A stretch of DNA of 64,000 nt from Anaerolineae bacterium (GTDB lineage Bacteria; Chloroflexota; Anaerolineae; Promineifilales; Promineifilaceae), in NCBI GenBank assembly GCA_007123775.1, contig SLGK01000061.1:1-64000 (forward strand). Reading direction: 5' to 3'. How positions within the stretch are numbered: position 1 is the stretch's first letter; every line of letters starts with the position of its first letter. A model generated the notes under the pieces. It made no database searches. It was not told the origin of the DNA and saw only the letters and a program-made list of their open reading frames with translations. Shown piece after piece: positions 1-64,000 of the stretch. A program made the translations under genes and the position numbers.

Positions 1-148
1 TAGGACTTGTAGGTCTCGTTTTGCTTCGTTTGTTGGGTGTGTCTGATAGCCGTTTTCTTTGCCAACCCCCTGTCTTGCTCTCACATCTCTCTATTTTTGG
101 TCATACTGCTTCGAATTCCCAGAATCGTGCATGGCCTTCTTCACGCCT

Positions 149-180
149 CACGTTTTACGTTTCACGTTTTACGTTTCACG
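149..180. repeat. Heptamer-phased repeat (ACGTTTT/ACGTTTC)n
   Basis: Direct read: acgttttacgtttcacgttttacgtttcacg, 7-bp period. Confidence 0.8.
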
Positions 181-187
181 CCTAAAA

Positions 188-213
188 GAAAACGCCCCAA
201 TTGGGGCGTTTTC
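188..213 (-). terminator. Probable rho-independent terminator of glyQS
   Basis: Perfect hairpin gaaaacgcccc-aatt-ggggcgttttc just downstream of the minus-strand glyQS stop; T-rich tract (ttttctttt) follows on the minus strand. Confidence 0.75.
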
Positions 214-240
214 TCAAACAGTGTTGGCGGCACTCTTATA

Positions 241-3210
241 CTAAAACCCTTCTAACTCGGAAAGGTCTGCCAGCCCTGCGGTCAGGGCGGCGATGTGCTG
301 CATTAGCGCTAACCGATTATGCCTCACTTCTTCATTTTCGTCCATAACAAGCACATTGTCAAAAAATCGATTGATCACGGGAGCCATCTGGCGTAAATTG
401 GCCACAAAAGCAGGGATGGTGCCGTCCTGGTTGGCCACAGCCCTTTCATAAGCAACCAATAACGCTTTCTCCTCATCCAGTGCAAAGTCGGCCGAGCGCA
501 AATTAAACGCTTGTTCCTGGCTACGGACGATGCGGACGCAGCGAGCATAGGCATCAAGCAGGTCGGGCCAGTCCGGTTCGGTAATAGCCTGCGAGAGGGC
601 AACGGCCGTTTCGGTGGCAGCGTAGGGATCATAGGCCTGTTCAGCCAGGACCGCCTTAACCACGCTGGCCGCATGGCCTTGTTCACGCAGAACGCCTTCT
701 AAACGGCCGTTGATAAAGTCCATGACCGCCGCCTGCGTCGTTTCATCGCTTTCCAGCGGCAACAAACGGGCCGCAGCGGCCAGGCCGGCACCCAAATCAA
801 ATGAAACCTGATTACTCGTCAAGTTCTGAATAATGTGCAAAGCTGCCCGGCGCAAAGCAAACGGATCGTTCGAACCTTTGGGTGCCAGGCCAGCAGCAAA
901 CAGCCCCATCAGGCTGTCCAGCCGGTCGGCCAGGGCCAAAGCCAGGCCCGGTTTGGTGTGGCTGACCGCTTCGTACTGCTCGGCAAGGGCGACGGCCACT
1001 GCCTCTGCTTCGCCGCTGAGACGAGCATAGTGACCACCCATAATCCCTTGCAGCGAGGTCATTTCTACCACCATATTGGTAGCCAGGTCCGCTTTTGAAA
1101 GAGCCGCAGCCCGGTTGGCAACGGCCGTTTCTGCGTCAGACAGGCCCAGCATCATAGCCACCTGCGGCGTCAACTCTTCTAGCCGATGTACCTTGTCCAG
1201 CATAGACCCCAGCTTTGTCTGGAAGGTCAGCGTGGACAGCTTGGGCAAAAAGTCAGCCAGCGGGTGGGCAGTATCTTGCTTGTAGAAAAACTCGGCATCG
1301 GCAAAACGAGCCCGAATCACATGCTCATTGCCATCCACCACAATATCCAGATGGCGCTCATCCCCGTTGCGAACGCCAATGAAGTAAGGCAAGAGGGTAC
1401 CCTGGCGATTGTAAACTGGGAAGTAACGCTGGTGCTTACGCATAACGGCTACCAATACAGCCTCCGGCAGTTCCAGAAAGCGTTGGTCAAACCGGCCGCG
1501 CAGCGGTGTTGGTCGCTCCACCAGATTGGCCACCTCACTGAGTAACTCGGGGTCATCGGGAATAATACCCCCTTTTTCGGCCGCCAGCTTACCACCAATT
1601 TCGGTGATGCGCCGCTCTCGCTGCTGCTGTTCTAGCACAACGCCTGCTTTACGCAGGCTGATCGGGTAGCTGCGGGCATCCTGGATAGTCAGTTGCGGTG
1701 CGCCAAACGGCCGTAAACCATAGCTAAAACGGTCACTTTGTAACCCGGCATAGGTAAAGGGAATGACGTCCGGCCCGTAGAGAGCCAACAACCAGCGCAA
1801 AGGACGGCTGTAAACCACGTTGGTCTGGTTCCAGCGCATACTTTTCCGGAATTTGATGCTGGCAACGAGGCCCGGCAGGGCCTCAGACAGGACGGCAGGG
1901 GCAGGGCGACCCGCTTCACGGACAATGGCGGCCACGTACCGCTTGTCTCCTTCTTCGACGACACGCAGGTCGGCCACGTTAACACCTTTGCCGCGAGCAA
2001 AGCCAACGGCCGCTTTGGTAGGCTGGCCGTCGGCGTCAAAGGCACGGTCGGCTGGCGGGCCTTTGACTTCTGTTTCCAGGTCAGGCTGGCGACTGGCCAG
2101 GTTGTGGACCAGAACGGCCAGACGGCGCGGCGTGCCGTGAACCTCGATAAGGCCGTGGGTCAGGCGCAAATCTTGCAGCAGTTGGGGAACCAGTTGCTTG
2201 AGCTGGGCCACGCCGTCGGTGACGTCGTTAACCGGCATCTCCTCGCTGCCGATTTCCAGCAGGAAGGTTTGCGGTGTTTCACCTGAGGTGAATTGGATGG
2301 TGGCGGATTCCGTTGTTTCGGTGATCTGTTCTTCCGGCAGTAAGGGGAACTCTAACCGCTGCCGCTGCGCCCGGTAGGCCTCCGACACCTGTCGCGCCAC
2401 GGTACGCATCCGGTGGAAATATTGAGCGCGTTCGGTGACGCCAATAGCCCCCCGCGTGTCCAAGACGTTAAAAAGATGGGAGCATTTCAGGTTGTAATCG
2501 TGGGCGGGGATTACTAATCCTGCTTCCAGGCAGCGCCTGGCCTCTTTTTCATAGATGTCGTAGGTGGTTTTGAGGCCCTCAACGTCGGCTACCTCAAAGT
2601 AATAGCGACAATGCTCTATCTCGCTTTGCAGCAGGATGTCTTCGTAAGAAATCCCGGCCCCGTATTCCAATTCCCACACGCTGTCCACGCCAGCCAGGGC
2701 CAGGGCAATGCGGTCCAGGCCGTAGGTCAACTCTACTGAAACCGGGTCCAGTTCCATACCGCCCGCTTGCTGGAAGTAGGTGAATTGGGTGATTTCTTGC
2801 CCATCCAGCCAGACCTCCCAGCCGAGGCCCCAGGCCCCGAGGGCGGGACTCTCCCAGTTGTCCTCGACGAAGCGAATGTCGTGCTGGCGCGGGTCAATGC
2901 CGATAGCTTCCAGGCTGGCCAGGTAAAGCTCCTGGGGATTGCCGGGGTCGGGTTTGAGGATAACCTGGAGCTGGTGGTGCATCTGCATCCGGTTGGGGTT
3001 GTCGCCAAAACGGCCGTCGTCGGGACGGATGCTGGGTTCCACGTAAACCACGTTCCACGGCTCCGGCCCCAGTACCCGCAGCACCGTGGCCGGATTCATC
3101 GTACCGGCCCCGACCTGAACGTTGTAGGGCTGCTGCACCAGACAACCCTGCGCTTCCCAGTATTTGAGCAGGTGCAAAATGATTTCCTGAAAGTTAAATC
3201 CTCTCTTCAT
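241..3210 (-). CDS. glyQS: Glycyl-tRNA synthetase, fused alpha and beta subunits
   Basis: N-term [23 protein letters not shown]...[16 protein letters not shown] (GlyQ) continuing into [11 protein letters not shown]...KSMRWN (GlyS). Start trimmed from the ORF-track 3276 to ATG at 3210. Confidence 0.95.
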
Positions 3211-3312
3211 GTATAGACATCCTTTCTTAAGCTGCGGGGGATTATAGCATGAGGCAACGATTAGCGTAAATAGCACGTGGCCGGCGGCGTAAGGCCAGAC
3301 ATCGTGAGTGGC

Positions 3313-3345
3313 AGACCTGACAGGTTTGCGAAACCTGTCAGGTCT
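3313..3345. terminator. Perfect 15-bp hairpin, intergenic terminator-like
   Basis: agacctgacaggttt-gcg-aaacctgtcaggtct. Confidence 0.6.
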
Positions 3346-3357
3346 TTCACATACAGG

Positions 3358-4143
3358 TTATTCTTTGAGCAGTAAAGCGGCCTCGCGGCGCAGCCGGTAG
3401 AGAAAGTCCACTGATTTGAGATTACGTTCAAGAATATAGGTCAGGTAATAATGCATGATAACTTCAAGCTGGCTGTGCAACGGCCGTTGCAGACGTAGCA
3501 CCTTGACCGTAGCCCAGGGGCGGCTTTGTAAGTAGCGCATTACTTTGACGACAACGGCCGTTACCGGTTTTGCATTCCGGTCCGCTTCATAACAGTCAGG
3601 GCAGAGCAGTCCCCCCAACTCCGCACTAAAAAATTGGTCTTGCTCTGCAATCGGGCTGGTACAGGCCACACAGTGGAACAAGCGCGGCTGAAAGCCGGTC
3701 AGGCTGAGTAGACGCAGTTCATAATAGCGGGCTGCCAGAGGCAACTCGGCCGTTTCCATCTCTGTCAACCAGACCAAACCATCTGACAAGAGCTGGTACA
3801 CGCCCGCATGTGGGTCCTCCTCACCAACAAAGCGATCCAGCAACTCCACATAGTAAGCGGCGTATGTAGCCCGCACCAGATCGTGGCGCAGGGGGGCGTG
3901 AGCCTCGACCGTTTCCGCCTGCGTTACAATGCCCAAATCACGCCCGACAGCTACAAAAAAGGTGGAGCGCATGAAGAGTTCCACGTGTCCTGTTTTCCGG
4001 CTTTGCGGTTTGCGCGCGCCTTTGGCAATTGCCTTGATTTTCCCTTTTTCACGGCTGAACAGGGTTAGCAAGCGATCCGCCTCACCAAAATCAGTGCGGC
4101 GCATGACGATAGCTTCGGTACGAAAGGTTCGTTCGCGGCTCAT
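3358..4143 (-). CDS. recO: DNA repair protein RecO
   Basis: MSRERTFRTEAIVMRRTDFGEADRLLTLFSREKGKIKAIAKGARKPQSR; CxxC...CxxC zinc region. Confidence 0.92.
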   Translation of the reverse strand: MSRERTFRTEAIVMRRTDFGEADRLLTLFSREKGKIKAIAKGARKPQSRKTGHVELFMRSTFFVAVGRDLGIVTQAETVEAHAPLRHDLVRATYAAYYVELLDRFVGEEDPHAGVYQLLSDGLVWLTEMETAELPLAARYYELRLLSLTGFQPRLFHCVACTSPIAEQDQFFSAELGGLLCPDCYEADRNAKPVTAVVVKVMRYLQSRPWATVKVLRLQRPLHSQLEVIMHYYLTYILERNLKSVDFLYRLRREAALLLKE

Positions 4144-4153
4144 AGACAGAGGA

Positions 4154-4555
4154 TCACAGCAATCGTTCCGGACCAAAATGGTCAGGCAACAGCTCATATA
4201 AGGTAAAGGATTGGATGTTCCCGGCCGCGTCGATTAGCCAGAGAGGGACGTCTTGTGGGGCGAATTCGACCAGGACCTGGCGGCAGGCGCCACAGGGTGA
4301 ACCCCCGTTAGACGTAGCCACCGCCACGGCCCGAATCGGCTGGTAACCAGTGGTAGCGATCATACGGACAACGGCCGTTCGCTCGGCACAAATAGAAAGG
4401 CCATACGAGGCATTCTCTACGTTAACACCTGTGAAAACCTGGCCGTCGGCAGCTAATACGGCCGCACCCACCGTATAGTTAGAATAAGGTGCGTAAGCCT
4501 TTTTACGGGCAGCCACGGCAGCTTCTACTAATTCTTCTTGCCTATCCATCATCAT
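4154..4555 (-). CDS. cdd: Cytidine deaminase
   Basis: YAPYSNYTVGAAVLAADG...GVNVENASYGLSICAERTAV...PCGACRQVLVEF. Confidence 0.95.
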   Translation of the reverse strand: MMMDRQEELVEAAVAARKKAYAPYSNYTVGAAVLAADGQVFTGVNVENASYGLSICAERTAVVRMIATTGYQPIRAVAVATSNGGSPCGACRQVLVEFAPQDVPLWLIDAAGNIQSFTLYELLPDHFGPERLL

Positions 4556-4616
4556 CTCCTACAGTGGGGAGACAGCAAGACCTGATGCCTGGGTAAACCA
4601 GTCAGATCGCCAGCAA

Positions 4617-5642
4617 TCACTTCCGCACATGGGCAAACGGCCCCACCTGCTGCCCATCGGCTACAGACACCTGCTCGACGGTTGACTGGCGTACGCGGCA
4701 GCCGTGACCAATGGTCGCGTTACGAATGAGGGTGTTGGGACCAATCACACAATCTTCGCCGATAGTAGTATCGCCTTGAATGTAGCTGTTGGGCCAGATG
4801 ACCGTGTCCTGGCCAATGACCACATCCGGGTCAATATAGATAGTTTCAGGATCAACCAGGGTCACGCCGTGGTCAAGCCAGTAGTTGTTGGCCCGCCGCC
4901 GAAACGCCTTTTCGACGGCAACCATTTCGTGGCGAGTGCCGGCCCCTAAACATTCGTCCGGATCGCTGGTGATGATAGCTTCGATGCGCCGGTTTTGGGC
5001 CACAGCCGTTTCAATCAAATCGGTCAAATAATACTCCGGGCCGCTGCGAGCCTGGCGCAAGGGTAATTTGTCCACGTGCGTCCATAGCCAGTCGGCAGCG
5101 AAGCAATAGACGCCCGCATTTAGTTCGCGGATATTGAGGAAGGTGTCGGGATTCGGCCGTTTTCTGGCTTCGGCCACCTCGACTATCTCCACCACCTGGT
5201 TCGCCTGGCCGCGTACCACCCGGCCAAAAGAAGAAGCGGGATCGCCGAGGACAGAGAGCATGACAATCGTCGCCCCTGAGCCGGCCTGTGTTTCGGCCAG
5301 TCGCTGCAGCGTCTCGCGGCGCAGCAGCGGCATATCGGCGTAGGTAATGATGACCTGATCCGTTTGCCCGGCCAGAACCGGTTGGGCCATTAGCGCCGCG
5401 TGACCGGTTCCTAACTGCTCTTCTTGCACCACGTAGGTGGCCCGTTGGCCCAGCAGTTGCCGGACGCCGTCGCCGCCGGGGCCAACGACCACGACAGGCG
5501 GCACGTTTGCTACCGCTTCAGCCGCCTCAAACAGATGCAGCACCATCGGCTTGCCGCCCACGTCGTGCAGAATTTTCTGATACTTGGAATTCATGCGCGT
5601 TCCCTGGCCGGCCGCCAGGAGAACGATGGCGGTAGTAGTCAT
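4617..5642 (-). CDS. glmU: GlmU-like UDP-GlcNAc pyrophosphorylase lacking the acetyltransferase half
   Basis: VLLAAGQGTRMNSKYQKILHDVGGKPM N-terminus; a short LbH repeat tail ends at VGPFAHVRK, 341 aa. Confidence 0.8.
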   Translation of the reverse strand: MTTTAIVLLAAGQGTRMNSKYQKILHDVGGKPMVLHLFEAAEAVANVPPVVVVGPGGDGVRQLLGQRATYVVQEEQLGTGHAALMAQPVLAGQTDQVIITYADMPLLRRETLQRLAETQAGSGATIVMLSVLGDPASSFGRVVRGQANQVVEIVEVAEARKRPNPDTFLNIRELNAGVYCFAADWLWTHVDKLPLRQARSGPEYYLTDLIETAVAQNRRIEAIITSDPDECLGAGTRHEMVAVEKAFRRRANNYWLDHGVTLVDPETIYIDPDVVIGQDTVIWPNSYIQGDTTIGEDCVIGPNTLIRNATIGHGCRVRQSTVEQVSVADGQQVGPFAHVRK

Positions 5643-5659
5643 TGATGATCTTGTGGAAT

Positions 5660-5710
5660 TAGTGCGTAGTTCGTAGTGCGTAGAACCTTGTTACGCACCA
5701 CGAACTACTA
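5660..5710. repeat. Heptamer-phased inverted repeat (GTAGTGC family)
   Basis: gtgcgtagttcgtagtgcgtag...ttacgcaccacgaactacta; arms largely complementary. Confidence 0.75.
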
Positions 5711-5789
5711 TGTCAAAACAAAACCGCGCCAGGAGCAAAAACGGCCGTTTTCTCACCCGTCTCACCACCTGGCGCAGCTATTCTGTACA

Positions 5790-5862
5790 CTGGGGCGGCA
5801 GGATTCGAACCTGCGAATGGCGGATTCAAAGTCCGCTGCCTTAGCCGCTTGGCGACGCCCCA
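5790..5862 (-). tRNA. tRNA-Gln (anticodon UUG)
   Basis: Minus strand TGGGGCG...AGCGGACTTTGAATCCGC...GGTTCGAATCC...CGCCCCA-G; 7-bp acceptor, loop CTTTGAA, discriminator G. Confidence 0.93.
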
Positions 5863-6031
5863 TTGATAAGGCAAGATCGTATCACAGAGTGGGTAGGGGT
5901 GCAAGCTCAGGCAAGCGAGGCAACGGTCTTGGGGCAGGTGAAAGATTGTTTGTAATATTAGTCTGGACAATAAGTCAGAGTACCTGTGCGGCTGTATATG
6001 CTCTACTTCCAAAGACAGAGAACAATTGGCG

Positions 6032-6598
6032 ATGTTGCAAGCACCAGACGAAAAAACAAAATGGCAGGTGATTTGTGAGCAAGCTGTATTTGAGCACCCT
6101 CACATCACTGTATCTATGGAGGCCATCCGCCTGCCTGACGGGCAGATCATTCCCGAATGGCCTCGGTTTTACAGTGGCGATTTTGTGAATGCTGTTGTTC
6201 TCAACAAAGAGAAAGAAGTCATGATCTTAGAGGGCTACCAACATGGCCTTGAGGCTTCTAGCTGGCAGGTTTTGGGGAGCCATTTGGAAAAAGATGGGGA
6301 GCCGTATGAAACGATTCAGCAAGAACTCCTCCAAATGAGTGGCTATCAATCTGATAATTGGATCTACCTGGGGAGCTTTGTGGTGGATGCCGACCATCAC
6401 GGCGGCGTTGGTCATTTTTTCTGCGCGCTTGACGCTGTCCAAACAGCACAACCTGAAAACGGTCCCAATTTGGCCCAAATACGTTGGGTATCGTTGAAAG
6501 ACCTTCATTACGCCCTGTTAGACGGCCGTATCGCCGGTGCCAGTTATGCTATCAACGCAGCTTTAACGCTGCTAACGCTGCCTCGACTTAGTCATTAA
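6032..6598 (+). CDS. NUDIX-fold protein with degenerate Nudix box
   Basis: GDFVNAVVLNKEKEVMILEGYQHG...EKDGEPYETIQQELLQMSGY aligns with a Nudix box, but REUxEE reads QELLQM. Confidence 0.7.
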   Translation: MLQAPDEKTKWQVICEQAVFEHPHITVSMEAIRLPDGQIIPEWPRFYSGDFVNAVVLNKEKEVMILEGYQHGLEASSWQVLGSHLEKDGEPYETIQQELLQMSGYQSDNWIYLGSFVVDADHHGGVGHFFCALDAVQTAQPENGPNLAQIRWVSLKDLHYALLDGRIAGASYAINAALTLLTLPRLSH

Positions 6599-6627
6599 TT
6601 CCCCCGACCAGATCAACCACTATCATT

Positions 6628-6807
6628 TCACATCTTTTTCGGTTGACATAAATTTTTCTTTTTATTGGCACGCTCCCCGCATTTTTTGCAGATAAAGCGG
6701 GGATTGTCTACCAATGCCCGGTATTTGGCAGTATCTCTTTTTTTGCTACTGAAGTCGCATAATGATTTAGCCACGGTATCAAAATCCTTCTCGTTTGCCT
6801 CGTTCAA
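6628..6807 (-). CDS. Small putative zinc-ribbon protein (59 aa), absent from ORF track
   Basis: Manual translation from TTG: LNEANEKDFDTVAKSLCDFSSKKRDTAKYRALVDNPRFICKKCGERANKKKNLCQPKKM*. CxxC plus LCxP; no clear SD. Confidence 0.6.
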   Translation of the reverse strand: MNEANEKDFDTVAKSLCDFSSKKRDTAKYRALVDNPRFICKKCGERANKKKNLCQPKKM

Positions 6808-6985
6808 CTATAATCCATGACCATCATCTTAACAAACCTATCCGTCAGGCCAATCGTTTAGTCCTGGTATAGCGCTCGTAGTCTGATCGTTCAATACCAC
6901 CTGGATTGATCTGATATGATAAGGGCAGTTGTTTCCCGCCTACTTACCAGGTCAACACTTGACTATTCTCCGCGGAGGTGAGCAA

Positions 6986-9145
6986 ATGGACAGTGTCACA
7001 CGCTTCAGATTTCATGGGCTGCTCCTACTGATCCTCAGCCTGTATTGGCTGACGGGATGTAGCTTAGGGGTGCGTTCCGAACCCGAAATTCCACCCTCGC
7101 CCACGCCGACGATTATTGCGACGTTTACGGCCGTTCCCGCCACCGCCCTACACACCCCCACCGACACACCCGAACCCACGGCCACCAACACCCGCCGCCC
7201 CGCCGCCACAGCTACCAGCCCTCCGCCCACATCCACCCCCTTGCCCACCCCACTGCCCACTCTAACGGCCGAGCAACTAGAAGCAGACCTGCTGCCCGCG
7301 CTGCGTTTCCGGGCAGTAGACAACGAGTTCCGTTACCCCATGCAGCGCGTGACCTGGGAATACGGCTTACGCTCGTCTGACTACTGCCAGCACGGGCCAT
7401 ACCGCTGGCTTAACGATGACCATTTACTGCTTCTTCCATTGGTGGGACAAAACGAGTTTCAGGGCAGCTTATTCAGCGATTTAACCTGGCCCGTCGTAGC
7501 CAATTTGCATGGCGAGTCGGCCTGGGGTGTGGATATGCCCCAGACGGATAGTTGCATCTTGCCTAAATGGTCGGCGGCACGGCAGCATCTTATCGAAGTA
7601 GACGAGACAGTACGGCTGCGCGATCTAGCCGGAAATGTGGTCCAGACCTATGATGTAGCTGGACCGCTACACCTGGCACCTAGCGGTCAACGGTTGCTGG
7701 TAGGCAATGTGTGGCTCGATCTGGAAAACGGCCGTTCTGTTGAGCTATCAGGGTGGACCGTTGAAGCAGCCCACGTCCCAGGCTGGACAACCGATGAAAC
7801 CCGTCTCTTTGCCTGCTGCTTCAACTATGCTGACGTTAACACGGGCAGCGGTTGGCACGACGATCTTTTCCCATTGGGCGGTCGCGGCAGTTGGCCCGGT
7901 GAAGCAACCTATTCCCATATCATCTGGACATCCGACGAGAGTCATACCCTACTTTTGTCCGATGCCGTTTTTCCCATTAGCCGCCAACACCCAGAACGAC
8001 TGGTGCCCCTCATTGAACCGGCCGCCCAAAGTTATCAAAATCTGGCTGAATCATTTGAATTGGAAGGCAGCGCATTTTTGACCTGTGGCTTTGAATCACC
8101 AACCGGCCGTCATATGCTGCTGACCTGTGGGGAGGGGGTAGCTTATCTGGTTGATCTGGTTTCGCTGGAAACGATCAGCGTCATTGATGATATTTCTTAC
8201 ACACTCCGGTCTATTCACTGGTCGGCCAACGGCCGTTTCCTCACCTACACCGAATTTGACGACACGACACAGGAAAACGGCCGTGTTTGGCTGCTGGATA
8301 CGGACGGCGAACGTCGCCAGTTGACACAGCAACCAGCCCGCCAGGTCTGGTGGCACCCCACCGAACCGCTGCTGGCCCTGCGCCTTGACCGCCCACAACG
8401 GCTGCGGCTGGTCCACGCCGCAACGGGTCAGGAGCGCTGGCTGGAGATGTTCGAGCCTGTTACGGACCTGGCCTGGCGGCCGGATGGCGAGGGCCTGGCT
8501 TTGCAAACGGGCGATAATCGCATCTGGTGGTTGTCACGGCCGTTTCAGCCACTTCCCTACCACCTGCCCACCGTGCCCATTCCCCTGACGGCCCCCAACC
8601 AGGGGGAAACGCTCCACTCGCTGCGCTGGTCGCCCGACGGCAGCAAGCTGGCCTATGTCCATGACAATCACCTGTCGGTCATAACTGTAGACGCCGGGCC
8701 GCAGACCGTATATATCGAGGGGCTTGATTTTAACATCGACCTGCCGCCCCGTTGGGCATTCTATGAGGTGGAGGGGTTCCCCATGTTCACCTCTGACGAG
8801 CGTTTTGGCGACGGGCCCACGCCCATGCACTACTTCGTTTATGTTCAAGAATATCCCAATCCGGAGGAACGGCCGTTTGCCGAACTGGTAACGGCCGATC
8901 TCAGCGAAGAAATTCAGGCCAACTTCAGCTACACCACCGACACCATCGGCCCCTACACCGTCCACCGCACCGAAAGGTTGCCCTCCATGTCGGGTGCGTT
9001 GACCGTCTTTTTCGAGCTACCCGGCCGCTACCTGGCCCTGGCCCTGACGCCCTACGACAGCGAGCAGCCCTACCAGGATCAAGATCGCTACCTGGATTTG
9101 TTTGAGGCAATGCTGCGGTCAGTGAGAAGTCAGGTAGTCGAGTAG
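6986..9145 (+). CDS. Lipoprotein with TP-rich linker and WD40/PD40-like beta-propeller
   Basis: GGAGGTG before ATG; LTGCSLG lipobox; PTPTIIATFTAVPATALHTPTDTPEPTATNT linker; repeats such as LRWSPDGSKLAYV. Confidence 0.8.
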   Translation: MDSVTRFRFHGLLLLILSLYWLTGCSLGVRSEPEIPPSPTPTIIATFTAVPATALHTPTDTPEPTATNTRRPAATATSPPPTSTPLPTPLPTLTAEQLEADLLPALRFRAVDNEFRYPMQRVTWEYGLRSSDYCQHGPYRWLNDDHLLLLPLVGQNEFQGSLFSDLTWPVVANLHGESAWGVDMPQTDSCILPKWSAARQHLIEVDETVRLRDLAGNVVQTYDVAGPLHLAPSGQRLLVGNVWLDLENGRSVELSGWTVEAAHVPGWTTDETRLFACCFNYADVNTGSGWHDDLFPLGGRGSWPGEATYSHIIWTSDESHTLLLSDAVFPISRQHPERLVPLIEPAAQSYQNLAESFELEGSAFLTCGFESPTGRHMLLTCGEGVAYLVDLVSLETISVIDDISYTLRSIHWSANGRFLTYTEFDDTTQENGRVWLLDTDGERRQLTQQPARQVWWHPTEPLLALRLDRPQRLRLVHAATGQERWLEMFEPVTDLAWRPDGEGLALQTGDNRIWWLSRPFQPLPYHLPTVPIPLTAPNQGETLHSLRWSPDGSKLAYVHDNHLSVITVDAGPQTVYIEGLDFNIDLPPRWAFYEVEGFPMFTSDERFGDGPTPMHYFVYVQEYPNPEERPFAELVTADLSEEIQANFSYTTDTIGPYTVHRTERLPSMSGALTVFFELPGRYLALALTPYDSEQPYQDQDRYLDLFEAMLRSVRSQVVE

Positions 9146-9203
9146 TCAGGTGGTCAGGTAGTCGAGTAGTCAGGTGGTCAGGTAGTCGAGTGGTCTGGTG
9201 GTC
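9127..9203. repeat. 8-bp phased repeat (GTCAGGTA/GTCGAGTA)
   Basis: agtcaggtagtcgagtagtcaggtggtcaggtagtcgag...; overlaps the last codons and stop of the preceding CDS. Confidence 0.85.
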
Positions 9204-9298
9204 ACTTCGCCACTCCGCCACTTCGCCACTCCGCCACTTCGCCACTCCGCCACTTCGCCACTCCGCCACTCCGCCACTTCGCCACTCTGCCACTTGCC
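9204..9298. repeat. 8-bp phased repeat (CACTTCGC/CACTCCGC)
   Basis: cacttcgccactccgccacttcgccactccgc..., about 11 units. Confidence 0.85.
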
Positions 9299-9341
9299 AC
9301 CTGGCCCATTTTTTGTTAGCATTCTCCCAACAATTTAATAC

Positions 9342-9508
9342 GTATCATCAAGAGAGGTCGAGGGACCGGCCCGACGACACCTCAGCAACCGCTGGTTTCA
9401 GTAGTCAGTAGTCAGTAGTCAGTAGTCAGTAGTCAGTAGTCAGACCGCTGAAAACAGAAATGGTGCTAATTCCGGCAGAAGCAAGGTCTTCTGGAAGATG
9501 AGAACGTG
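9342..9508 (+). promoter_or_regulatory. SAM-I (S-box) riboswitch
   Basis: Conserved strings tatcatcaagagaggtcgagggaccggcccgacgacacctcagcaacc ... ggtgctaattccggcaga ... ggaagatgagaa upstream of a trans-sulfuration gene. Confidence 0.93.
9399..9440 (+). repeat. Six perfect CAGTAGT heptamers inside riboswitch P3 loop
   Basis: cagtagt x6 followed by cag. Confidence 0.95.
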
Positions 9509-9525
9509 GTATAGGCATTGACGCG

Positions 9526-9559
9526 CAAACCCCTTCTGAACTTCCGGAAGGGGTTTTTT
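9526..9559 (+). terminator. Riboswitch expression-platform terminator
   Basis: aaaccccttc-tgaacttcc-ggaaggggttttttg between SAM aptamer and ATG. Confidence 0.9.
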
Positions 9560-9570
9560 GTGGAGAAGAT

Positions 9571-10830
9571 ATGCCAATAGCAGCGAATACGAAAGAACAG
9601 ATAGGAACGGGCACGCGGACCGTGGGCACACGGACCGTGGGCACACGGAGTGTGCATGGGCGGCTCAACGGCCGTATCCCCCACCCCAACCATTCACTCA
9701 CCACCCCCATTGTGCAGACGGCCACCTACACCTTCCGCAATACGGCCGATTTGTGCGACTTCATGGAGGCTAAAATCTTCGGCGGCAATGGGGATCGGGG
9801 CGAATACGGCCGTTACGGCAATCCCACCGTCCGCGCCGTCGAAAAACGGATAGCCGCTCTGGAAAATGGGGAAGATGCCCTCCTCTTTCCCACTGGCATG
9901 AGCGCGATTACCAACGTACTGCTTTCTATTTTGCCCGCCGGCAGCCACGTCATCTTTACCGACGACTGTTACCGCAAGACGCGCCAGTTTTGTAACACCT
10001 TTCTTACCCGGCTGGGCATCGAGACCAGCCAGGTGCCGCTGGGGGATTACGAGGCGATGGCAACGGCCGTGCAGCCCAACACCCGCCTTATTATCAGCGA
10101 AAGCCCCACCAACCCCTATCTGCGCGTGGCCGACCTGGAGAAGATCACGGCTATTGCCCGCAGCCAGCGCCGTATCAAAACGATCATCGACGCCACCTTT
10201 GCCACCCCCATCAACCAGAATCCGCTCGACTTTGGCATTGACCTGGTCATCCACAGCGCCACCAAATATCTGGGCGGCCACAATGACGTCATGGGTGGCG
10301 TGGTCGTCGGTGCGGCCGGGCTGCTGCACGCCCTGCGCCAGAGCCAGGGGATGTTGGGCGGCGTCATCGACCCCCACGCCGCCTATCTGGTAGAGCGCGG
10401 TCTGAAAACGCTGGCCTTGCGCGTGCGCCAGCAAAACGCCAGCGCCCAGGCGGTGGCCGAATTCCTGGAGACCCATCCCCGCATTGAGCGCGTCTGGTAT
10501 CCCGGTTTGGACTCTCATCCTGACCATGAAACGGCCGTATCCCAAATGCGCGGTTTTGGCGGCGTCGTCAGCTTCGAGGTGGCCCCCGCGCCCGGCGAAT
10601 CTCCGCTGGAAACGGCCGGCCGCTTCATTGACGCCATGACCATCCCCCTCATCGCTCCCAGCCTGGGCGGCGTGGAGAGCCTCATCGAGCAGCCGGCCCT
10701 GATGTCCTTTTACGAACTCTCCACTGAGGAAAGATTAGCCATCGGCATCAAAAATAATTTGGTCAGATTTGCTATTGGCATCGAAGAAACGGCCGATATA
10801 CTGGCCGATTTGGAGCAAGCCCTATCTTAA
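9571..10830 (+). CDS. Trans-sulfuration PLP enzyme (cystathionine gamma-synthase/lyase-like)
   Basis: VQTATYTFRNTADL...EYGRYGNPT...VIHSATKYLGGHNDVMGG; SAM-I riboswitch upstream. Confidence 0.92.
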   Translation: MPIAANTKEQIGTGTRTVGTRTVGTRSVHGRLNGRIPHPNHSLTTPIVQTATYTFRNTADLCDFMEAKIFGGNGDRGEYGRYGNPTVRAVEKRIAALENGEDALLFPTGMSAITNVLLSILPAGSHVIFTDDCYRKTRQFCNTFLTRLGIETSQVPLGDYEAMATAVQPNTRLIISESPTNPYLRVADLEKITAIARSQRRIKTIIDATFATPINQNPLDFGIDLVIHSATKYLGGHNDVMGGVVVGAAGLLHALRQSQGMLGGVIDPHAAYLVERGLKTLALRVRQQNASAQAVAEFLETHPRIERVWYPGLDSHPDHETAVSQMRGFGGVVSFEVAPAPGESPLETAGRFIDAMTIPLIAPSLGGVESLIEQPALMSFYELSTEERLAIGIKNNLVRFAIGIEETADILADLEQALS

Positions 10831-10928
10831 AAAGCGGTTACGCGGAGATTCGCAGAGAACACGCGGAGGTTCGCGGAGAAAAGCAGAGAAGATGAGCGAG
10901 GCTTTTCGTAATTCATAATTCGTAATTT

Positions 10929-11069
10929 GGCATGGTTCAAGTCAGCTTGACAATTCACTGACCGAGGACGGAGGACGAAAGACCGATAACCAGAGCAATT
11001 CCGTCCTTCGTCTTCGGTCCTCCGTCAAAATTTGTAAAGTTGGCTGCCAAGTAGCAGTGAACCATGCCC
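10929..11069. mobile_element. MITE-like element, copy A
   Basis: Termini ggcatggttca...tgaaccatgccc; flanked by gtaattt at 10922-10928 and 11070-11076; internal inverted heptamer arms (gaggacg family). Second copy inverted at 53071-53237. Confidence 0.8.
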
Positions 11070-11085
11070 GTAATTTGGAGGCGTA

Positions 11086-12513
11086 ATGACATTAGTAATG
11101 AAATTCGGCGGTACATCCGTCGGTAGTGCCCAGGCCATGCGCGAAACGGCCGATCTGATTCAAAATTGCCTGGCCGACTGGGGCCAGGTGGTCGTGGTCG
11201 CTTCGGCCATGGGGACCAAACCGGTTAAAGTGACCGATTTGCTGCTGCAAGGGGCCAACACGGCCGCGGCCGGGGATGGCACCACCTATCTACAAACGGC
11301 CGCCGATCTGCGCCAGATTCACCACCAGACTATCAACGATTTGCTGGCCGACAGCCCTGAACAGGAAGCGGTTACGGCCGACATCGAACGTTTCATTGAG
11401 CGCTTTGAGGACCTGTGCCGCGCCGTCCTGGTTCTGGGCGAGCTGTCGCCGCGTGCCCTGGACGCTATTGGCGGCATGGGGGAGCAGATGAGCGTGCGCC
11501 TGCTGGCCGCCTATTTGCGCCACATTGGGCAGCCGGCCGAGGCCATTGACGCCACCGAATTGATTGTGACCGACGACGTATTCTTGTCGGCTACGCCCTT
11601 AATGGCGGCGACGACGGAGAAAGTTGAGGGGAGAATACGGCCGTTGCTGGCCCAAAACATCATCCCCATCATCACCGGCTTTATCGGGGCCACGGCCGAT
11701 GGTGTGACCACCACGCTGGGGCGGGGCGGCTCTGATTTCAGCGGGGCCATTCTGGGGCAGGCATTGGCCGCCGCTGAGGTCTGGATTTGGACCGACGTGG
11801 ACGGGGTGATGTCGGCCGATCCCCGGCTGGTAGAGACTGCCCGCTCCATCTCCCGGCTGACCTACCGCGAGGTGTCGGAACTGGCCTACTACGGGGCGCG
11901 GGTGCTGCATCCCAAAACGATGCGCCCCTGCATCAGCCACAACATTCCGCTGCGGATCAAGAACACCTTCAACCCCGACCATCCCGGCACCGTCATTGTG
12001 CCCGACGAGCAGGCGGTCAACGGCGGCATCAAGGCGGTCACGGCCATTGAGAATTTGAGCCTGGTAACAATTGAAGGCAAAGGGATGATTGGCGTACCCG
12101 GCATTGCCGCCCGTGCCTTCGGTGCGGTGGCCCGCACCAACGTCAGCGTTTTGCTCATCAGCCAGGCGTCGTCGGAGCAGTCCATCTGTTTTGCCGCCCC
12201 GGAAGCGGCCACCGATGGCGTGATCGCCGCCCTGGAAGAAGCGTTCGCCGAAGAACTAACGCGGCAGGATATTGACAGCATTTGGGCCTGGCGGCCCGTC
12301 TCTATTGTGACGATAGTGGGGGCCGGAATGCGGGGCACGCCGGGCATCGCCGGCCGCATCTTTACGGCGCTGGGGGAGAATCAGGTCAATGTGGTGGCCA
12401 TCGCTCAGGGGTCGTCAGAGTGCAGTATCAGCCTGGTGGCAGACGCGGAAGACACGGCCGTTGCCGTCAGCCACATTCACAATTTGATCGTCACCACAAG
12501 CAAATCTGGTTGA
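11086..12513 (+). CDS. lysC: Aspartate kinase with ACT domains
   Basis: MTLVMKFGGTSVGSAQAMRETADL...TLGRGGSDFSGAILG...ACT repeats; gene type clear, exact isoform (LysC/ThrA-like) not. Confidence 0.9.
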   Translation: MTLVMKFGGTSVGSAQAMRETADLIQNCLADWGQVVVVASAMGTKPVKVTDLLLQGANTAAAGDGTTYLQTAADLRQIHHQTINDLLADSPEQEAVTADIERFIERFEDLCRAVLVLGELSPRALDAIGGMGEQMSVRLLAAYLRHIGQPAEAIDATELIVTDDVFLSATPLMAATTEKVEGRIRPLLAQNIIPIITGFIGATADGVTTTLGRGGSDFSGAILGQALAAAEVWIWTDVDGVMSADPRLVETARSISRLTYREVSELAYYGARVLHPKTMRPCISHNIPLRIKNTFNPDHPGTVIVPDEQAVNGGIKAVTAIENLSLVTIEGKGMIGVPGIAARAFGAVARTNVSVLLISQASSEQSICFAAPEAATDGVIAALEEAFAEELTRQDIDSIWAWRPVSIVTIVGAGMRGTPGIAGRIFTALGENQVNVVAIAQGSSECSISLVADAEDTAVAVSHIHNLIVTTSKSG

Positions 12514-12573
12514 CATAAAAGGACGGGTCGCTGATCCGTCCTTCGTCTTCCGTCCTCCGTCCCGTATCAACCA
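12507..12573. repeat. Heptamer-phased inverted element between convergent genes
   Basis: tggttgacata...cgtcctt cgtcttc cgtcctc cgtcccg...tatcaacca. Confidence 0.7.
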
Positions 12574-13484
12574 CCCACAGACGGCCGTCCGTGAGTAGCC
12601 CACGCTTTCAACCCCGTTTCGATCAGTTCGCAGCCCGACTCAACGCTGCGTGCCCGCTGCTCAGCCGGACCACCACCAAAAACCGAGACCACGCCAAAGG
12701 CGGCTACTTTACCCGTCGCCATGACTGTCTCAATGGCCGCCTTGACCTCAGCCATACCGGGACCGTCCGGTTCGCGGGTGTGGTGGTTGGGCACGTAGGC
12801 TTCGTCCAGGATGTCGCTGTCAATGTGGAAGTAGATGAGGTCACAGTTGGCGGCCAGGCGGTTAACGGCCGTTTCCAAAGCCACATCCCCATAAAAACCG
12901 GGCGCAACGCGGGCAATCGTCACGTCCGTAGCCCGGACCAGCGTTTCTTCGGCCGGGTCCAGGTTCCGCACGTCCACCATGACGATGCGGTCGGTGGGCA
13001 GCGGCGCGGCAATGTGGGACCATTCCCGCCAGCGCGGGTAGGCCAGCCCGGCGGCCACCGCCACCGGCATCCCGCCCAACATGCCGCTGATGGTGGTGTT
13101 GGGCGTGTTGAAATCGCCGTGGGCGTCAAACCAGACCAGCCCAATCTTGGCCGTCGGGCCAAAGGCATCTTGCAGGCCGCCGATCATCCCCGTCAGATGA
13201 TTACAGTCACCCCCGGTCATGAGGACGGAACGGCCGTGGCGGTAAGCACCAGCAACGGCCGTGGCAATCTTACCCCCCAACCGTCCCAAATTATCCGGCT
13301 CAAAATCGGCCCGTTCCGCTTCCGGCAGGCGCGGTTCCACAATCTCAAAAGGCACCCCGGCCGCGCCATACACACCCGCAGCCGCATACGCATCCAGGCA
13401 GCGTTCATCAGCGGGCGCCAGCCGGCTCTCCCGATACCGGTTAGCCACTACTAGCAATGCTGTCAGTATAGAACTCATCGTCTT
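12567..13484 (-). CDS. Arginase/agmatinase-family ureohydrolase
   Basis: TGGDCNHLTGMIGGL, VWFDAHGDFN, YFHIDSDILDEAYVP metal-binding motifs. Start codon uncertain (13484 or 13493). Confidence 0.9.
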   Translation of the reverse strand, partial: KTMSSILTALLVVANRYRESRLAPADERCLDAYAAAGVYGAAGVPFEIVEPRLPEAERADFEPDNLGRLGGKIATAVAGAYRHGRSVLMTGGDCNHLTGMIGGLQDAFGPTAKIGLVWFDAHGDFNTPNTTISGMLGGMPVAVAAGLAYPRWREWSHIAAPLPTDRIVMVDVRNLDPAEETLVRATDVTIARVAPGFYGDVALETAVNRLAANCDLIYFHIDSDILDEAYVPNHHTREPDGPGMAEVKAAIETVMATGKVAAFGVVSVFGGGPAEQRARSVESGCELIETGLKAWATHGRPSVGG

Positions 13485-13559
13485 CATCCTCACGCCATTG
13501 GCTTAGCGCAAAATGAAATGAGCTGCGCTATGGACTGGGAAACCATTCCCAGCCGTTGC

Positions 13560-14510
13560 TCAACACCAGCGATGGCCGGTGAATGGTCCCTGATAGGCTG
13601 ACCAGGATAGTACGGACTCGGCGTGGCAGCCGGGCTGGGCGGGGAGTGGCGGGGCGGCCAGGACCGCTATCGTTTGGGGCACAAAGCGGCCGGGGCCAAC
13701 GTAAGCTTCACCCTGGCAGATTAGTTGACTTGATGCGCCTCCATCCAGCATCATCACCTTCTCGGCCCCAAAGCTGTGCAGGGTTGCCACAACCTCTGTT
13801 TTACGGGCCAGTCGTGACGTAAAGAGGTAAATGGTGCTATAGCGACCATCACGCTGCGGTTGCCCCACCCCTACAAATGTGCGCCCCGTGATATGGTTCG
13901 GGCGACGGCCATCAGCGTATTCGGCCAAACCACCGAGAATATGGGGGGCTGATGAGCGGAGTAAGGCAGCTTCGCTAAGCGGTACGATGTCAGCCCCGTG
14001 CGGCCAGATCTCTAACATCAACTGGTGGTCGGAAAACTGGTCAATGGCAAAGCCATCGCTGACGATCTGGCTATCAATTTTTACAGGAAAGGAGAGGCGC
14101 ACGCTGCTGGTATGGCTGGAGTAGAACTGACCGTTGGTCAGGCAGAAGGCCTGGGGCTGATTGGGGCTGAAAGCATCCCAGACGTCCCGCAGCGATAGGG
14201 TGGCGATGAGCGGATTGTCCCCGCCATAGACACCTTCTCCCTGGCCGGGATCAACAATAGGGCCGTGCAGCAGTTGCAGTGACGCTCCCTGGTCCAGGCG
14301 AATGACCTGCACATAGTCCGTCGTGCCGTAGGGGGAGGGTCGCTGGTATAGGGCTGTACCGAAATCGGCCGTGACGAGCATAAAATCGGCCGGAAATGCT
14401 CCGGTCGGGGGCGCGGTAAAGGCCAGTTGTAACAACGCAGCCAGGGATAAAGCGGCTATGAAGGCAATTTTGCTAAAAACAGACCTGATTGTTGCTGCTA
14501 TGCCAGACAT
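13560..14510 (-). CDS. Phosphodiester glycosidase (NAGPA-domain) exported protein
   Basis: FCLTNGQFY...VGVGQPQ...AEKVMMLDGGASSQL. Confidence 0.75.
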   Translation of the reverse strand: MSGIAATIRSVFSKIAFIAALSLAALLQLAFTAPPTGAFPADFMLVTADFGTALYQRPSPYGTTDYVQVIRLDQGASLQLLHGPIVDPGQGEGVYGGDNPLIATLSLRDVWDAFSPNQPQAFCLTNGQFYSSHTSSVRLSFPVKIDSQIVSDGFAIDQFSDHQLMLEIWPHGADIVPLSEAALLRSSAPHILGGLAEYADGRRPNHITGRTFVGVGQPQRDGRYSTIYLFTSRLARKTEVVATLHSFGAEKVMMLDGGASSQLICQGEAYVGPGRFVPQTIAVLAAPPLPAQPGCHAESVLSWSAYQGPFTGHRWC

Positions 14511-14687
14511 GGCAACTCTTTCCTTGCAAGATAGGGTTTCACCGCAAACAAGCGAAGGTCGCGAAGATTCGGTCTTTAATTCCTTGCCTCTTTGCAGTGA
14601 ACAGTTACCCTATATACCAGCTTGACAAGAAGATTATGGTCCATAAAATGAGAGGCGTCAAACCTGCTCATGTTAGGAGGTGTACTC

Positions 14688-15740
14688 ATGAAAAATGTCC
14701 TGATGATACACTTGTTTTGGGCGGTATTGGGACTACTGCTTTTGATTGGCTGTGGTCAGTTGGAAGAGCCAATTGAGGAGCCAACGGCCGTTCCGCCCAC
14801 ACCGCTTAGCCAGATTAGCCCTACGCCACCCCCCTCGCCCACCAATACGGCCGTGCCCACAGCTACGGCCACGCCCACGATGACAGCGACGGCCACCGCC
14901 ACCGCCACGCCAACCGCAACACCAACCGATACACCCACACCAACACCGACCCCCATCCGCTTTGCCGTCATTGGTGACTACGGTCTGGTGGGTCAGCCAG
15001 CACGCGATGTTTCCGATCTGGTCAAAAGCTGGCAACCGGACTTTATTATCACCACCGGCGATAACAACTACCCGGATGGGGAAGCGGCTACGATTGATGA
15101 AAACATCGGTCAGTATTACCATGAGTTTATCTACCCTTACCGGGGTACGTTTGGTGAGGGGGCTGACATCAACCGCTTTTTCCCGGCGCTGGGCAACCAT
15201 GATTATTCGCCGACCGATGGCTTCCAGCCTTACCTGAATTACTTTGACCTGCCGGGCAACGGCCGTTACTACGATTTCGTCTGGGGACCAATACACTTTT
15301 TTGCCCTCAACAGCGACTGGCGCGAGCCAGACGGCCACCACCAAAACTCGGTACAGGCCGCATGGCTGCGCGACGGGCTGGCCGCATCTACCGCCCCCTG
15401 GCAACTGGTCTACATGCACGTCCCCCCCTATTCGTCAGGACTGCATGGGTCGGCCGCTGTTATGCAGTGGCCCTATGCCGAGTGGGGCGCCTCGGTTGTG
15501 CTGGCTGGTCATGATCACACCTACGAACGGCTGATCATTGACGACTTGCCCTACTTTGTCATTGGCCTGAGCGGCCATCCGGCCCGCTACTGGCTGGTTG
15601 ACGAGGTAGACGGCAGCCAGATATTCTTTAACCAGGATTACGGGGCCATGCTGGTGGAGGCTACCGAGACCGAAATGTTCTTCCAGTTTATCACCCGCGC
15701 CGGGGAAGTGGTTGATACCTACCGTCTCAGCCAACCTTGA
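14688..15740 (+). CDS. Lipoprotein metallophosphoesterase
   Basis: LLIGCGQ lipobox, TP linker, FAVIGDYG...TTGDNNYPDG...ALGNHDY...LAGHDHTYER. Confidence 0.9.
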   Translation: MKNVLMIHLFWAVLGLLLLIGCGQLEEPIEEPTAVPPTPLSQISPTPPPSPTNTAVPTATATPTMTATATATATPTATPTDTPTPTPTPIRFAVIGDYGLVGQPARDVSDLVKSWQPDFIITTGDNNYPDGEAATIDENIGQYYHEFIYPYRGTFGEGADINRFFPALGNHDYSPTDGFQPYLNYFDLPGNGRYYDFVWGPIHFFALNSDWREPDGHHQNSVQAAWLRDGLAASTAPWQLVYMHVPPYSSGLHGSAAVMQWPYAEWGASVVLAGHDHTYERLIIDDLPYFVIGLSGHPARYWLVDEVDGSQIFFNQDYGAMLVEATETEMFFQFITRAGEVVDTYRLSQP

Positions 15741-15892
15741 ACCGGTTGATCATTGGTTAAATTTTTCACAAGCCCGTTGTTAACCTGAAACTTAACAAGC
15801 GGCTTGTTGGTGCTTAACGGCCGTCAACTTTCAAATTAACGGCCGCAGTAGATTCTCATTCCGTTTCACCCCATAATCAGGCTAACGAAAAA

Positions 15893-15955
15893 TAGTGCGT
15901 ATTGCGTAGTGCGTAACGCCAAAGTCCACTACGCAACACGCAACACACAACACGT
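15893..15955. repeat. Heptamer-phased inverted repeat (GTGCGTA / ACTACGC)
   Basis: gtgcgtattgcgtagtgcgtaacgcc...actacgcaacacgcaacacacaacacg. Confidence 0.8.
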
Positions 15956-15970
15956 TCAAGGAGTTCATTT

Positions 15971-17143
15971 ATGTACACTCGTTCAAGAAACAGCTTATTG
16001 TTTATCCTGGCAGCCGCGCTGCTAGGCATTATGGCCGTGGCCTGCCAGGCCGAAACGGTTGAAGTAACCCGCGTCGTCACCGAGACGGTCACGGAAGAAG
16101 TGACCCGCATGGTCAGTGAAACAGAAGTGGTAACCGAAGAAGTTGAAGTAGAAGTAACGCGCATTATCCAGGTCGAAGTACCGGCTGCAGAAGCAGGTCC
16201 GGGCCGTCTGGTCATCTACTCTGGCCGCGGTGAATCGCTGGTTGACCCCATTATCCAACAGTTTGCGGCCGCGACCGGCATTGAGGTTGACGTGCGCTAC
16301 GGTGGTACGGCCGAATTAGCCGCCACCATTCTCGAAGAAGGCCAAAACAGCCCGGCCGATGTCTTTTATGCCCAGGACCCCGGCGGCCTGGGGGCTATAG
16401 CCGCTGCCGGTTTACTAACGCCGCTGCCAGACCGCATTCTGGAGCGTGTGCCAGCCCGCTATACGGCCGCAACCGGTGAATGGATTGGCATTTCCGGCCG
16501 CGCCCGCGTCATTGCCTATAATACCGACGCCATTACCGACCCGGAGAACCAGCTACCCGATGATTTGTGGGGCTTTACCGAACCGGAATGGAACGGCCGT
16601 ATCGGCTGGGCACCCACCAACGGCTCGTTTCAGGCCATGCTGACTGCCATGCGCACCATCTGGGGTGACGAGCAAACGTCCGAATGGCTGCTGGGTATCC
16701 AGGCCAACAATCCCACCGTCTACCGCAACAATACCACTACCGTAACCGGGGTAGCGGCCGGTGAAGTGGATGTTGGTTTTGTCAATCACTACTATCTCTA
16801 CCGCTTCCTTGAAGAAGAAGGGGATGGTCACAAATCCCGTAACTACTTCCTGCCCAGTGGTGGTCCTGGCTCACTGGTCATGGTTTCTGGGGCCGGTATT
16901 CTGGAAACAGCCCCCAACCGGGCCAACGCCGAGCGTTTCGTAGAGTTCCTACTTTCTGTACCGGGCCAGCAATACTTTGCTTCCCGAACGTTTGAATATC
17001 CGCTGGTGGAAGGCGTAGCTACCTCAGCCCAATTACCCCCACTGGAAGAATTGGATGCGGTGGCCATAGACATCGATCTGTCGGAAATGGCCGACCTGGA
17101 AGGCACGGTGCGGTTGCTTAGCGAACTGGGTATTTTGCCCTGA
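15971..17143 (+). CDS. Ferric iron-type ABC transporter substrate-binding lipoprotein
   Basis: AVACQAETVEVTRVVTETVTEEVTR linker; GRLVIYSGRGESLVDPIIQQFAAATGIEVDVRYG...ADVFYAQDPGGLGAIA. Confidence 0.87.
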   Translation: MYTRSRNSLLFILAAALLGIMAVACQAETVEVTRVVTETVTEEVTRMVSETEVVTEEVEVEVTRIIQVEVPAAEAGPGRLVIYSGRGESLVDPIIQQFAAATGIEVDVRYGGTAELAATILEEGQNSPADVFYAQDPGGLGAIAAAGLLTPLPDRILERVPARYTAATGEWIGISGRARVIAYNTDAITDPENQLPDDLWGFTEPEWNGRIGWAPTNGSFQAMLTAMRTIWGDEQTSEWLLGIQANNPTVYRNNTTTVTGVAAGEVDVGFVNHYYLYRFLEEEGDGHKSRNYFLPSGGPGSLVMVSGAGILETAPNRANAERFVEFLLSVPGQQYFASRTFEYPLVEGVATSAQLPPLEELDAVAIDIDLSEMADLEGTVRLLSELGILP

Positions 17144-17246
17144 TCCGGAAACAAGCGGGGCCGTATCCACTCAGTACACGGCCGTTTCTACATTGATGAG
17201 CTGGCGGTCAACATTTCTTGAACCACAGGCTGCCTTAGAAAAAAGA

Positions 17247-17360
17247 GGCTCTTTGGGAACTCAGGGGATTGACAAACCGTTATGCGTAAAACGTAACCAG
17301 AGAGACCTTACGCATTACGCTTTACGTTTTACGCCAAACCCCACGAAATCCCGAAGACCC
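17247..17360. mobile_element. MITE-like element, family 2 copy 1
   Basis: Flanked by 8-bp direct repeat aaaaaaga (17239-17246, 17361-17368); imperfect TIRs ggctctttgggaactc / gggtcttcgggatttc; heptamer core; near-identical copy at 41424-41534. Confidence 0.75.
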
Positions 17361-17385
17361 AAAAAAGACCGGCCTATTGTACAGT

Positions 17386-18180
17386 TCACCCCAACTGCCA
17401 CACGGGGCCATGCCCAGCGCCCATCTGCCACAGCGCACCACGCTCAATGGCCTGCCGGGTCAACTGTTGGGCTTGAGCCACAGCACTGGCCATCGTTGCG
17501 CCCTGGGCCAGATAAGCCGCCACAGCCGCCGACAGCGTATCACCGCTGCCGTGCGTGTTAGCTGTGGCCAGCCTGGGCACGCGCCGAATATGTTCGCGTT
17601 CGCCGTCAAAGAGCAGGTCAATCACGTCAGAATCCAGGGGCAGCCCCTTGATCAGCACCGCTTGCGGCCCTAGTGCGTGCAGGGTGCGGGCCGTTTCGGC
17701 CAGCCAGGCCAGCTTTCTCGCCTCAGCGGGAAGCGGGCTGCGGGTCAGCAGAGCCGCTTCGTGCCAGTTGGGGGTAATCAGGCTGGCCTGGGGCAGCAAG
17801 TAGGCACGGTAGGCTTCCACCACATCGGGGCTAAACATGGGCTGGGCACGGTGGTTGACGAGAACGGGATCGACGACCAGCCAGCGGGGTTGGTAGAGGG
17901 TCAGTTGGGCGGCAATGGCCTCGATGGTCTCTTCACGGCCGATGAAACCGGTTTTAATAGCGGCTGCCCCGTAGTCGGCCAGAACGACGGCCATCTGGGC
18001 GGCCACAAAATCGGGGGACATATACTGAACGGCCGTTACCTTTTCGCTATCTTGGGCAGTAACGGCCGTTATCGCGCACAGCCCATACACCCCCAGCGCC
18101 GCAAAAGTACGCAGATCGGCCGCCAACCCGGCCGCACCGCCGCTGTCACTGCCGGCAATGGTCAGAACAAGGGGGGGCAT
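17386..18180 (-). CDS. thiD: Hydroxymethylpyrimidine/phosphomethylpyrimidine kinase
   Basis: PPLVLTIAGSDSGGAAGLAADLRTFAALGVYG...KTGF...DPVLVNH...NTHGSGDTLSAAVAAYLAQG. Confidence 0.93.
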   Translation of the reverse strand: MPPLVLTIAGSDSGGAAGLAADLRTFAALGVYGLCAITAVTAQDSEKVTAVQYMSPDFVAAQMAVVLADYGAAAIKTGFIGREETIEAIAAQLTLYQPRWLVVDPVLVNHRAQPMFSPDVVEAYRAYLLPQASLITPNWHEAALLTRSPLPAEARKLAWLAETARTLHALGPQAVLIKGLPLDSDVIDLLFDGEREHIRRVPRLATANTHGSGDTLSAAVAAYLAQGATMASAVAQAQQLTRQAIERGALWQMGAGHGPVWQLG

Positions 18181-18185
18181 GGGAG

Positions 18186-18246
18186 CAAAGTGGCGAAGTG
18201 GCGAGGTGGCAGAGCAGCGCAGTTACCTCGCCACTCCGCCACTTCG

Positions 18247-18250
<4 letters not shown>
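18186..18250. repeat. 8-bp phased inverted repeat (GTGGCGAA family)
   Basis: aagtggcgaagtggcgaggtggc...cctcgccactccgccacttcgc. Confidence 0.75.
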
Positions 18251-19488
<1,238 letters not shown>

Positions 19489-19597
19489 TCTTGGTCTCCT
19501 TGTAGTATGAAGCTGTTACAGATTGTTTTCGCTCTGATTATAGCGTCAATGGTCCAATCTGGCATTTTAGGGATGATGCTTAACTGCGCTGGCCTTT

Positions 19598-20827
19598 TCA
19601 CGACACTTGCCGGGCAAACAAGCTGTTAATGTCCATGATCTCGCGCCAAAACTGCTGTAGTTGAATAGAGGGGGGCACCGTGACGTCTTGTATGCTGGTT
19701 TTTACAATGCGACACCAGATATCCGTCTCGATAGTGTAGCGATGGGCACGCACTTTGTCCGGAATTTCATCCCCCATGAATTCCTCACGGTGCAATCCTA
19801 TCAGCTTAATTCCACCGTCAGACAGTCGCTCGACAAACATCCACTGAATTTGCGGGATGATCCCATTGCCCTCTTGAAAACGGAGTGCGTGTTCAGCATC
19901 ACGTATGGCCACGGGCGTCATTTTGGCCACGCTGGTAAATACAGGAGGTGGCAATACTTCAACCAGATGCTTAACGAACCCGTCTGTTTCCACAAAAGCG
20001 CTGAAATAAACAATGGTCCATACGCCACCAACCAAGAACAGCCATGCGCGCAGGAATTCGCGATCCAGATCAACGCTTGGTGGGGCCGCCGCCGAGGCGG
20101 CCAGGAGCCAGCGGAGTACATCGAATGAAAGCGGAATTAGAACAAATACAAAGATGGGCACAACCAACAAAGTAAGTGGCAGGATTGGCAGCCCGGCACG
20201 CAAGATGGGAGGTATCCGCTGCCAGAGATTAGGTTTGGACATAAACGGCCGTCTATACGCATATTCCCGCTGCGCCCAACCGCTACCGTTCATCGCTTTT
20301 GTCGTCAGCCAGGCAGTCAAAACAATTGTGATGGTTAGAAAAACCGTCTGCACCAGGTTAAAGTTCATACCGAGCCAGAGAACCAGGACAGCCAGGAAAA
20401 TTGCGGCCCCAGATACCATCATTGAAAGAGGAAACCTAAGAAAACGCGCCCACAATCGCTTGTGTGGTTTGGTCGGTTTGTACGCCAATTGCAACCAGTT
20501 CCGGTTATCGGCAAAGCAACGTGGACAGTTTACAGTTGTGTCAAACAAATCGAGCGATCTGGCCACGTCTAGCGGCAGATCCGTCTTGTCGGCCGTTACC
20601 GGCAGTGGGTGGCGGGCTGGTCCATTGACCAGCGGTTCACGCCAGGCGTTGCCGTGTGTACTATCCCACTGGTCGGTAATATCCCATTTGGTGCCAGGTG
20701 CCCGTTGTTCAGGCTGCTCATGATTCTGCTTCATGAAGGCTTCGGCCACTGTGAACTGCTCCTGGCAGGCAGCACAGGTTAGCGACCGGGCGGTAAAAGA
20801 AAGTGGAGCTTGAGGCAAACGCAACAT
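19598..20827 (-). CDS. Hypothetical membrane protein with two CxxC motifs
   Basis: LTCAACQEQFTV and VNCPRCFADNRNW, then several hydrophobic helices. Confidence 0.55.
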   Translation of the reverse strand: MLRLPQAPLSFTARSLTCAACQEQFTVAEAFMKQNHEQPEQRAPGTKWDITDQWDSTHGNAWREPLVNGPARHPLPVTADKTDLPLDVARSLDLFDTTVNCPRCFADNRNWLQLAYKPTKPHKRLWARFLRFPLSMMVSGAAIFLAVLVLWLGMNFNLVQTVFLTITIVLTAWLTTKAMNGSGWAQREYAYRRPFMSKPNLWQRIPPILRAGLPILPLTLLVVPIFVFVLIPLSFDVLRWLLAASAAAPPSVDLDREFLRAWLFLVGGVWTIVYFSAFVETDGFVKHLVEVLPPPVFTSVAKMTPVAIRDAEHALRFQEGNGIIPQIQWMFVERLSDGGIKLIGLHREEFMGDEIPDKVRAHRYTIETDIWCRIVKTSIQDVTVPPSIQLQQFWREIMDINSLFARQVS

Positions 20828-21037
20828 GAAAACCCTCCTTGACGTTGGCTACTGCACGGGCCAATGAATACCAGCCGTGGGAGGACAATAGCAACCACCC
20901 AACTGACTGGTTTGTCACGAACTGCACGCCAAGTCGCATACGGCTCAAGGTATCAAATAGGAAACGCTACGTTAGCATACTAAAAAAATCTGTTTAATGC
21001 AATATGGAATTGGCAGGTTTCTGGGTACAATACGAGT

Positions 21038-22768
21038 ATGATGCGTCGTGTTTTAGGGCTTTGTCTGCTCGTTTGCTTGTGGGGATTGACGGCTTGTGGC
21101 CAAACGGCCGTTGCCACCCCCATCCCCACGCCAACCCTGCCGCCAGCGGTCACAACGCCAACCATCAGCGCAAATGATTCAGAGCCAGCCGCTCCTTCGC
21201 CTACGCCGACCGAACTGCCGACAGCCACCCCCACGCCGCTGCCGCCAGATATTTCTCTTAGTCCCGGCAACATCTTTGTCTATCCGGTACCTACCGTTTA
21301 CGAAGGAGACCGGCTGACCATTCAAATCATGCCCACCGTGCCCGAGGCCATTGTGCCTGAATCGGTGTCGGTCCACGTGTTGCTTAATGGGGAAGAGATG
21401 GCGGTCGGGACGTTAGACAGCCGTAACCTGGCCGGACGGCCGTTTGGTCTGTTTCAGTGGGTAACAACGGCAGCGGCCGGCAGCCATGAAATTCGCGTCA
21501 TTCTGGACAAAGACAATCGGCTGTTGCCAGCGCCCCGCCAGGGTAGTCACAATGAAGCACGCATCACGCTGAACGTGGCAGAGGCCGCCGCGCTCAGCCG
21601 CCACGAGCGGGAAGCAACCTGGGTACGGGCTGAAACCACCTGCTGCATCATCCATACCGTCAGCGGCACGGCCGCTTACCGGGATTTACCCCAACTGGTA
21701 CCGCGCATTGAAACGGCCGTGCAAATCGCCAGCGACCAGCTCGACGAACTACCCCTACGTAAAATAGACGTCTATCTGGCTGACCGCGTCATTGGTCAGG
21801 GTGGGTATGCCGGTTCGGCTATCGTTATCTCCTATTCTGACCGACCCTACAACGGCGTCCAGCTTGACCAGATGCTCATCCATGAAGCCACTCACATCAT
21901 CGACCGCCAGTTTGCCCCCCGGCGCATCGCTTTCCTGGCCGAAGGAGTAGCCGTCTGGGCCAGCGGTGGCCACTACAAACCGGAAGATATTGAAGAACGG
22001 GCAGCGGCCATGTTGTCGCTGGGCTACTACGTGCCCCTCGAACAGCTCATCAACAACTTCTACCCGGTGCAGCACGAAATCGGCTACCTACAGGCGGCCA
22101 GCTTCGTACAATATCTGATTAACCAAAAAGGCTGGGGGCGCTTTCGCGCTTTTTACAGCAGCGTAACGGCCGATTTTGCCTTTACCCTGGCAGAATCCGT
22201 TGACCTCAACCTGCAACAATATTATGAAACCACCCTCGAAGCCGCGGAAGCTGACTGGCTGGACCACCTGCAAAACCGAGAACCCTCCCCTGAAGCCATT
22301 GCCGATCTGCAAACCAGCCTGCGCTACTATGACACCATGCGCTATTATCAACTCAATTATGACCCCACCGCTCACTTTCTAAACGCCTGGCTGCCTTTTC
22401 CTGGCGCCGTGCGAGAGCAGGGGAATCCGGCCGATCTCAATCGTCGTCCCCAAAGCGAAACCCACATTGCCCTGGAAACAATGTTTGTCGCCGCCGCTGA
22501 AGCCCTGCATAATGGCGACTTTAACCGCGCCAACGTGCTGCTCGATAGCATTGCCCGCACTATTGATAGTGGCGGGGCTTTTCTGGACCCACTGGCTATC
22601 AACTACCTGAGCCTTGTGCGCACAGTGAGTGAATTCGGCTATACACCCCAAACCATCACCATAGAAGCCAATCGCGCCACTGTAACCGCTACACCGGCTA
22701 ACGGGCAAACCAATCTCATTGAACTCAGTCTGCTGCTGCGTGGCCGCAGATGGGTTCTGACAGCGTAA
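21038..22768 (+). CDS. Lipoprotein, gluzincin-like metallopeptidase
   Basis: LTACGQ lipobox, TP linker, HEATHIIDRQ (HExxH) ... FLAEGVAVWASGG. Confidence 0.75.
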   Translation: MMRRVLGLCLLVCLWGLTACGQTAVATPIPTPTLPPAVTTPTISANDSEPAAPSPTPTELPTATPTPLPPDISLSPGNIFVYPVPTVYEGDRLTIQIMPTVPEAIVPESVSVHVLLNGEEMAVGTLDSRNLAGRPFGLFQWVTTAAAGSHEIRVILDKDNRLLPAPRQGSHNEARITLNVAEAAALSRHEREATWVRAETTCCIIHTVSGTAAYRDLPQLVPRIETAVQIASDQLDELPLRKIDVYLADRVIGQGGYAGSAIVISYSDRPYNGVQLDQMLIHEATHIIDRQFAPRRIAFLAEGVAVWASGGHYKPEDIEERAAAMLSLGYYVPLEQLINNFYPVQHEIGYLQAASFVQYLINQKGWGRFRAFYSSVTADFAFTLAESVDLNLQQYYETTLEAAEADWLDHLQNREPSPEAIADLQTSLRYYDTMRYYQLNYDPTAHFLNAWLPFPGAVREQGNPADLNRRPQSETHIALETMFVAAAEALHNGDFNRANVLLDSIARTIDSGGAFLDPLAINYLSLVRTVSEFGYTPQTITIEANRATVTATPANGQTNLIELSLLLRGRRWVLTA

Positions 22769-22956
22769 GAATTTTAGGATGATTGATTTTGTCATTTATG
22801 CTACAATCTTACTACTGTATCAGATCAAGCATACGCACAAAAAAGATACCAAAAGGTCACGGCCGTTTTTGGCCAGGCACCATCTAGTACAAACAAACTC
22901 AATCTATTGTCAATACATTTGAGATTCACCAAATGTGACACGCAGAGGGGTATAAG

Positions 22957-23466
22957 ATGATTGAAGTCATAATTGACAGCATTCGCATTAGTCTTGTCTC
23001 ACAGCATCGCATTGTTATGCTAAAAGAGACAGACAGTGAACGGCAACTTCCCATTTGGATTGGCCCCTGCGAAGCAGACGCCATTACCATTGAGCTACAA
23101 GACGTTAAGATTGCCCGTCCCGTTACCCATGATCTGTTAAAAAACGTGGTACAAGAGATGGGGGGTAAAATTTCTCACGTTCTGGTTAGAGACTTAAACG
23201 AAGGGGTCTTCCACGCCCGTCTCTTCATCGACGTCAACGGTGAAATGCTGGAAATTGACTGCCGGCCGTCTGATGCCATTGCCCTGGCAGTGCGCGTTAA
23301 AGTACCTATTTTCATTGCCGATTCCGTCATGGAAGAGGCCGGTATCTTGCCAGAGCCGGATATTCAAGAACAGGATGCCGACTTTGGTGAGGATGAAGCG
23401 GAAACGCCCGATGCTTTTCTGGATTTTGTCGATACATTAGACTTTGACGATTTTGACGAAGACTGA
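22957..23466 (+). CDS. Bifunctional nuclease (DUF151) family protein
   Basis: LPIWIGPCEADAITIELQ...RPVTHDLLKNV...DCRPSDAIALAVRVKVPIFI. Confidence 0.9.
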   Translation: MIEVIIDSIRISLVSQHRIVMLKETDSERQLPIWIGPCEADAITIELQDVKIARPVTHDLLKNVVQEMGGKISHVLVRDLNEGVFHARLFIDVNGEMLEIDCRPSDAIALAVRVKVPIFIADSVMEEAGILPEPDIQEQDADFGEDEAETPDAFLDFVDTLDFDDFDED

Positions 23467-23502
23467 TTTCCTTCAGTTACGCGCCATTTGCCACATGCAG
23501 TT

Positions 23503-23540
23503 AACGTGAAACGTGAATAACCCGCGTTTCACGTTTTCGT
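23503..23540. repeat. Heptamer-phased inverted repeat (AACGTGA / TTTCACG)
   Basis: aacgtgaaacgtgaataacccgcgtttcacgttttcg. Confidence 0.65.
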
Positions 23541-23563
23541 TTAGACCACCTATAACATAGCCC
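23528..23563 (+). promoter_or_regulatory. Predicted leaderless promoter of dnaB
   Basis: TTCACG-17-TATAAC-7-ATG. Confidence 0.5.
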
Positions 23564-24904
23564 ATGAGTACAATCGAACGTCTGCCTCCCCATAGTACTG
23601 AAGCCGAAGAAGCGGTGCTTGGTTCGCTGCTCATCGATCCTGATGCCATCTTTGACGTGGCTTCGCTCCTGAAACCAGATTCTTTTTATCGGGTGCAAAA
23701 CCGCTGGATATACGAATCTATTCTGAACCTCTATGAGCGGCGCGAACCACTTGACCTGATTACCGTGACCGAGGATCTGCGTCGCCGTGAAAAGCTGGAA
23801 GAGGCTGGTGGTGAAGATTACATCATCGGGCTGATCAATATGGTGCCCACGTCGATCAATGCGCGCAGTTATGGGCAGGTAGTCGAAGCGGCCGCGCTGC
23901 GCCGCCGTATGATCCAGGCAGCCAGCACCATTGCCGAGCTGGCCTTTAATGAGGCAGAGGACATCAACGTCGCTATTGACCGGGCCGAGCAGGCGCTCTT
24001 TAGCATTAGTGAGCAGCGCACGACGCGTGATTTGACGCCGGTAAAGCAAATTGCCAGCAGCTATCTGGAGCGTATCCAGGAGCTACACCAGCGCGGCGAT
24101 GACGTTATTGGTGTGCCCACCGGGTTTGTGGACATGGACCGCATCCTGGGCGGCTTAAATCGCTCTGACCTGATTATTCTGGCGGCCCGCCCGGCAATGG
24201 GCAAGACCAGTTTGCAAAACGCTATCGCCCTGACCGCCGCCCGTCGCCACGGCAAACGAGTGGCCATGTTTAACCTGGAAATGTCGGGCGAGCAGTTGGT
24301 GCAGCGGATGATTTCAGCCGAAACGCGCATTGATTCGCAGCGGCTGCGCCGGGGTGATTTGCAAGAGCATGAGTGGCCCATTTTTATGGAGGCTATCGGC
24401 CGTTTATCGGAAACGCGCATTTTCATCGACGACACGCCTTCTATTACGCCTAATCAGCTTCGTACCAAGTGTCGCCGCCTGTATGCCGAGCATGGGCTGG
24501 ACCTGATCATGATCGACTACTTACAGTTGATGCAGGCAGAACGGTCTACCAATAACCGGGTACAAGAAATCAGCGAAATCTCGCGGTCACTGAAAGGGTT
24601 GGCCCGCGAGCTGGATGTGCCTGTCCTGGCCCTGGCTCAGCTTAGCCGGGCCGTGGAACAACGTCAGGAGAAACGGCCGTTGCTCTCAGACCTTAGAGAC
24701 TCTGGATCGATTGAGCAGGACGCGGACATCGTCATGTTCATCTACCGTGACGAATATTACAACCCGGACACCACCGAACGGCCGAATATCGCCGAAATCA
24801 ACATCGCCAAACACCGCAACGGGCCTACCGGCTCCATCGACCTCTACTGGCACGGCAAGCTGGCCACCTTCCGCAACCTACAGCGGCAAGAAATCAACCT
24901 GTAA
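23564..24904 (+). CDS. dnaB: Replicative DNA helicase DnaB
   Basis: PPHSTEAEEAVLGSLLIDPDAI...ILAARPAMGKTSLQNAIAL...MIDYLQLM. Confidence 0.96.
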   Translation: MSTIERLPPHSTEAEEAVLGSLLIDPDAIFDVASLLKPDSFYRVQNRWIYESILNLYERREPLDLITVTEDLRRREKLEEAGGEDYIIGLINMVPTSINARSYGQVVEAAALRRRMIQAASTIAELAFNEAEDINVAIDRAEQALFSISEQRTTRDLTPVKQIASSYLERIQELHQRGDDVIGVPTGFVDMDRILGGLNRSDLIILAARPAMGKTSLQNAIALTAARRHGKRVAMFNLEMSGEQLVQRMISAETRIDSQRLRRGDLQEHEWPIFMEAIGRLSETRIFIDDTPSITPNQLRTKCRRLYAEHGLDLIMIDYLQLMQAERSTNNRVQEISEISRSLKGLARELDVPVLALAQLSRAVEQRQEKRPLLSDLRDSGSIEQDADIVMFIYRDEYYNPDTTERPNIAEINIAKHRNGPTGSIDLYWHGKLATFRNLQRQEINL

Positions 24905-24927
24905 CAGTCAATAGTCAACTATCAACT

Positions 24928-25635
24928 ATGAAAGGGTTTTCCGGCTTTCCCGATGGCAAGATGCGGCTCACCAGCATCCCCAACCTCTTTTTCAGTGAAC
25001 TGCTGCCGACCATCGACAATCTGGCTGAGCTAAAAGTAACGCTCTATGCCTTTTGGGCCTTGACGCAGAAGGAAGGCCAGGTGCGCTATCTGCGCCTGAC
25101 CGACTTTCTCAACGATGTCACCTTTATTAAAGGGCTGGCCCCCACCCTAGACCTGGCCACTGAAGCCTTGCAAGATGGTCTGGAGCGAGCCGTGGCCCGG
25201 GGTACATTCCTGCATATCAACATCGAAAGCGCCGACGGCCGTACGGACCTCTACTTCCTCAACAGTGAAAAGGGGCGAGCGGCCGTTGAGGGCATAACAC
25301 GAGGCGAATGGCGACCCAACCCTGATGAAGATGCGCCTATCTCCCTCCTGGTAGAACGGCCGAATATCTTCATCTTATACGAACAAAATATTGGCCCATT
25401 AACGCCCATGATCGCCGATGAACTGCGTGACGCCGAGCAAACGTATCCCATGAGCTGGGTCGAAGAGGCCATCCAGCGGGCCGTGGAAAACAACGTGCGT
25501 AAGTGGCGCTACGTCCTGGCTATTCTGGAACGTTGGCGTCAGGAAGGGAAACAAGATGGAATCAATCAGCGAGATTCTCAAAAAGCAATACGTCAACAAA
25601 TCCCCGACGAACTCAAAGATATTGTCAAACGATAA
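24928..25635 (+). CDS. DnaD-domain replication protein
   Basis: NIFILYEQNIGPLTPMIADELRDAEQTYPMSWVEEAIQRAVENNVRKWRYVLAILERW. Confidence 0.85.
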   Translation: MKGFSGFPDGKMRLTSIPNLFFSELLPTIDNLAELKVTLYAFWALTQKEGQVRYLRLTDFLNDVTFIKGLAPTLDLATEALQDGLERAVARGTFLHINIESADGRTDLYFLNSEKGRAAVEGITRGEWRPNPDEDAPISLLVERPNIFILYEQNIGPLTPMIADELRDAEQTYPMSWVEEAIQRAVENNVRKWRYVLAILERWRQEGKQDGINQRDSQKAIRQQIPDELKDIVKR

Positions 25636-26971
25636 CAGACAGCCCATGGATGAAGCAGTAGATGAGACAACCGGCCACGGCCGGCCCGATTGCCCCCAAT
25701 GCGGCGGCCTGGGCTACGTCATACCCGATGTACCGCTTACCCACCCCAAATTCGGCCGTGCCGTCGTCTGCGACTGCCAGGCGGCCGAACGCGAAATAGC
25801 CCGCATCAATTCTCTGCAAGAATTAAGCCAACTGGGGGCGTTGCGCGACTGCACTTTCGACAGCTTTTTGCCTGAAGGGATTGGTCTGACCCCCGGTCGC
25901 CAACTTAATCTAAAACGCGCCTACGAACGCGCCCTGACGTACGCCCAAAACCCGGAGGGCTGGCTGATACTCAAAGGGGGTTACGGCTGTGGCAAGACCC
26001 ATCTGGCAGCGGCTATTGCCAACTGCCGCCTGACGCTGGGTCACCCCGCCCTATTCATCAACACGCCCGATTTGTTAGACCATCTGCGGGCTACCTACGC
26101 ACCCAGCAGCGCCACCAGCTACGACCAGCGTTTTGAGCAGGTCCGCAACGCGCCGCTGCTTATCCTGGACGATTTTGGGTCACAAAGCAACACTGACTGG
26201 GCGCAGGAAAAACTGTACCAGATTTTCAATCACCGCTACAACACGCGCCTGCCCACCGTCATCACCACCAACGAAGAGTTGGAGTCGATTGAGATTCGCA
26301 TCCGTTCACGCATGGTAGACCCCAGCCTGGTACAGATTATCACCATCCTGGCGCCCGATTTCCGTCGGGCTGGCGTCGATCAGGAACAGTCTGACCTATC
26401 TACGCTAAATTTGCACGGGGATAAAACGTTCGAGTCGTTTGATCTGCGCCAGGGAGAACTGACACGCAGCCAGGCAGATAATCTGCGGCGGGCGCTAGAA
26501 GCCGCGCAGACCTTTGCCCACCAACCGCATGATTGGCTGGTTTTGAACAGCACAGCCTATGGCAACGGCAAGACCCATCTGGCCGCTGCTATTGCCAACC
26601 AGGTTGCCCGCCAGGGTGAGCCGGTTCTATTTATTGTTGTGCCAGATTTGCTGGATCATCTGCGAGCCGCCTTCAACCCGGCCAGCGGTGTGCGCTATGA
26701 CAAACGCTTTGATGAGATCAAAACCGCGCCGCTGCTCATTTTAGACGACCTGGGCACCGAAAGCGCGACGGCCTGGGCACGGGAAAAGCTGTACCAGTTG
26801 TTCAACTATCGTTACAGCGCTCGCCTGCCTACCGTCATCACCACAGCCACGCCCATTGGCGAAATTGATCCGCGCCTGGCTACCCGTATGTTAGACGGCA
26901 GCCGCTGCACCTTCTTTGTATTGGAAGTACCCAGCTATCGTGGCCCAATGAAGGCTAAACGTCGCAAGTAA
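25556..26971 (+). CDS. DnaC/DnaI/IstB-like helicase loader with two tandem AAA+ domains
   Basis: N-terminal CPQCGGLGY...CDCQ; domain 1 GGYGCGKTHLAAAIAN...LLILDDFG; domain 2 STAYGNGKTHLAAAIAN...LLILDDLG. Start either 25556 (SD-like aggaaggg, overlaps dnaD) or 25646. Confidence 0.88.
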   Translation: MESISEILKKQYVNKSPTNSKILSNDNRQPMDEAVDETTGHGRPDCPQCGGLGYVIPDVPLTHPKFGRAVVCDCQAAEREIARINSLQELSQLGALRDCTFDSFLPEGIGLTPGRQLNLKRAYERALTYAQNPEGWLILKGGYGCGKTHLAAAIANCRLTLGHPALFINTPDLLDHLRATYAPSSATSYDQRFEQVRNAPLLILDDFGSQSNTDWAQEKLYQIFNHRYNTRLPTVITTNEELESIEIRIRSRMVDPSLVQIITILAPDFRRAGVDQEQSDLSTLNLHGDKTFESFDLRQGELTRSQADNLRRALEAAQTFAHQPHDWLVLNSTAYGNGKTHLAAAIANQVARQGEPVLFIVVPDLLDHLRAAFNPASGVRYDKRFDEIKTAPLLILDDLGTESATAWAREKLYQLFNYRYSARLPTVITTATPIGEIDPRLATRMLDGSRCTFFVLEVPSYRGPMKAKRRK

Positions 26972-26979
26972 TCGGTTTT

Positions 26980-27012
26980 AAACCTGCGAGGTCTCGCTGA
27001 CCTCGCAGGTTT
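26980..27012. terminator. Perfect 14-bp hairpin, terminator-like
   Basis: aaacctgcgaggtc-tcgct-gacctcgcaggttt; near-identical hairpin at 41546-41576. Confidence 0.65.
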
Positions 27013-27079
27013 GGGCGGAGCTTGTTTTCGGACAATTAGTTAGCTGCCGTGCGATCAGGCTTTATAAGCCAAAGGCCAA

Positions 27080-28777
27080 TCATTCCTGAACCAGCGTGTG
27101 TACATACACGCCGTCTGGCGTTGTCAAAAACAGCTTGTCGGGTTCGGCCGTTCGCAGCAGCAGATCATCAATCCGAGCATCCTCCCAGGTGTAACCGGTG
27201 ACTTTGTGCCAGGTCAGGCCCCGGTCGCCACTGGTGAACAGACCTTCGGCCGTGCCCAGCAGCAAGAATTCTCGGTTGGTGGGTAAAATGACGAGGCTTA
27301 GCAGCCCATACGTTTGCTCATCGGGATCGTCGGGATCGTAAATCACGTTGTCCAACCCGTTGGTGGAGGTGTACCAGGTTATGCCTCCATCCAGCGTCCC
27401 CCAGAAGGCGAGGCCATCGCCAAAGTAGAGATGGGTCGTGGAAATCGGGTCCAGGGCCATCGAAGAGAGGGACCAAATCTCAGCCCCTGACGGCAAAAGC
27501 CGTGCCCAGCTCTCGCCCCCGTCCTGACTGCCAATGATGACCCCGCTGCCCCCTTCGCTGCTGCCGCCAATGTAAACCGTTTGCCAATCATCGACTACGG
27601 CCGTTGCCAACTCAACAATGTTATACAGCAGAAATAGCTCATCTTCCTGGTGGATCCAGCTTTCGCCAGCGTCCTTAGACAGATAGGGGCCAGCGCAGGT
27701 CTGAGCGTACAGCTTTTCGCCGTCCTCAGGATGGACCGCCAGCGGCTCCAGGTTGGTCGCGGTTAATATCTGGGTCCAGGTCAGACCGCTGTCTACGCTG
27801 CGCCAGAAGGGCGTGGGTGGACCACCCTTGAAACAGGGAAAGCCTGCGCCAGCATACAACAGTTCAGGCTGTTCGGCTGCCAGCAGAACAGTGCCGGTTA
27901 CGGGCAAGATGCTGGTAATTAGGGTCCAGGAATCGGCCCCATCATCTGAACGATAAAAACCGGCTGCCGTCAACCCATAGATAGCCGCGCTGTCGGGATG
28001 TCCAATCACACGTGTCACAACCTGGCCATCAATCAGGAGCAGGTCAGCAGGCGGTGGTGGGTCAAGCGCGAAGCCGTGACGGATGATAGGCAGGTAAAGC
28101 CGATAGGGTTGCTCTGGCATAGGGCGACAGGCATCGAGGGCTACATCGTCCAGATACATACCGGTCACACCGCCAATACCGTTATTATAGACACCAAACA
28201 GCAGATAAACTGTCTCACCGGCATAGGCACTCAGGTCAAAGCTGTAAGGCTCCCAGCTTTGGGTATTGCGTCGTGTCCAGAGCAACACTTGCAACGTGTC
28301 CAGGTTTTCGTCCAAAATCATGACATACTGGGCATCATTGACCGGGCTATCTGGCAGTGCGCCGGTGACCAGGGGCTGGGCCAGTGTACCGGTGGAGACA
28401 GGATAAAGCCATAAGGTCAACGTGGCGGTAACGGTGTCGGCCGGGATTGTTACCGGCTGCCGCGCTGACGAGTAGGCTTCACGGTTGGTACCGTTGACGA
28501 TGCCGATACGAATGGAGCGCTCGCCGCTGCGGGCCTGGGCCGTCGAGTAAGCGGCGGTGGCCTCTGTGGGCGGCATGATCCAGGCCAGGTCTTCTTCCAT
28601 GTCGCCATTAACGACTAACTGAGAACAGATAAATGATGCTTGTTGGTCAGCGTGGGTGGGTGGAGTTGAAGGATGTGAAACGGCCGTTACTATCGCCGTA
28701 TTCAAGGCAGTAAAAACAGCCACCATAAGCAGTGTGGAAAGCATCAGCACAACAGGGAGAACAACTTTCTTGTTCAT
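27080..28777 (-). CDS. Exported BNR/Ycf48-like beta-propeller protein
   Basis: Signal peptide MNKKVVLPVVLMLSTLLMVAVF; YRLYLPIIRHG; repeats GFYRSDDGADSWTLI, FWRSVDSGLTWTQIL, LFTSGDRGLTWHKV. Confidence 0.8.
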   Translation of the reverse strand: MNKKVVLPVVLMLSTLLMVAVFTALNTAIVTAVSHPSTPPTHADQQASFICSQLVVNGDMEEDLAWIMPPTEATAAYSTAQARSGERSIRIGIVNGTNREAYSSARQPVTIPADTVTATLTLWLYPVSTGTLAQPLVTGALPDSPVNDAQYVMILDENLDTLQVLLWTRRNTQSWEPYSFDLSAYAGETVYLLFGVYNNGIGGVTGMYLDDVALDACRPMPEQPYRLYLPIIRHGFALDPPPPADLLLIDGQVVTRVIGHPDSAAIYGLTAAGFYRSDDGADSWTLITSILPVTGTVLLAAEQPELLYAGAGFPCFKGGPPTPFWRSVDSGLTWTQILTATNLEPLAVHPEDGEKLYAQTCAGPYLSKDAGESWIHQEDELFLLYNIVELATAVVDDWQTVYIGGSSEGGSGVIIGSQDGGESWARLLPSGAEIWSLSSMALDPISTTHLYFGDGLAFWGTLDGGITWYTSTNGLDNVIYDPDDPDEQTYGLLSLVILPTNREFLLLGTAEGLFTSGDRGLTWHKVTGYTWEDARIDDLLLRTAEPDKLFLTTPDGVYVHTLVQE

Positions 28778-28891
28778 TGTGTACCTCCGCAAATGGTTGA
28801 ATTGACAAGTTCATCATACTGGAACTGGCGGCAACATGTAAAGAGGGGTGCGACTGTTTCTACGCTTTTTTTACAGAGCGAGCGATCAGAA

Positions 28892-30184
28892 TCAACAACA
28901 GTTTTCCCATTCAACGTCGCCCGACAGCACCATATCCTGGCCAAGCCATTGGTATTCGGGATTCCGCAGATGGGGCAGGCCGTGGCCATTGAGCCGCTGG
29001 CCCAGGTTTTCCACGGCGTTGAGGCCGCCCAGCAACCGGGGCGAAACGGTCACAACCAGCCTGTCCACCAAATGATGGGCCAGGAAATTGGTGATCACAC
29101 GTGCGCCCCCTTCCACCATGAGACTGTTGACGCCCTGATCCTTAAGCCGGCCGAGCAGGGCAGGCAGGCTTACCAGTCCCATTTCATCGACGGGCAGTGA
29201 CCAGATAGTGGCTCCTTTGGCCCGCAGACTGGCAAGCTGGCCTGGATCGGCCGTATCTTTGGCGGCAATCCAGGGGGCGCGGCCGCTCTGCAACAGCCGC
29301 GCCGATGGGGGAAAGCGCAAATGAGTATCCAGCACCACGGGCTGCGGGTCCGGGCCGGGAACCAACCGCACCGTCAGGCGCGGGTCATCGGCCAGTACCG
29401 TGCCAATACCCACTAGGATGGCGTCGTGGCTGGCCCGCAACTGGTGAGTCAGGCGCAGCGTTTCCGGGCCGCTGATGGGCGTAGCCCGGCCTCGCTGAAT
29501 GGTAATAGAACCGTCCAGGCTCTGGGCATAGCTAAGGGTGATATAGGGACGGCCGTTGCGCGGCGGCCAGGTAGGGCGTAGCTCATCCAGATTAAGCAGA
29601 TGGCGCATCCGGACTACTTTGGTGTGCAGGTAGCCCGCGTTATCAGAGTTAACGGCCGTTGTAAGCGGCTGGCGATGCGTCACCTCAATTTCTAGCGCTT
29701 GCAGCCCTTCGATCTTGGCCGGATTATTGGTGAGAAGCTGAATGCGATGAATGCCCAAATCCCGTAGAATCAGGGCCGCTATCGTATAATCCCGCTCGTC
29801 GGCCCCGTGCCCCAGAGCCAGGTTAGCGTCCACCGTGTCCAGCCCTTTGTCTTGCAAATCATAAGCTCGCAGCTTCTCCAGCAGGCCAATGCCTCGTCCT
29901 TCCTGGCGCATATAAAGCAGGACGCCGTGGCCATTGGCGGCAATTAACTGCAAAGCCCGCTGCAACTGCGACCCGCAATCGCAGCGGCGCGAGCCTAACA
30001 CATCGCCGGTCAGACATTCTGAATGAACGCGCACCAATACCGGCTCATCTGAGGCTGGCTCTCCCAGAACCAGGGCCAGATGCTCTTTGTCATCCTGGTT
30101 GTTATGGTAGAGGTAAAGGGTAAATACCCCCTCGTTTGTGGGTAAGCGGGTCGCCGTCATGCGCTGCACGGTTATCTCGGTCAT
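28892..30184 (-). CDS. ribA: GTP cyclohydrolase II fused to RibD-type reductase domain
   Basis: HSECLTGDVLGSRRCDCGSQL...RQEGRGIGL...; C-term RPYITLSYAQSLDGSITIQRG...SLMVEGGARVITNFL. No deaminase domain. Confidence 0.9.
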   Translation of the reverse strand: MTEITVQRMTATRLPTNEGVFTLYLYHNNQDDKEHLALVLGEPASDEPVLVRVHSECLTGDVLGSRRCDCGSQLQRALQLIAANGHGVLLYMRQEGRGIGLLEKLRAYDLQDKGLDTVDANLALGHGADERDYTIAALILRDLGIHRIQLLTNNPAKIEGLQALEIEVTHRQPLTTAVNSDNAGYLHTKVVRMRHLLNLDELRPTWPPRNGRPYITLSYAQSLDGSITIQRGRATPISGPETLRLTHQLRASHDAILVGIGTVLADDPRLTVRLVPGPDPQPVVLDTHLRFPPSARLLQSGRAPWIAAKDTADPGQLASLRAKGATIWSLPVDEMGLVSLPALLGRLKDQGVNSLMVEGGARVITNFLAHHLVDRLVVTVSPRLLGGLNAVENLGQRLNGHGLPHLRNPEYQWLGQDMVLSGDVEWENCC

Positions 30185-30209
30185 GGGGTCATTCCTGTAC
30201 ATATCTGTC

Positions 30210-30608
30210 TTACACTGCCCGCTGCTGCTGGATCACAGGTTGTTCGTAGCTGGCCCAGGCAATTTCATTTTCCCATATTTTAACACGAATGCGGTTGAGT
30301 GTGGGGGCGGACAGGTGAGCCGCTAATGTCTGGCAGGCGATGCGGGTGAAATGCTCAATACTAGGGTTTAAGCCTTCAAATTCAGGTAAATCGTTAAGGG
30401 TTTTGTCTTTGTAATAGGCAACCAGCGCTTCTAGCTGTTCCTCAACGTGAACAATATCAACCAGATAGCCGTGCTGGTCAAGCTGTGCGCCTTCCAGTTG
30501 CAGCTCAAGCTGGTAATGGTGAGAGTGCCATTCGTTTTCGGGACCCCAGTCGCCGCCAATCAGGTAATGCTGGGCGACAAAATCTCGTTTTACAGCAAGG
30601 GTGTACAT
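30210..30608 (-). CDS. 6-pyruvoyl-tetrahydropterin synthase family protein
   Basis: DFVAQHYLIGGDWGPENEWHSHHYQLEL; zinc His residues retained; Glu at the usual catalytic Cys position. Confidence 0.82.
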   Translation of the reverse strand: MYTLAVKRDFVAQHYLIGGDWGPENEWHSHHYQLELQLEGAQLDQHGYLVDIVHVEEQLEALVAYYKDKTLNDLPEFEGLNPSIEHFTRIACQTLAAHLSAPTLNRIRVKIWENEIAWASYEQPVIQQQRAV

Positions 30609-30627
30609 GCTTTCTCCTTCTTTCAGG

Positions 30628-31662
30628 TTAGTAAGTGAATAAAATCTGCACGGCCGTTTCCGGTGACTTATCCAGGCGGCGATAGGCGTCATGGGCCTGG
30701 GCCAGCGGCACGCGCTGGGTAATAAGCCGTTCTGGCCGGTGCTGCTGCAACTGCTGCCAGGCAACCTGCAAGCGACGCGGCTTATGCCACCTGCCCTGCC
30801 ATTGGGGGGCAATGTGGCTCACCTGGCTGCTGCGAATGGTTATGTGCTGGCGATGAAACCGGCCGCCCAGGTCCAAATCGGCCCGCTTTTGGCCATACCA
30901 GGAACCGATGAGGATACGGCCGTTATAACCCACCACAGCCAGCGCCGTGGTCAACGCTTGAGGATTGCCCGACAGCTCATACACCAGGTCGGCCCCCTGG
31001 TAGGCGTCGGCCGCGGTCGGGGCCAGAGCCGCCACAATATCGGCCGCAGCCGCCGTTGCCGGATCGAGTGCCACATGGGCACCAAGCTGCTGTGACCAGT
31101 GACGGCGCAGCGGGTGGGCATCAAGCGTCACCAGCGATGTTAAGGGTAGCCGGGCCAGCAACGCTGTGGTTAGTAAACCGACAATGCCCTGGCCCAGCAC
31201 GATAACTTGCTCACCAATCATCGGGTGGCCGTCCATAAGAAAGGATACGGCCGTTTCCATGTTCGGTAAAAACACGGCCGTTTCTGGCGACATTCCCGGC
31301 GGCAGCGGCAGCAGGTCGGCGGGCCGGGCGACAAAGTGGGACGTATGCGGCTGAAAGGCAAAAACCTGTCGCCCCAGCCAGCTATCGTCTACATCATCGC
31401 CACAGGCGATCACGGCACCGACTGCCGCGTAGCCATAGGCCAACGGATAGGTTAGTTCACCGGCCAGGGCCTTGATCGTTTCGTCAGCCGCCATTTGTGC
31501 TGGCATCTGGCCCCGGTAGATCAGCGACTCAGTGCCACCACTGATGGCCGAAACGGCCGTTTGCACCAGCACCTCATCCCGGCCCGGCTGTGGACACGCT
31601 TCCTCACGCACGGAAACGGAGTAAGCTGCTTCAAAGTAAAGCGTGTAGCGCCGGTCCATCAT
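30628..31662 (-). CDS. MDR-superfamily zinc-type dehydrogenase
   Basis: GRDEVLVQTAVSAISGGTESLIYRGQMP...YGYAAVGAVIACG...VIVLGQGIVGLLTTALLARL. Confidence 0.8.
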   Translation of the reverse strand: MMDRRYTLYFEAAYSVSVREEACPQPGRDEVLVQTAVSAISGGTESLIYRGQMPAQMAADETIKALAGELTYPLAYGYAAVGAVIACGDDVDDSWLGRQVFAFQPHTSHFVARPADLLPLPPGMSPETAVFLPNMETAVSFLMDGHPMIGEQVIVLGQGIVGLLTTALLARLPLTSLVTLDAHPLRRHWSQQLGAHVALDPATAAAADIVAALAPTAADAYQGADLVYELSGNPQALTTALAVVGYNGRILIGSWYGQKRADLDLGGRFHRQHITIRSSQVSHIAPQWQGRWHKPRRLQVAWQQLQQHRPERLITQRVPLAQAHDAYRRLDKSPETAVQILFTY

Positions 31663-31667
31663 TCCGC

Positions 31668-32720
31668 CTATGATTCACCCTGCGTGCGGTAAAGGTGGAC
31701 ATCTCGCTGCGGGAAAGGAATGACGATACCGGCCTCATTAAACGCCTGATAGAGAGCGGTGTTCATCTTGTCCACCACCCGCCGCGTTTCGACGTAATCT
31801 TCTATCCAGCAGCGCACCTTAAATTCGAGAGCAGAATCGCCAAATTCAAGAAACAGGGCTTCAATCCGTTCATTTTTCATGACCCAGTCTTGCTTTCTAA
31901 TCGCCTCGATCATGACCTGCCGCGCGAACTCTATGTCTGACCCATAGGCAATGCCCACGTCAGTTTCAACCCGGAATTTGGAAGAGGGGTGGGAGTAGTT
32001 GACTACCAAGCCTTTACCAATAACAGAGTTGGGCACAGAGACCATCCGGTTGTCTCTGGTCAGGATGCGGGTGGTACGCAAGCCAATGTCGATCACGTCC
32101 CCCCAGGTATCAATATCTAGTATCTCAATGCGGTCGCCGATGGTGTAGGGCTGGTCAACCATAATGGTGAACCCGGCGAACATGTCACCCAGCGTAGCCT
32201 GTGCGGCCAGGGCAATAGCCAGCGAACCGATGCCCAGTGTGGCTACCAGACCGCTAACCTCAACGCCAAATTGGTCTAACAAAATAATAATAAGGCTGAT
32301 GGTAATAATTAAAAAGGCGACACGACGAAAGAGGAGCAGGAAGCGCGTGTCCAGGTCGGTACTGGTACGGTGAACTACCTCCGTTCCGTACCATTCGGTC
32401 AGGGCATCAATGAGACGGTAGAACAAAATATAGGCAATGACGACGTAGGCAGCAAAGAAGAGTCGGCCGGCCTCAGTTCCCCAGCGTTCGACTAACGGCG
32501 TTATCTGTCTTGTGGCCAAATCGAAGCCGACAACCAGCACAATATAGCGAGCTGGCTGGGCAATGGCGTTGACCAATAAATTATCTAATTTGGTACTGGT
32601 CAGGTGAAGCAGGCGGGCGTTGATCTGCTCCAGAATAAACCGGATGAAAATGCTGATCAAGACGGCCGTTACAATGAAAAACGTCGCCGAGCCTATTTCA
32701 ACCCAATTGATTGTTGTCAT
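31668..32720 (-). CDS. Small-conductance mechanosensitive channel (MscS family)
   Basis: GVEVSGLVATLGIGSLAIALAAQATLGDMFAGFTIMVDQPYTIGDRIEI. Confidence 0.92.
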   Translation of the reverse strand: MTTINWVEIGSATFFIVTAVLISIFIRFILEQINARLLHLTSTKLDNLLVNAIAQPARYIVLVVGFDLATRQITPLVERWGTEAGRLFFAAYVVIAYILFYRLIDALTEWYGTEVVHRTSTDLDTRFLLLFRRVAFLIITISLIIILLDQFGVEVSGLVATLGIGSLAIALAAQATLGDMFAGFTIMVDQPYTIGDRIEILDIDTWGDVIDIGLRTTRILTRDNRMVSVPNSVIGKGLVVNYSHPSSKFRVETDVGIAYGSDIEFARQVMIEAIRKQDWVMKNERIEALFLEFGDSALEFKVRCWIEDYVETRRVVDKMNTALYQAFNEAGIVIPFPQRDVHLYRTQGES

Positions 32721-32739
32721 AATTGCCTCAAATGCTTGA

Positions 32740-33282
32740 CTATACTTCAAAATCTGCCCGCAAAATACCATAATAAAGCAAATCCTCATATCGCTGGCCG
32801 TTGCGGACGTGCTGGCGCAGTAACCCCTCATACGTCATGCCAATTTTCTGCATGACGCGCCCGGAGGCGGGATTGCGCTTGAAATAAGTGGCGTAGATTT
32901 TGTTCAACTGCAACGCTTCGAAGCCATAAGCCAGTAGCGCCCTGGCGGCCTCGGTCGCGTAGCCCTGACCCCAATAGAGTTTGCCAATCCAGTAGCCCAT
33001 TTCGGCCCGATTGTGACGCTGATCCTGGGTCAGGCCAATGGCTCCAAGCAGGATGCCATCGTCGCGCCGGGTAATGGCGTAGGTATAGTTGCCTTTTCTG
33101 GCAAAAGCGTCGGCCTGACCTTTGATCCAGGCCTCGGCCATACCGTCGGCATAGGGGTGGGGAATATTGAGGGTCGTATCGGCAATGGCCGGATCGCCCG
33201 CCAGCTTTTGCACTGCGGGGGCGTCGTCAAGGGTAAACGGCCGTAATGTTAGACGTTGGGTTTGTAGCGTGGGCTGTGTCAT
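32740..33282 (-). CDS. GNAT N-acetyltransferase (RimJ/RimL-like)
   Basis: TLQTQRLTLRPFTLDDAPAVQKLAGDP...MGYWIGKLYWGQGYATEAARALLAYGFEALQLNKIYATYFKRNPASGRVMQKIGM. Confidence 0.92.
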   Translation of the reverse strand: MTQPTLQTQRLTLRPFTLDDAPAVQKLAGDPAIADTTLNIPHPYADGMAEAWIKGQADAFARKGNYTYAITRRDDGILLGAIGLTQDQRHNRAEMGYWIGKLYWGQGYATEAARALLAYGFEALQLNKIYATYFKRNPASGRVMQKIGMTYEGLLRQHVRNGQRYEDLLYYGILRADFEV

Positions 33283-33370
33283 GTTAACTCCCTTACGAGG
33301 CAAGTCGTTCTACCTCTAACTATGTGAGCCTGAGCGCGGAGCAGGCTGGCTTTGCGTATGAACCCTGAAA

Positions 33371-34321
33371 CTATAAGTGCCAGATGTCCTCTGTGACAAA
33401 GCGTTGAAAATCAGCAATCTCATTTCGTAGACGAGGGTCTGTGACCATTTCCGGGCGCGGGTCAACGTAATACACACCATCCATCCGGTTAAGAGCGACT
33501 GTATATCCCAGAAAATGGTTGGTCTTAAAAGTAGCATTGACCCCAAAAATGCTGTTGGCACGGCGAGCGCGTTGCACATCGTGTAAAAAGACAGCGATGA
33601 CCTTGATTTCTCGACCTAATAGTTTGGTGAGCAAGAATTTGTCGAGAAAAATCTTGTCAATCCGGTCCTTGCTGGTGGTCTTAACCGAGCCAATTATTTC
33701 ATCAGGATGGACGAATTCACTTTCGGCAGTGACAATCGCACCCTTTTTTGAAAACACAAGGTCCAGTTCATACGACATCGTATAATCGGGCGAACCAGGA
33801 ATAGGCACAGAAATTGTGCGTGATTCGCAGCTAAAGCCAAGTTCTTGAATGATCAACTTGACCAAGTTTTCAAAAAGTTGGCCGATCCGTTTGCGGGACT
33901 GGTTGGGGCTGGTAAATGAATCACCGATGCTGCCGATGATTTGCTGGCAGGTGTAAACCACCTTGTTGATTTCATTGGTTGACAAGTATTGGCGGGCGGC
34001 AACCGTTTCGGTTGCAGCTTGCCCAGAGTGACTCAAGTCGTTCAAGAAAGAGATAAAGCGTTCAAAAGCGATGTGAAAGGTATCGGCCGTTTCTATGAAC
34101 AAATCCGAGTTTAACGGCCGGGTAATTTTATACCCATATGTCTCACCATATTGATAAAAGATGTACCGAGGGTCATTTGGGGCCACAATGCGTGTAGGTT
34201 GAATTTCCGGCAGAAGTTGTAGAAAGGCCTGAGAAAGCGTGTAGTAATCCGCAAGTTGGGTGAAGGCGGCCCTATCCTGAACGCTGGCCTGCAAATCAAA
34301 TAGCGTCACCGGTTGCATCAT
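33371..34321 (-). CDS. Putative type II restriction endonuclease
   Basis: Overlaps the end of an adjacent DNA methylase; YELDLVFSKKGAIVTAESEF...SVKTTSKDRIDK resembles a PD-(D/E)xK-type core. Confidence 0.65.
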   Translation of the reverse strand: MMQPVTLFDLQASVQDRAAFTQLADYYTLSQAFLQLLPEIQPTRIVAPNDPRYIFYQYGETYGYKITRPLNSDLFIETADTFHIAFERFISFLNDLSHSGQAATETVAARQYLSTNEINKVVYTCQQIIGSIGDSFTSPNQSRKRIGQLFENLVKLIIQELGFSCESRTISVPIPGSPDYTMSYELDLVFSKKGAIVTAESEFVHPDEIIGSVKTTSKDRIDKIFLDKFLLTKLLGREIKVIAVFLHDVQRARRANSIFGVNATFKTNHFLGYTVALNRMDGVYYVDPRPEMVTDPRLRNEIADFQRFVTEDIWHL

Positions 34322-35340
34322 CGAATTGATTTTCTCCGATTAGCATTGTTCAGGTCAAATTCAATCCACTTTTCAATCGGCCAATCTTTGACCAGTTCAA
34401 TGCGCTCGATAGCCCATTGGCAATATTCCTGCGACAGATCGCAGCCTAACCAGCGTCGTTTTAATTGCTCGGCAACAACGGCCGTTGTACCCGACCCCAA
34501 AAAAGGATCAATAACCAGGTCTCCTTCATTGGACGAAGCCAATACCAGCCTTCGTACCAGTTCTTCCGGTTTTTGCGTGGGGTGGGGCGTAGTCTCGTTC
34601 ATGCCGTTGCAGGTGGTAGGAATTTCAATTACGTCACGCGGCTTGGCCCCTCTGGGATGGGGCCGCCAGGTCTGTTTTTTGCCATTGGTACGGCCGCTGC
34701 CATATTGGCTCGTTTCCGCCTGCGTACGCTCCGGATATTTGACTGTATGGTTGCCATAGGGGATACGCACATCGTCCACGTTAAAGGTGAATTCCTTGCT
34801 TTTACGAAAGTGCAAAATACTTTCATGCGAGCGACCCCAGTCGGAGCGCAAATTGGCCTTGTTCTTGTAATGCCAGACCAGCCAGCGACAGCCTTCAAAA
34901 AAGCGCAAGGCCGGCAGCTTTATGTCGGCCAAAATCTCCGAAAAGCCACACACGTACAATGTACCGGTCGGTTTTAACACACGGGCCGCCTGCTCGATCC
35001 AGTTCAATGACCAGTCAACATACGCCTGCTGCGATTCAAACGAGTCCCATTCCGCCTTGTTAATGTTATAAGGCGGGTCGGCAACGATCAGATCAACCGA
35101 TTCGCTCGCCAACGACGCCAACCATTGCAGTGAATCCCCTACGTAAATAGATCCGTTCGGATGTTGGTAAAGCAGTTGGGGTTCCGGCGGACTGTCCTCT
35201 GGCTCGCCAACCGCCAAAATTTCCCCTTTGAGCAATTCTTTTTGGGAAAACAACGTCAACTGATTATCAGGCAGATATTTGAGGGCTGGTTCTTTTAAAG
35301 CCTGTTGCAACAGGTCGATATTATCATTAGATTTTGGCAT
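34318..35340 (-). CDS. DNA N4/N6 methyltransferase, beta-class motif order
   Basis: VDLIVADPPYNINKAEWD (motif IV) before DLVIDPFLGSGTTAVVAEQLKRRWLGCDL (motif I). Confidence 0.92.
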   Translation of the reverse strand: MPKSNDNIDLLQQALKEPALKYLPDNQLTLFSQKELLKGEILAVGEPEDSPPEPQLLYQHPNGSIYVGDSLQWLASLASESVDLIVADPPYNINKAEWDSFESQQAYVDWSLNWIEQAARVLKPTGTLYVCGFSEILADIKLPALRFFEGCRWLVWHYKNKANLRSDWGRSHESILHFRKSKEFTFNVDDVRIPYGNHTVKYPERTQAETSQYGSGRTNGKKQTWRPHPRGAKPRDVIEIPTTCNGMNETTPHPTQKPEELVRRLVLASSNEGDLVIDPFLGSGTTAVVAEQLKRRWLGCDLSQEYCQWAIERIELVKDWPIEKWIEFDLNNANRRKSIR

Positions 35341-35348
35341 GGTAAGTA

Positions 35349-37181
35349 CTATTCCAAATCATTGCATTGACGTATGAACTTAGTCATTTTACGAATATTC
35401 TCTGCCAGGTCGAGAACATCCAACGCTGCATCGGAATCAGCAATTTTTCTGGCTATTTTCACTTTATCTACTTCTTTTTGGATGCCCCCACCCTTCTTTT
35501 TGAAATGATAACATTGCTCGAATGGTTCTGTCGCAGTCAGTTTTTCCGCACCGGGATGCACCTGTTTGACAGCTTCTTCCATCAGTGCGGACGGTATGTA
35601 GTTTTCAATCTCACGTCCTTTAGTGATCCAGGCAAAGCCAGGCCCTTTATCAAATTCATCACGAACGCGACACTTCGTGGGATTCATTTTCTCACCTTTT
35701 TTCTTCCGATCACTGTCGATGATGATAGACAGATTCTGGTTTATTCGACGCAGCGCGATAAACTCATCAACTTCCTCATCATCAGCCGAGAGATGGCTGA
35801 GAAGCCGGCCACCATAAAACATAACCGCATAATGTATCCCTTCCTCCAAATCAGAATCATATGCCTTTAGCCAGTGATTCAGATAAATGCGATCTGAAGG
35901 ACCCTCAACCCAGATAATACAATTGGCCTGCAAAATATCAGAGGCCCGGTAGCCAAGATCAACTGAAACAGCAAAACGCTGGCTCGCAGTCAACGCTGGC
36001 TGAACAATAGATTGCGTGCCATTATGCGTAACATGGAAAACAGATGCGTCTGGCACATCAATCATTGATGCTGAGTGGGTGGTAATAAAGTATTGGTTGC
36101 TGGTGTATTCGTGTAAATATCTAACCAGCTTCTTTTGCAGCAAGGGGTGAAGATGTATCTCTGGCTCTTCAATACAAACAATTTGATTTTCAAGCAATGT
36201 AGCGGCAATGGCCAGAATGACTACCTCGTGGATACCCGTTCCTAAATTTTCCAAAGGAAGGGTTTTGCCATCCATGTGGATTTGTATGGTCTTTTCCGAT
36301 GCCGGAACTTCAAGACGAACTTCATCTTTTTTTCCTACAACTTTCCGCACAAACTTGTTAATAGTTTCAAATTTGGCTTTGTTTTCATTATATTTAGGAC
36401 CAGCATCAGGCCGATCCAATGCCTCTAACTCTCGAATTATATTTAGCCCACTAAAATCATAGCCTTCTGTTGCTTTATCAGTTTTGATTTCCCTTATTGC
36501 TTGAATTGTTGTAATTTTCGGCACATCAAGTTGCACTGGGCTGAGTCCAGATAACATATGTTCCACAGTTTCATGAATTGCTTCGGGACTGTAATTACGA
36601 ATCTGGCTTCTCGCAATGGCCGAGTAAAAAGTGGACCACTCGTCATGAGTAAAGTCAACCTTCGATTCATTGGTCCGATAGCGCTGTCGTACAATTCTAT
36701 CTTTAGCTATCCCCACATACTCAGATAATGCTATAGCTAGAGCTTGATTCCAGTTCGCTTCGTAAAAAAACCAAGCTATATTTGATGATTGGTTATCGAC
36801 TATTTCGCCTCCATTGACAGAGGCCAGTTCAGGAAGCTGCAAAAACCGTTCCACGAGAGTTAATACGTGGCTACTTTCTACTTTTCGCTTTTCAAGTATT
36901 TGCTCATAAAGTGGCCCATTTTTTTTAAGCCCGAATGCGATTTGTATCTTGGCTGAATTTTCTCCAAAATGTCGATCTAAGTCTGAAAACCCTATGGTTT
37001 TGCGTGATCCTCTAGCTGACACGAGTGCATCATTAAAATGGTCATTAAGGAATCTTAGAATGTTAGATTTCCCCGAATTGTTCTGGCCAATGAAAAAGTT
37101 GATTTTATTGCAAGGGCCTATAAGCTGAAGTTCCTTGCCGAAGCTTCTATATGAAGAAATTCCAAACCCGTCGATAAACAT
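35349..37181 (-). CDS. OLD-family ATP-dependent nuclease (ABC-like ATPase + TOPRIM)
   Basis: FFIGQNNSGKSNILRFL Walker A; CIEEPEIHLHP; CIIWVEGPSDRIYLNHWL and IIIDSDRKK TOPRIM motifs. Confidence 0.88.
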   Translation of the reverse strand: MFIDGFGISSYRSFGKELQLIGPCNKINFFIGQNNSGKSNILRFLNDHFNDALVSARGSRKTIGFSDLDRHFGENSAKIQIAFGLKKNGPLYEQILEKRKVESSHVLTLVERFLQLPELASVNGGEIVDNQSSNIAWFFYEANWNQALAIALSEYVGIAKDRIVRQRYRTNESKVDFTHDEWSTFYSAIARSQIRNYSPEAIHETVEHMLSGLSPVQLDVPKITTIQAIREIKTDKATEGYDFSGLNIIRELEALDRPDAGPKYNENKAKFETINKFVRKVVGKKDEVRLEVPASEKTIQIHMDGKTLPLENLGTGIHEVVILAIAATLLENQIVCIEEPEIHLHPLLQKKLVRYLHEYTSNQYFITTHSASMIDVPDASVFHVTHNGTQSIVQPALTASQRFAVSVDLGYRASDILQANCIIWVEGPSDRIYLNHWLKAYDSDLEEGIHYAVMFYGGRLLSHLSADDEEVDEFIALRRINQNLSIIIDSDRKKKGEKMNPTKCRVRDEFDKGPGFAWITKGREIENYIPSALMEEAVKQVHPGAEKLTATEPFEQCYHFKKKGGGIQKEVDKVKIARKIADSDAALDVLDLAENIRKMTKFIRQCNDLE

Positions 37182-37260
37182 GCTTAATTCCTAGATATGG
37201 TCTCTACTGACAATGAGGCTGATTTTAGCATAAATTAGCCGATTAGCCGATCATGGTGGC

Positions 37261-37296
37261 TTGTACGCCCTGGCACGGTATGGCATAATCCAGCGC
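37261..37296 (+). promoter_or_regulatory. Predicted leaderless promoter of rarA
   Basis: TTGTAC-17-CATAAT-7-ATG (37297). Confidence 0.6.
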
Positions 37297-39552
37297 ATGG
37301 ATTTGTTTAAGCACACACGGCAGCAGCAGGTTGAACAGGAAGCCCCCCTGGCCCACCGGATGCGGCCACGCACGCTGGACGAATTTGCCGGGCAGGCGCA
37401 CATCATCGGCCACGGCCGTTTACTGCGCCGCGCCATTCAAGCCGACCAGCTCTCCTCCCTCATCTTCTACGGGCCGCCGGGCACGGGCAAAACGACGCTG
37501 GCCATGGTCATTGCCAATAGCACCCAGAGCCACTTCATCACCATCAACGCCGTCCTGGCCGGGGTCAAAGAAATCCGGGAAGCCATCGCCGACGCTCAGG
37601 AGCGGCGCGCCCTCTACAACCAGCGCACTACCCTCTTTGTCGATGAGGTCCACCGCTGGAACAAGGCGCAGCAGGACGCGCTGCTGCCCCACGTGGAAAA
37701 CGGCACTATCATTCTCATCGGGGCCACCACCGAAAATCCTTACTTTGAGGTCAACAAAGCCCTGGTCAGCCGCAGCCGCATTTTTCAACTGAAACCGCTG
37801 ACCAACGACGACCTGCGCCAGATTGCGCGGCAGGCGTTGGCCGATCCGGAGCGGGGCTACGGCCGTTTACCCGTAGAAATCAGCGACGAAGCCCTGGACC
37901 ACCTGGTAGACGTAGCCAACGGCGACGCTCGTGGGGTCCTCAACGCCCTGGAACTGGCCGTAGAAACCACGCCGCCGGATGAGAACGGCCGTATTCCCAT
38001 CACCCTCGCCGTCGCCGAAGAATCGATCCAGCGCCGCGCCGTCCTCTACGACAAAGAAGGGGACGTCCACTACGACACCATCTCCGCCTTCATCAAAAGT
38101 CTGCGCGGCTCCGACCCCGACGCCGCCCTCTACTGGATGGCCAAGATGATTTATGCCGGCGAAGACCCCCGCTTCATCTTCCGCCGCATGGCCATCTTTG
38201 CCGGTGAGGATGTGGGCATGGCCGACCCCCAGGCCATCACCGTTGTCACCGGTTGCTGGGAAGCGTTTGAACGGATCGGAATGCCCGAAGGCCGCTTTCC
38301 CCTGGCCCAGGCCTGCCTCTACCTGGCCACCGCCCCCAAATCCAACAGTGCCTTCGCCTTCTTCGATGCCCTGGAGACGGTGGGCAAGGAGCGCGAGGCC
38401 GACGTACCTAATCATTTGAAGGATGGCAACCGGGACAAAGAAGGTTTTGGTCACGGCCAGGGCTACCTGTACCCCCACGCCTACCGCGACCATTGGGTGG
38501 CCCAGCAATATCTGCCCGACGCGCTGCAAGGCAAGCTGTTCTACCAGCCCAGCGACCAGGGCCACGAGCGCCGCATCCGCGATGAGGTGGCCCGCAAACG
38601 GGAAGCCCAATTAGCGGCGATGGTGGAAGAGAACCAGTCCGCACCGCCGGAGATTTTAACCACCAGCCCCACTGACCGGGCGCGAGACCTCTGGCTGCAG
38701 CGCACGATTTCGCAGGCGGGGCAGAATTTAGGCCAGGTGCGGGCGCGATTGTTTGAACTGGCCCAGGTGCAGCGGCATCATCTGTTGCTGAACATCGGTG
38801 CGGGCAGCGGCCTGCTCACCTGGGAGGCGGTGCGCCAGGCCCCGGAGGGCGGCGTTTGGGCCTTAGCCACCGACCCTGCCAGTGGTGAAGCGTTACGCCA
38901 GCAGGCAGAAAGATTGCCGGAGTTGGAACGGCCGTTTATCCTCATCGGCACCCTGTCAGAATTACCCACCCTGCTGGCCCTGCGCGAGGAGGCTGAGATA
39001 CGCTTTGACCGCATTCTGGCCCGCAACCCGCTCACCAGCCATCAAATTCCCCTGGCGGAATTGGTCGCCTGTCAGAATTGGTTGGCCGAAAACGGCCGCT
39101 TCGACAAGCTCAGTGCCGGCCGCTTCGTCCTCGTGCAAACCATTCCCCAACAAGGCCAACGCCTGTACAACCTGATTGAGTGGCCCGACGAACGATTACA
39201 GCAGCAGGTCATTGCCGCCGAAGAAGCAATCTACCAGGATGCCGACGACCCGTTGGTCAACTGGAATGAATCAACCATTGAAGCCGCCTTCACCCAGGCC
39301 GGCTGGCAGGATGTGGCCCTTTACCCCGAAACCCAAACCGAACAGCGGCGCATAACGGCCGTTGCCCTCTCCCGCTGGTTTGATAAGCCAGAAAGCTACG
39401 CCGCCCGCCCCACCTACGGCCAACGCCTGGCCCAGGCTGGCCTCACCCCCAAACAAATCGAGCGGGTAGCCAGCCTCTACCGCCAGCAGTTGACCGACCG
39501 AACGGTTGCCTGGCAGACACGGGTTGTCTATTTCGTAGTGCGTAATGCGTAG
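37297..39552 (+). CDS. rarA: RarA/MgsA-type AAA+ ATPase fused to a C-terminal Rossmann/methyltransferase-like domain
   Basis: [27 protein letters not shown]...[14 protein letters not shown]...; after about aa 460, [41 protein letters not shown]. Confidence 0.9.
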
Positions 39553-39600
39553 TGCGTAGAAAGATAACTACGCCGCCACTCCGCCACCTCGCCGCTCCGC
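39535..39600. repeat. Heptamer (GTGCGTA) plus 8-bp (CCACTCCG) repeat spacer
   Basis: gtagtgcgtaatgcgtagtgcgtag...cgccgccactccgccacctcgccgctccgctcc; supplies the rarA stop codon. Confidence 0.75.
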
Positions 39601-39708
39601 TCCATTTTTAACCCCGGTTAACTTCCAACCCATCACCCGTTAATTTTCAACTGCACACTCGTCAAATTCCGGTTATACGCCGGTGCATTTCTAAGTTAAC
39701 GCCTGGGC

Positions 39709-39744
39709 TTGATCCTGGTTTCACAATTCCCCATAATGAGGGTC
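39709..39744 (+). promoter_or_regulatory. Predicted leaderless promoter of ABC permease
   Basis: TTGATC-17-CATAAT-7-ATG (39745). Confidence 0.55.
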
Positions 39745-41388
39745 ATGAGCGCAACACCTGTCATCGGCAAACGAGCTATAACTCTCCCCCGTCCTCGACT
39801 GGCCCAACGCGGGGCCAGACCCATCAACTGGCAACTCTCAAGCTATTTTCTGCTGCTGCTGGCGCTGCTGGTCGGCGCGTTGATGCTGCTGACGCCAGCC
39901 TATCTGCTGGTACGAACGGTTGGGGCAGGGCAAGCGGCCGTTGACATGCTGCTGCGTCCTTCAACAATTCAAACGTTGGGGCGAACCGTCTGGCTGGCAA
40001 CGACGGTGACGCTGGCTTCGGCCGTGATTGCCGTGCCGCTGGCCTGGCTCACGACCAGTACCGACCTGCCGGGCAAACGCTTCTGGACGGTAACGGCCGC
40101 TTTGCCGCTCGTTCTGCCCAGTTATGTTGGGGCCTACCTCTTTGTCTCTATTTTAGGGCCGCGCGGTATTGCCCAACAGATGTTGCAGCCTATCACCGGC
40201 ATCGAGCGCTTCCCCTCCTTTTATGGCTTTTGGGGAGCGTTTTTTGTGTTGACGCTGATGAGCTACCCCTACATTTTCCTGACGGTGCGGGCCGCTTTCA
40301 AGCGGCTGGATCCGTCCATGATCGAGGCGGCTCGCAGCCTGGGTCAGACTCCCTGGCAGGCTTTTTGGCGCGTCACGCTGCCCCATTTACGGCCGTCGAT
40401 CTGGGCGGGGGCGCTGCTGGTATCGCTCTACGTGCTGCGCGATTTCGGGGCCGTCACCATGCTCCGCTACGATACTTTTACCCGCATCATCTACATTCAA
40501 TATGGCTCCTTTACCAGCCGTTCGCTGGCGGCGGCGATGGCGCTGGTGTTGATTGCGTTAACGGCCGTTATTCTCTTCATGGAAATGCGGACGCGGGGTA
40601 AAGCCAACTACGCCCGCCAGTCGATTGGCTGCGCCCGCCAGTCCAGAACGGTGCAGCTTGGCCGCTGGCGCTGGCCGGCTCTCGGCTTTATCGGCGGTAT
40701 CGTCACCATTGGCCTGATTTTGCCCGCCGGCAGCCTGGTCTACTGGCTGGTACGGGGCTGGATGAACAGCCAGGTTTCGGTAGCCCTGTGGCAGACTTCC
40801 TGGAATTCGCTGACGGTTTCGCTCATTGCTTCGCTGGTGGCGATTGCCGCCGCGCTGCCGGTAGCGATTCTGTCGGTGCGCCAGCCCAGTCGCCTCAGCC
40901 ATTTTCTGGAGCGGCTGACCTACACCGGCTTTGCCCTGCCCGGCATCGTAATCGCCCTGGCCCTCGTCTTCTTTGGGGCCAATTACACCCCCAGCCTCTA
41001 CCAGACTTTGCCCATGCTGATTGTGGCCTACGTTATTTTGTTTGTGCCGCAGGCCGTTGGCTCCACCCGCTCCTCGCTGCTGCAAGTACCGCGCAGCCTG
41101 GAAGAAGCGGGCCGCAGCCTGGGTCACAGCCCGCTGGCCGTTTTCCGCCGCATTACCTTCCCCTTGCTCAGCCCCGGTATGGCCGCCGGTATGGCCCTGG
41201 TTTTCTTGACCTGTATGAAGGAACTACCGGCAACGCTCATTTTAAGTCCGTTAGGCTACCGCACGCTGGCGACATCGGTCTGGGGTAATATTTCTGAGGC
41301 GTTTTTTGCCCAGGCTGCGGCCCCGGCACTGATGCTGATTTTGCTCTCTTCGATTCCGATGGCGTTTTTGACGCTGCGGGAGAAGTAA
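39745..41388 (+). CDS. Iron-type (FbpB-like) ABC transporter permease, two fused permease domains
   Basis: EAARSLGQTPWQAFWRVTLPHLRPSI and EAGRSLGHSPLAVFRRITFPLLSPGM, two EAA loops. Confidence 0.88.
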   Translation: MSATPVIGKRAITLPRPRLAQRGARPINWQLSSYFLLLLALLVGALMLLTPAYLLVRTVGAGQAAVDMLLRPSTIQTLGRTVWLATTVTLASAVIAVPLAWLTTSTDLPGKRFWTVTAALPLVLPSYVGAYLFVSILGPRGIAQQMLQPITGIERFPSFYGFWGAFFVLTLMSYPYIFLTVRAAFKRLDPSMIEAARSLGQTPWQAFWRVTLPHLRPSIWAGALLVSLYVLRDFGAVTMLRYDTFTRIIYIQYGSFTSRSLAAAMALVLIALTAVILFMEMRTRGKANYARQSIGCARQSRTVQLGRWRWPALGFIGGIVTIGLILPAGSLVYWLVRGWMNSQVSVALWQTSWNSLTVSLIASLVAIAAALPVAILSVRQPSRLSHFLERLTYTGFALPGIVIALALVFFGANYTPSLYQTLPMLIVAYVILFVPQAVGSTRSSLLQVPRSLEEAGRSLGHSPLAVFRRITFPLLSPGMAAGMALVFLTCMKELPATLILSPLGYRTLATSVWGNISEAFFAQAAAPALMLILLSSIPMAFLTLREK

Positions 41389-41423
41389 AACTCAAAGCAG
41401 TTACGCAGAGATAAAAAAGTCAT

Positions 41424-41534
41424 GGCTCCTTGGGAATTCAGGGGGTTGACAAGCCGTAATGCGTAAAACGTAAAACGTAACCAGAGAGACTTTACGCATT
41501 ACGCATTACGTTTTACGCCAAACCCCGCGAAATC
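41424..41534. repeat. Family 2 MITE-like element, copy 2
   Basis: ggctccttgggaattcagggggttgacaagccgtaatgcgtaaaacgtaaaacgtaaccagagagactttacgcattacgcattacgttttacgccaaaccccgcgaaatc, matches 17247-17350 with few changes. Confidence 0.8.
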
Positions 41535-41545
41535 AAAACCTTCTA

Positions 41546-41576
41546 AACCTGCGAGGTCTCCGAGACCTCGCAGGTT
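41546..41576. terminator. Hairpin, terminator-like
   Basis: aacctgcgaggtct-ccg-agacctcgcaggtt. Confidence 0.6.
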
Positions 41577-41592
41577 CGCCGATTTCACATCG

Positions 41593-43668
41593 CTAATCGG
41601 CGCGGATGAGGGGTAGGTATTGGTATAGGAAATCGACGCGCATCTGGACGGGCACGGCCGTTTCCGGTGCAGCCGGATCGTTGGTGAGCAGGATCATGGT
41701 GCCAGTGAAGGTGCCGCTGGCAGTCAGAGGAGCCGTGTAGGTCAACATGACCATCTCGCTCTCCCCGGCCGGAATGGTGCCGCTGAGCGGTGTGGCCGCC
41801 AGCCAGGTCAGGTCGGGCGGCAGGTCCAGCGTCCAGGTAAGCGGAGCCAGGCCACTGTTGGTAATGGTCCAGCTTTGCGTCAGGCTGGTACCCACCGTCA
41901 GACTGACCGGTTCAGGAGAAGACCAGTCTAGTTCGGGAATTAATTCTATCTCCGTTGTCTCAAAGAAGATAGCACTGATCGCGCCCCAATTCCCTGCCAC
42001 ATCCTGCCCGCGCACAAAGAGCATATGCTCGCCTACAGGCAGGTGGCTGACGTCGATGGTACCGCTGACCGTCTCTACCGGGCCGGGCGCACCCTGATTG
42101 ACCAGCGAGAGAGTGTGGGTTATGGTGTCAGTCAGCCAGTAGGGGGTATTGATGTAGGCGGCGGCCTGGCTGATCGGATTGTTGCCATTGTCGCTATCGT
42201 TGATAACGGCCGTTACCGTCATTATGCCTGTCGCACCCACTTCCGCCTCAATATCCAGCGCATCCGGGCCAAAGACGGTGATATAGGGCGTGCGGGCGAT
42301 CTTGGCCGCATATTGCAGCGACGGCCCATTTTCCGGCCACTGCACGGCATCAATCACGCTGTAGGCGGGCATAAATGAGGTGCCAATCTCATAGGTGAAC
42401 GAGGCGATACCCAACTGACCATAGGCCCAGTCATCACTCAGGCCGCTGGCCGCGTAGAGGCAGAGCGGGGCCTGGCAGGAAAGATAACCATTGTAGGTAG
42501 CCAGCTTGTCGCCTATGGCTTTGAGTTGGTCCCGATTGGGGGCGGGTGCGGCCGTATAGCCCCAGGGCCACAAAATCAACTCGCTAAAGCTGTGCAGGCT
42601 GATAAACACGCCCATGGTATCGTCCGGGGCCGGATTGCCAGTCGTGGGTATGTGCGGCTCCGGTATGAGCGAAGCGACCAATGTTTCGAGCTGAGCCACC
42701 TCCGGTTCAGAGGCGGCATGGGTGCCCCGATAAGTCTGGGAACAAGGATGTGTGCTGCTGCCGGGACCGCCCCACTGGAATGAGTGGTTGCGATTGAGGT
42801 CTACCCCATGTTGCCAGCTGGCTGTGGGCGGCCATTGTGAACAGCCTGGGCGGGCATTTTTGCGATGAAAGAACGGGTTGCCATTATACGGTGCCCGTGT
42901 GCCTAGCTCCACCAGCCAGAGGCCGTCGGGGTTGGCGGTGGGCACAAACCACAACTCATGATGGTCTACCAGCCAGGTGGCGTCGGCGTCGGTGCCGTAC
43001 CCCTCGACCAGCCAATCCAGCATACGCATGGCGATCTCGTGGGTGGTGATTTCACGCGGATGCAAACCGGCCATCAGGAAATAGATCGGCTTGGGGCCGG
43101 GAATTTCCTGGTTGGTGACGCGCATTGCCTTGAGAGGAAAGCCGGGGTTGTAGTCGTTGCCAGAAGTGAAGCAGCCGCCGCTGAGCAGACAATAGCTGCT
43201 GCCATACGTTATCAGTTCGGTCAGGTGGGGATAGGTATCGCTAATGACGGCCATGTCGGCGTACAGCTCATCGACGTTGCGATAGCCGCCGTAGAAATCG
43301 AACAGGTATTGGTCTGCCTGGAGCATGGCGGTGGCTTCTTCGTCCAGCGCTAACCGCCAGCCGACCGCCCGCAGCGACTCGTAGCCAACCAGGTTCAACC
43401 CAACCAGGACGTATTTCTCGTCCAGGTTGTTGTACTCCCACAGGTCATAATCGACCAATCCTTGAATGTCGTCAACTTGGTCATAGTAGGCCCGGACGAC
43501 GAAATCACCATCGGGCAGTTCGCCGGCCGGATCGCTCTGGGGGAAGGCGGTCAGCCGGTCGGCATAGCCAATGAGGAAGATGAGGAAAACGGCCGTGATC
43601 AGCGGCACCAACAATGCGTAGACACGTTGGTGGGAAAAAGGTGAAATGTTCATAGATGGTTGCTCCAA
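41593..43668 (-). CDS. Secreted M14 zinc carboxypeptidase
   Basis: LMAGLHPREITTHEIA...PTANPDGLW...GVDLNRNHSFQWGG...; C-term LYQYLPLIRAD. Confidence 0.9.
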   Translation of the reverse strand: MEQPSMNISPFSHQRVYALLVPLITAVFLIFLIGYADRLTAFPQSDPAGELPDGDFVVRAYYDQVDDIQGLVDYDLWEYNNLDEKYVLVGLNLVGYESLRAVGWRLALDEEATAMLQADQYLFDFYGGYRNVDELYADMAVISDTYPHLTELITYGSSYCLLSGGCFTSGNDYNPGFPLKAMRVTNQEIPGPKPIYFLMAGLHPREITTHEIAMRMLDWLVEGYGTDADATWLVDHHELWFVPTANPDGLWLVELGTRAPYNGNPFFHRKNARPGCSQWPPTASWQHGVDLNRNHSFQWGGPGSSTHPCSQTYRGTHAASEPEVAQLETLVASLIPEPHIPTTGNPAPDDTMGVFISLHSFSELILWPWGYTAAPAPNRDQLKAIGDKLATYNGYLSCQAPLCLYAASGLSDDWAYGQLGIASFTYEIGTSFMPAYSVIDAVQWPENGPSLQYAAKIARTPYITVFGPDALDIEAEVGATGIMTVTAVINDSDNGNNPISQAAAYINTPYWLTDTITHTLSLVNQGAPGPVETVSGTIDVSHLPVGEHMLFVRGQDVAGNWGAISAIFFETTEIELIPELDWSSPEPVSLTVGTSLTQSWTITNSGLAPLTWTLDLPPDLTWLAATPLSGTIPAGESEMVMLTYTAPLTASGTFTGTMILLTNDPAAPETAVPVQMRVDFLYQYLPLIRAD

Positions 43669-43720
43669 AGGGTAATCGGGTAAGCAAAGCGGCCCGATTT
43701 TACCCGCTTGCGGTTAGATA

Positions 43721-43751
43721 GACTACAAAAATCTCAAAGATTTTTGTAGTC
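43721..43751. repeat. Perfect 14-bp inverted repeat upstream of tmRNA
   Basis: gactacaaaaatct-caa-agatttttgtagtc. Confidence 0.85.
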
Positions 43752-43810
43752 TGGTGCGGAGCGTGGCTGAATCTAACATGATGATAATAGACTTGATACG
43801 GCCGTCATGA

Positions 43811-43816
43811 TATACT
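43811..43816 (+). promoter_or_regulatory. Candidate -10 box of ssrA (TATACT)
   Basis: TATACT 10 nt before the mature tmRNA 5' end; no convincing -35. Confidence 0.45.
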
Positions 43817-43826
43817 ATGTCTGTTC

Positions 43827-44245
43827 GGGGATGACAGGCTTCGACGGAGAAGGAGCTCCCTGGACTGCAAGCCGAGCAAGTTCTACACCTCGTAAAACTG
43901 GGAACAAACAATTAAGTGCCAACAACGCACGCACCTACAACGCTCTCCCCCTGGCTGCGTAATGCAGCGGCCACGTTAGTGGTCGGAGAGTAGACGTTTC
44001 CGTGAAGGAAACCCGTTTGCGCCAAATGTTCGTCAGTCAGGCGGCAGCAGACGACACAATACACTGACGTGCCTCTCATCGACGTCGATAGATGAGACTA
44101 AGCGGCTCTTTCGGGAGCCATCGACTGGCCCGCAGTAGACCCCGTTGGCCGGGGCTTTGCGGGTGAGAACAAATAGGCCGACTAAGCTTGTAGACGTTCA
44201 GATGGATTACTTTTTCGGACGTGGGTTCGATTCCCACCATCTCCA
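43827..44245 (+). ncRNA. ssrA: tmRNA (one-piece); tag A-N-N-A-R-T-Y-N-A-L-P-L-A-A
   Basis: ggggatgacaggcttcgacgg 5' end; 3' gtgggttcgattcccaccatctcca; GGGGATG/CATCTCC acceptor; tag ORF 43918-43962 ending GCT GCG TAA. Confidence 0.95.
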
Positions 44246-44249
44246 TTGA

Positions 44250-44312
44250 GAACAGCGGATTGAGGAAGGAACGGATTCTTATGCGCTTCTTTCTTCAATC
44301 CGCTGTTTTGTT
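44250..44312 (+). terminator. tmRNA terminator hairpin
   Basis: gaacagcggattgaggaagg...ctttcttcaatccgctgttttgttt. Confidence 0.7.
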
Positions 44313-44338
44313 TGTATGGAGTACGAAGGATAACGATT

Positions 44339-44386
44339 TATGCAAATCTGCAATTGCATTGCAGATTTGCATAAATTTAGTATACT
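44339..44386 (+). promoter_or_regulatory. Operator-like palindrome overlapping a leaderless promoter
   Basis: tatgcaaatctgcaa-ttgca-ttgcagatttgcata; TTGCAG-16-TATACT-6-ATG (44393). Confidence 0.65.
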
Positions 44387-44392
44387 TCACGT

Positions 44393-45559
44393 ATGATCGA
44401 GCGAAAATTGACCGGAAAGATTCAAGAACTGGTTGGCAAATTTCCTGTAATCAGTCTGACTGGTCCGCGCCAGTCGGGGAAAACAACGCTGGTAAGAGAT
44501 ACTTTTCCTGACCTGCCGTATGTTTCATTGGAAGAACCAGATATACGGCAGCTTGCGCTCAATGATCCGCGTGGTTTTCTGGCGAATTTTGCTGAGGGAG
44601 CTATTCTCGATGAAGTCCAGCACACGCCCGAACTCTTTTCCTACATTCAAACCATTGTGGATACGCAGCCAGGTGTTCAATACATCTTGACTGGTTCAGC
44701 CAACTTTTTGCTAATGGAGAAAATTAGCCAGACGTTGGCCGGCCGCAGTGCCATCCTGAATCTGCTTCCTTTTTCGCTGACCGAACTGAAGGCCGCCGGT
44801 CATACGTTTGCCCAATATGAAGAGGCTATTTTCACCGGTCAATACCCGCCTATTTATGATCGACAGATTCCTCCAGTCGATTTCTACCCCGCTTATTTGC
44901 AGACTTACGTTGAACGAGATGTGCGGTTATTGAAAAATATCAGCGACTTGAATACCTTTGTTCAGTTTGTGCAACTATGCGCTGGCCGTACCGGACAACT
45001 GCTTAATTACAACAGTCTGGCCAATGATGCGGGGATTAGCCCCAACACGGCTAAAGCGTGGCTGTCGGTTTTGGAAACGTCTTTTGTGGTTTATCGTCTA
45101 CGGCCGTATCATCAAAACTTCAACAAGCGGCTGGTCAAATCGCCCAAACTCTACTTTTACGATACGGGTCTGGCCTGCAATCTACTCGGTATTCAGACGG
45201 CCGATCAAGTCAACACCCATTATCTAAAAGGGGCCTTGTTTGAGAATCTGGTTCTCAATGAGTTTGTTAAACGAACGCTCAACCAGGGTCAGCGACAATA
45301 CCCCTACTTTTGGCGTGACAGCAACGGAAATGAGATTGATTGTTTGTTGGTTGATGGGGAGCAGGTAACGGCCGTTGAGATCAAAGCTGGCAAGACCATC
45401 ACCGAAAGCTACTTTCGCAACCTGCGCTACTGGCAAAAATTACTTGAAGGGTCTCCCACACCCAAACCGGGCAAGAATGTTGTGGTCTATGGCGGCGACA
45501 CCTCGTTACACATGGGAAACGGCCGTTTGGTAAGCTGGCAGGCATTAGAAACCGTCTAA
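44393..45559 (+). CDS. AAA_14/DUF4143 ATP-binding protein
   Basis: ISLTGPRQSGKTTLVRDTFPDLPYVSLEEPD...AILDEVQHTPELFSYIQ...YILTGSANFLLM. Confidence 0.9.
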   Translation: MIERKLTGKIQELVGKFPVISLTGPRQSGKTTLVRDTFPDLPYVSLEEPDIRQLALNDPRGFLANFAEGAILDEVQHTPELFSYIQTIVDTQPGVQYILTGSANFLLMEKISQTLAGRSAILNLLPFSLTELKAAGHTFAQYEEAIFTGQYPPIYDRQIPPVDFYPAYLQTYVERDVRLLKNISDLNTFVQFVQLCAGRTGQLLNYNSLANDAGISPNTAKAWLSVLETSFVVYRLRPYHQNFNKRLVKSPKLYFYDTGLACNLLGIQTADQVNTHYLKGALFENLVLNEFVKRTLNQGQRQYPYFWRDSNGNEIDCLLVDGEQVTAVEIKAGKTITESYFRNLRYWQKLLEGSPTPKPGKNVVVYGGDTSLHMGNGRLVSWQALETV

Positions 45560-45602
45560 CAGCGAGCCTTCCCTTCTAAATCTGCTATTAAGCCCCAGAG
45601 TG

Positions 45603-45662
45603 GTGCAAGGCACTGGCCAAACGGCTTTGGACATGGTAGCTTCTGCGGCCAGTGCCTTGCAC
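45603..45662. repeat. 16-bp perfect inverted repeat
   Basis: gtgcaaggcactggcc ... ggccagtgccttgcac. Confidence 0.8.
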
Positions 45663-45792
45663 CTGAGTAGTTGCCTAATCCGCTCCTTCCCCCAATCCGT
45701 TGTTCTCTTTGAATAAATGCTGAAAAACAACGGCCGTTTCCTCCCCCAATCCCCCGTTCCATGATAGAATACTTGTTCGATTACGATTCACT

Positions 45793-45824
45793 TCATAATT
45801 CATCCTTCGTAATTCATAATTCGA
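45793..45824. repeat. Heptamer repeat CATAATT/CGTAATT
   Basis: cataattcatccttcgtaattcataattcg. Confidence 0.8.
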
Positions 45825-45831
45825 GGAAACC

Positions 45832-47913
45832 ATGACCAACCGACCCTTTGCGATTGCGTCCGACTTTCAGCCTACCGGCGACCAGCCCCAGGCTATTGCT
45901 AAATTATTAGAAGGATTAGAGCGCGGCGACCCCCTACAAACCCTGGAAGGAGCCACCGGCACCGGCAAAACCTTCACCATCGCCCACGTCGTTGAGCGCA
46001 CCCAGCGGCCGGCGCTGGTGCTGGCCCATAACAAGACCCTCGCCGCCCAACTCTATTCCGAGTTCCGCGAATTCTTCCCCAAAAACGCGGTCTCCTACTT
46101 CGTCAGCTACTACGACTACTACCAGCCCGAAGCCTACGTACCCCGCCACGACCTGTTCATCGAAAAAGAGACCCAGATCAACGAAGAGATCGACCGGCTG
46201 CGCCTGCAAACGATGGCCAACCTGATGAGCCGTCGCGACGTGATTATCGTCGCCTCCGTCTCCTGTATTTACGGTATCGGTAATCCGCAGGCATGGGGCA
46301 AAGTGACCGTCAAAATTGAGCGGGGAACCCCCTACCGGCGCGACCTGCTGCTGCGTCACCTGGTCGATATTCAGTACGACCGCAACGACCTGGAACTGCG
46401 GCGCGGCGTCTTCCGCGTGCGCGGCGACACGCTGCAAATCTTCCCCGCCTACAACGAAAAGACCGCCTACAGCGTTGAGTTTTGGGGCGACGAGGTAGAG
46501 CGTATCACCGAATTCAACCCGCTCACCGGCGAGATTGAGCTGGAACACGCCAGCCTGGAAATCTTCCCCGCCCGCCAGTTTATCACCGACGAGGAGAAGC
46601 TGGCCCAGGCCATCAACGACATCGAGAATGAACTCAACGAGCGCATCGCCTACTTCAAAGAGCGCAACATGCTGCTAGAAGCGCAGCGCATCGAACAGCG
46701 CACCCTCTACGACCTGGAGATGCTGCGCGAAGTCGGCTTCACCTCCGGCATCGAAAATTACAGCCGCCACCTGGATCAGCGCGAGGAAGGATCGCCCCCC
46801 TGGACGCTGCTCGACTACTTCCCGGCCGACTATTTGATGATTATCGACGAGAGCCACATGACCATCCCCCAGGTGCGGGGCATGTTTGCCGGCGACCGCA
46901 GCCGCAAACAAACGCTGGTCGATTATGGCTTCCGCCTGCCCAGCGCGTTGGACAACCGGCCGCTCGATTTTGAAGAATTTGAGCAGCGGTTGGGGCAGGC
47001 CATCTGTACCAGCGCCACGCCCGGCCCCTATGAACTGGAAAAGTCGAGCCAGATTGTGCCCCAGGTGATACGGCCGACCGGCATCATTGATCCCGAAGTA
47101 GAAGTGCGCCCCGTGCGCGGCCAGGTGGACGACCTGTTAGCCGAAATCAAGCGGCGCACCGAAGTAGGCCAGCGTGTCCTCGTCACCACCCTGACCAAGC
47201 GCATGGCCGAAGATTTGAGTGACTATCTGCTGGAAATGGGGGTCAAGGTCCACTACCTCCATTCCGAAGTCCACACCATCGAGCGCACCGAAATTTTGCG
47301 CGACTTACGCCTGGGTGTCTTTGATGTGGTGGTGGGCATCAACCTGCTGCGCGAAGGGCTGGACCTGCCCGAAGTGTCGCTGGTAGCCATTTTGGATGCT
47401 GACAAAGAGGGCTTTTTGCGTTCGGAAACGTCACTCATCCAGACGGTGGGCCGGGCGGCTCGCCACATCGAGGGCAAGGTCATCATGTATGCCGACAAGG
47501 TGACGCGCTCCATGCAGGCGGCCCTGGACAAAACCAAAGAACGGCGCGAGCGGCAGATGGCCTACAATCAGGAACACGGCATTGAGCCGCGCAGTATCTT
47601 GAAGCGCATTCGGGACCTGACGGATGATATTGCCGAGATGCGGCAGCAGGAAGCGCTGGCTATTGCGGAGGAACAGGCAGCTTACGCGGTGAAAACGGCC
47701 GTTCTCCCCCCCGATGAATTACGCCACATGATCGCCGAATTGGAGGCCCAAATGAAAGAAGCCGCCCAAAACCTGGAATTTGAGACAGCGGCTGTTTTGC
47801 GCGACGAAATCATGAACCTGAAACAAACGCTGGCCCTCAAAGAGGCCGGCGGCAATGAGGATATGCCCGAATGGGAGCGGCAGCGGCTGTTAGACGCGGC
47901 CGGTATTGGCTAG
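45832..47913 (+). CDS. uvrB: Excinuclease ABC subunit B
   Basis: [19 protein letters not shown]...[17 protein letters not shown]...[12 protein letters not shown]...C-terminal UVR motif. Confidence 0.97.
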
Positions 47914-47919
47914 CGATGG

Positions 47920-47989
47920 GACGCAGATTATCAGGATTCACGCAGATTTTTTCTTTTTTATCTGCGTCATCTGCGTTAATCTGCGTCCT
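47920..47989. repeat. Phased repeat/inverted arms (ACGCAGAT / ATCTGCGT)
   Basis: gacgcagattatcaggattcacgcagat...atctgcgtcatctgcgttaatctgcgtcc. Confidence 0.7.
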
Positions 47990-48058
47990 ATTCATCGGTT
48001 TGAGGCGTAGCTTCGCTGGATGGTTACTCAGGATTTCAGGGTCATGTGCCATAAGCGG

Positions 48059-48595
48059 TCAGTCATCGGCCACAATCTGCCCTTCTATCAGATACGGCGA
48101 CCCTGGCTTGCCATCTATTACTGGAAATAACCACGCATACCCAACGCGCCATTTCGCACCTGTGTCTGTGCGGATTGTGGCTGTCTTTTGATTCAGACGA
48201 ATCACTTCACCGGACACATCATTGTTCTGGTTATCCTGAAAGCCAACGATGTCGCCTACCTTGAGTTGACTCCTATCCAGCCCTTTTCTGGAGGGCAACG
48301 TTATGTCTGTGTTGACTTCATCCAGGTTCACCCAATACATGGGAATTGTCCACCGTTGCTGATCGTGGGTATTTTCGACCAATACGCGATTCCTCTTCAG
48401 TTTGATCACGCTGGCTTCAACCAACCTGTTTTCCGCCGGCTCGAAATAGGTAATCGTTTGACCCGGTTTCAAGCGACTCCTGATCTGGTCAATTCGCTGG
48501 GGATCATCCAATAGATGATTGATGGCCACACTCAATCTATACAGATCAAATAAGGTTGCCTCTTTCAAAGTTGCGACAATTGTTGAATAGTCCAT
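48059..48595 (-). CDS. Hypothetical protein with repeated SH3/KOW-like segments
   Basis: LKPGQTITYFEPAENRLVEASVIKLKRNRVLVEN and LKVGDIVGFQDNQNNDVSGEVIRLNQKTATIRT. Confidence 0.55.
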   Translation of the reverse strand: MDYSTIVATLKEATLFDLYRLSVAINHLLDDPQRIDQIRSRLKPGQTITYFEPAENRLVEASVIKLKRNRVLVENTHDQQRWTIPMYWVNLDEVNTDITLPSRKGLDRSQLKVGDIVGFQDNQNNDVSGEVIRLNQKTATIRTDTGAKWRVGYAWLFPVIDGKPGSPYLIEGQIVADD

Positions 48596-49045
48596 TTTCT
48601 ATACCTGATTTGATGGCTTCACCCATATTGGTGATAAGTCCTTGATTTCAGCTCGAATAGATGTCTTGTAAGGCAGCCTCAAACTTTGGAATTATTCATA
48701 AGCCTACCCTATGCTAGAGACCGCCAGATAATGATTTTCAGTGGAGGTAGTGCCTTGCACCCGCCCGCTTGAAGGCAACCACAAGTGTGCCACTACAAAC
48801 AAAATACTTTTCGTAATATCTATACCAAACTCATGCAAGGCCGGTAGCATAAAACATAACTCCAGTCCGGTCAACTAACGTGTAGCTTGTACAAACTTCT
48901 TTTGCAAATGGTCCAACCCTGCGTTTGCTTGAAATCCGGGCCTTCTCAATCGCCTTAATCCACTACCAACTCACCACAATTCGTGATACCCTAATCGTTG
49001 AGCAAAACTGGCAGCCCATGTCTGTCAGACCACGACGGTTAGCAT

Positions 49046-51307
49046 ATGGACTTTGAACTGAGAATGTCGGGGCGTCACAAACGCACGCGCTGGCTAGAAT
49101 GGCTGTTACTGGCCACACTGCTTCTCTTATATGGTAGCGCGGCGCATGGCGCATCCGTTCAGAAATCGGCCGCCTTTGACGAGCAGTTTCACCTGGGGAC
49201 GGGCGTCAGCTACCTGACATCGGGCGACTTCAGGCTGGCGAACTCTCATCCTCCCCTGGCAGGTACGCTGGCGGCAACGGCCGTTATCTCCCGGCCAGAT
49301 TTAGTTGTACCACTAGACAGCGATGCCTGGCAAGATGGCAATCGCTTCTTATTTAGCGAAGAGTTCTTGTGGCGAGCCAACGATCAAGCCCACGCGCTGC
49401 TAACCGCCGGACGGCTGCCCATCATCCTACTGGGTTTACTGTTGCTGCTGGGTATCTGGGGCTGGGGCAGACAGGCATGGGGACTAACGGCCGGCTGGAT
49501 CGCGCTGCTGGTGGCCCTGTTCGATCCTAACCTGATGGCCAATGCGCGTCTGATTACCACCGATTTGCCCTTGACCGCTTTCTTCTTTGTGGCGATGTGG
49601 TCTTTTTGGCACTGGTTAAAACGGCCGTCCTGGCCGAGTCTGCTGCTGGTGGGCGTTCTGGCCGGATTGGCTATGGCGACCAAATATACCGCCCTGTTAT
49701 TCTGGCCGGTAACCCTGCTGTGCCTGCTGATTTTTCCGGCCAGCACCAGAGAGCGATGGTCACGTCTGGCCCACTTTGGCGGCATGGGATTGGTGGGTCT
49801 GCTCGTATTGTGGTCGGTTTACCGTTTTGACACGGGGCCAATCGCTGATTTCCCCCTGGCTATGCCGGTTCCGGCTCCTTACTTTTGGCAAAACCTTTGG
49901 GAAACGTTTGTCAAATTGCCGCTTGAAGCTGAGGCCAAGCTGGATTTCTTGCTGGGCGAGGTATCAACCGGCGGTTGGTGGTATTATTTCCCCGTGGCGC
50001 TGGCGGTTAAAACGCCACTACCGAGCCTGGCGTTGATTACTTTCGGTGGCATAATCCTGGCGCGCCACCGCCGTTTACGGGCGGAAGTTTGCCTGTGGTT
50101 GCCGCCGCTGGCTTTTTTGGGCCTGGGATTGACCGGCGTGTTAACGATTGGCTATCGTCACATCTTGCCCGCTCTTCCCTTTCTGCTGCTGCTGGCCGGC
50201 TATGGGGGCCACTGGTTGGTACAAAAAGCGTCCAGCAGACGGCCGTTATCCGCGCTCCTACTTGCCGGCCTGCTCGTCTGGTTAGCGGTTCCGGCCGGCC
50301 GCATTTATCCCCACCAGGAAGCCTATTTCAACGAACTGGCCGGTGATTGGACCAACTGGAGCAATATTCTCGTCGATTCCAACTTGGATTGGGGGCAGGA
50401 TTTAATCGCTTTACGTCAGGTCATGGACGATTTTGGTCTGGCCGAGGTGCATCTCGCCTATTTTGGCATGGCCTACCCGGAGCATTATGGCATTCGCTAC
50501 CAGCCATTGCCCGGCTATTTGAAATTTGCTGATGGTCCGGAGGTAGCCGCCTTCAATCCATACACGCCGGCACCGGGTTGGTACGCCATCAGCGCAACCA
50601 GCCTGCGCCTGGGTGTGTTAACCCCAGAAACGGCCGATTATTATGCCGCCTTCCGACCAATGGCGCCGGTGGGGCGGGCCGGTTATTCGATTTATCTGTA
50701 TCACATTCCTGAGGATGCGTACCAGGGTGTCAACCGAATTGTGGTGCAACAGACGCCGGTTGGTCAACTATCAGCCGACGAACTAGGGGTACAGCCGACA
50801 CAACAAACCGTCGCCAAATGGGTACGATCAACGACGGCGACACTCTACCCGCTAGGTGCAGACTTCACAGCCGTCTATGAACCGATCGGTGTTGACTTTG
50901 CCGGGGTAATGACTCTGCTGGGGGTACATCTCGTCGAAACGGCCGTTTCACCACCAGCAACGATTGACCTGACGCTCTATTGGCAGGTTGGCTCCCAGCC
51001 CATGCCCGCACCGGCTCCGGCCGTTGGGCCGCCGCTGTCCGCGTTTGTTCACCTGACTGGGGAAGAGGTCTGGCAGGTCTTGGCCCAATATGACGGCTGG
51101 GAGACAGCGCTGCGCGGTTTGGAACCGGGTGACGTGATTGCCCAACCGGTCACTATTGCAATCAATGACGAACTGGAGCCTGGCAGCAATTTTCTCCTGG
51201 TTGGCCTCTACTCGCCACAGACCATGGCCCGTCTACTGCCGGATTCGGCCGTAGCCAACGAGGATTTCGTCGATCTGACTCCATTCCTTCATTCTATACG
51301 CCGATGA
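49046..51307 (+). CDS. PMT/ArnT-type membrane glycosyltransferase
   Basis: FDEQFHLGTGVSYLTSGDFRLANSHPPLAG; many TM helices. Confidence 0.82.
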   Translation: MDFELRMSGRHKRTRWLEWLLLATLLLLYGSAAHGASVQKSAAFDEQFHLGTGVSYLTSGDFRLANSHPPLAGTLAATAVISRPDLVVPLDSDAWQDGNRFLFSEEFLWRANDQAHALLTAGRLPIILLGLLLLLGIWGWGRQAWGLTAGWIALLVALFDPNLMANARLITTDLPLTAFFFVAMWSFWHWLKRPSWPSLLLVGVLAGLAMATKYTALLFWPVTLLCLLIFPASTRERWSRLAHFGGMGLVGLLVLWSVYRFDTGPIADFPLAMPVPAPYFWQNLWETFVKLPLEAEAKLDFLLGEVSTGGWWYYFPVALAVKTPLPSLALITFGGIILARHRRLRAEVCLWLPPLAFLGLGLTGVLTIGYRHILPALPFLLLLAGYGGHWLVQKASSRRPLSALLLAGLLVWLAVPAGRIYPHQEAYFNELAGDWTNWSNILVDSNLDWGQDLIALRQVMDDFGLAEVHLAYFGMAYPEHYGIRYQPLPGYLKFADGPEVAAFNPYTPAPGWYAISATSLRLGVLTPETADYYAAFRPMAPVGRAGYSIYLYHIPEDAYQGVNRIVVQQTPVGQLSADELGVQPTQQTVAKWVRSTTATLYPLGADFTAVYEPIGVDFAGVMTLLGVHLVETAVSPPATIDLTLYWQVGSQPMPAPAPAVGPPLSAFVHLTGEEVWQVLAQYDGWETALRGLEPGDVIAQPVTIAINDELEPGSNFLLVGLYSPQTMARLLPDSAVANEDFVDLTPFLHSIRR

Positions 51308-51690
51308 TGCGTTACCGTCATGGCACTTATCAGAGTACAACGGGCGGAACAGGATATGGCCGTCAGGTTCAAGTTTTTTATACATAACGTAAGCATCAAC
51401 GTAGCCTCGTGTGGGATGACGAAATGCCTCTGGTAACGTGCCCACGATGTCGAAGCCATGTTTCGGCCAGAGCCTGACTGCGCCTTCGTTGGTTGATACA
51501 ACCAGGTTATACTGCATCGACCGAAACCCGCGACGGACTGCCTCCGCTTGCGAATGCTGGCACATCAAGGAGGCAAGACCCTGACCTCGAGCCGCTGCGG
51601 CAACCACATAGCCACAGTTACAGACGTGCCGACCCTGGCCGGGCTGATTGGGCTTGATTTCGTGAGTATAAAACAGGGTGTCAGCCCGGT
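51233..51690 (-). pseudogene. 5'-truncated GNAT acetyltransferase remnant
   Basis: In-frame TAA then AAFDRADTLFYTHEIKPNQPGQGRHVCNCGYVVAAAARGQGLASLMCQHSQAEAVRRGF...GFDIVGTLP; N-terminal half missing. Confidence 0.5.
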
Positions 51691-51780
51691 CAAAAGCGGC
51701 TTACGCAGAGCAGCGCAACCCGGACAGTGGCGACGTGTTATCTATTAGAGGTAGAATAGGGTACTCATGAAGAGGCATTT

Positions 51781-53058
51781 ATGGAGAATGAACTGGACCA
51801 TTTGACAGGCCAACGGCCGTTTCACCTGCTGACCCTCGCCGCTGATTCTAAGGCCGGACTGCGAGAAGCGGCCCGACAACGCTACCAGCAGATCAGCCAG
51901 AACAATACCACCCTGGCTGCCGTCAGCCAGTCGCTACGCCGGGAAAACGGCCGTTCGTCAGCACCCTGGCGCGCAGCAGCCGTTGCCGCAGATCCGGCCG
52001 AAGCCCTGGCCCACCTGGAGGCCTGGCAGCAACAAGACGCCCTCTTGTGGCAAATCACGGCTCCCGCCCCACCGCGGTTGGCCTTCCTCTTTACCGGCCA
52101 CGGTGCCCAATACGCGGGCATGGGACACAATCTTTACCAGACCGCCCCCGTCTTTCGCCAGGCAATGGAGGAGTGCGAAAAAGCTTTACGGCCGTTTCTC
52201 AACCATTCCCTCTATGACATCCTCTACCATCCCGACCACGCGCCTCGCCTGCTCAACAGCATGACCCACGCTCAGGCCGCCTTGTTTGCCCTGGCCTATG
52301 GCCTGACCAGGGTTTGGCACAGTCTGGGGGTGCAGCCAGCCGCCGTCATGGGTCACAGCCTGGGCGAATACGTCGCCGCAGCCGTGGCCGGTGTCTTTAG
52401 CCTGACCGATGCCGCCAGGCTCATAGCCACCCGCAGCCGACTCATGGACGCCATTACCGAAACGGGCCAGATGGCCGTCATCTTTGCCGAAGAAGCGTTA
52501 GTGGCCCAGGCCATTGCACCCTTTGCCGACGAGGTAGCCATTGCCGTCATTAACGGAGAGGCTAACGTGGTCATATCAGGGCGAGAAACGGCCGTGCAAA
52601 CCATCCTCGACCGGCTCAAAAAGGAGCGCGTCCGCTCTCGCCGTCTGGACGTGGCCCAGGCCGCCCATTCACCCCTGCTCGATCCCGTTCTGTCAGAATT
52701 TGAAGCCGTTGCCGCCACTATCCAATACCACGACCCGGACCCTCGTCTGACCTACATCTCTACCGTGACCGGCCGGCCGGTTGCGCCTGGCGAAGTAACC
52801 AACGCCGTCTACTGGCGACGCCATCTGCGCCAGCCGGTTCGCTTTGCCGATGCGATGCAGTCGCTCTATGCAACCGGACACACCCACTTTCTGGAAATCG
52901 GTCCCCAGCCTACGCTGCTGGGCATGGGCAAACGCTGCCTGCCGGCTGACGTTGGCCACTGGCTGCCCTCGCTTGAGAAGGATAAGGAAAATTGGCAAGT
53001 CTTGCTGGACAGCGCAGCGACGCTCTACTGCCAGGGAATAGCCATCACCGAATCGTGA
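51781..53058 (+). CDS. PKS-type acyltransferase (KS-AT linker + AT)
   Basis: QRPFHLLTLAADSKAGLREAARQRY linker; FTGHGAQYAGMGHNLY...MGHSLGEYVAAAVAG; ends ATLYCQGIAITES. Confidence 0.85.
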   Translation: MENELDHLTGQRPFHLLTLAADSKAGLREAARQRYQQISQNNTTLAAVSQSLRRENGRSSAPWRAAAVAADPAEALAHLEAWQQQDALLWQITAPAPPRLAFLFTGHGAQYAGMGHNLYQTAPVFRQAMEECEKALRPFLNHSLYDILYHPDHAPRLLNSMTHAQAALFALAYGLTRVWHSLGVQPAAVMGHSLGEYVAAAVAGVFSLTDAARLIATRSRLMDAITETGQMAVIFAEEALVAQAIAPFADEVAIAVINGEANVVISGRETAVQTILDRLKKERVRSRRLDVAQAAHSPLLDPVLSEFEAVAATIQYHDPDPRLTYISTVTGRPVAPGEVTNAVYWRRHLRQPVRFADAMQSLYATGHTHFLEIGPQPTLLGMGKRCLPADVGHWLPSLEKDKENWQVLLDSAATLYCQGIAITES

Positions 53059-53070
53059 TGAAAAACATTT

Positions 53071-53237
53071 GGCATGGTTCACTGCTTTCTGGCAGCCAAC
53101 TTTACAGATTTTGACGGAGGACCGAAGACGAAGGACGGAGTTGCTTTTAGCCTATCGACCCATCGCTTTGTCCGGCCATCGGTCTTTCGTCCTCCGTCCT
53201 CGGTCAGTGAATTGTCAAGCTGACTTGAACCATACCC
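53071..53237. mobile_element. MITE-like element, copy B
   Basis: Reverse complement closely matches 10929-11069; flanked by aacattt at 53064-53070 and 53238-53244. Confidence 0.82.
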
Positions 53238-53264
53238 AACATTTACAGGTAAACAAATGAAAAC

Positions 53265-54260
53265 ATGGAAATAGCGACATTGACCAATAACCCCGTCCCA
53301 ATTGCCCTGATGTTTACCGGCCAGGGAGCCCAATATCCGGGGATGGGCCGCCAACTGTATGAGCGCAATGAGACGTACCGTACTGCCTTAAATAGCTGTG
53401 ATGACTATTTACGGCCGTTTCTGCCCCGCCCCCTCCTAGACATCCTCTTTGCTGAGGATGAAGCCACCGCTAATCTGGTCCATGAGACGGCTTATACCCA
53501 GCCCGTACTCTTTAGCGTGGAATATGCGCTGGCCCAGGTCTGGCTGGCCTGGGGGCTGCGGCCGGCCGTGGTCATGGGCCACAGCGTGGGTGAGTATGTG
53601 GCCGCTACCATAGCCGGTGTCTTTAGTCTGGCCGATGGGCTAAAGCTGATTGCCGAACGGGGCCGCCAGATGCAGGCCCTGCCCTCCGGCGGCAGCATGG
53701 CGGCCGTATTTGCCGATGAAGCACGAGTAGCGGCGGCGATTGCGCCTTATGCCAACGAGGTCTCGATTGCGGCCATTAACGGGCCGACCAATGTCGTGAT
53801 TTCAGGGGCGGGTACGGCCGTGGCCACCATCCTGGCCAAGTTGAAAGAAGCGGGCATCCGTGCCCGCGCGCTGGTCGTCTCCCACGCCTTCCACTCGCCG
53901 CTGATGGCCCCCATGCTCGACAGTTTCGAAGCGGTGGCCCGCACTGTGACCTACCATCCACCTCAAACACCGCTTATCTCTAACGTTACGGGGCAGGTAG
54001 CGGATGATCGGGTGCAAACGGCCGTTTACTGGCGTGACCATGTGCGCGACGCAGTTCGCTTCGCCGATGCCCTGCAAACCGCCCACCAGATGGGCATCGA
54101 CCACTTCCTGGAAGCCGGCCCCAACCCGGTCCTGATTGGCATGGGTAAACGGATTTTACCGCGTGGTATAGGGGTCTGGCTGCCCTCTCTCAAAGAAGGC
54201 AGCGACGATGAAGCGATGTTGGCGGAGAGCCGGGCGGTGTTGGCGGCAAGCGATGCGTAG
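53265..54260 (+). CDS. PKS-type acyltransferase (AT only)
   Basis: FTGQGAQYPGMGRQLYE...MGHSVGEYVAATIAG...VSHAFHSPLMAPM. Confidence 0.87.
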   Translation: MEIATLTNNPVPIALMFTGQGAQYPGMGRQLYERNETYRTALNSCDDYLRPFLPRPLLDILFAEDEATANLVHETAYTQPVLFSVEYALAQVWLAWGLRPAVVMGHSVGEYVAATIAGVFSLADGLKLIAERGRQMQALPSGGSMAAVFADEARVAAAIAPYANEVSIAAINGPTNVVISGAGTAVATILAKLKEAGIRARALVVSHAFHSPLMAPMLDSFEAVARTVTYHPPQTPLISNVTGQVADDRVQTAVYWRDHVRDAVRFADALQTAHQMGIDHFLEAGPNPVLIGMGKRILPRGIGVWLPSLKEGSDDEAMLAESRAVLAASDA

Positions 54261-54310
54261 TGCGTAGTGCGTAGTGGGTAGCAAATGACCCCTACGCACT
54301 ACGCACTACG
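54253..54310. repeat. Heptamer-phased inverted repeat (GCGTAGT / ACTACGC)
   Basis: gatgcgtagtgcgtagtgcgtagtgggtagc...cctacgcactacgcactacg. Confidence 0.85.
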
Positions 54311-54312
54311 AT

Positions 54313-55842
54313 CTATGTCTCTTCCACCGCCGAACCAGCCATAAGCAAGCCCACCCGCTCACGGGTGGCCTCGGCAATGGGCAGGATTTGCACAATCCGC
54401 CCCTCATACATCACGGCCACGCGGTCGGCCAGCCCCAACACCTCATCCAGTTCGGCCGAGACCAGCAGCACAGCCACTCCCCGGTCCCGCTGGGCCACGA
54501 TCTGCTTGTGGATAAACTCAATCGAGCCAACGTCAATACCCCGCGTGGGCTGGTTGGCAATCAACAGCTTCACCTCGCGTGAAAACTCCCGCGCCACAAT
54601 CACCTTCTGCTTGTTGCCGCCAGAGAGTTTGCTGGCCGGTGTATCCACGCTGGGGGTACGCACATCATATTCGGCCACCAGTGCCTTGCCCTCTTTGCGG
54701 ATGCGGTCATGGTTCATCACCGTACCCCGCGCATAGGGGCGACGAAAATAGCGGTTTAGCACCATATTGTCGGCAATGGAGTAAGGCCCAACCAGGCCGT
54801 GCTTTTCCCGGTCCTCAGGGATGTGGGCCACCCCCAGTTCGGTGATGTAGCGGGGAGATTTGTGGGTTATATCTTTGTCTTCGAGGAGAACACGGCCGTT
54901 TTTCGACCGCCGCAGTCCGGTTAAAGCTTCCACAAACTCCCGCTGGCCGTTGCCCTGCACCCCGGCCACGCCCAAAATCTCACCCGCCTTTACCGTCAGC
55001 GACAGGCCCCTTACTACATGATGGCGCAGGTCGTCATCCACATGCAGGTCCTCAACCGTCAACACCGGCTCGCCCGGCTGGGCATCCCCTTTTTCGACTC
55101 GCAAGATCACCTTGCGCCCCACCATCATCTCCGCCAGGCTGGCCTCGGTAGCCTGGTCGGGCGTGGTCGTGCCTACCATCTGGCCATTGCGCATGACGGC
55201 AACTGTGTCAGCAATGGCCAGGACCTCTTTCAACTTGTGGGTGATGAAAATGATAGAAACGCCCTGCGCTTTCAGGTCGCGCATAATGCGAAACAGGTCT
55301 TCGGCTTCCTGGGGGGTCAGAACGGCCGTTGGCTCATCCAGAATCAAAATGTCCGCTTTGCGATACAGCGCCTTGATGATTTCTACCCGCTGCTGCATCC
55401 CCACCGGCAAATCCTCGACCACGGCCCGCGGCGGCACGGCCAGCCTGTACTTTTCCGACAGACTCTGCACGCGAGCGGCTGCATCACGCCGGCTGATACG
55501 GCCGAACCAGCGCGTAATCTCCGACCCTAACATCACGTTCTCGGCTACCGTCATCACCGGCACCAGTTGGAAATGCTGGTGGACCATACCCACGCCGCGC
55601 CGGATCGCCTCACGCGGGTTTTTCAGCACCACCTGCTCCCCCTTAAGCCAGATTTCCCCCTCATCCGGCTGGTAGAGGCCGTACAAGATATTCATCAGCG
55701 TGCTTTTGCCCGCCCCGTTTTCGCCCAGCAGAGCCAAAATCTCCCCTTCGTGCAGGGTCAAATCAACCTTGTCATTAGCCAACACGCCGGGAAAGCGCTT
55801 GGTAATACCGCGTGCTTCGAGAACGATGGAGGAGTTGTTCAT
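54313..55842 (-). CDS. Nucleoside/sugar ABC transporter ATP-binding protein (two ABC domains)
   Basis: GITKRFPGVLANDKVDLTLHEGEILALLGENGAGKSTLMNILYG; second ABC LSGGNKQKVIVAREF. Confidence 0.93.
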   Translation of the reverse strand: MNNSSIVLEARGITKRFPGVLANDKVDLTLHEGEILALLGENGAGKSTLMNILYGLYQPDEGEIWLKGEQVVLKNPREAIRRGVGMVHQHFQLVPVMTVAENVMLGSEITRWFGRISRRDAAARVQSLSEKYRLAVPPRAVVEDLPVGMQQRVEIIKALYRKADILILDEPTAVLTPQEAEDLFRIMRDLKAQGVSIIFITHKLKEVLAIADTVAVMRNGQMVGTTTPDQATEASLAEMMVGRKVILRVEKGDAQPGEPVLTVEDLHVDDDLRHHVVRGLSLTVKAGEILGVAGVQGNGQREFVEALTGLRRSKNGRVLLEDKDITHKSPRYITELGVAHIPEDREKHGLVGPYSIADNMVLNRYFRRPYARGTVMNHDRIRKEGKALVAEYDVRTPSVDTPASKLSGGNKQKVIVAREFSREVKLLIANQPTRGIDVGSIEFIHKQIVAQRDRGVAVLLVSAELDEVLGLADRVAVMYEGRIVQILPIAEATRERVGLLMAGSAVEET

Positions 55843-55859
55843 AATGCCTTTTCCTGGTT

Positions 55860-55963
55860 CGTGTTACGTATTCCGTATTACGTATTTCGTGTTGCGTGTT
55901 GCGTATTTCGTGTTGCGTGTTGCGTAACGATTTTGATTACGCACTACGCAATACGCAATACGT
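55860..55963. repeat. Heptamer-phased repeat (CGTRTTN)n with inverted arm
   Basis: cgtgttacgtattccgtattacgtatttcgtgttgcgtgttgcgtatttcgtgttgcgtgttgcgtaacg...attacgcactacgcaatacgcaatacgt. Confidence 0.88.
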
Positions 55964-56985
55964 CATTCCGTATCATACGGCTTGCCAATCGCTGCCGGGG
56001 GCCGGGCACGGCCGACAAAACCGGCCAGCACCACAATCGTCAACACATAGGGCAGCAGACCGATAAACTGATGGGGAATATCGACGGCACCGCTAAACTG
56101 AATTTGAGTTTGCAGCGCGGTCGCCAGGCCAAAGAGCAGCGCCGCGCCCCAGGCCCCAATGGGTGTCCACTTGCCAAAAATCATGACCGCCAGAGCCACA
56201 AAGCCACGCCCGTTGGTCATGGCCCGGTCAAAGGTGCCTACCGCTTCCAGCGAAAGGAAAGCCCCGGCCAAACCAGCCAGTGCCCCGCCGATAATTACGT
56301 TGGAATAGCGCATGGCGTGAACGTTGATGCCTACGGTATCGGCCGCGCTGGGGTGTTCGCCCACGGCCCGCGTGCGCAGCCCCCAGCGGGTAAAAAAGAG
56401 GATATAGTGAAAAATAGCCACCAGCAGCAAGGTAACGTAAATGATGGGCGTGTTGGTAAACAACACCGGGCCAACCAGCTCCAGATCGGCCAGAGGGCCT
56501 AAACGGATGGTAGGCAGCTTGGCCGGGATGGTCAGACCAATGCGGTAATAGAAGCCGGTCAGACCAAAGGCCAGAATGTTGATGACCGTGCCGCCAATAA
56601 TCTGGTCCATCTTGAGGGTAATGGACATGAAACCCAGGAACCCACCCAGCACGGCTCCGGTCAGGATAGCGGCCACCAGACCCAACATCAGGCTGCCGGT
56701 GGCTACCGCAACGCGAAAACCAACAAAGGCTGATAGCAGCATCTGGCCTTCGATGCCAATATTGATGATACCGGCCCGTTCCCCCATCAGGCCGCACAAG
56801 GCACCCAAAACCAGGGGCGTTGAGTGGCGGAGGGCCGCATTGAGAACGGCCGTTGTCGCCCTGGGGTCCACGTTATAAAAATAGGCAATACCAATAACGA
56901 CCAGCGCGCCCAGGCCGAGTAAAATCCTGTGACGGTATAGAGCCTCTACCCAACGGTTAGTCGGTGGTGCTACTGTTGCTTCCAT
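55963..56985 (-). CDS. Nucleoside-type ABC transporter permease
   Basis: RHSTPLVLGALCGLMGERAGIINIGIEGQMLLSAF...RWGLRTRAVGEHPSAADTVGINVHAMRY. Confidence 0.92.
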   Translation of the reverse strand: MEATVAPPTNRWVEALYRHRILLGLGALVVIGIAYFYNVDPRATTAVLNAALRHSTPLVLGALCGLMGERAGIINIGIEGQMLLSAFVGFRVAVATGSLMLGLVAAILTGAVLGGFLGFMSITLKMDQIIGGTVINILAFGLTGFYYRIGLTIPAKLPTIRLGPLADLELVGPVLFTNTPIIYVTLLLVAIFHYILFFTRWGLRTRAVGEHPSAADTVGINVHAMRYSNVIIGGALAGLAGAFLSLEAVGTFDRAMTNGRGFVALAVMIFGKWTPIGAWGAALLFGLATALQTQIQFSGAVDIPHQFIGLLPYVLTIVVLAGFVGRARPPAAIGKPYDTE

Positions 56986-57032
56986 AGGGTCTCCCAGTGT
57001 TTCGTCTTCCGCACTGCCTGCTGCCTACTGCC

Positions 57033-58151
57033 TCAATGCTGGCCCCAGCCGGTGCTGAGCGTGACCTCTTCTTCACCCTCCGCTTTCCGGGTGCGGATAA
57101 GCCAGCGTATGAGCATATCGGCCGTTACAAAAAAGAGAATTAAGGCTTGAATAACGTCAATGATTTGGTTAGGCACACCGGCGCGGAACTGCATCTGGCT
57201 GGCCCCGGCCTCCATAGCCCCAATCAGCAGCGCCGCCGGAATAACGCCGATGGGATGGGTACGGGCCAGCAGGGCGATGGTAATACCGTCAAACCCCAGA
57301 CCGGTGTTAAAGCCGGGCTGGAAGCGGTTGACGACGCCCTGGGTTTCAATGGCCCCGCCCAGACCCGCCAGAAAACCGCTGATAACCATCGTCAGAATAA
57401 TGATCCAACTGACGCGAATGCCGGCATAATGGGCGGCGTTGGGGTTCAGGCCGACGGTGCGAATTTCGTAGCCGGTGGTGGTGCGATAGAGCAGCCACCA
57501 AACAAAAACGGCCGCACCCACAGCAATGAAAAATCCAATGGGGAAAGGACCGATGTTGGGAATCTCGGCCGAAGCAAAAATGCGGGGGGTGCGGGCTACA
57601 ATATTGCCGGGGCTGGTGTCTTTCCAGGGACCATCGGCCAGATAGTCGGTAATATTGATGGCCACAAAGTTGAGCATGATGGTGGTGATTACTTCGTGGG
57701 CACCGGTGTAGGTTTTGAGCATACCGGGGATGGCCCCGTAAGCGGCACCGGCCAGCGCCCCGGCAAACAAGGCCAGCGGAATATGTATCAGCGCGGGCAG
57801 CCCGTCGAGACTAAAGCCGAAATAGGCAGCCACAACAGCGCCAAATAGTAACTGCCCCTGCGCCCCAATGTTGAATAAACCGGCCTTGAAAGCGAAGGCC
57901 ACCGCCAGCCCGTTGAGCAGCAGCGGCGTGGCTCGCGACAGGGTACGGCCGAATGCCCGTTCACTGCCAAAAGAGCCATCATACAGGGCACGATAGGCGT
58001 CTATGGGCGAAGCCCCGGAAATGATAAGGATAATTGCCCCAATGAGACCGGCCAGCAAAACGGCCGTTATCGGCACGCTCACCGTGCGCCAGATACGCAC
58101 CACTCTGCGCCAAACGGCCGATCTTCCCCCATTCCCTGCCGACTGTGCCAT
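57033..58151 (-). CDS. Nucleoside-type ABC transporter permease
   Basis: SRATPLLLNGLAVAFAFKAGLFNIGAQGQLLFGAV...GYEIRTVGLNPNAAHYAGIRV. Confidence 0.92.
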   Translation of the reverse strand: MAQSAGNGGRSAVWRRVVRIWRTVSVPITAVLLAGLIGAIILIISGASPIDAYRALYDGSFGSERAFGRTLSRATPLLLNGLAVAFAFKAGLFNIGAQGQLLFGAVVAAYFGFSLDGLPALIHIPLALFAGALAGAAYGAIPGMLKTYTGAHEVITTIMLNFVAINITDYLADGPWKDTSPGNIVARTPRIFASAEIPNIGPFPIGFFIAVGAAVFVWWLLYRTTTGYEIRTVGLNPNAAHYAGIRVSWIIILTMVISGFLAGLGGAIETQGVVNRFQPGFNTGLGFDGITIALLARTHPIGVIPAALLIGAMEAGASQMQFRAGVPNQIIDVIQALILFFVTADMLIRWLIRTRKAEGEEEVTLSTGWGQH

Positions 58152-58203
58152 GTCCTACTCCTGAAAATGACGAATTAGGAACTACGAACGGTATTTCTAA
58201 AAA

Positions 58204-58243
58204 CAAGGTGCGACGCCTTCAGCCAAGAGTACGTCGCACCTTG
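58204..58243. terminator. 12-bp hairpin inside transporter operon
   Basis: caaggtgcgacg...cgtcgcaccttg between BMP and permease genes. Confidence 0.55.
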
Positions 58244-58310
58244 CATTTGTTAACACATCCCGCGTTCATCAGAAATGAGCTTTCAAAAAAAGCCCAGCTT
58301 CTACAAACGC

Positions 58311-58355
58311 ACAGACTACCAGACTACTTGACCACCTGTAGACTATCCGACTACG
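58311..58355. repeat. Degenerate 8-bp repeat (CAGACTAC family)
   Basis: cagactaccagactacttgaccacctgtagactatccgactac; resembles reverse complement of the 9127-9203 array. Confidence 0.6.
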
Positions 58356-59442
58356 GATTGTACCCGGTAGGAATAGAACCATCACGCAAACCGGCATCGA
58401 TCTCGGCCAGACGATCTTTGACTTCGTCAGGAATCTGATCCTCAAAGTCGTGGAACGGGGCCAGACCAACTTCACCCACGAAGTTGCCGCCAGGGAAGTT
58501 GCCATCCTGGGCCGCCTGAATCAGCTCAAAGACACCGGGGGTGATGAGCTTCATGGCGCTGGAAACCAGGCAAGGTTGGGCTGCGGGTACGGTAAACCAT
58601 TGGTCGGTATCCACACCGAGGCAGTAAACGCCATCATAACCGGCTACTTCCACCAGGGCACCATTACCGGTATTACCGCCGGCCCCAAAGACAAAGTCAG
58701 CACCCAGACCGATGGCCTGAGCGGCCGTGCTGGCGCCCCACTCCGGGTCGGTAAAGGCAACGTCCAGGCCACCGGGATGAAAGGTGGAGATAATCTGGAT
58801 ATCCGGGTTGACGAAACGCGCCCCATTCTCAAAGCCCTCTTTGAAGGCAACTACTGGCGGCACCAGGTCGGTGCCCAACACAGCAGCGATAATGTTCGAT
58901 TCGGTCAATAAACCAGCCAAAGCGCCGCCCAGGAAACCGGCGATGTCTTCAGGGAATATCAAACCGGCGATGTTGGGAATGGTATCAACCTGGAACTGGT
59001 CCACACCGATGAACATAATGTCAGGGTACATTTCTGCCGCTTCATTCGTGGCTTCACCCAAGCCAAAACCAACTGTTACGATCACGTCGTAGCCATCCTC
59101 GGCGAAGAGGGCAATGTTGGTCGCATAGTCGCGGGCGTCTGCGGTTTCAATGAAGCTGACCCTGGCCCCCAGCTCAGTCTGAGCCAGCAGCGCACCTTCC
59201 CAGGCGGACTGGTTGAAGGAACGGTCATCCACCGAACCAACGTCGGTCACCAGGCCCACGCAAAATACGTCAGGGCTGGTACAATCGTCGGAGTCATCAA
59301 CAACTTGTTCTGCAGGAACATCAACGGCATCCGTTGTATCAACGGGAGCGGCCGGTTCATCGGCTGCCGGTGAGCAGGCCACAAAGAGGATGCCCATGAA
59401 ACACATAAGCAATATAGATAGGGTGAATCGTTTACTAAACAT
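58351..59442 (-). CDS. BMP-family nucleoside-binding lipoprotein
   Basis: LFVACSPAADEP lipobox; CVGLVTDVGSVDDRSFNQSAWEGALLAQTELG...FGAGGNTGNGALVEV. Confidence 0.93.
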   Translation of the reverse strand: MFSKRFTLSILLMCFMGILFVACSPAADEPAAPVDTTDAVDVPAEQVVDDSDDCTSPDVFCVGLVTDVGSVDDRSFNQSAWEGALLAQTELGARVSFIETADARDYATNIALFAEDGYDVIVTVGFGLGEATNEAAEMYPDIMFIGVDQFQVDTIPNIAGLIFPEDIAGFLGGALAGLLTESNIIAAVLGTDLVPPVVAFKEGFENGARFVNPDIQIISTFHPGGLDVAFTDPEWGASTAAQAIGLGADFVFGAGGNTGNGALVEVAGYDGVYCLGVDTDQWFTVPAAQPCLVSSAMKLITPGVFELIQAAQDGNFPGGNFVGEVGLAPFHDFEDQIPDEVKDRLAEIDAGLRDGSIPTGYNP

Positions 59443-59628
59443 TTGTTTCTTCTCTCCTTAAAGATATGGGCGTTAACCGCCCGCTGTTACCAGGCCGGAA
59501 ATAATCCGCCCGGCACATACGACACGTTAAACCATTACAGCATAACGAAACAAATTATACTTTTTTTTGTGGCCCTTACAACCTGTTGCTATTGGTAGAC
59601 GGCTGTGCTACCATTCAACGATTAAATT

Positions 59629-60696
59629 ATGAAACTGAGTACAGAGTTCTTCTCAAGATTAGTTGGGGCCATTGCGCTCGCTTTTGCTGCTGCCGCTTTG
59701 GGCGATGCTCTCGCCAACTACCTGGGTGCTAATAATGAGGCATATGTTATCGTTTTTGTTCTGTTAGGCATCTTAACAGGTCTGGTGTTAACACCCTATT
59801 TGACGGTACGGCCGTTGCGCCGCTTGCGTCAACGTCTAACCAATATGCCGCCTGAGCAGCTAATGGCTATCATTATCGGCATTTTCTTGGGCCTGATTGC
59901 GGCCGCGCTCATTTCGCTACCGTTGGCTATGCTGCCTTCCCCTTTTCGGGAGATTTTGCCGTTAACGGCCGTTGTCGTTTTCTGCTACCTTAGCACCGCC
60001 ATCTTGATGCTGCGCCAGCGTGACCTGAAAAACATGCTAAGCAACCTGCAGCCATTGGGACAAACCACACGTAGGGGTTCTGGGGCTGAACTCAGCGCTA
60101 AAGAAGACGAATCCGTCATTTTGCTGGATACGAGTGTGATCATAGACGGCCGTATTGCCGACATTAGCAAAACCGGTTTTATCCAGGCCAGTCTGCTGGT
60201 TCCCAACTTTGTTCTCATGGAGCTACAACATATCGCCGACAGTGCCGATCCCCTGCGCCGCAATCGCGGTCGGCGCGGTCTGGATGTGTTGACCATCCTG
60301 CAAAACGAAGCCCCCGTGCCCACCCGTATCACCGATATGGATGTTAGTGAAACACGCGAAGTGGACAGCAAGCTCGTCTCTCTGGCTCGCCATTGGCAGT
60401 GTCCTATCATGACCAATGACTACAACCTCAACCGAGTGGCTGAAATCCAGGGCGTGCGCGTCCTCAACATCAACGACCTGGCCAACGCCGTCAAAGCCGC
60501 CTACTTACCCGGCGAAGAGCTAACCGTTAAAGTAATACAAGAAGGACGCGAAGCTGATCAGGGCGTCGGCTATTTAGAAGATGGCACAATGGTCGTCATT
60601 GAAGAAGGGGAGTACCTGATCAATCAAACGGTCACTGTCACCGTCACCAAAGTGCTGCAAACCACCGCCGGCCGCATGATCTTCGCCAAACCGTAA
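59629..60696 (+). CDS. PIN/TRAM-domain membrane protein (YacL-like)
   Basis: N-terminal TM helices; ILLDTSVIIDGRIADISKTGFI...RRGLDVL...IMTNDYNLNRVAEIQGV; C-terminal TRAM-like. Confidence 0.92.
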   Translation: MKLSTEFFSRLVGAIALAFAAAALGDALANYLGANNEAYVIVFVLLGILTGLVLTPYLTVRPLRRLRQRLTNMPPEQLMAIIIGIFLGLIAAALISLPLAMLPSPFREILPLTAVVVFCYLSTAILMLRQRDLKNMLSNLQPLGQTTRRGSGAELSAKEDESVILLDTSVIIDGRIADISKTGFIQASLLVPNFVLMELQHIADSADPLRRNRGRRGLDVLTILQNEAPVPTRITDMDVSETREVDSKLVSLARHWQCPIMTNDYNLNRVAEIQGVRVLNINDLANAVKAAYLPGEELTVKVIQEGREADQGVGYLEDGTMVVIEEGEYLINQTVTVTVTKVLQTTAGRMIFAKP

Positions 60697-60787
60697 AACG
60701 TAAAACGTGATGCGTGATGCGTGAATAAAAGACCTCACGTATCACGCATCACGTTTCGTAATTCGTAATTTGTAATTCATAATTCGG
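60692..60787. repeat. Heptamer-phased repeats (CGTAAAA/CGTGATG and CGTAATT)
   Basis: cgtaaaacgtaaaacgtgatgcgtgatgcgtg...cacgtatcacgcatcacgtttcgtaattcgtaatttgtaattcataattcg. Confidence 0.85.
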
Positions 60788-60794
60788 AAAGCCC

Positions 60795-62240
60795 ATGTCT
60801 CTAAAAGTCTACAACTTCCTCACTCGACAAAAAGAAACCTTTACGCCGCTGCACGAGGGCAAAGTCAGCCTGTACGTTTGCGGCCCCACGGTCTATGACA
60901 ACTCGCACATCGGCCACGCCAAAACGTATGTCAACTTCGACGTGATCGCCCGCTACCTGCGCTACCTCGGCTACGACGTGCTGTACGTGCAAAACATCAC
61001 CGACGTGGGCCACATGCTCGATACCGGCGAAGACAAGGTACTGCGTAAGGCCCGTCAGATGTCAGCCCTGCCCATGCAGGTGGTTGAGACCTACACCCGC
61101 AGCTACTTTGCCGATATGGACGCCCTCGGCGTGCAGCGGCCCGACATCAGCCCCCGCGCCAGCGGCCATATCCCTGAACAGATCGAGATGATCCAGACCC
61201 TCATTGACAAAGGCCATGCCTACGAGGTGGATGGCTCGGTCTACTTCGACGTCGCTTCTTTTCCTGAGTATGGCAAACTAAGCGGCCGTACCGTCGACGA
61301 TCAGGCAGAAGGCAGCCGCATTACCACTCGCGAAGAAAAACGCCATCCGGCCGACTTTGCCCTCTGGAAAAAGGCCGACCCCGAACACATTATGCGCTGG
61401 CCTAGTCCCTGGGGCGAAGGTTTTCCCGGCTGGCATATCGAATGTTCGGCCATGGCCAACAAATATCTCGGCCCCACCTTTGACATTCACGGCGGCGGCC
61501 TGGAGAATATGTTCCCCCACAACGAGTGTGAAATCGCCCAGAGCGAAGCCGCCCACGACGGCCAGCCCTTTGCCCGCCACTGGCTCCTCGTCGGCAGCCT
61601 GACGCTGGACGGCATCAAAATGAGCAAGAGTCTGGGCAATACGCTGACGATTGCCGATGCGCTGACTCGCTGGCCGGCCGAAGGCATTCGCACCTTTATC
61701 CTTTCCAGCCATTACGGCAGCCCCATTGATTTCTCTGACGAAGCGATTGAGGCAGCTTATAAAGGCTGGCAGCGCATTTGGGGTGCGGCCCGCCTGCTGC
61801 GCCAGCAAATGGGCCAGGCCCCGGACGGCGCGGCTGGTGACGCCGTTAAGGAACTGGTTGAGCAAACGCGGAAGGCCTTCGTAGAGAAGATGAACGATGA
61901 TTTTAACGCCCCCGCCGCGCTGGCCGTCCTGCAGGAATACACGCGCCAGGTCAATACGCTGGTCAACGAGCAGGGGTCGCTGAGCCAGGGTTCGCTCAAG
62001 GCACTCGATGACCTGTACCGGGAATTGGGTGGCAAGATTCTAGGCATTATTCCCGGCGAAGACGCCGGCAGCGCCAGCGCCGAGCGCGAGGCCGGTCTGG
62101 TACAACTTCTCATCGAGCTGCGGGCCGCGGCGCGGGCCAACAAGGATTGGGCCACCTCCGACAAAATCCGAGACCAGCTCAAAGAATTGGGCATCATCCT
62201 CGAAGACCGGCCCGACGGCACCGTCTGGAAAACAACTTGA
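60795..62240 (+). CDS. cysS: Cysteinyl-tRNA synthetase
   Basis: [26 protein letters not shown]...[14 protein letters not shown]...[12 protein letters not shown]. Confidence 0.97.
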
Positions 62241-62245
62241 TGCTG

Positions 62246-62309
62246 CGAAGTGGCGATGTGGCGAAGTTACCTTACAACTTCGCCACATCGCCACTCCGCC
62301 ACTTCGCCA
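62246..62309. repeat. 8-bp phased inverted repeat (GAAGTGGC / ACTTCGCC)
   Basis: gaagtggcgatgtggcgaagtt...aacttcgccacatcgccactccgccacttcgcc; abuts the next start codon. Confidence 0.82.
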
Positions 62310-63074
62310 ATGAGTGAGTATCTGATTCGACGCAATGTGGTTTTGGAAGCGCTGCGGGGCAGCCGGCGGGAGGTGTTCCGGCTCTACGTGCAGCAGGGGT
62401 TGGCGCAGAAATATGTGGAGGATGTGGTGGATACGGCCGTATCCCGCCACGTCCCTATCACCCATCTCAGCAAACAAAAGCTGGGCCAACTGGTGCAAGA
62501 CAGCAGCCACCAGGGCGTGGCCCTGGAAGTTGGCCCCTACGTCTACAGCGACATTCAGGCCATGCTCTCCCTGGCGGCTGCCCACCAGGAACCGCCCCTG
62601 CTGCTCCTGCTTGACCTGCTGCACGGACCGCAAAATATCGGTAGCCTGCTGCGAACGGCCGAAATTTGCGGCGTCCACGGCGTTATCTTGCAAGACCGGC
62701 GCGCCCCTGACATTACCCCTAGCGTGGTCCAATATTCGGCCGGGGCCGCTGAGCATCTGCTCATTGCCCAAGAGACCAATCTGGTCCAGGCCATCAGGCA
62801 GTTGCAAGCGGCCGACGTCTGGGTGGCTGGCCTCGACCTTACCGACGAGTCCCAACCGCTGGGCGAAATTGACCTCAACATGCCCCTGGCCATCGTGGTG
62901 GGTCATGAAGGGCAAGGGCTGCGCCGGCTGGTGGGTGAAAGCTGCGACTTTTTGATCCGGCTGCCCATGCGCGGTCATGTAGAATCGTTGAATGCGGCCG
63001 TAGCCGGGTCGGTGATGCTCTATCAGGCGTGGCAGGCGCGGGGGTTTGTGGGCGATAGGGCACAAGGATCGTAG
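62310..63074 (+). CDS. SpoU/TrmH-family RNA 2'-O-methyltransferase (RlmB-like)
   Basis: MSEYLIRRNVVLEALRGSRREVFRLYV...LLDLLHGPQNIGSLLRTAEICG...IVVGHEGQGLRRLV...RLPMRGHVESLNAAVAGSVMLYQ. Confidence 0.95.
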   Translation: MSEYLIRRNVVLEALRGSRREVFRLYVQQGLAQKYVEDVVDTAVSRHVPITHLSKQKLGQLVQDSSHQGVALEVGPYVYSDIQAMLSLAAAHQEPPLLLLLDLLHGPQNIGSLLRTAEICGVHGVILQDRRAPDITPSVVQYSAGAAEHLLIAQETNLVQAIRQLQAADVWVAGLDLTDESQPLGEIDLNMPLAIVVGHEGQGLRRLVGESCDFLIRLPMRGHVESLNAAVAGSVMLYQAWQARGFVGDRAQGS

Positions 63075-63077
63075 CAA

Positions 63078-64000
63078 ATGCAGCTCAAAGACCTCGTTGC
63101 TTATTGGCATAACAGTCTATGCGATGCTGAGTTGATGGGTATAGAAATGGGCGACTCTGCCGCTATCAATATTCACGCAACTATGCTGGAGCGAGGACGG
63201 CTAGACCCCCAGACAACCAACGTACTCTTTCAACAACAAGTAAAAATCAACAGAAAAGAGCAGGAAGACACTGATGAGGTTTATGAAATCAACATCGTCA
63301 TTGCCCCTGTCATCGCGACCAAAATCCACTCTCATGGTTATGCCGCAAGCGGCAAAATGCCGCAGACGATCTGGCCGTTACTGATTCCGGCCGTTCTTTA
63401 CAAAGATGGTTCACTTGGCCCAGACACAAGTGGGCTGTTACCCTGGATACCACGCACGCTGCTTGAACCAACCAGTGCCGAGTTGGTGTTGGGCGAATTG
63501 CACGCCTTCGACGATTTTCTAACGCAAAATGCTTTTTCTCCAAGTGAAGACCTGCTAAAAGCATGGCAGCAGTTGTGGGACTATAGCTGGCAGATGTTTC
63601 GAACTGTTACCGGCGCCACAGACATAGATGGCATACAAGTGGCAGGATATGATACCGTAAACGGCCGTTCTGTCGTAATCAATGCTGAAAATATACGCGG
63701 CATCGCCGGCAACATCCTCAAAGTTTATGACCGTCTGTTAGCCCTGGATACCTACCCACCTTTGCTGCATAGTTACACCAACCCCAAAGACAAACAAGCT
63801 GAACCACCACTACCGCCCCCAAAATGGCGACGCTCGGCTTACCGTCATCTGGGAAGTGTGAACAACCAGTTTCCCCTATCTCCTTCACAGCGAGAGGCAT
63901 TCTACAATTTCCTGGCCCTGCCCCAGCATACAGTTCTGGCAGTCAGTGGACCTCCGGGAACGGGCAAAACCACCCTGCTCCACAGCGTTATTGCCTCATT
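63078..64000 (+). CDS. Partial large ATPase/SF1-type helicase, open at the right edge; absent from ORF track
   Basis: Manual translation MQLKDLVAYWHNSLCDAELMG...[43 protein letters not shown] with no stop up to 64000. Confidence 0.8.
   Translation, partial: MQLKDLVAYWHNSLCDAELMGIEMGDSAAINIHATMLERGRLDPQTTNVLFQQQVKINRKEQEDTDEVYEINIVIAPVIATKIHSHGYAASGKMPQTIWPLLIPAVLYKDGSLGPDTSGLLPWIPRTLLEPTSAELVLGELHAFDDFLTQNAFSPSEDLLKAWQQLWDYSWQMFRTVTGATDIDGIQVAGYDTVNGRSVVINAENIRGIAGNILKVYDRLLALDTYPPLLHSYTNPKDKQAEPPLPPPKWRRSAYRHLGSVNNQFPLSPSQREAFYNFLALPQHTVLAVSGPPGTGKTTLLHSVIAS

Follow-up and report, generated by a model that had tools for sequence, protein, structure and literature searches.

A multi-copy non-coding element of an Anaerolineae genome, very probably a MITE with 8-bp target-site duplications

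Two inverted copies in the window

Within the window, which is the whole 64,000-nucleotide stretch of DNA analysed here, a palindromic sequence separates two genes for acyltransferases and recurs in inverted form at a distant site. What is this sequence, and how did it reach both places? The first of these copies, copy B, is 166 bp long (53071-53236, minus strand; A end at 53236 and B end at 53071), and its neighbours at 51781-53058 and 53265-54260 both match Acyl_transf_1 (PF00698; E 8e-68 and 2e-56), in agreement with the gene context given in the earlier note. Copy A has the modal length of 140 bp (10929-11068, plus strand) and lies between a gene for a Cys/Met-metabolism enzyme and one for an amino-acid kinase with ACT domains. 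The two copies are in opposite orientation, share an identical stretch of 50 bases (0 matches expected by chance) and are 93% alike in their arms, which confirms that copy B is the same element as copy A, inverted.

Both ends of the element open with GGYATGGTTCA and thus form terminal inverted repeats of the kind that defines a MITE. The A end of copy B (53213-53236, minus strand) consists of GGTATGGTTCA and the inner box AGCTTGACA at an offset of 4, and its B end (53071-53106, plus strand) of GGCATGGTTCA, a 16-nt spacer and the inner box AACTTTACA. In all 34 two-ended copies of this genome, the offset of the inner box (AGCTTGACA or AACTTTACA) is 4 bases at the A end and 15-16 at the B end. 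This displacement of the box by 10-12 bp from one end to the other corresponds to about one helix turn and may reflect the way in which a transposase binds them. Copy A is flanked by exact duplicates of CGTAATTT (10921-10928 and 11069-11076). Copy B is flanked on the plus strand by AAACATTT (53063-53070) and CAACATTT (53237-53244), which read AAATGTTG and AAATGTTT when the A end is placed on the left and match at 7 of 8 positions; the duplication of copy B, once described as 7 bp, is therefore corrected to 8 bp with a single mismatch.

Between its ends, copy B carries two hairpin arms of GACSRAR heptamers (53113-53141, plus strand; 53179-53205, minus strand) around a variable loop (53142-53178, minus strand), which holds one 16-bp-type unit and about 10 bp beyond the 140-bp form. 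These two pieces account for the 26 bp by which copy B exceeds copy A, and both are present in many other copies. The loops thus differ in length, as had been noted, but they are not unrelated in sequence: they can be aligned, and it is the number of tandem repeats that varies.

Copies, insertion sites and interiors across the genome

A DNA search of the assembly (5.59 Mb, 344 contigs) gave 43 matches and, with end patterns added, 53 copies or part-copies, 34 of which have both ends. The terminal pattern itself has 51 forward and 51 reverse matches, against 2 and 3 for a reversed control pattern; several copies are truncated, and the single-ended matches are truncated copies or contig edges. 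Two-ended copies are 129-238 bp long (140 bp in 15 copies, 150 bp in 5 and 166 bp in 4, the rest being singles). The element is therefore small, non-coding and multi-copy, as a MITE should be. Pairwise identity among the copies averages 89% (range 80-99%), indicating that most insertions are not recent. Nearly all copies are intergenic, often with an ORF within tens of bases, and the genes beside them have every orientation; some copies have a gene ending at them on either side. By eye, one truncated copy (L057, about 1700-1840; G000:C14) runs into a Fur-like gene, where the GGAGG of its arm lies 7 nt upstream of the ATG, and the element seems to provide the ribosome-binding site.

Flanking duplications of 5 to 12 bp were sought in the 34 two-ended copies, with right flanks dealt at random in 2000 trials as the control. 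At 8 bp the duplication is exact in 18 copies and has at most one mismatch in 23, compared with means of 0.5 exact and 0.9 near-exact (maxima 4 and 5) for the permuted flanks, and no exact duplication was seen at 5-7 or 9-12 bp in any of the 34. The duplication is thus of constant length, a further property of MITEs, and this length is 8 bp. As to whether 7-bp flanks are always duplicated, the duplication is of 8 bp and is present in 18 (exact) to 23 (near-exact) of the 34 copies. The duplicated 8-mers have 31% GC compared with 54% in the flanks, and display a symmetrical, AT-rich palindromic preference, SAAWWTTS. About 11 of the 34 copies are without a duplication. Such copies had been named beforehand as a sign against transposition; they do exist, but are outweighed by the 23 that have a duplication. 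Together with the truncated copies they fit ageing MITEs, as expected, and decay and recombination also give rise to copies of this sort.

Alignment of the interiors reveals a constant backbone of 140 bp to which are added 0-4 copies of a 16-bp unit, GATGGCCAGGAAAAGC, and shorter GATRGGCC-like units, the extra units of longer copies sitting at the tip of the hairpin; a 24-bp insert, ACTTCGACAAGCTCAGTGCAAGCT, is present in three of the copies. As to whether the loops are always divergent, the copies share this backbone, on which variation proceeds by repeat units. Most simply, 16-bp and 8-bp units would be gained and lost at the tip by replication slippage. The interior as a whole is a long hairpin of purine-rich GACSRAR heptamers, the predicted stem of which is long and stable (single-strand DNA fold z-score of -4.5). 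Arrays of GACSRAR heptamers without element ends are present at 12521-12562 of the window and at L026:1176-1322, one of them adjoining a small hairpin, and the arms of the element may derive from such arrays.

Related ends in other Chloroflexota and the search for a transposase

The ends (GGCATGGTTCA with the inner AGCTTGACA box) recur with different interiors in other Chloroflexota. Among genomes of the same family (the relatives surveyed included none of the same genus), the A-end pattern with at most 2 mismatches has 133 matches in G013, 7 in G030 and 1 each in a few others. Exact end matches in a public genome set come from 'Ca. Aquidulcis', one Ardenticatenaceae genome and one Anaerolineae genome; the Ardenticatenaceae locus (L091) is identical in reading to a locus of G014 (L072), by which the window's family is assigned to Chloroflexota. 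Of 399 genomes sampled across the phylum, 4 besides this one have the A end, all belonging to family f40, and one 16-base stretch shared with f40 is the sole interior match between the elements of this genome and the others. Inner-box offsets of 4 and 14-16 are also seen in Ca. Aquidulcis (11/11), G013 (8/11) and f40 (5/9), and the G014 elements mostly have the long spacing at both ends. The 11 complete copies of Ca. Aquidulcis are identical over 182 bp and have exact 8-bp duplications in every case, which points to a recent burst. For 7 of the 9 f40 elements the duplication is instead only 3 bp long, TAA or TTA.

It is conceivable, if rather doubtful, that one ancient pair of ends, with the inner box shifted by about one helix turn at one of them, is common to Chloroflexota MITEs whose interiors are unrelated, and that it serves for duplications of both 8 bp and 3 bp (TAA). 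If so, the shared pair would mark an undescribed transposase lineage in which the stagger of the cut changed and the recognition of the ends was kept, and the two lengths would allow a test of how a transposase alters its cut stagger. Near-identical ends with 3-bp TAA/TTA duplications, in contrast to the 8 bp found elsewhere, are seen at L148, L151, L154 and L156-L158 (G100, G301 and G365), where the elements often abut each other as GCC-TAA-GGC. Related elements stand head-to-tail together with their flanks in G013 (C165:16654-17021, L083/L086; C50:7703-8406, L141) and G030 (C165, L081/L084), an arrangement that suggests tandem duplication after insertion.

The search for an autonomous element bounded by these ends was negative in the genome itself and its relatives, all of them draft assemblies, which drop repeats. 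In this genome and several relatives, none of the PF01609, PF12762, PF03400 and PF01610 transposases is bounded by GGYATGGTTCA, a set that covers DDE_Tnp_1, IS1595, IS1 and ISL3. PF12762 (DDE_Tnp_IS1595) is absent from the draft assemblies of this genome (G000) and of G013, the genome with 133 A-end matches, and its matches in the draft of Ca. Aquidulcis are without these ends. Relatives of Ca. Aquidulcis, plasmids and viral contigs yielded no autonomous partner. Two Ca. Aquidulcis contigs (L124 and L133) break off after the first 53 bases of a B end unlike that of the MITE, which suggests a longer element collapsed in, and so missing from, the draft.

A transposed element and its alternatives

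Very probably, the element is a non-coding MITE moved in trans by a putative DDE-type transposase and inserted at 8-bp staggered AT-rich sites. What the sequences show directly is the set of copies with their ends and duplications, the preferred target and the intergenic placement; the enzyme, the class to which it belongs and the way it cuts are inferred. Supplied in trans, the transposase would bind at either end to the outer GGCATGGTTCA and the inner AGCTTGACA-like box, cut a palindromic AT-rich target (SAAWWTTS) with a stagger of 8 bp and insert the element there; filling of the gaps would then produce the 8-bp duplication. Transposition, as the earlier note proposed, is upheld by the excess of 8-bp duplications over permuted flanks, the conserved ends, the dispersed intergenic sites and the Ca. 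Aquidulcis set. The element resembles MITEAba12, which is 111-114 bp long, has 9-bp duplications and has ISAba12 as its parent (PMC6382973), in being short, non-coding, trans-mobilised and flanked by inverted ends and constant-length duplications in AT-rich DNA. It differs in its 8-bp duplications, length variation by internal repeats and asymmetrical ends, and in that no parent was found for it.

The strong predicted fold (z-score of -4.5) would also suit a retained regulatory RNA or 5′-UTR element with its structure under selection, whatever first spread it, and some truncated copies do lead straight into a gene, as with the GGAGG 7 nt before the ATG at L057. However, most of the paired columns do not vary at all, changes on both sides of a pair are nearly absent and the covariation term is about 0.5 of -40 kcal/mol; since the stem columns barely vary, there is no covariation to support a selected RNA. 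Moreover, no Rfam family was matched, -10-like boxes point toward the element no oftener than away from it, and the neighbouring genes lie in all orientations, some ending at the element on both sides, so that this explanation is improbable and a conserved RNA was rejected for want of compensatory change and of an Rfam match. Being short, palindromic, intergenic and present in many copies, the element also resembles a REP/BIME-type palindrome moved by a RAYT (Y1 HUH transposase), but the GTAG or CGTC tags of large REP families (PMC3733652) are absent here, the ends being GGCATGG. The clean 8-bp duplications also contradict this origin, for which there is hardly any chance. HUH transposition is not expected to leave such duplications.

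Within the MITE reading, a narrower and unlikely version assigns the element to the IS1595/Merlin kind. The terminal GG and the 8-bp duplications agree with that family, which has 5′-GG ends and 8-bp duplications (PMC8101967), the likeness being limited to these two traits, and the contig stops at L124 and L133 resemble a collapsed multi-copy IS. Against it, the draft assemblies of this genome and G013 have no PF12762 transposase, those of Ca. Aquidulcis are without these ends, and no transposase is linked to the ends of the element. Duplications of 8 bp are also made by IS6, IS256, IS66 and part of IS5. Targeting of promoters, considered on account of TATAAT-like boxes seen by eye beside many copies, was rejected: boxes facing the element are about as numerous as those facing away, both counts fall in the range of the shuffles, and the impression arises because the target is AT-rich.

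No paper describing these elements was found in the literature searched, and as far as that search goes the MITE family is new, its kind being well known. For Chloroflexota this means an additional MITE family, whose diagnostic end sequence might help to track down the transposase; what makes the family interesting is that the asymmetrical ends are shared, that the search for their transposase was negative and that there are two duplication lengths.

The window holds other repeats as well. Octamer arrays of CGCCACTT/CGCCACTC occupy 9187-9318, 18185-18251, 39553-39612 and 62260-62327, and dispersed CGTAAAACGTAAAACG-type repeats are found at 17247-17350 and 41424-41534 and at 141-180 and 60688-60724. 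A 36-bp palindrome, AACCTGCGAGGTCTC..GACCTCGCAGGTT, is present in two copies (26976-27012 and 41541-41576). Degenerate GTAATTCGTAATTC arrays stand at 10908-10928, 45792-45834 and 60755-60797, two of them directly before a start codon, and similar arrays also flank several insertions of the element elsewhere in the genome.
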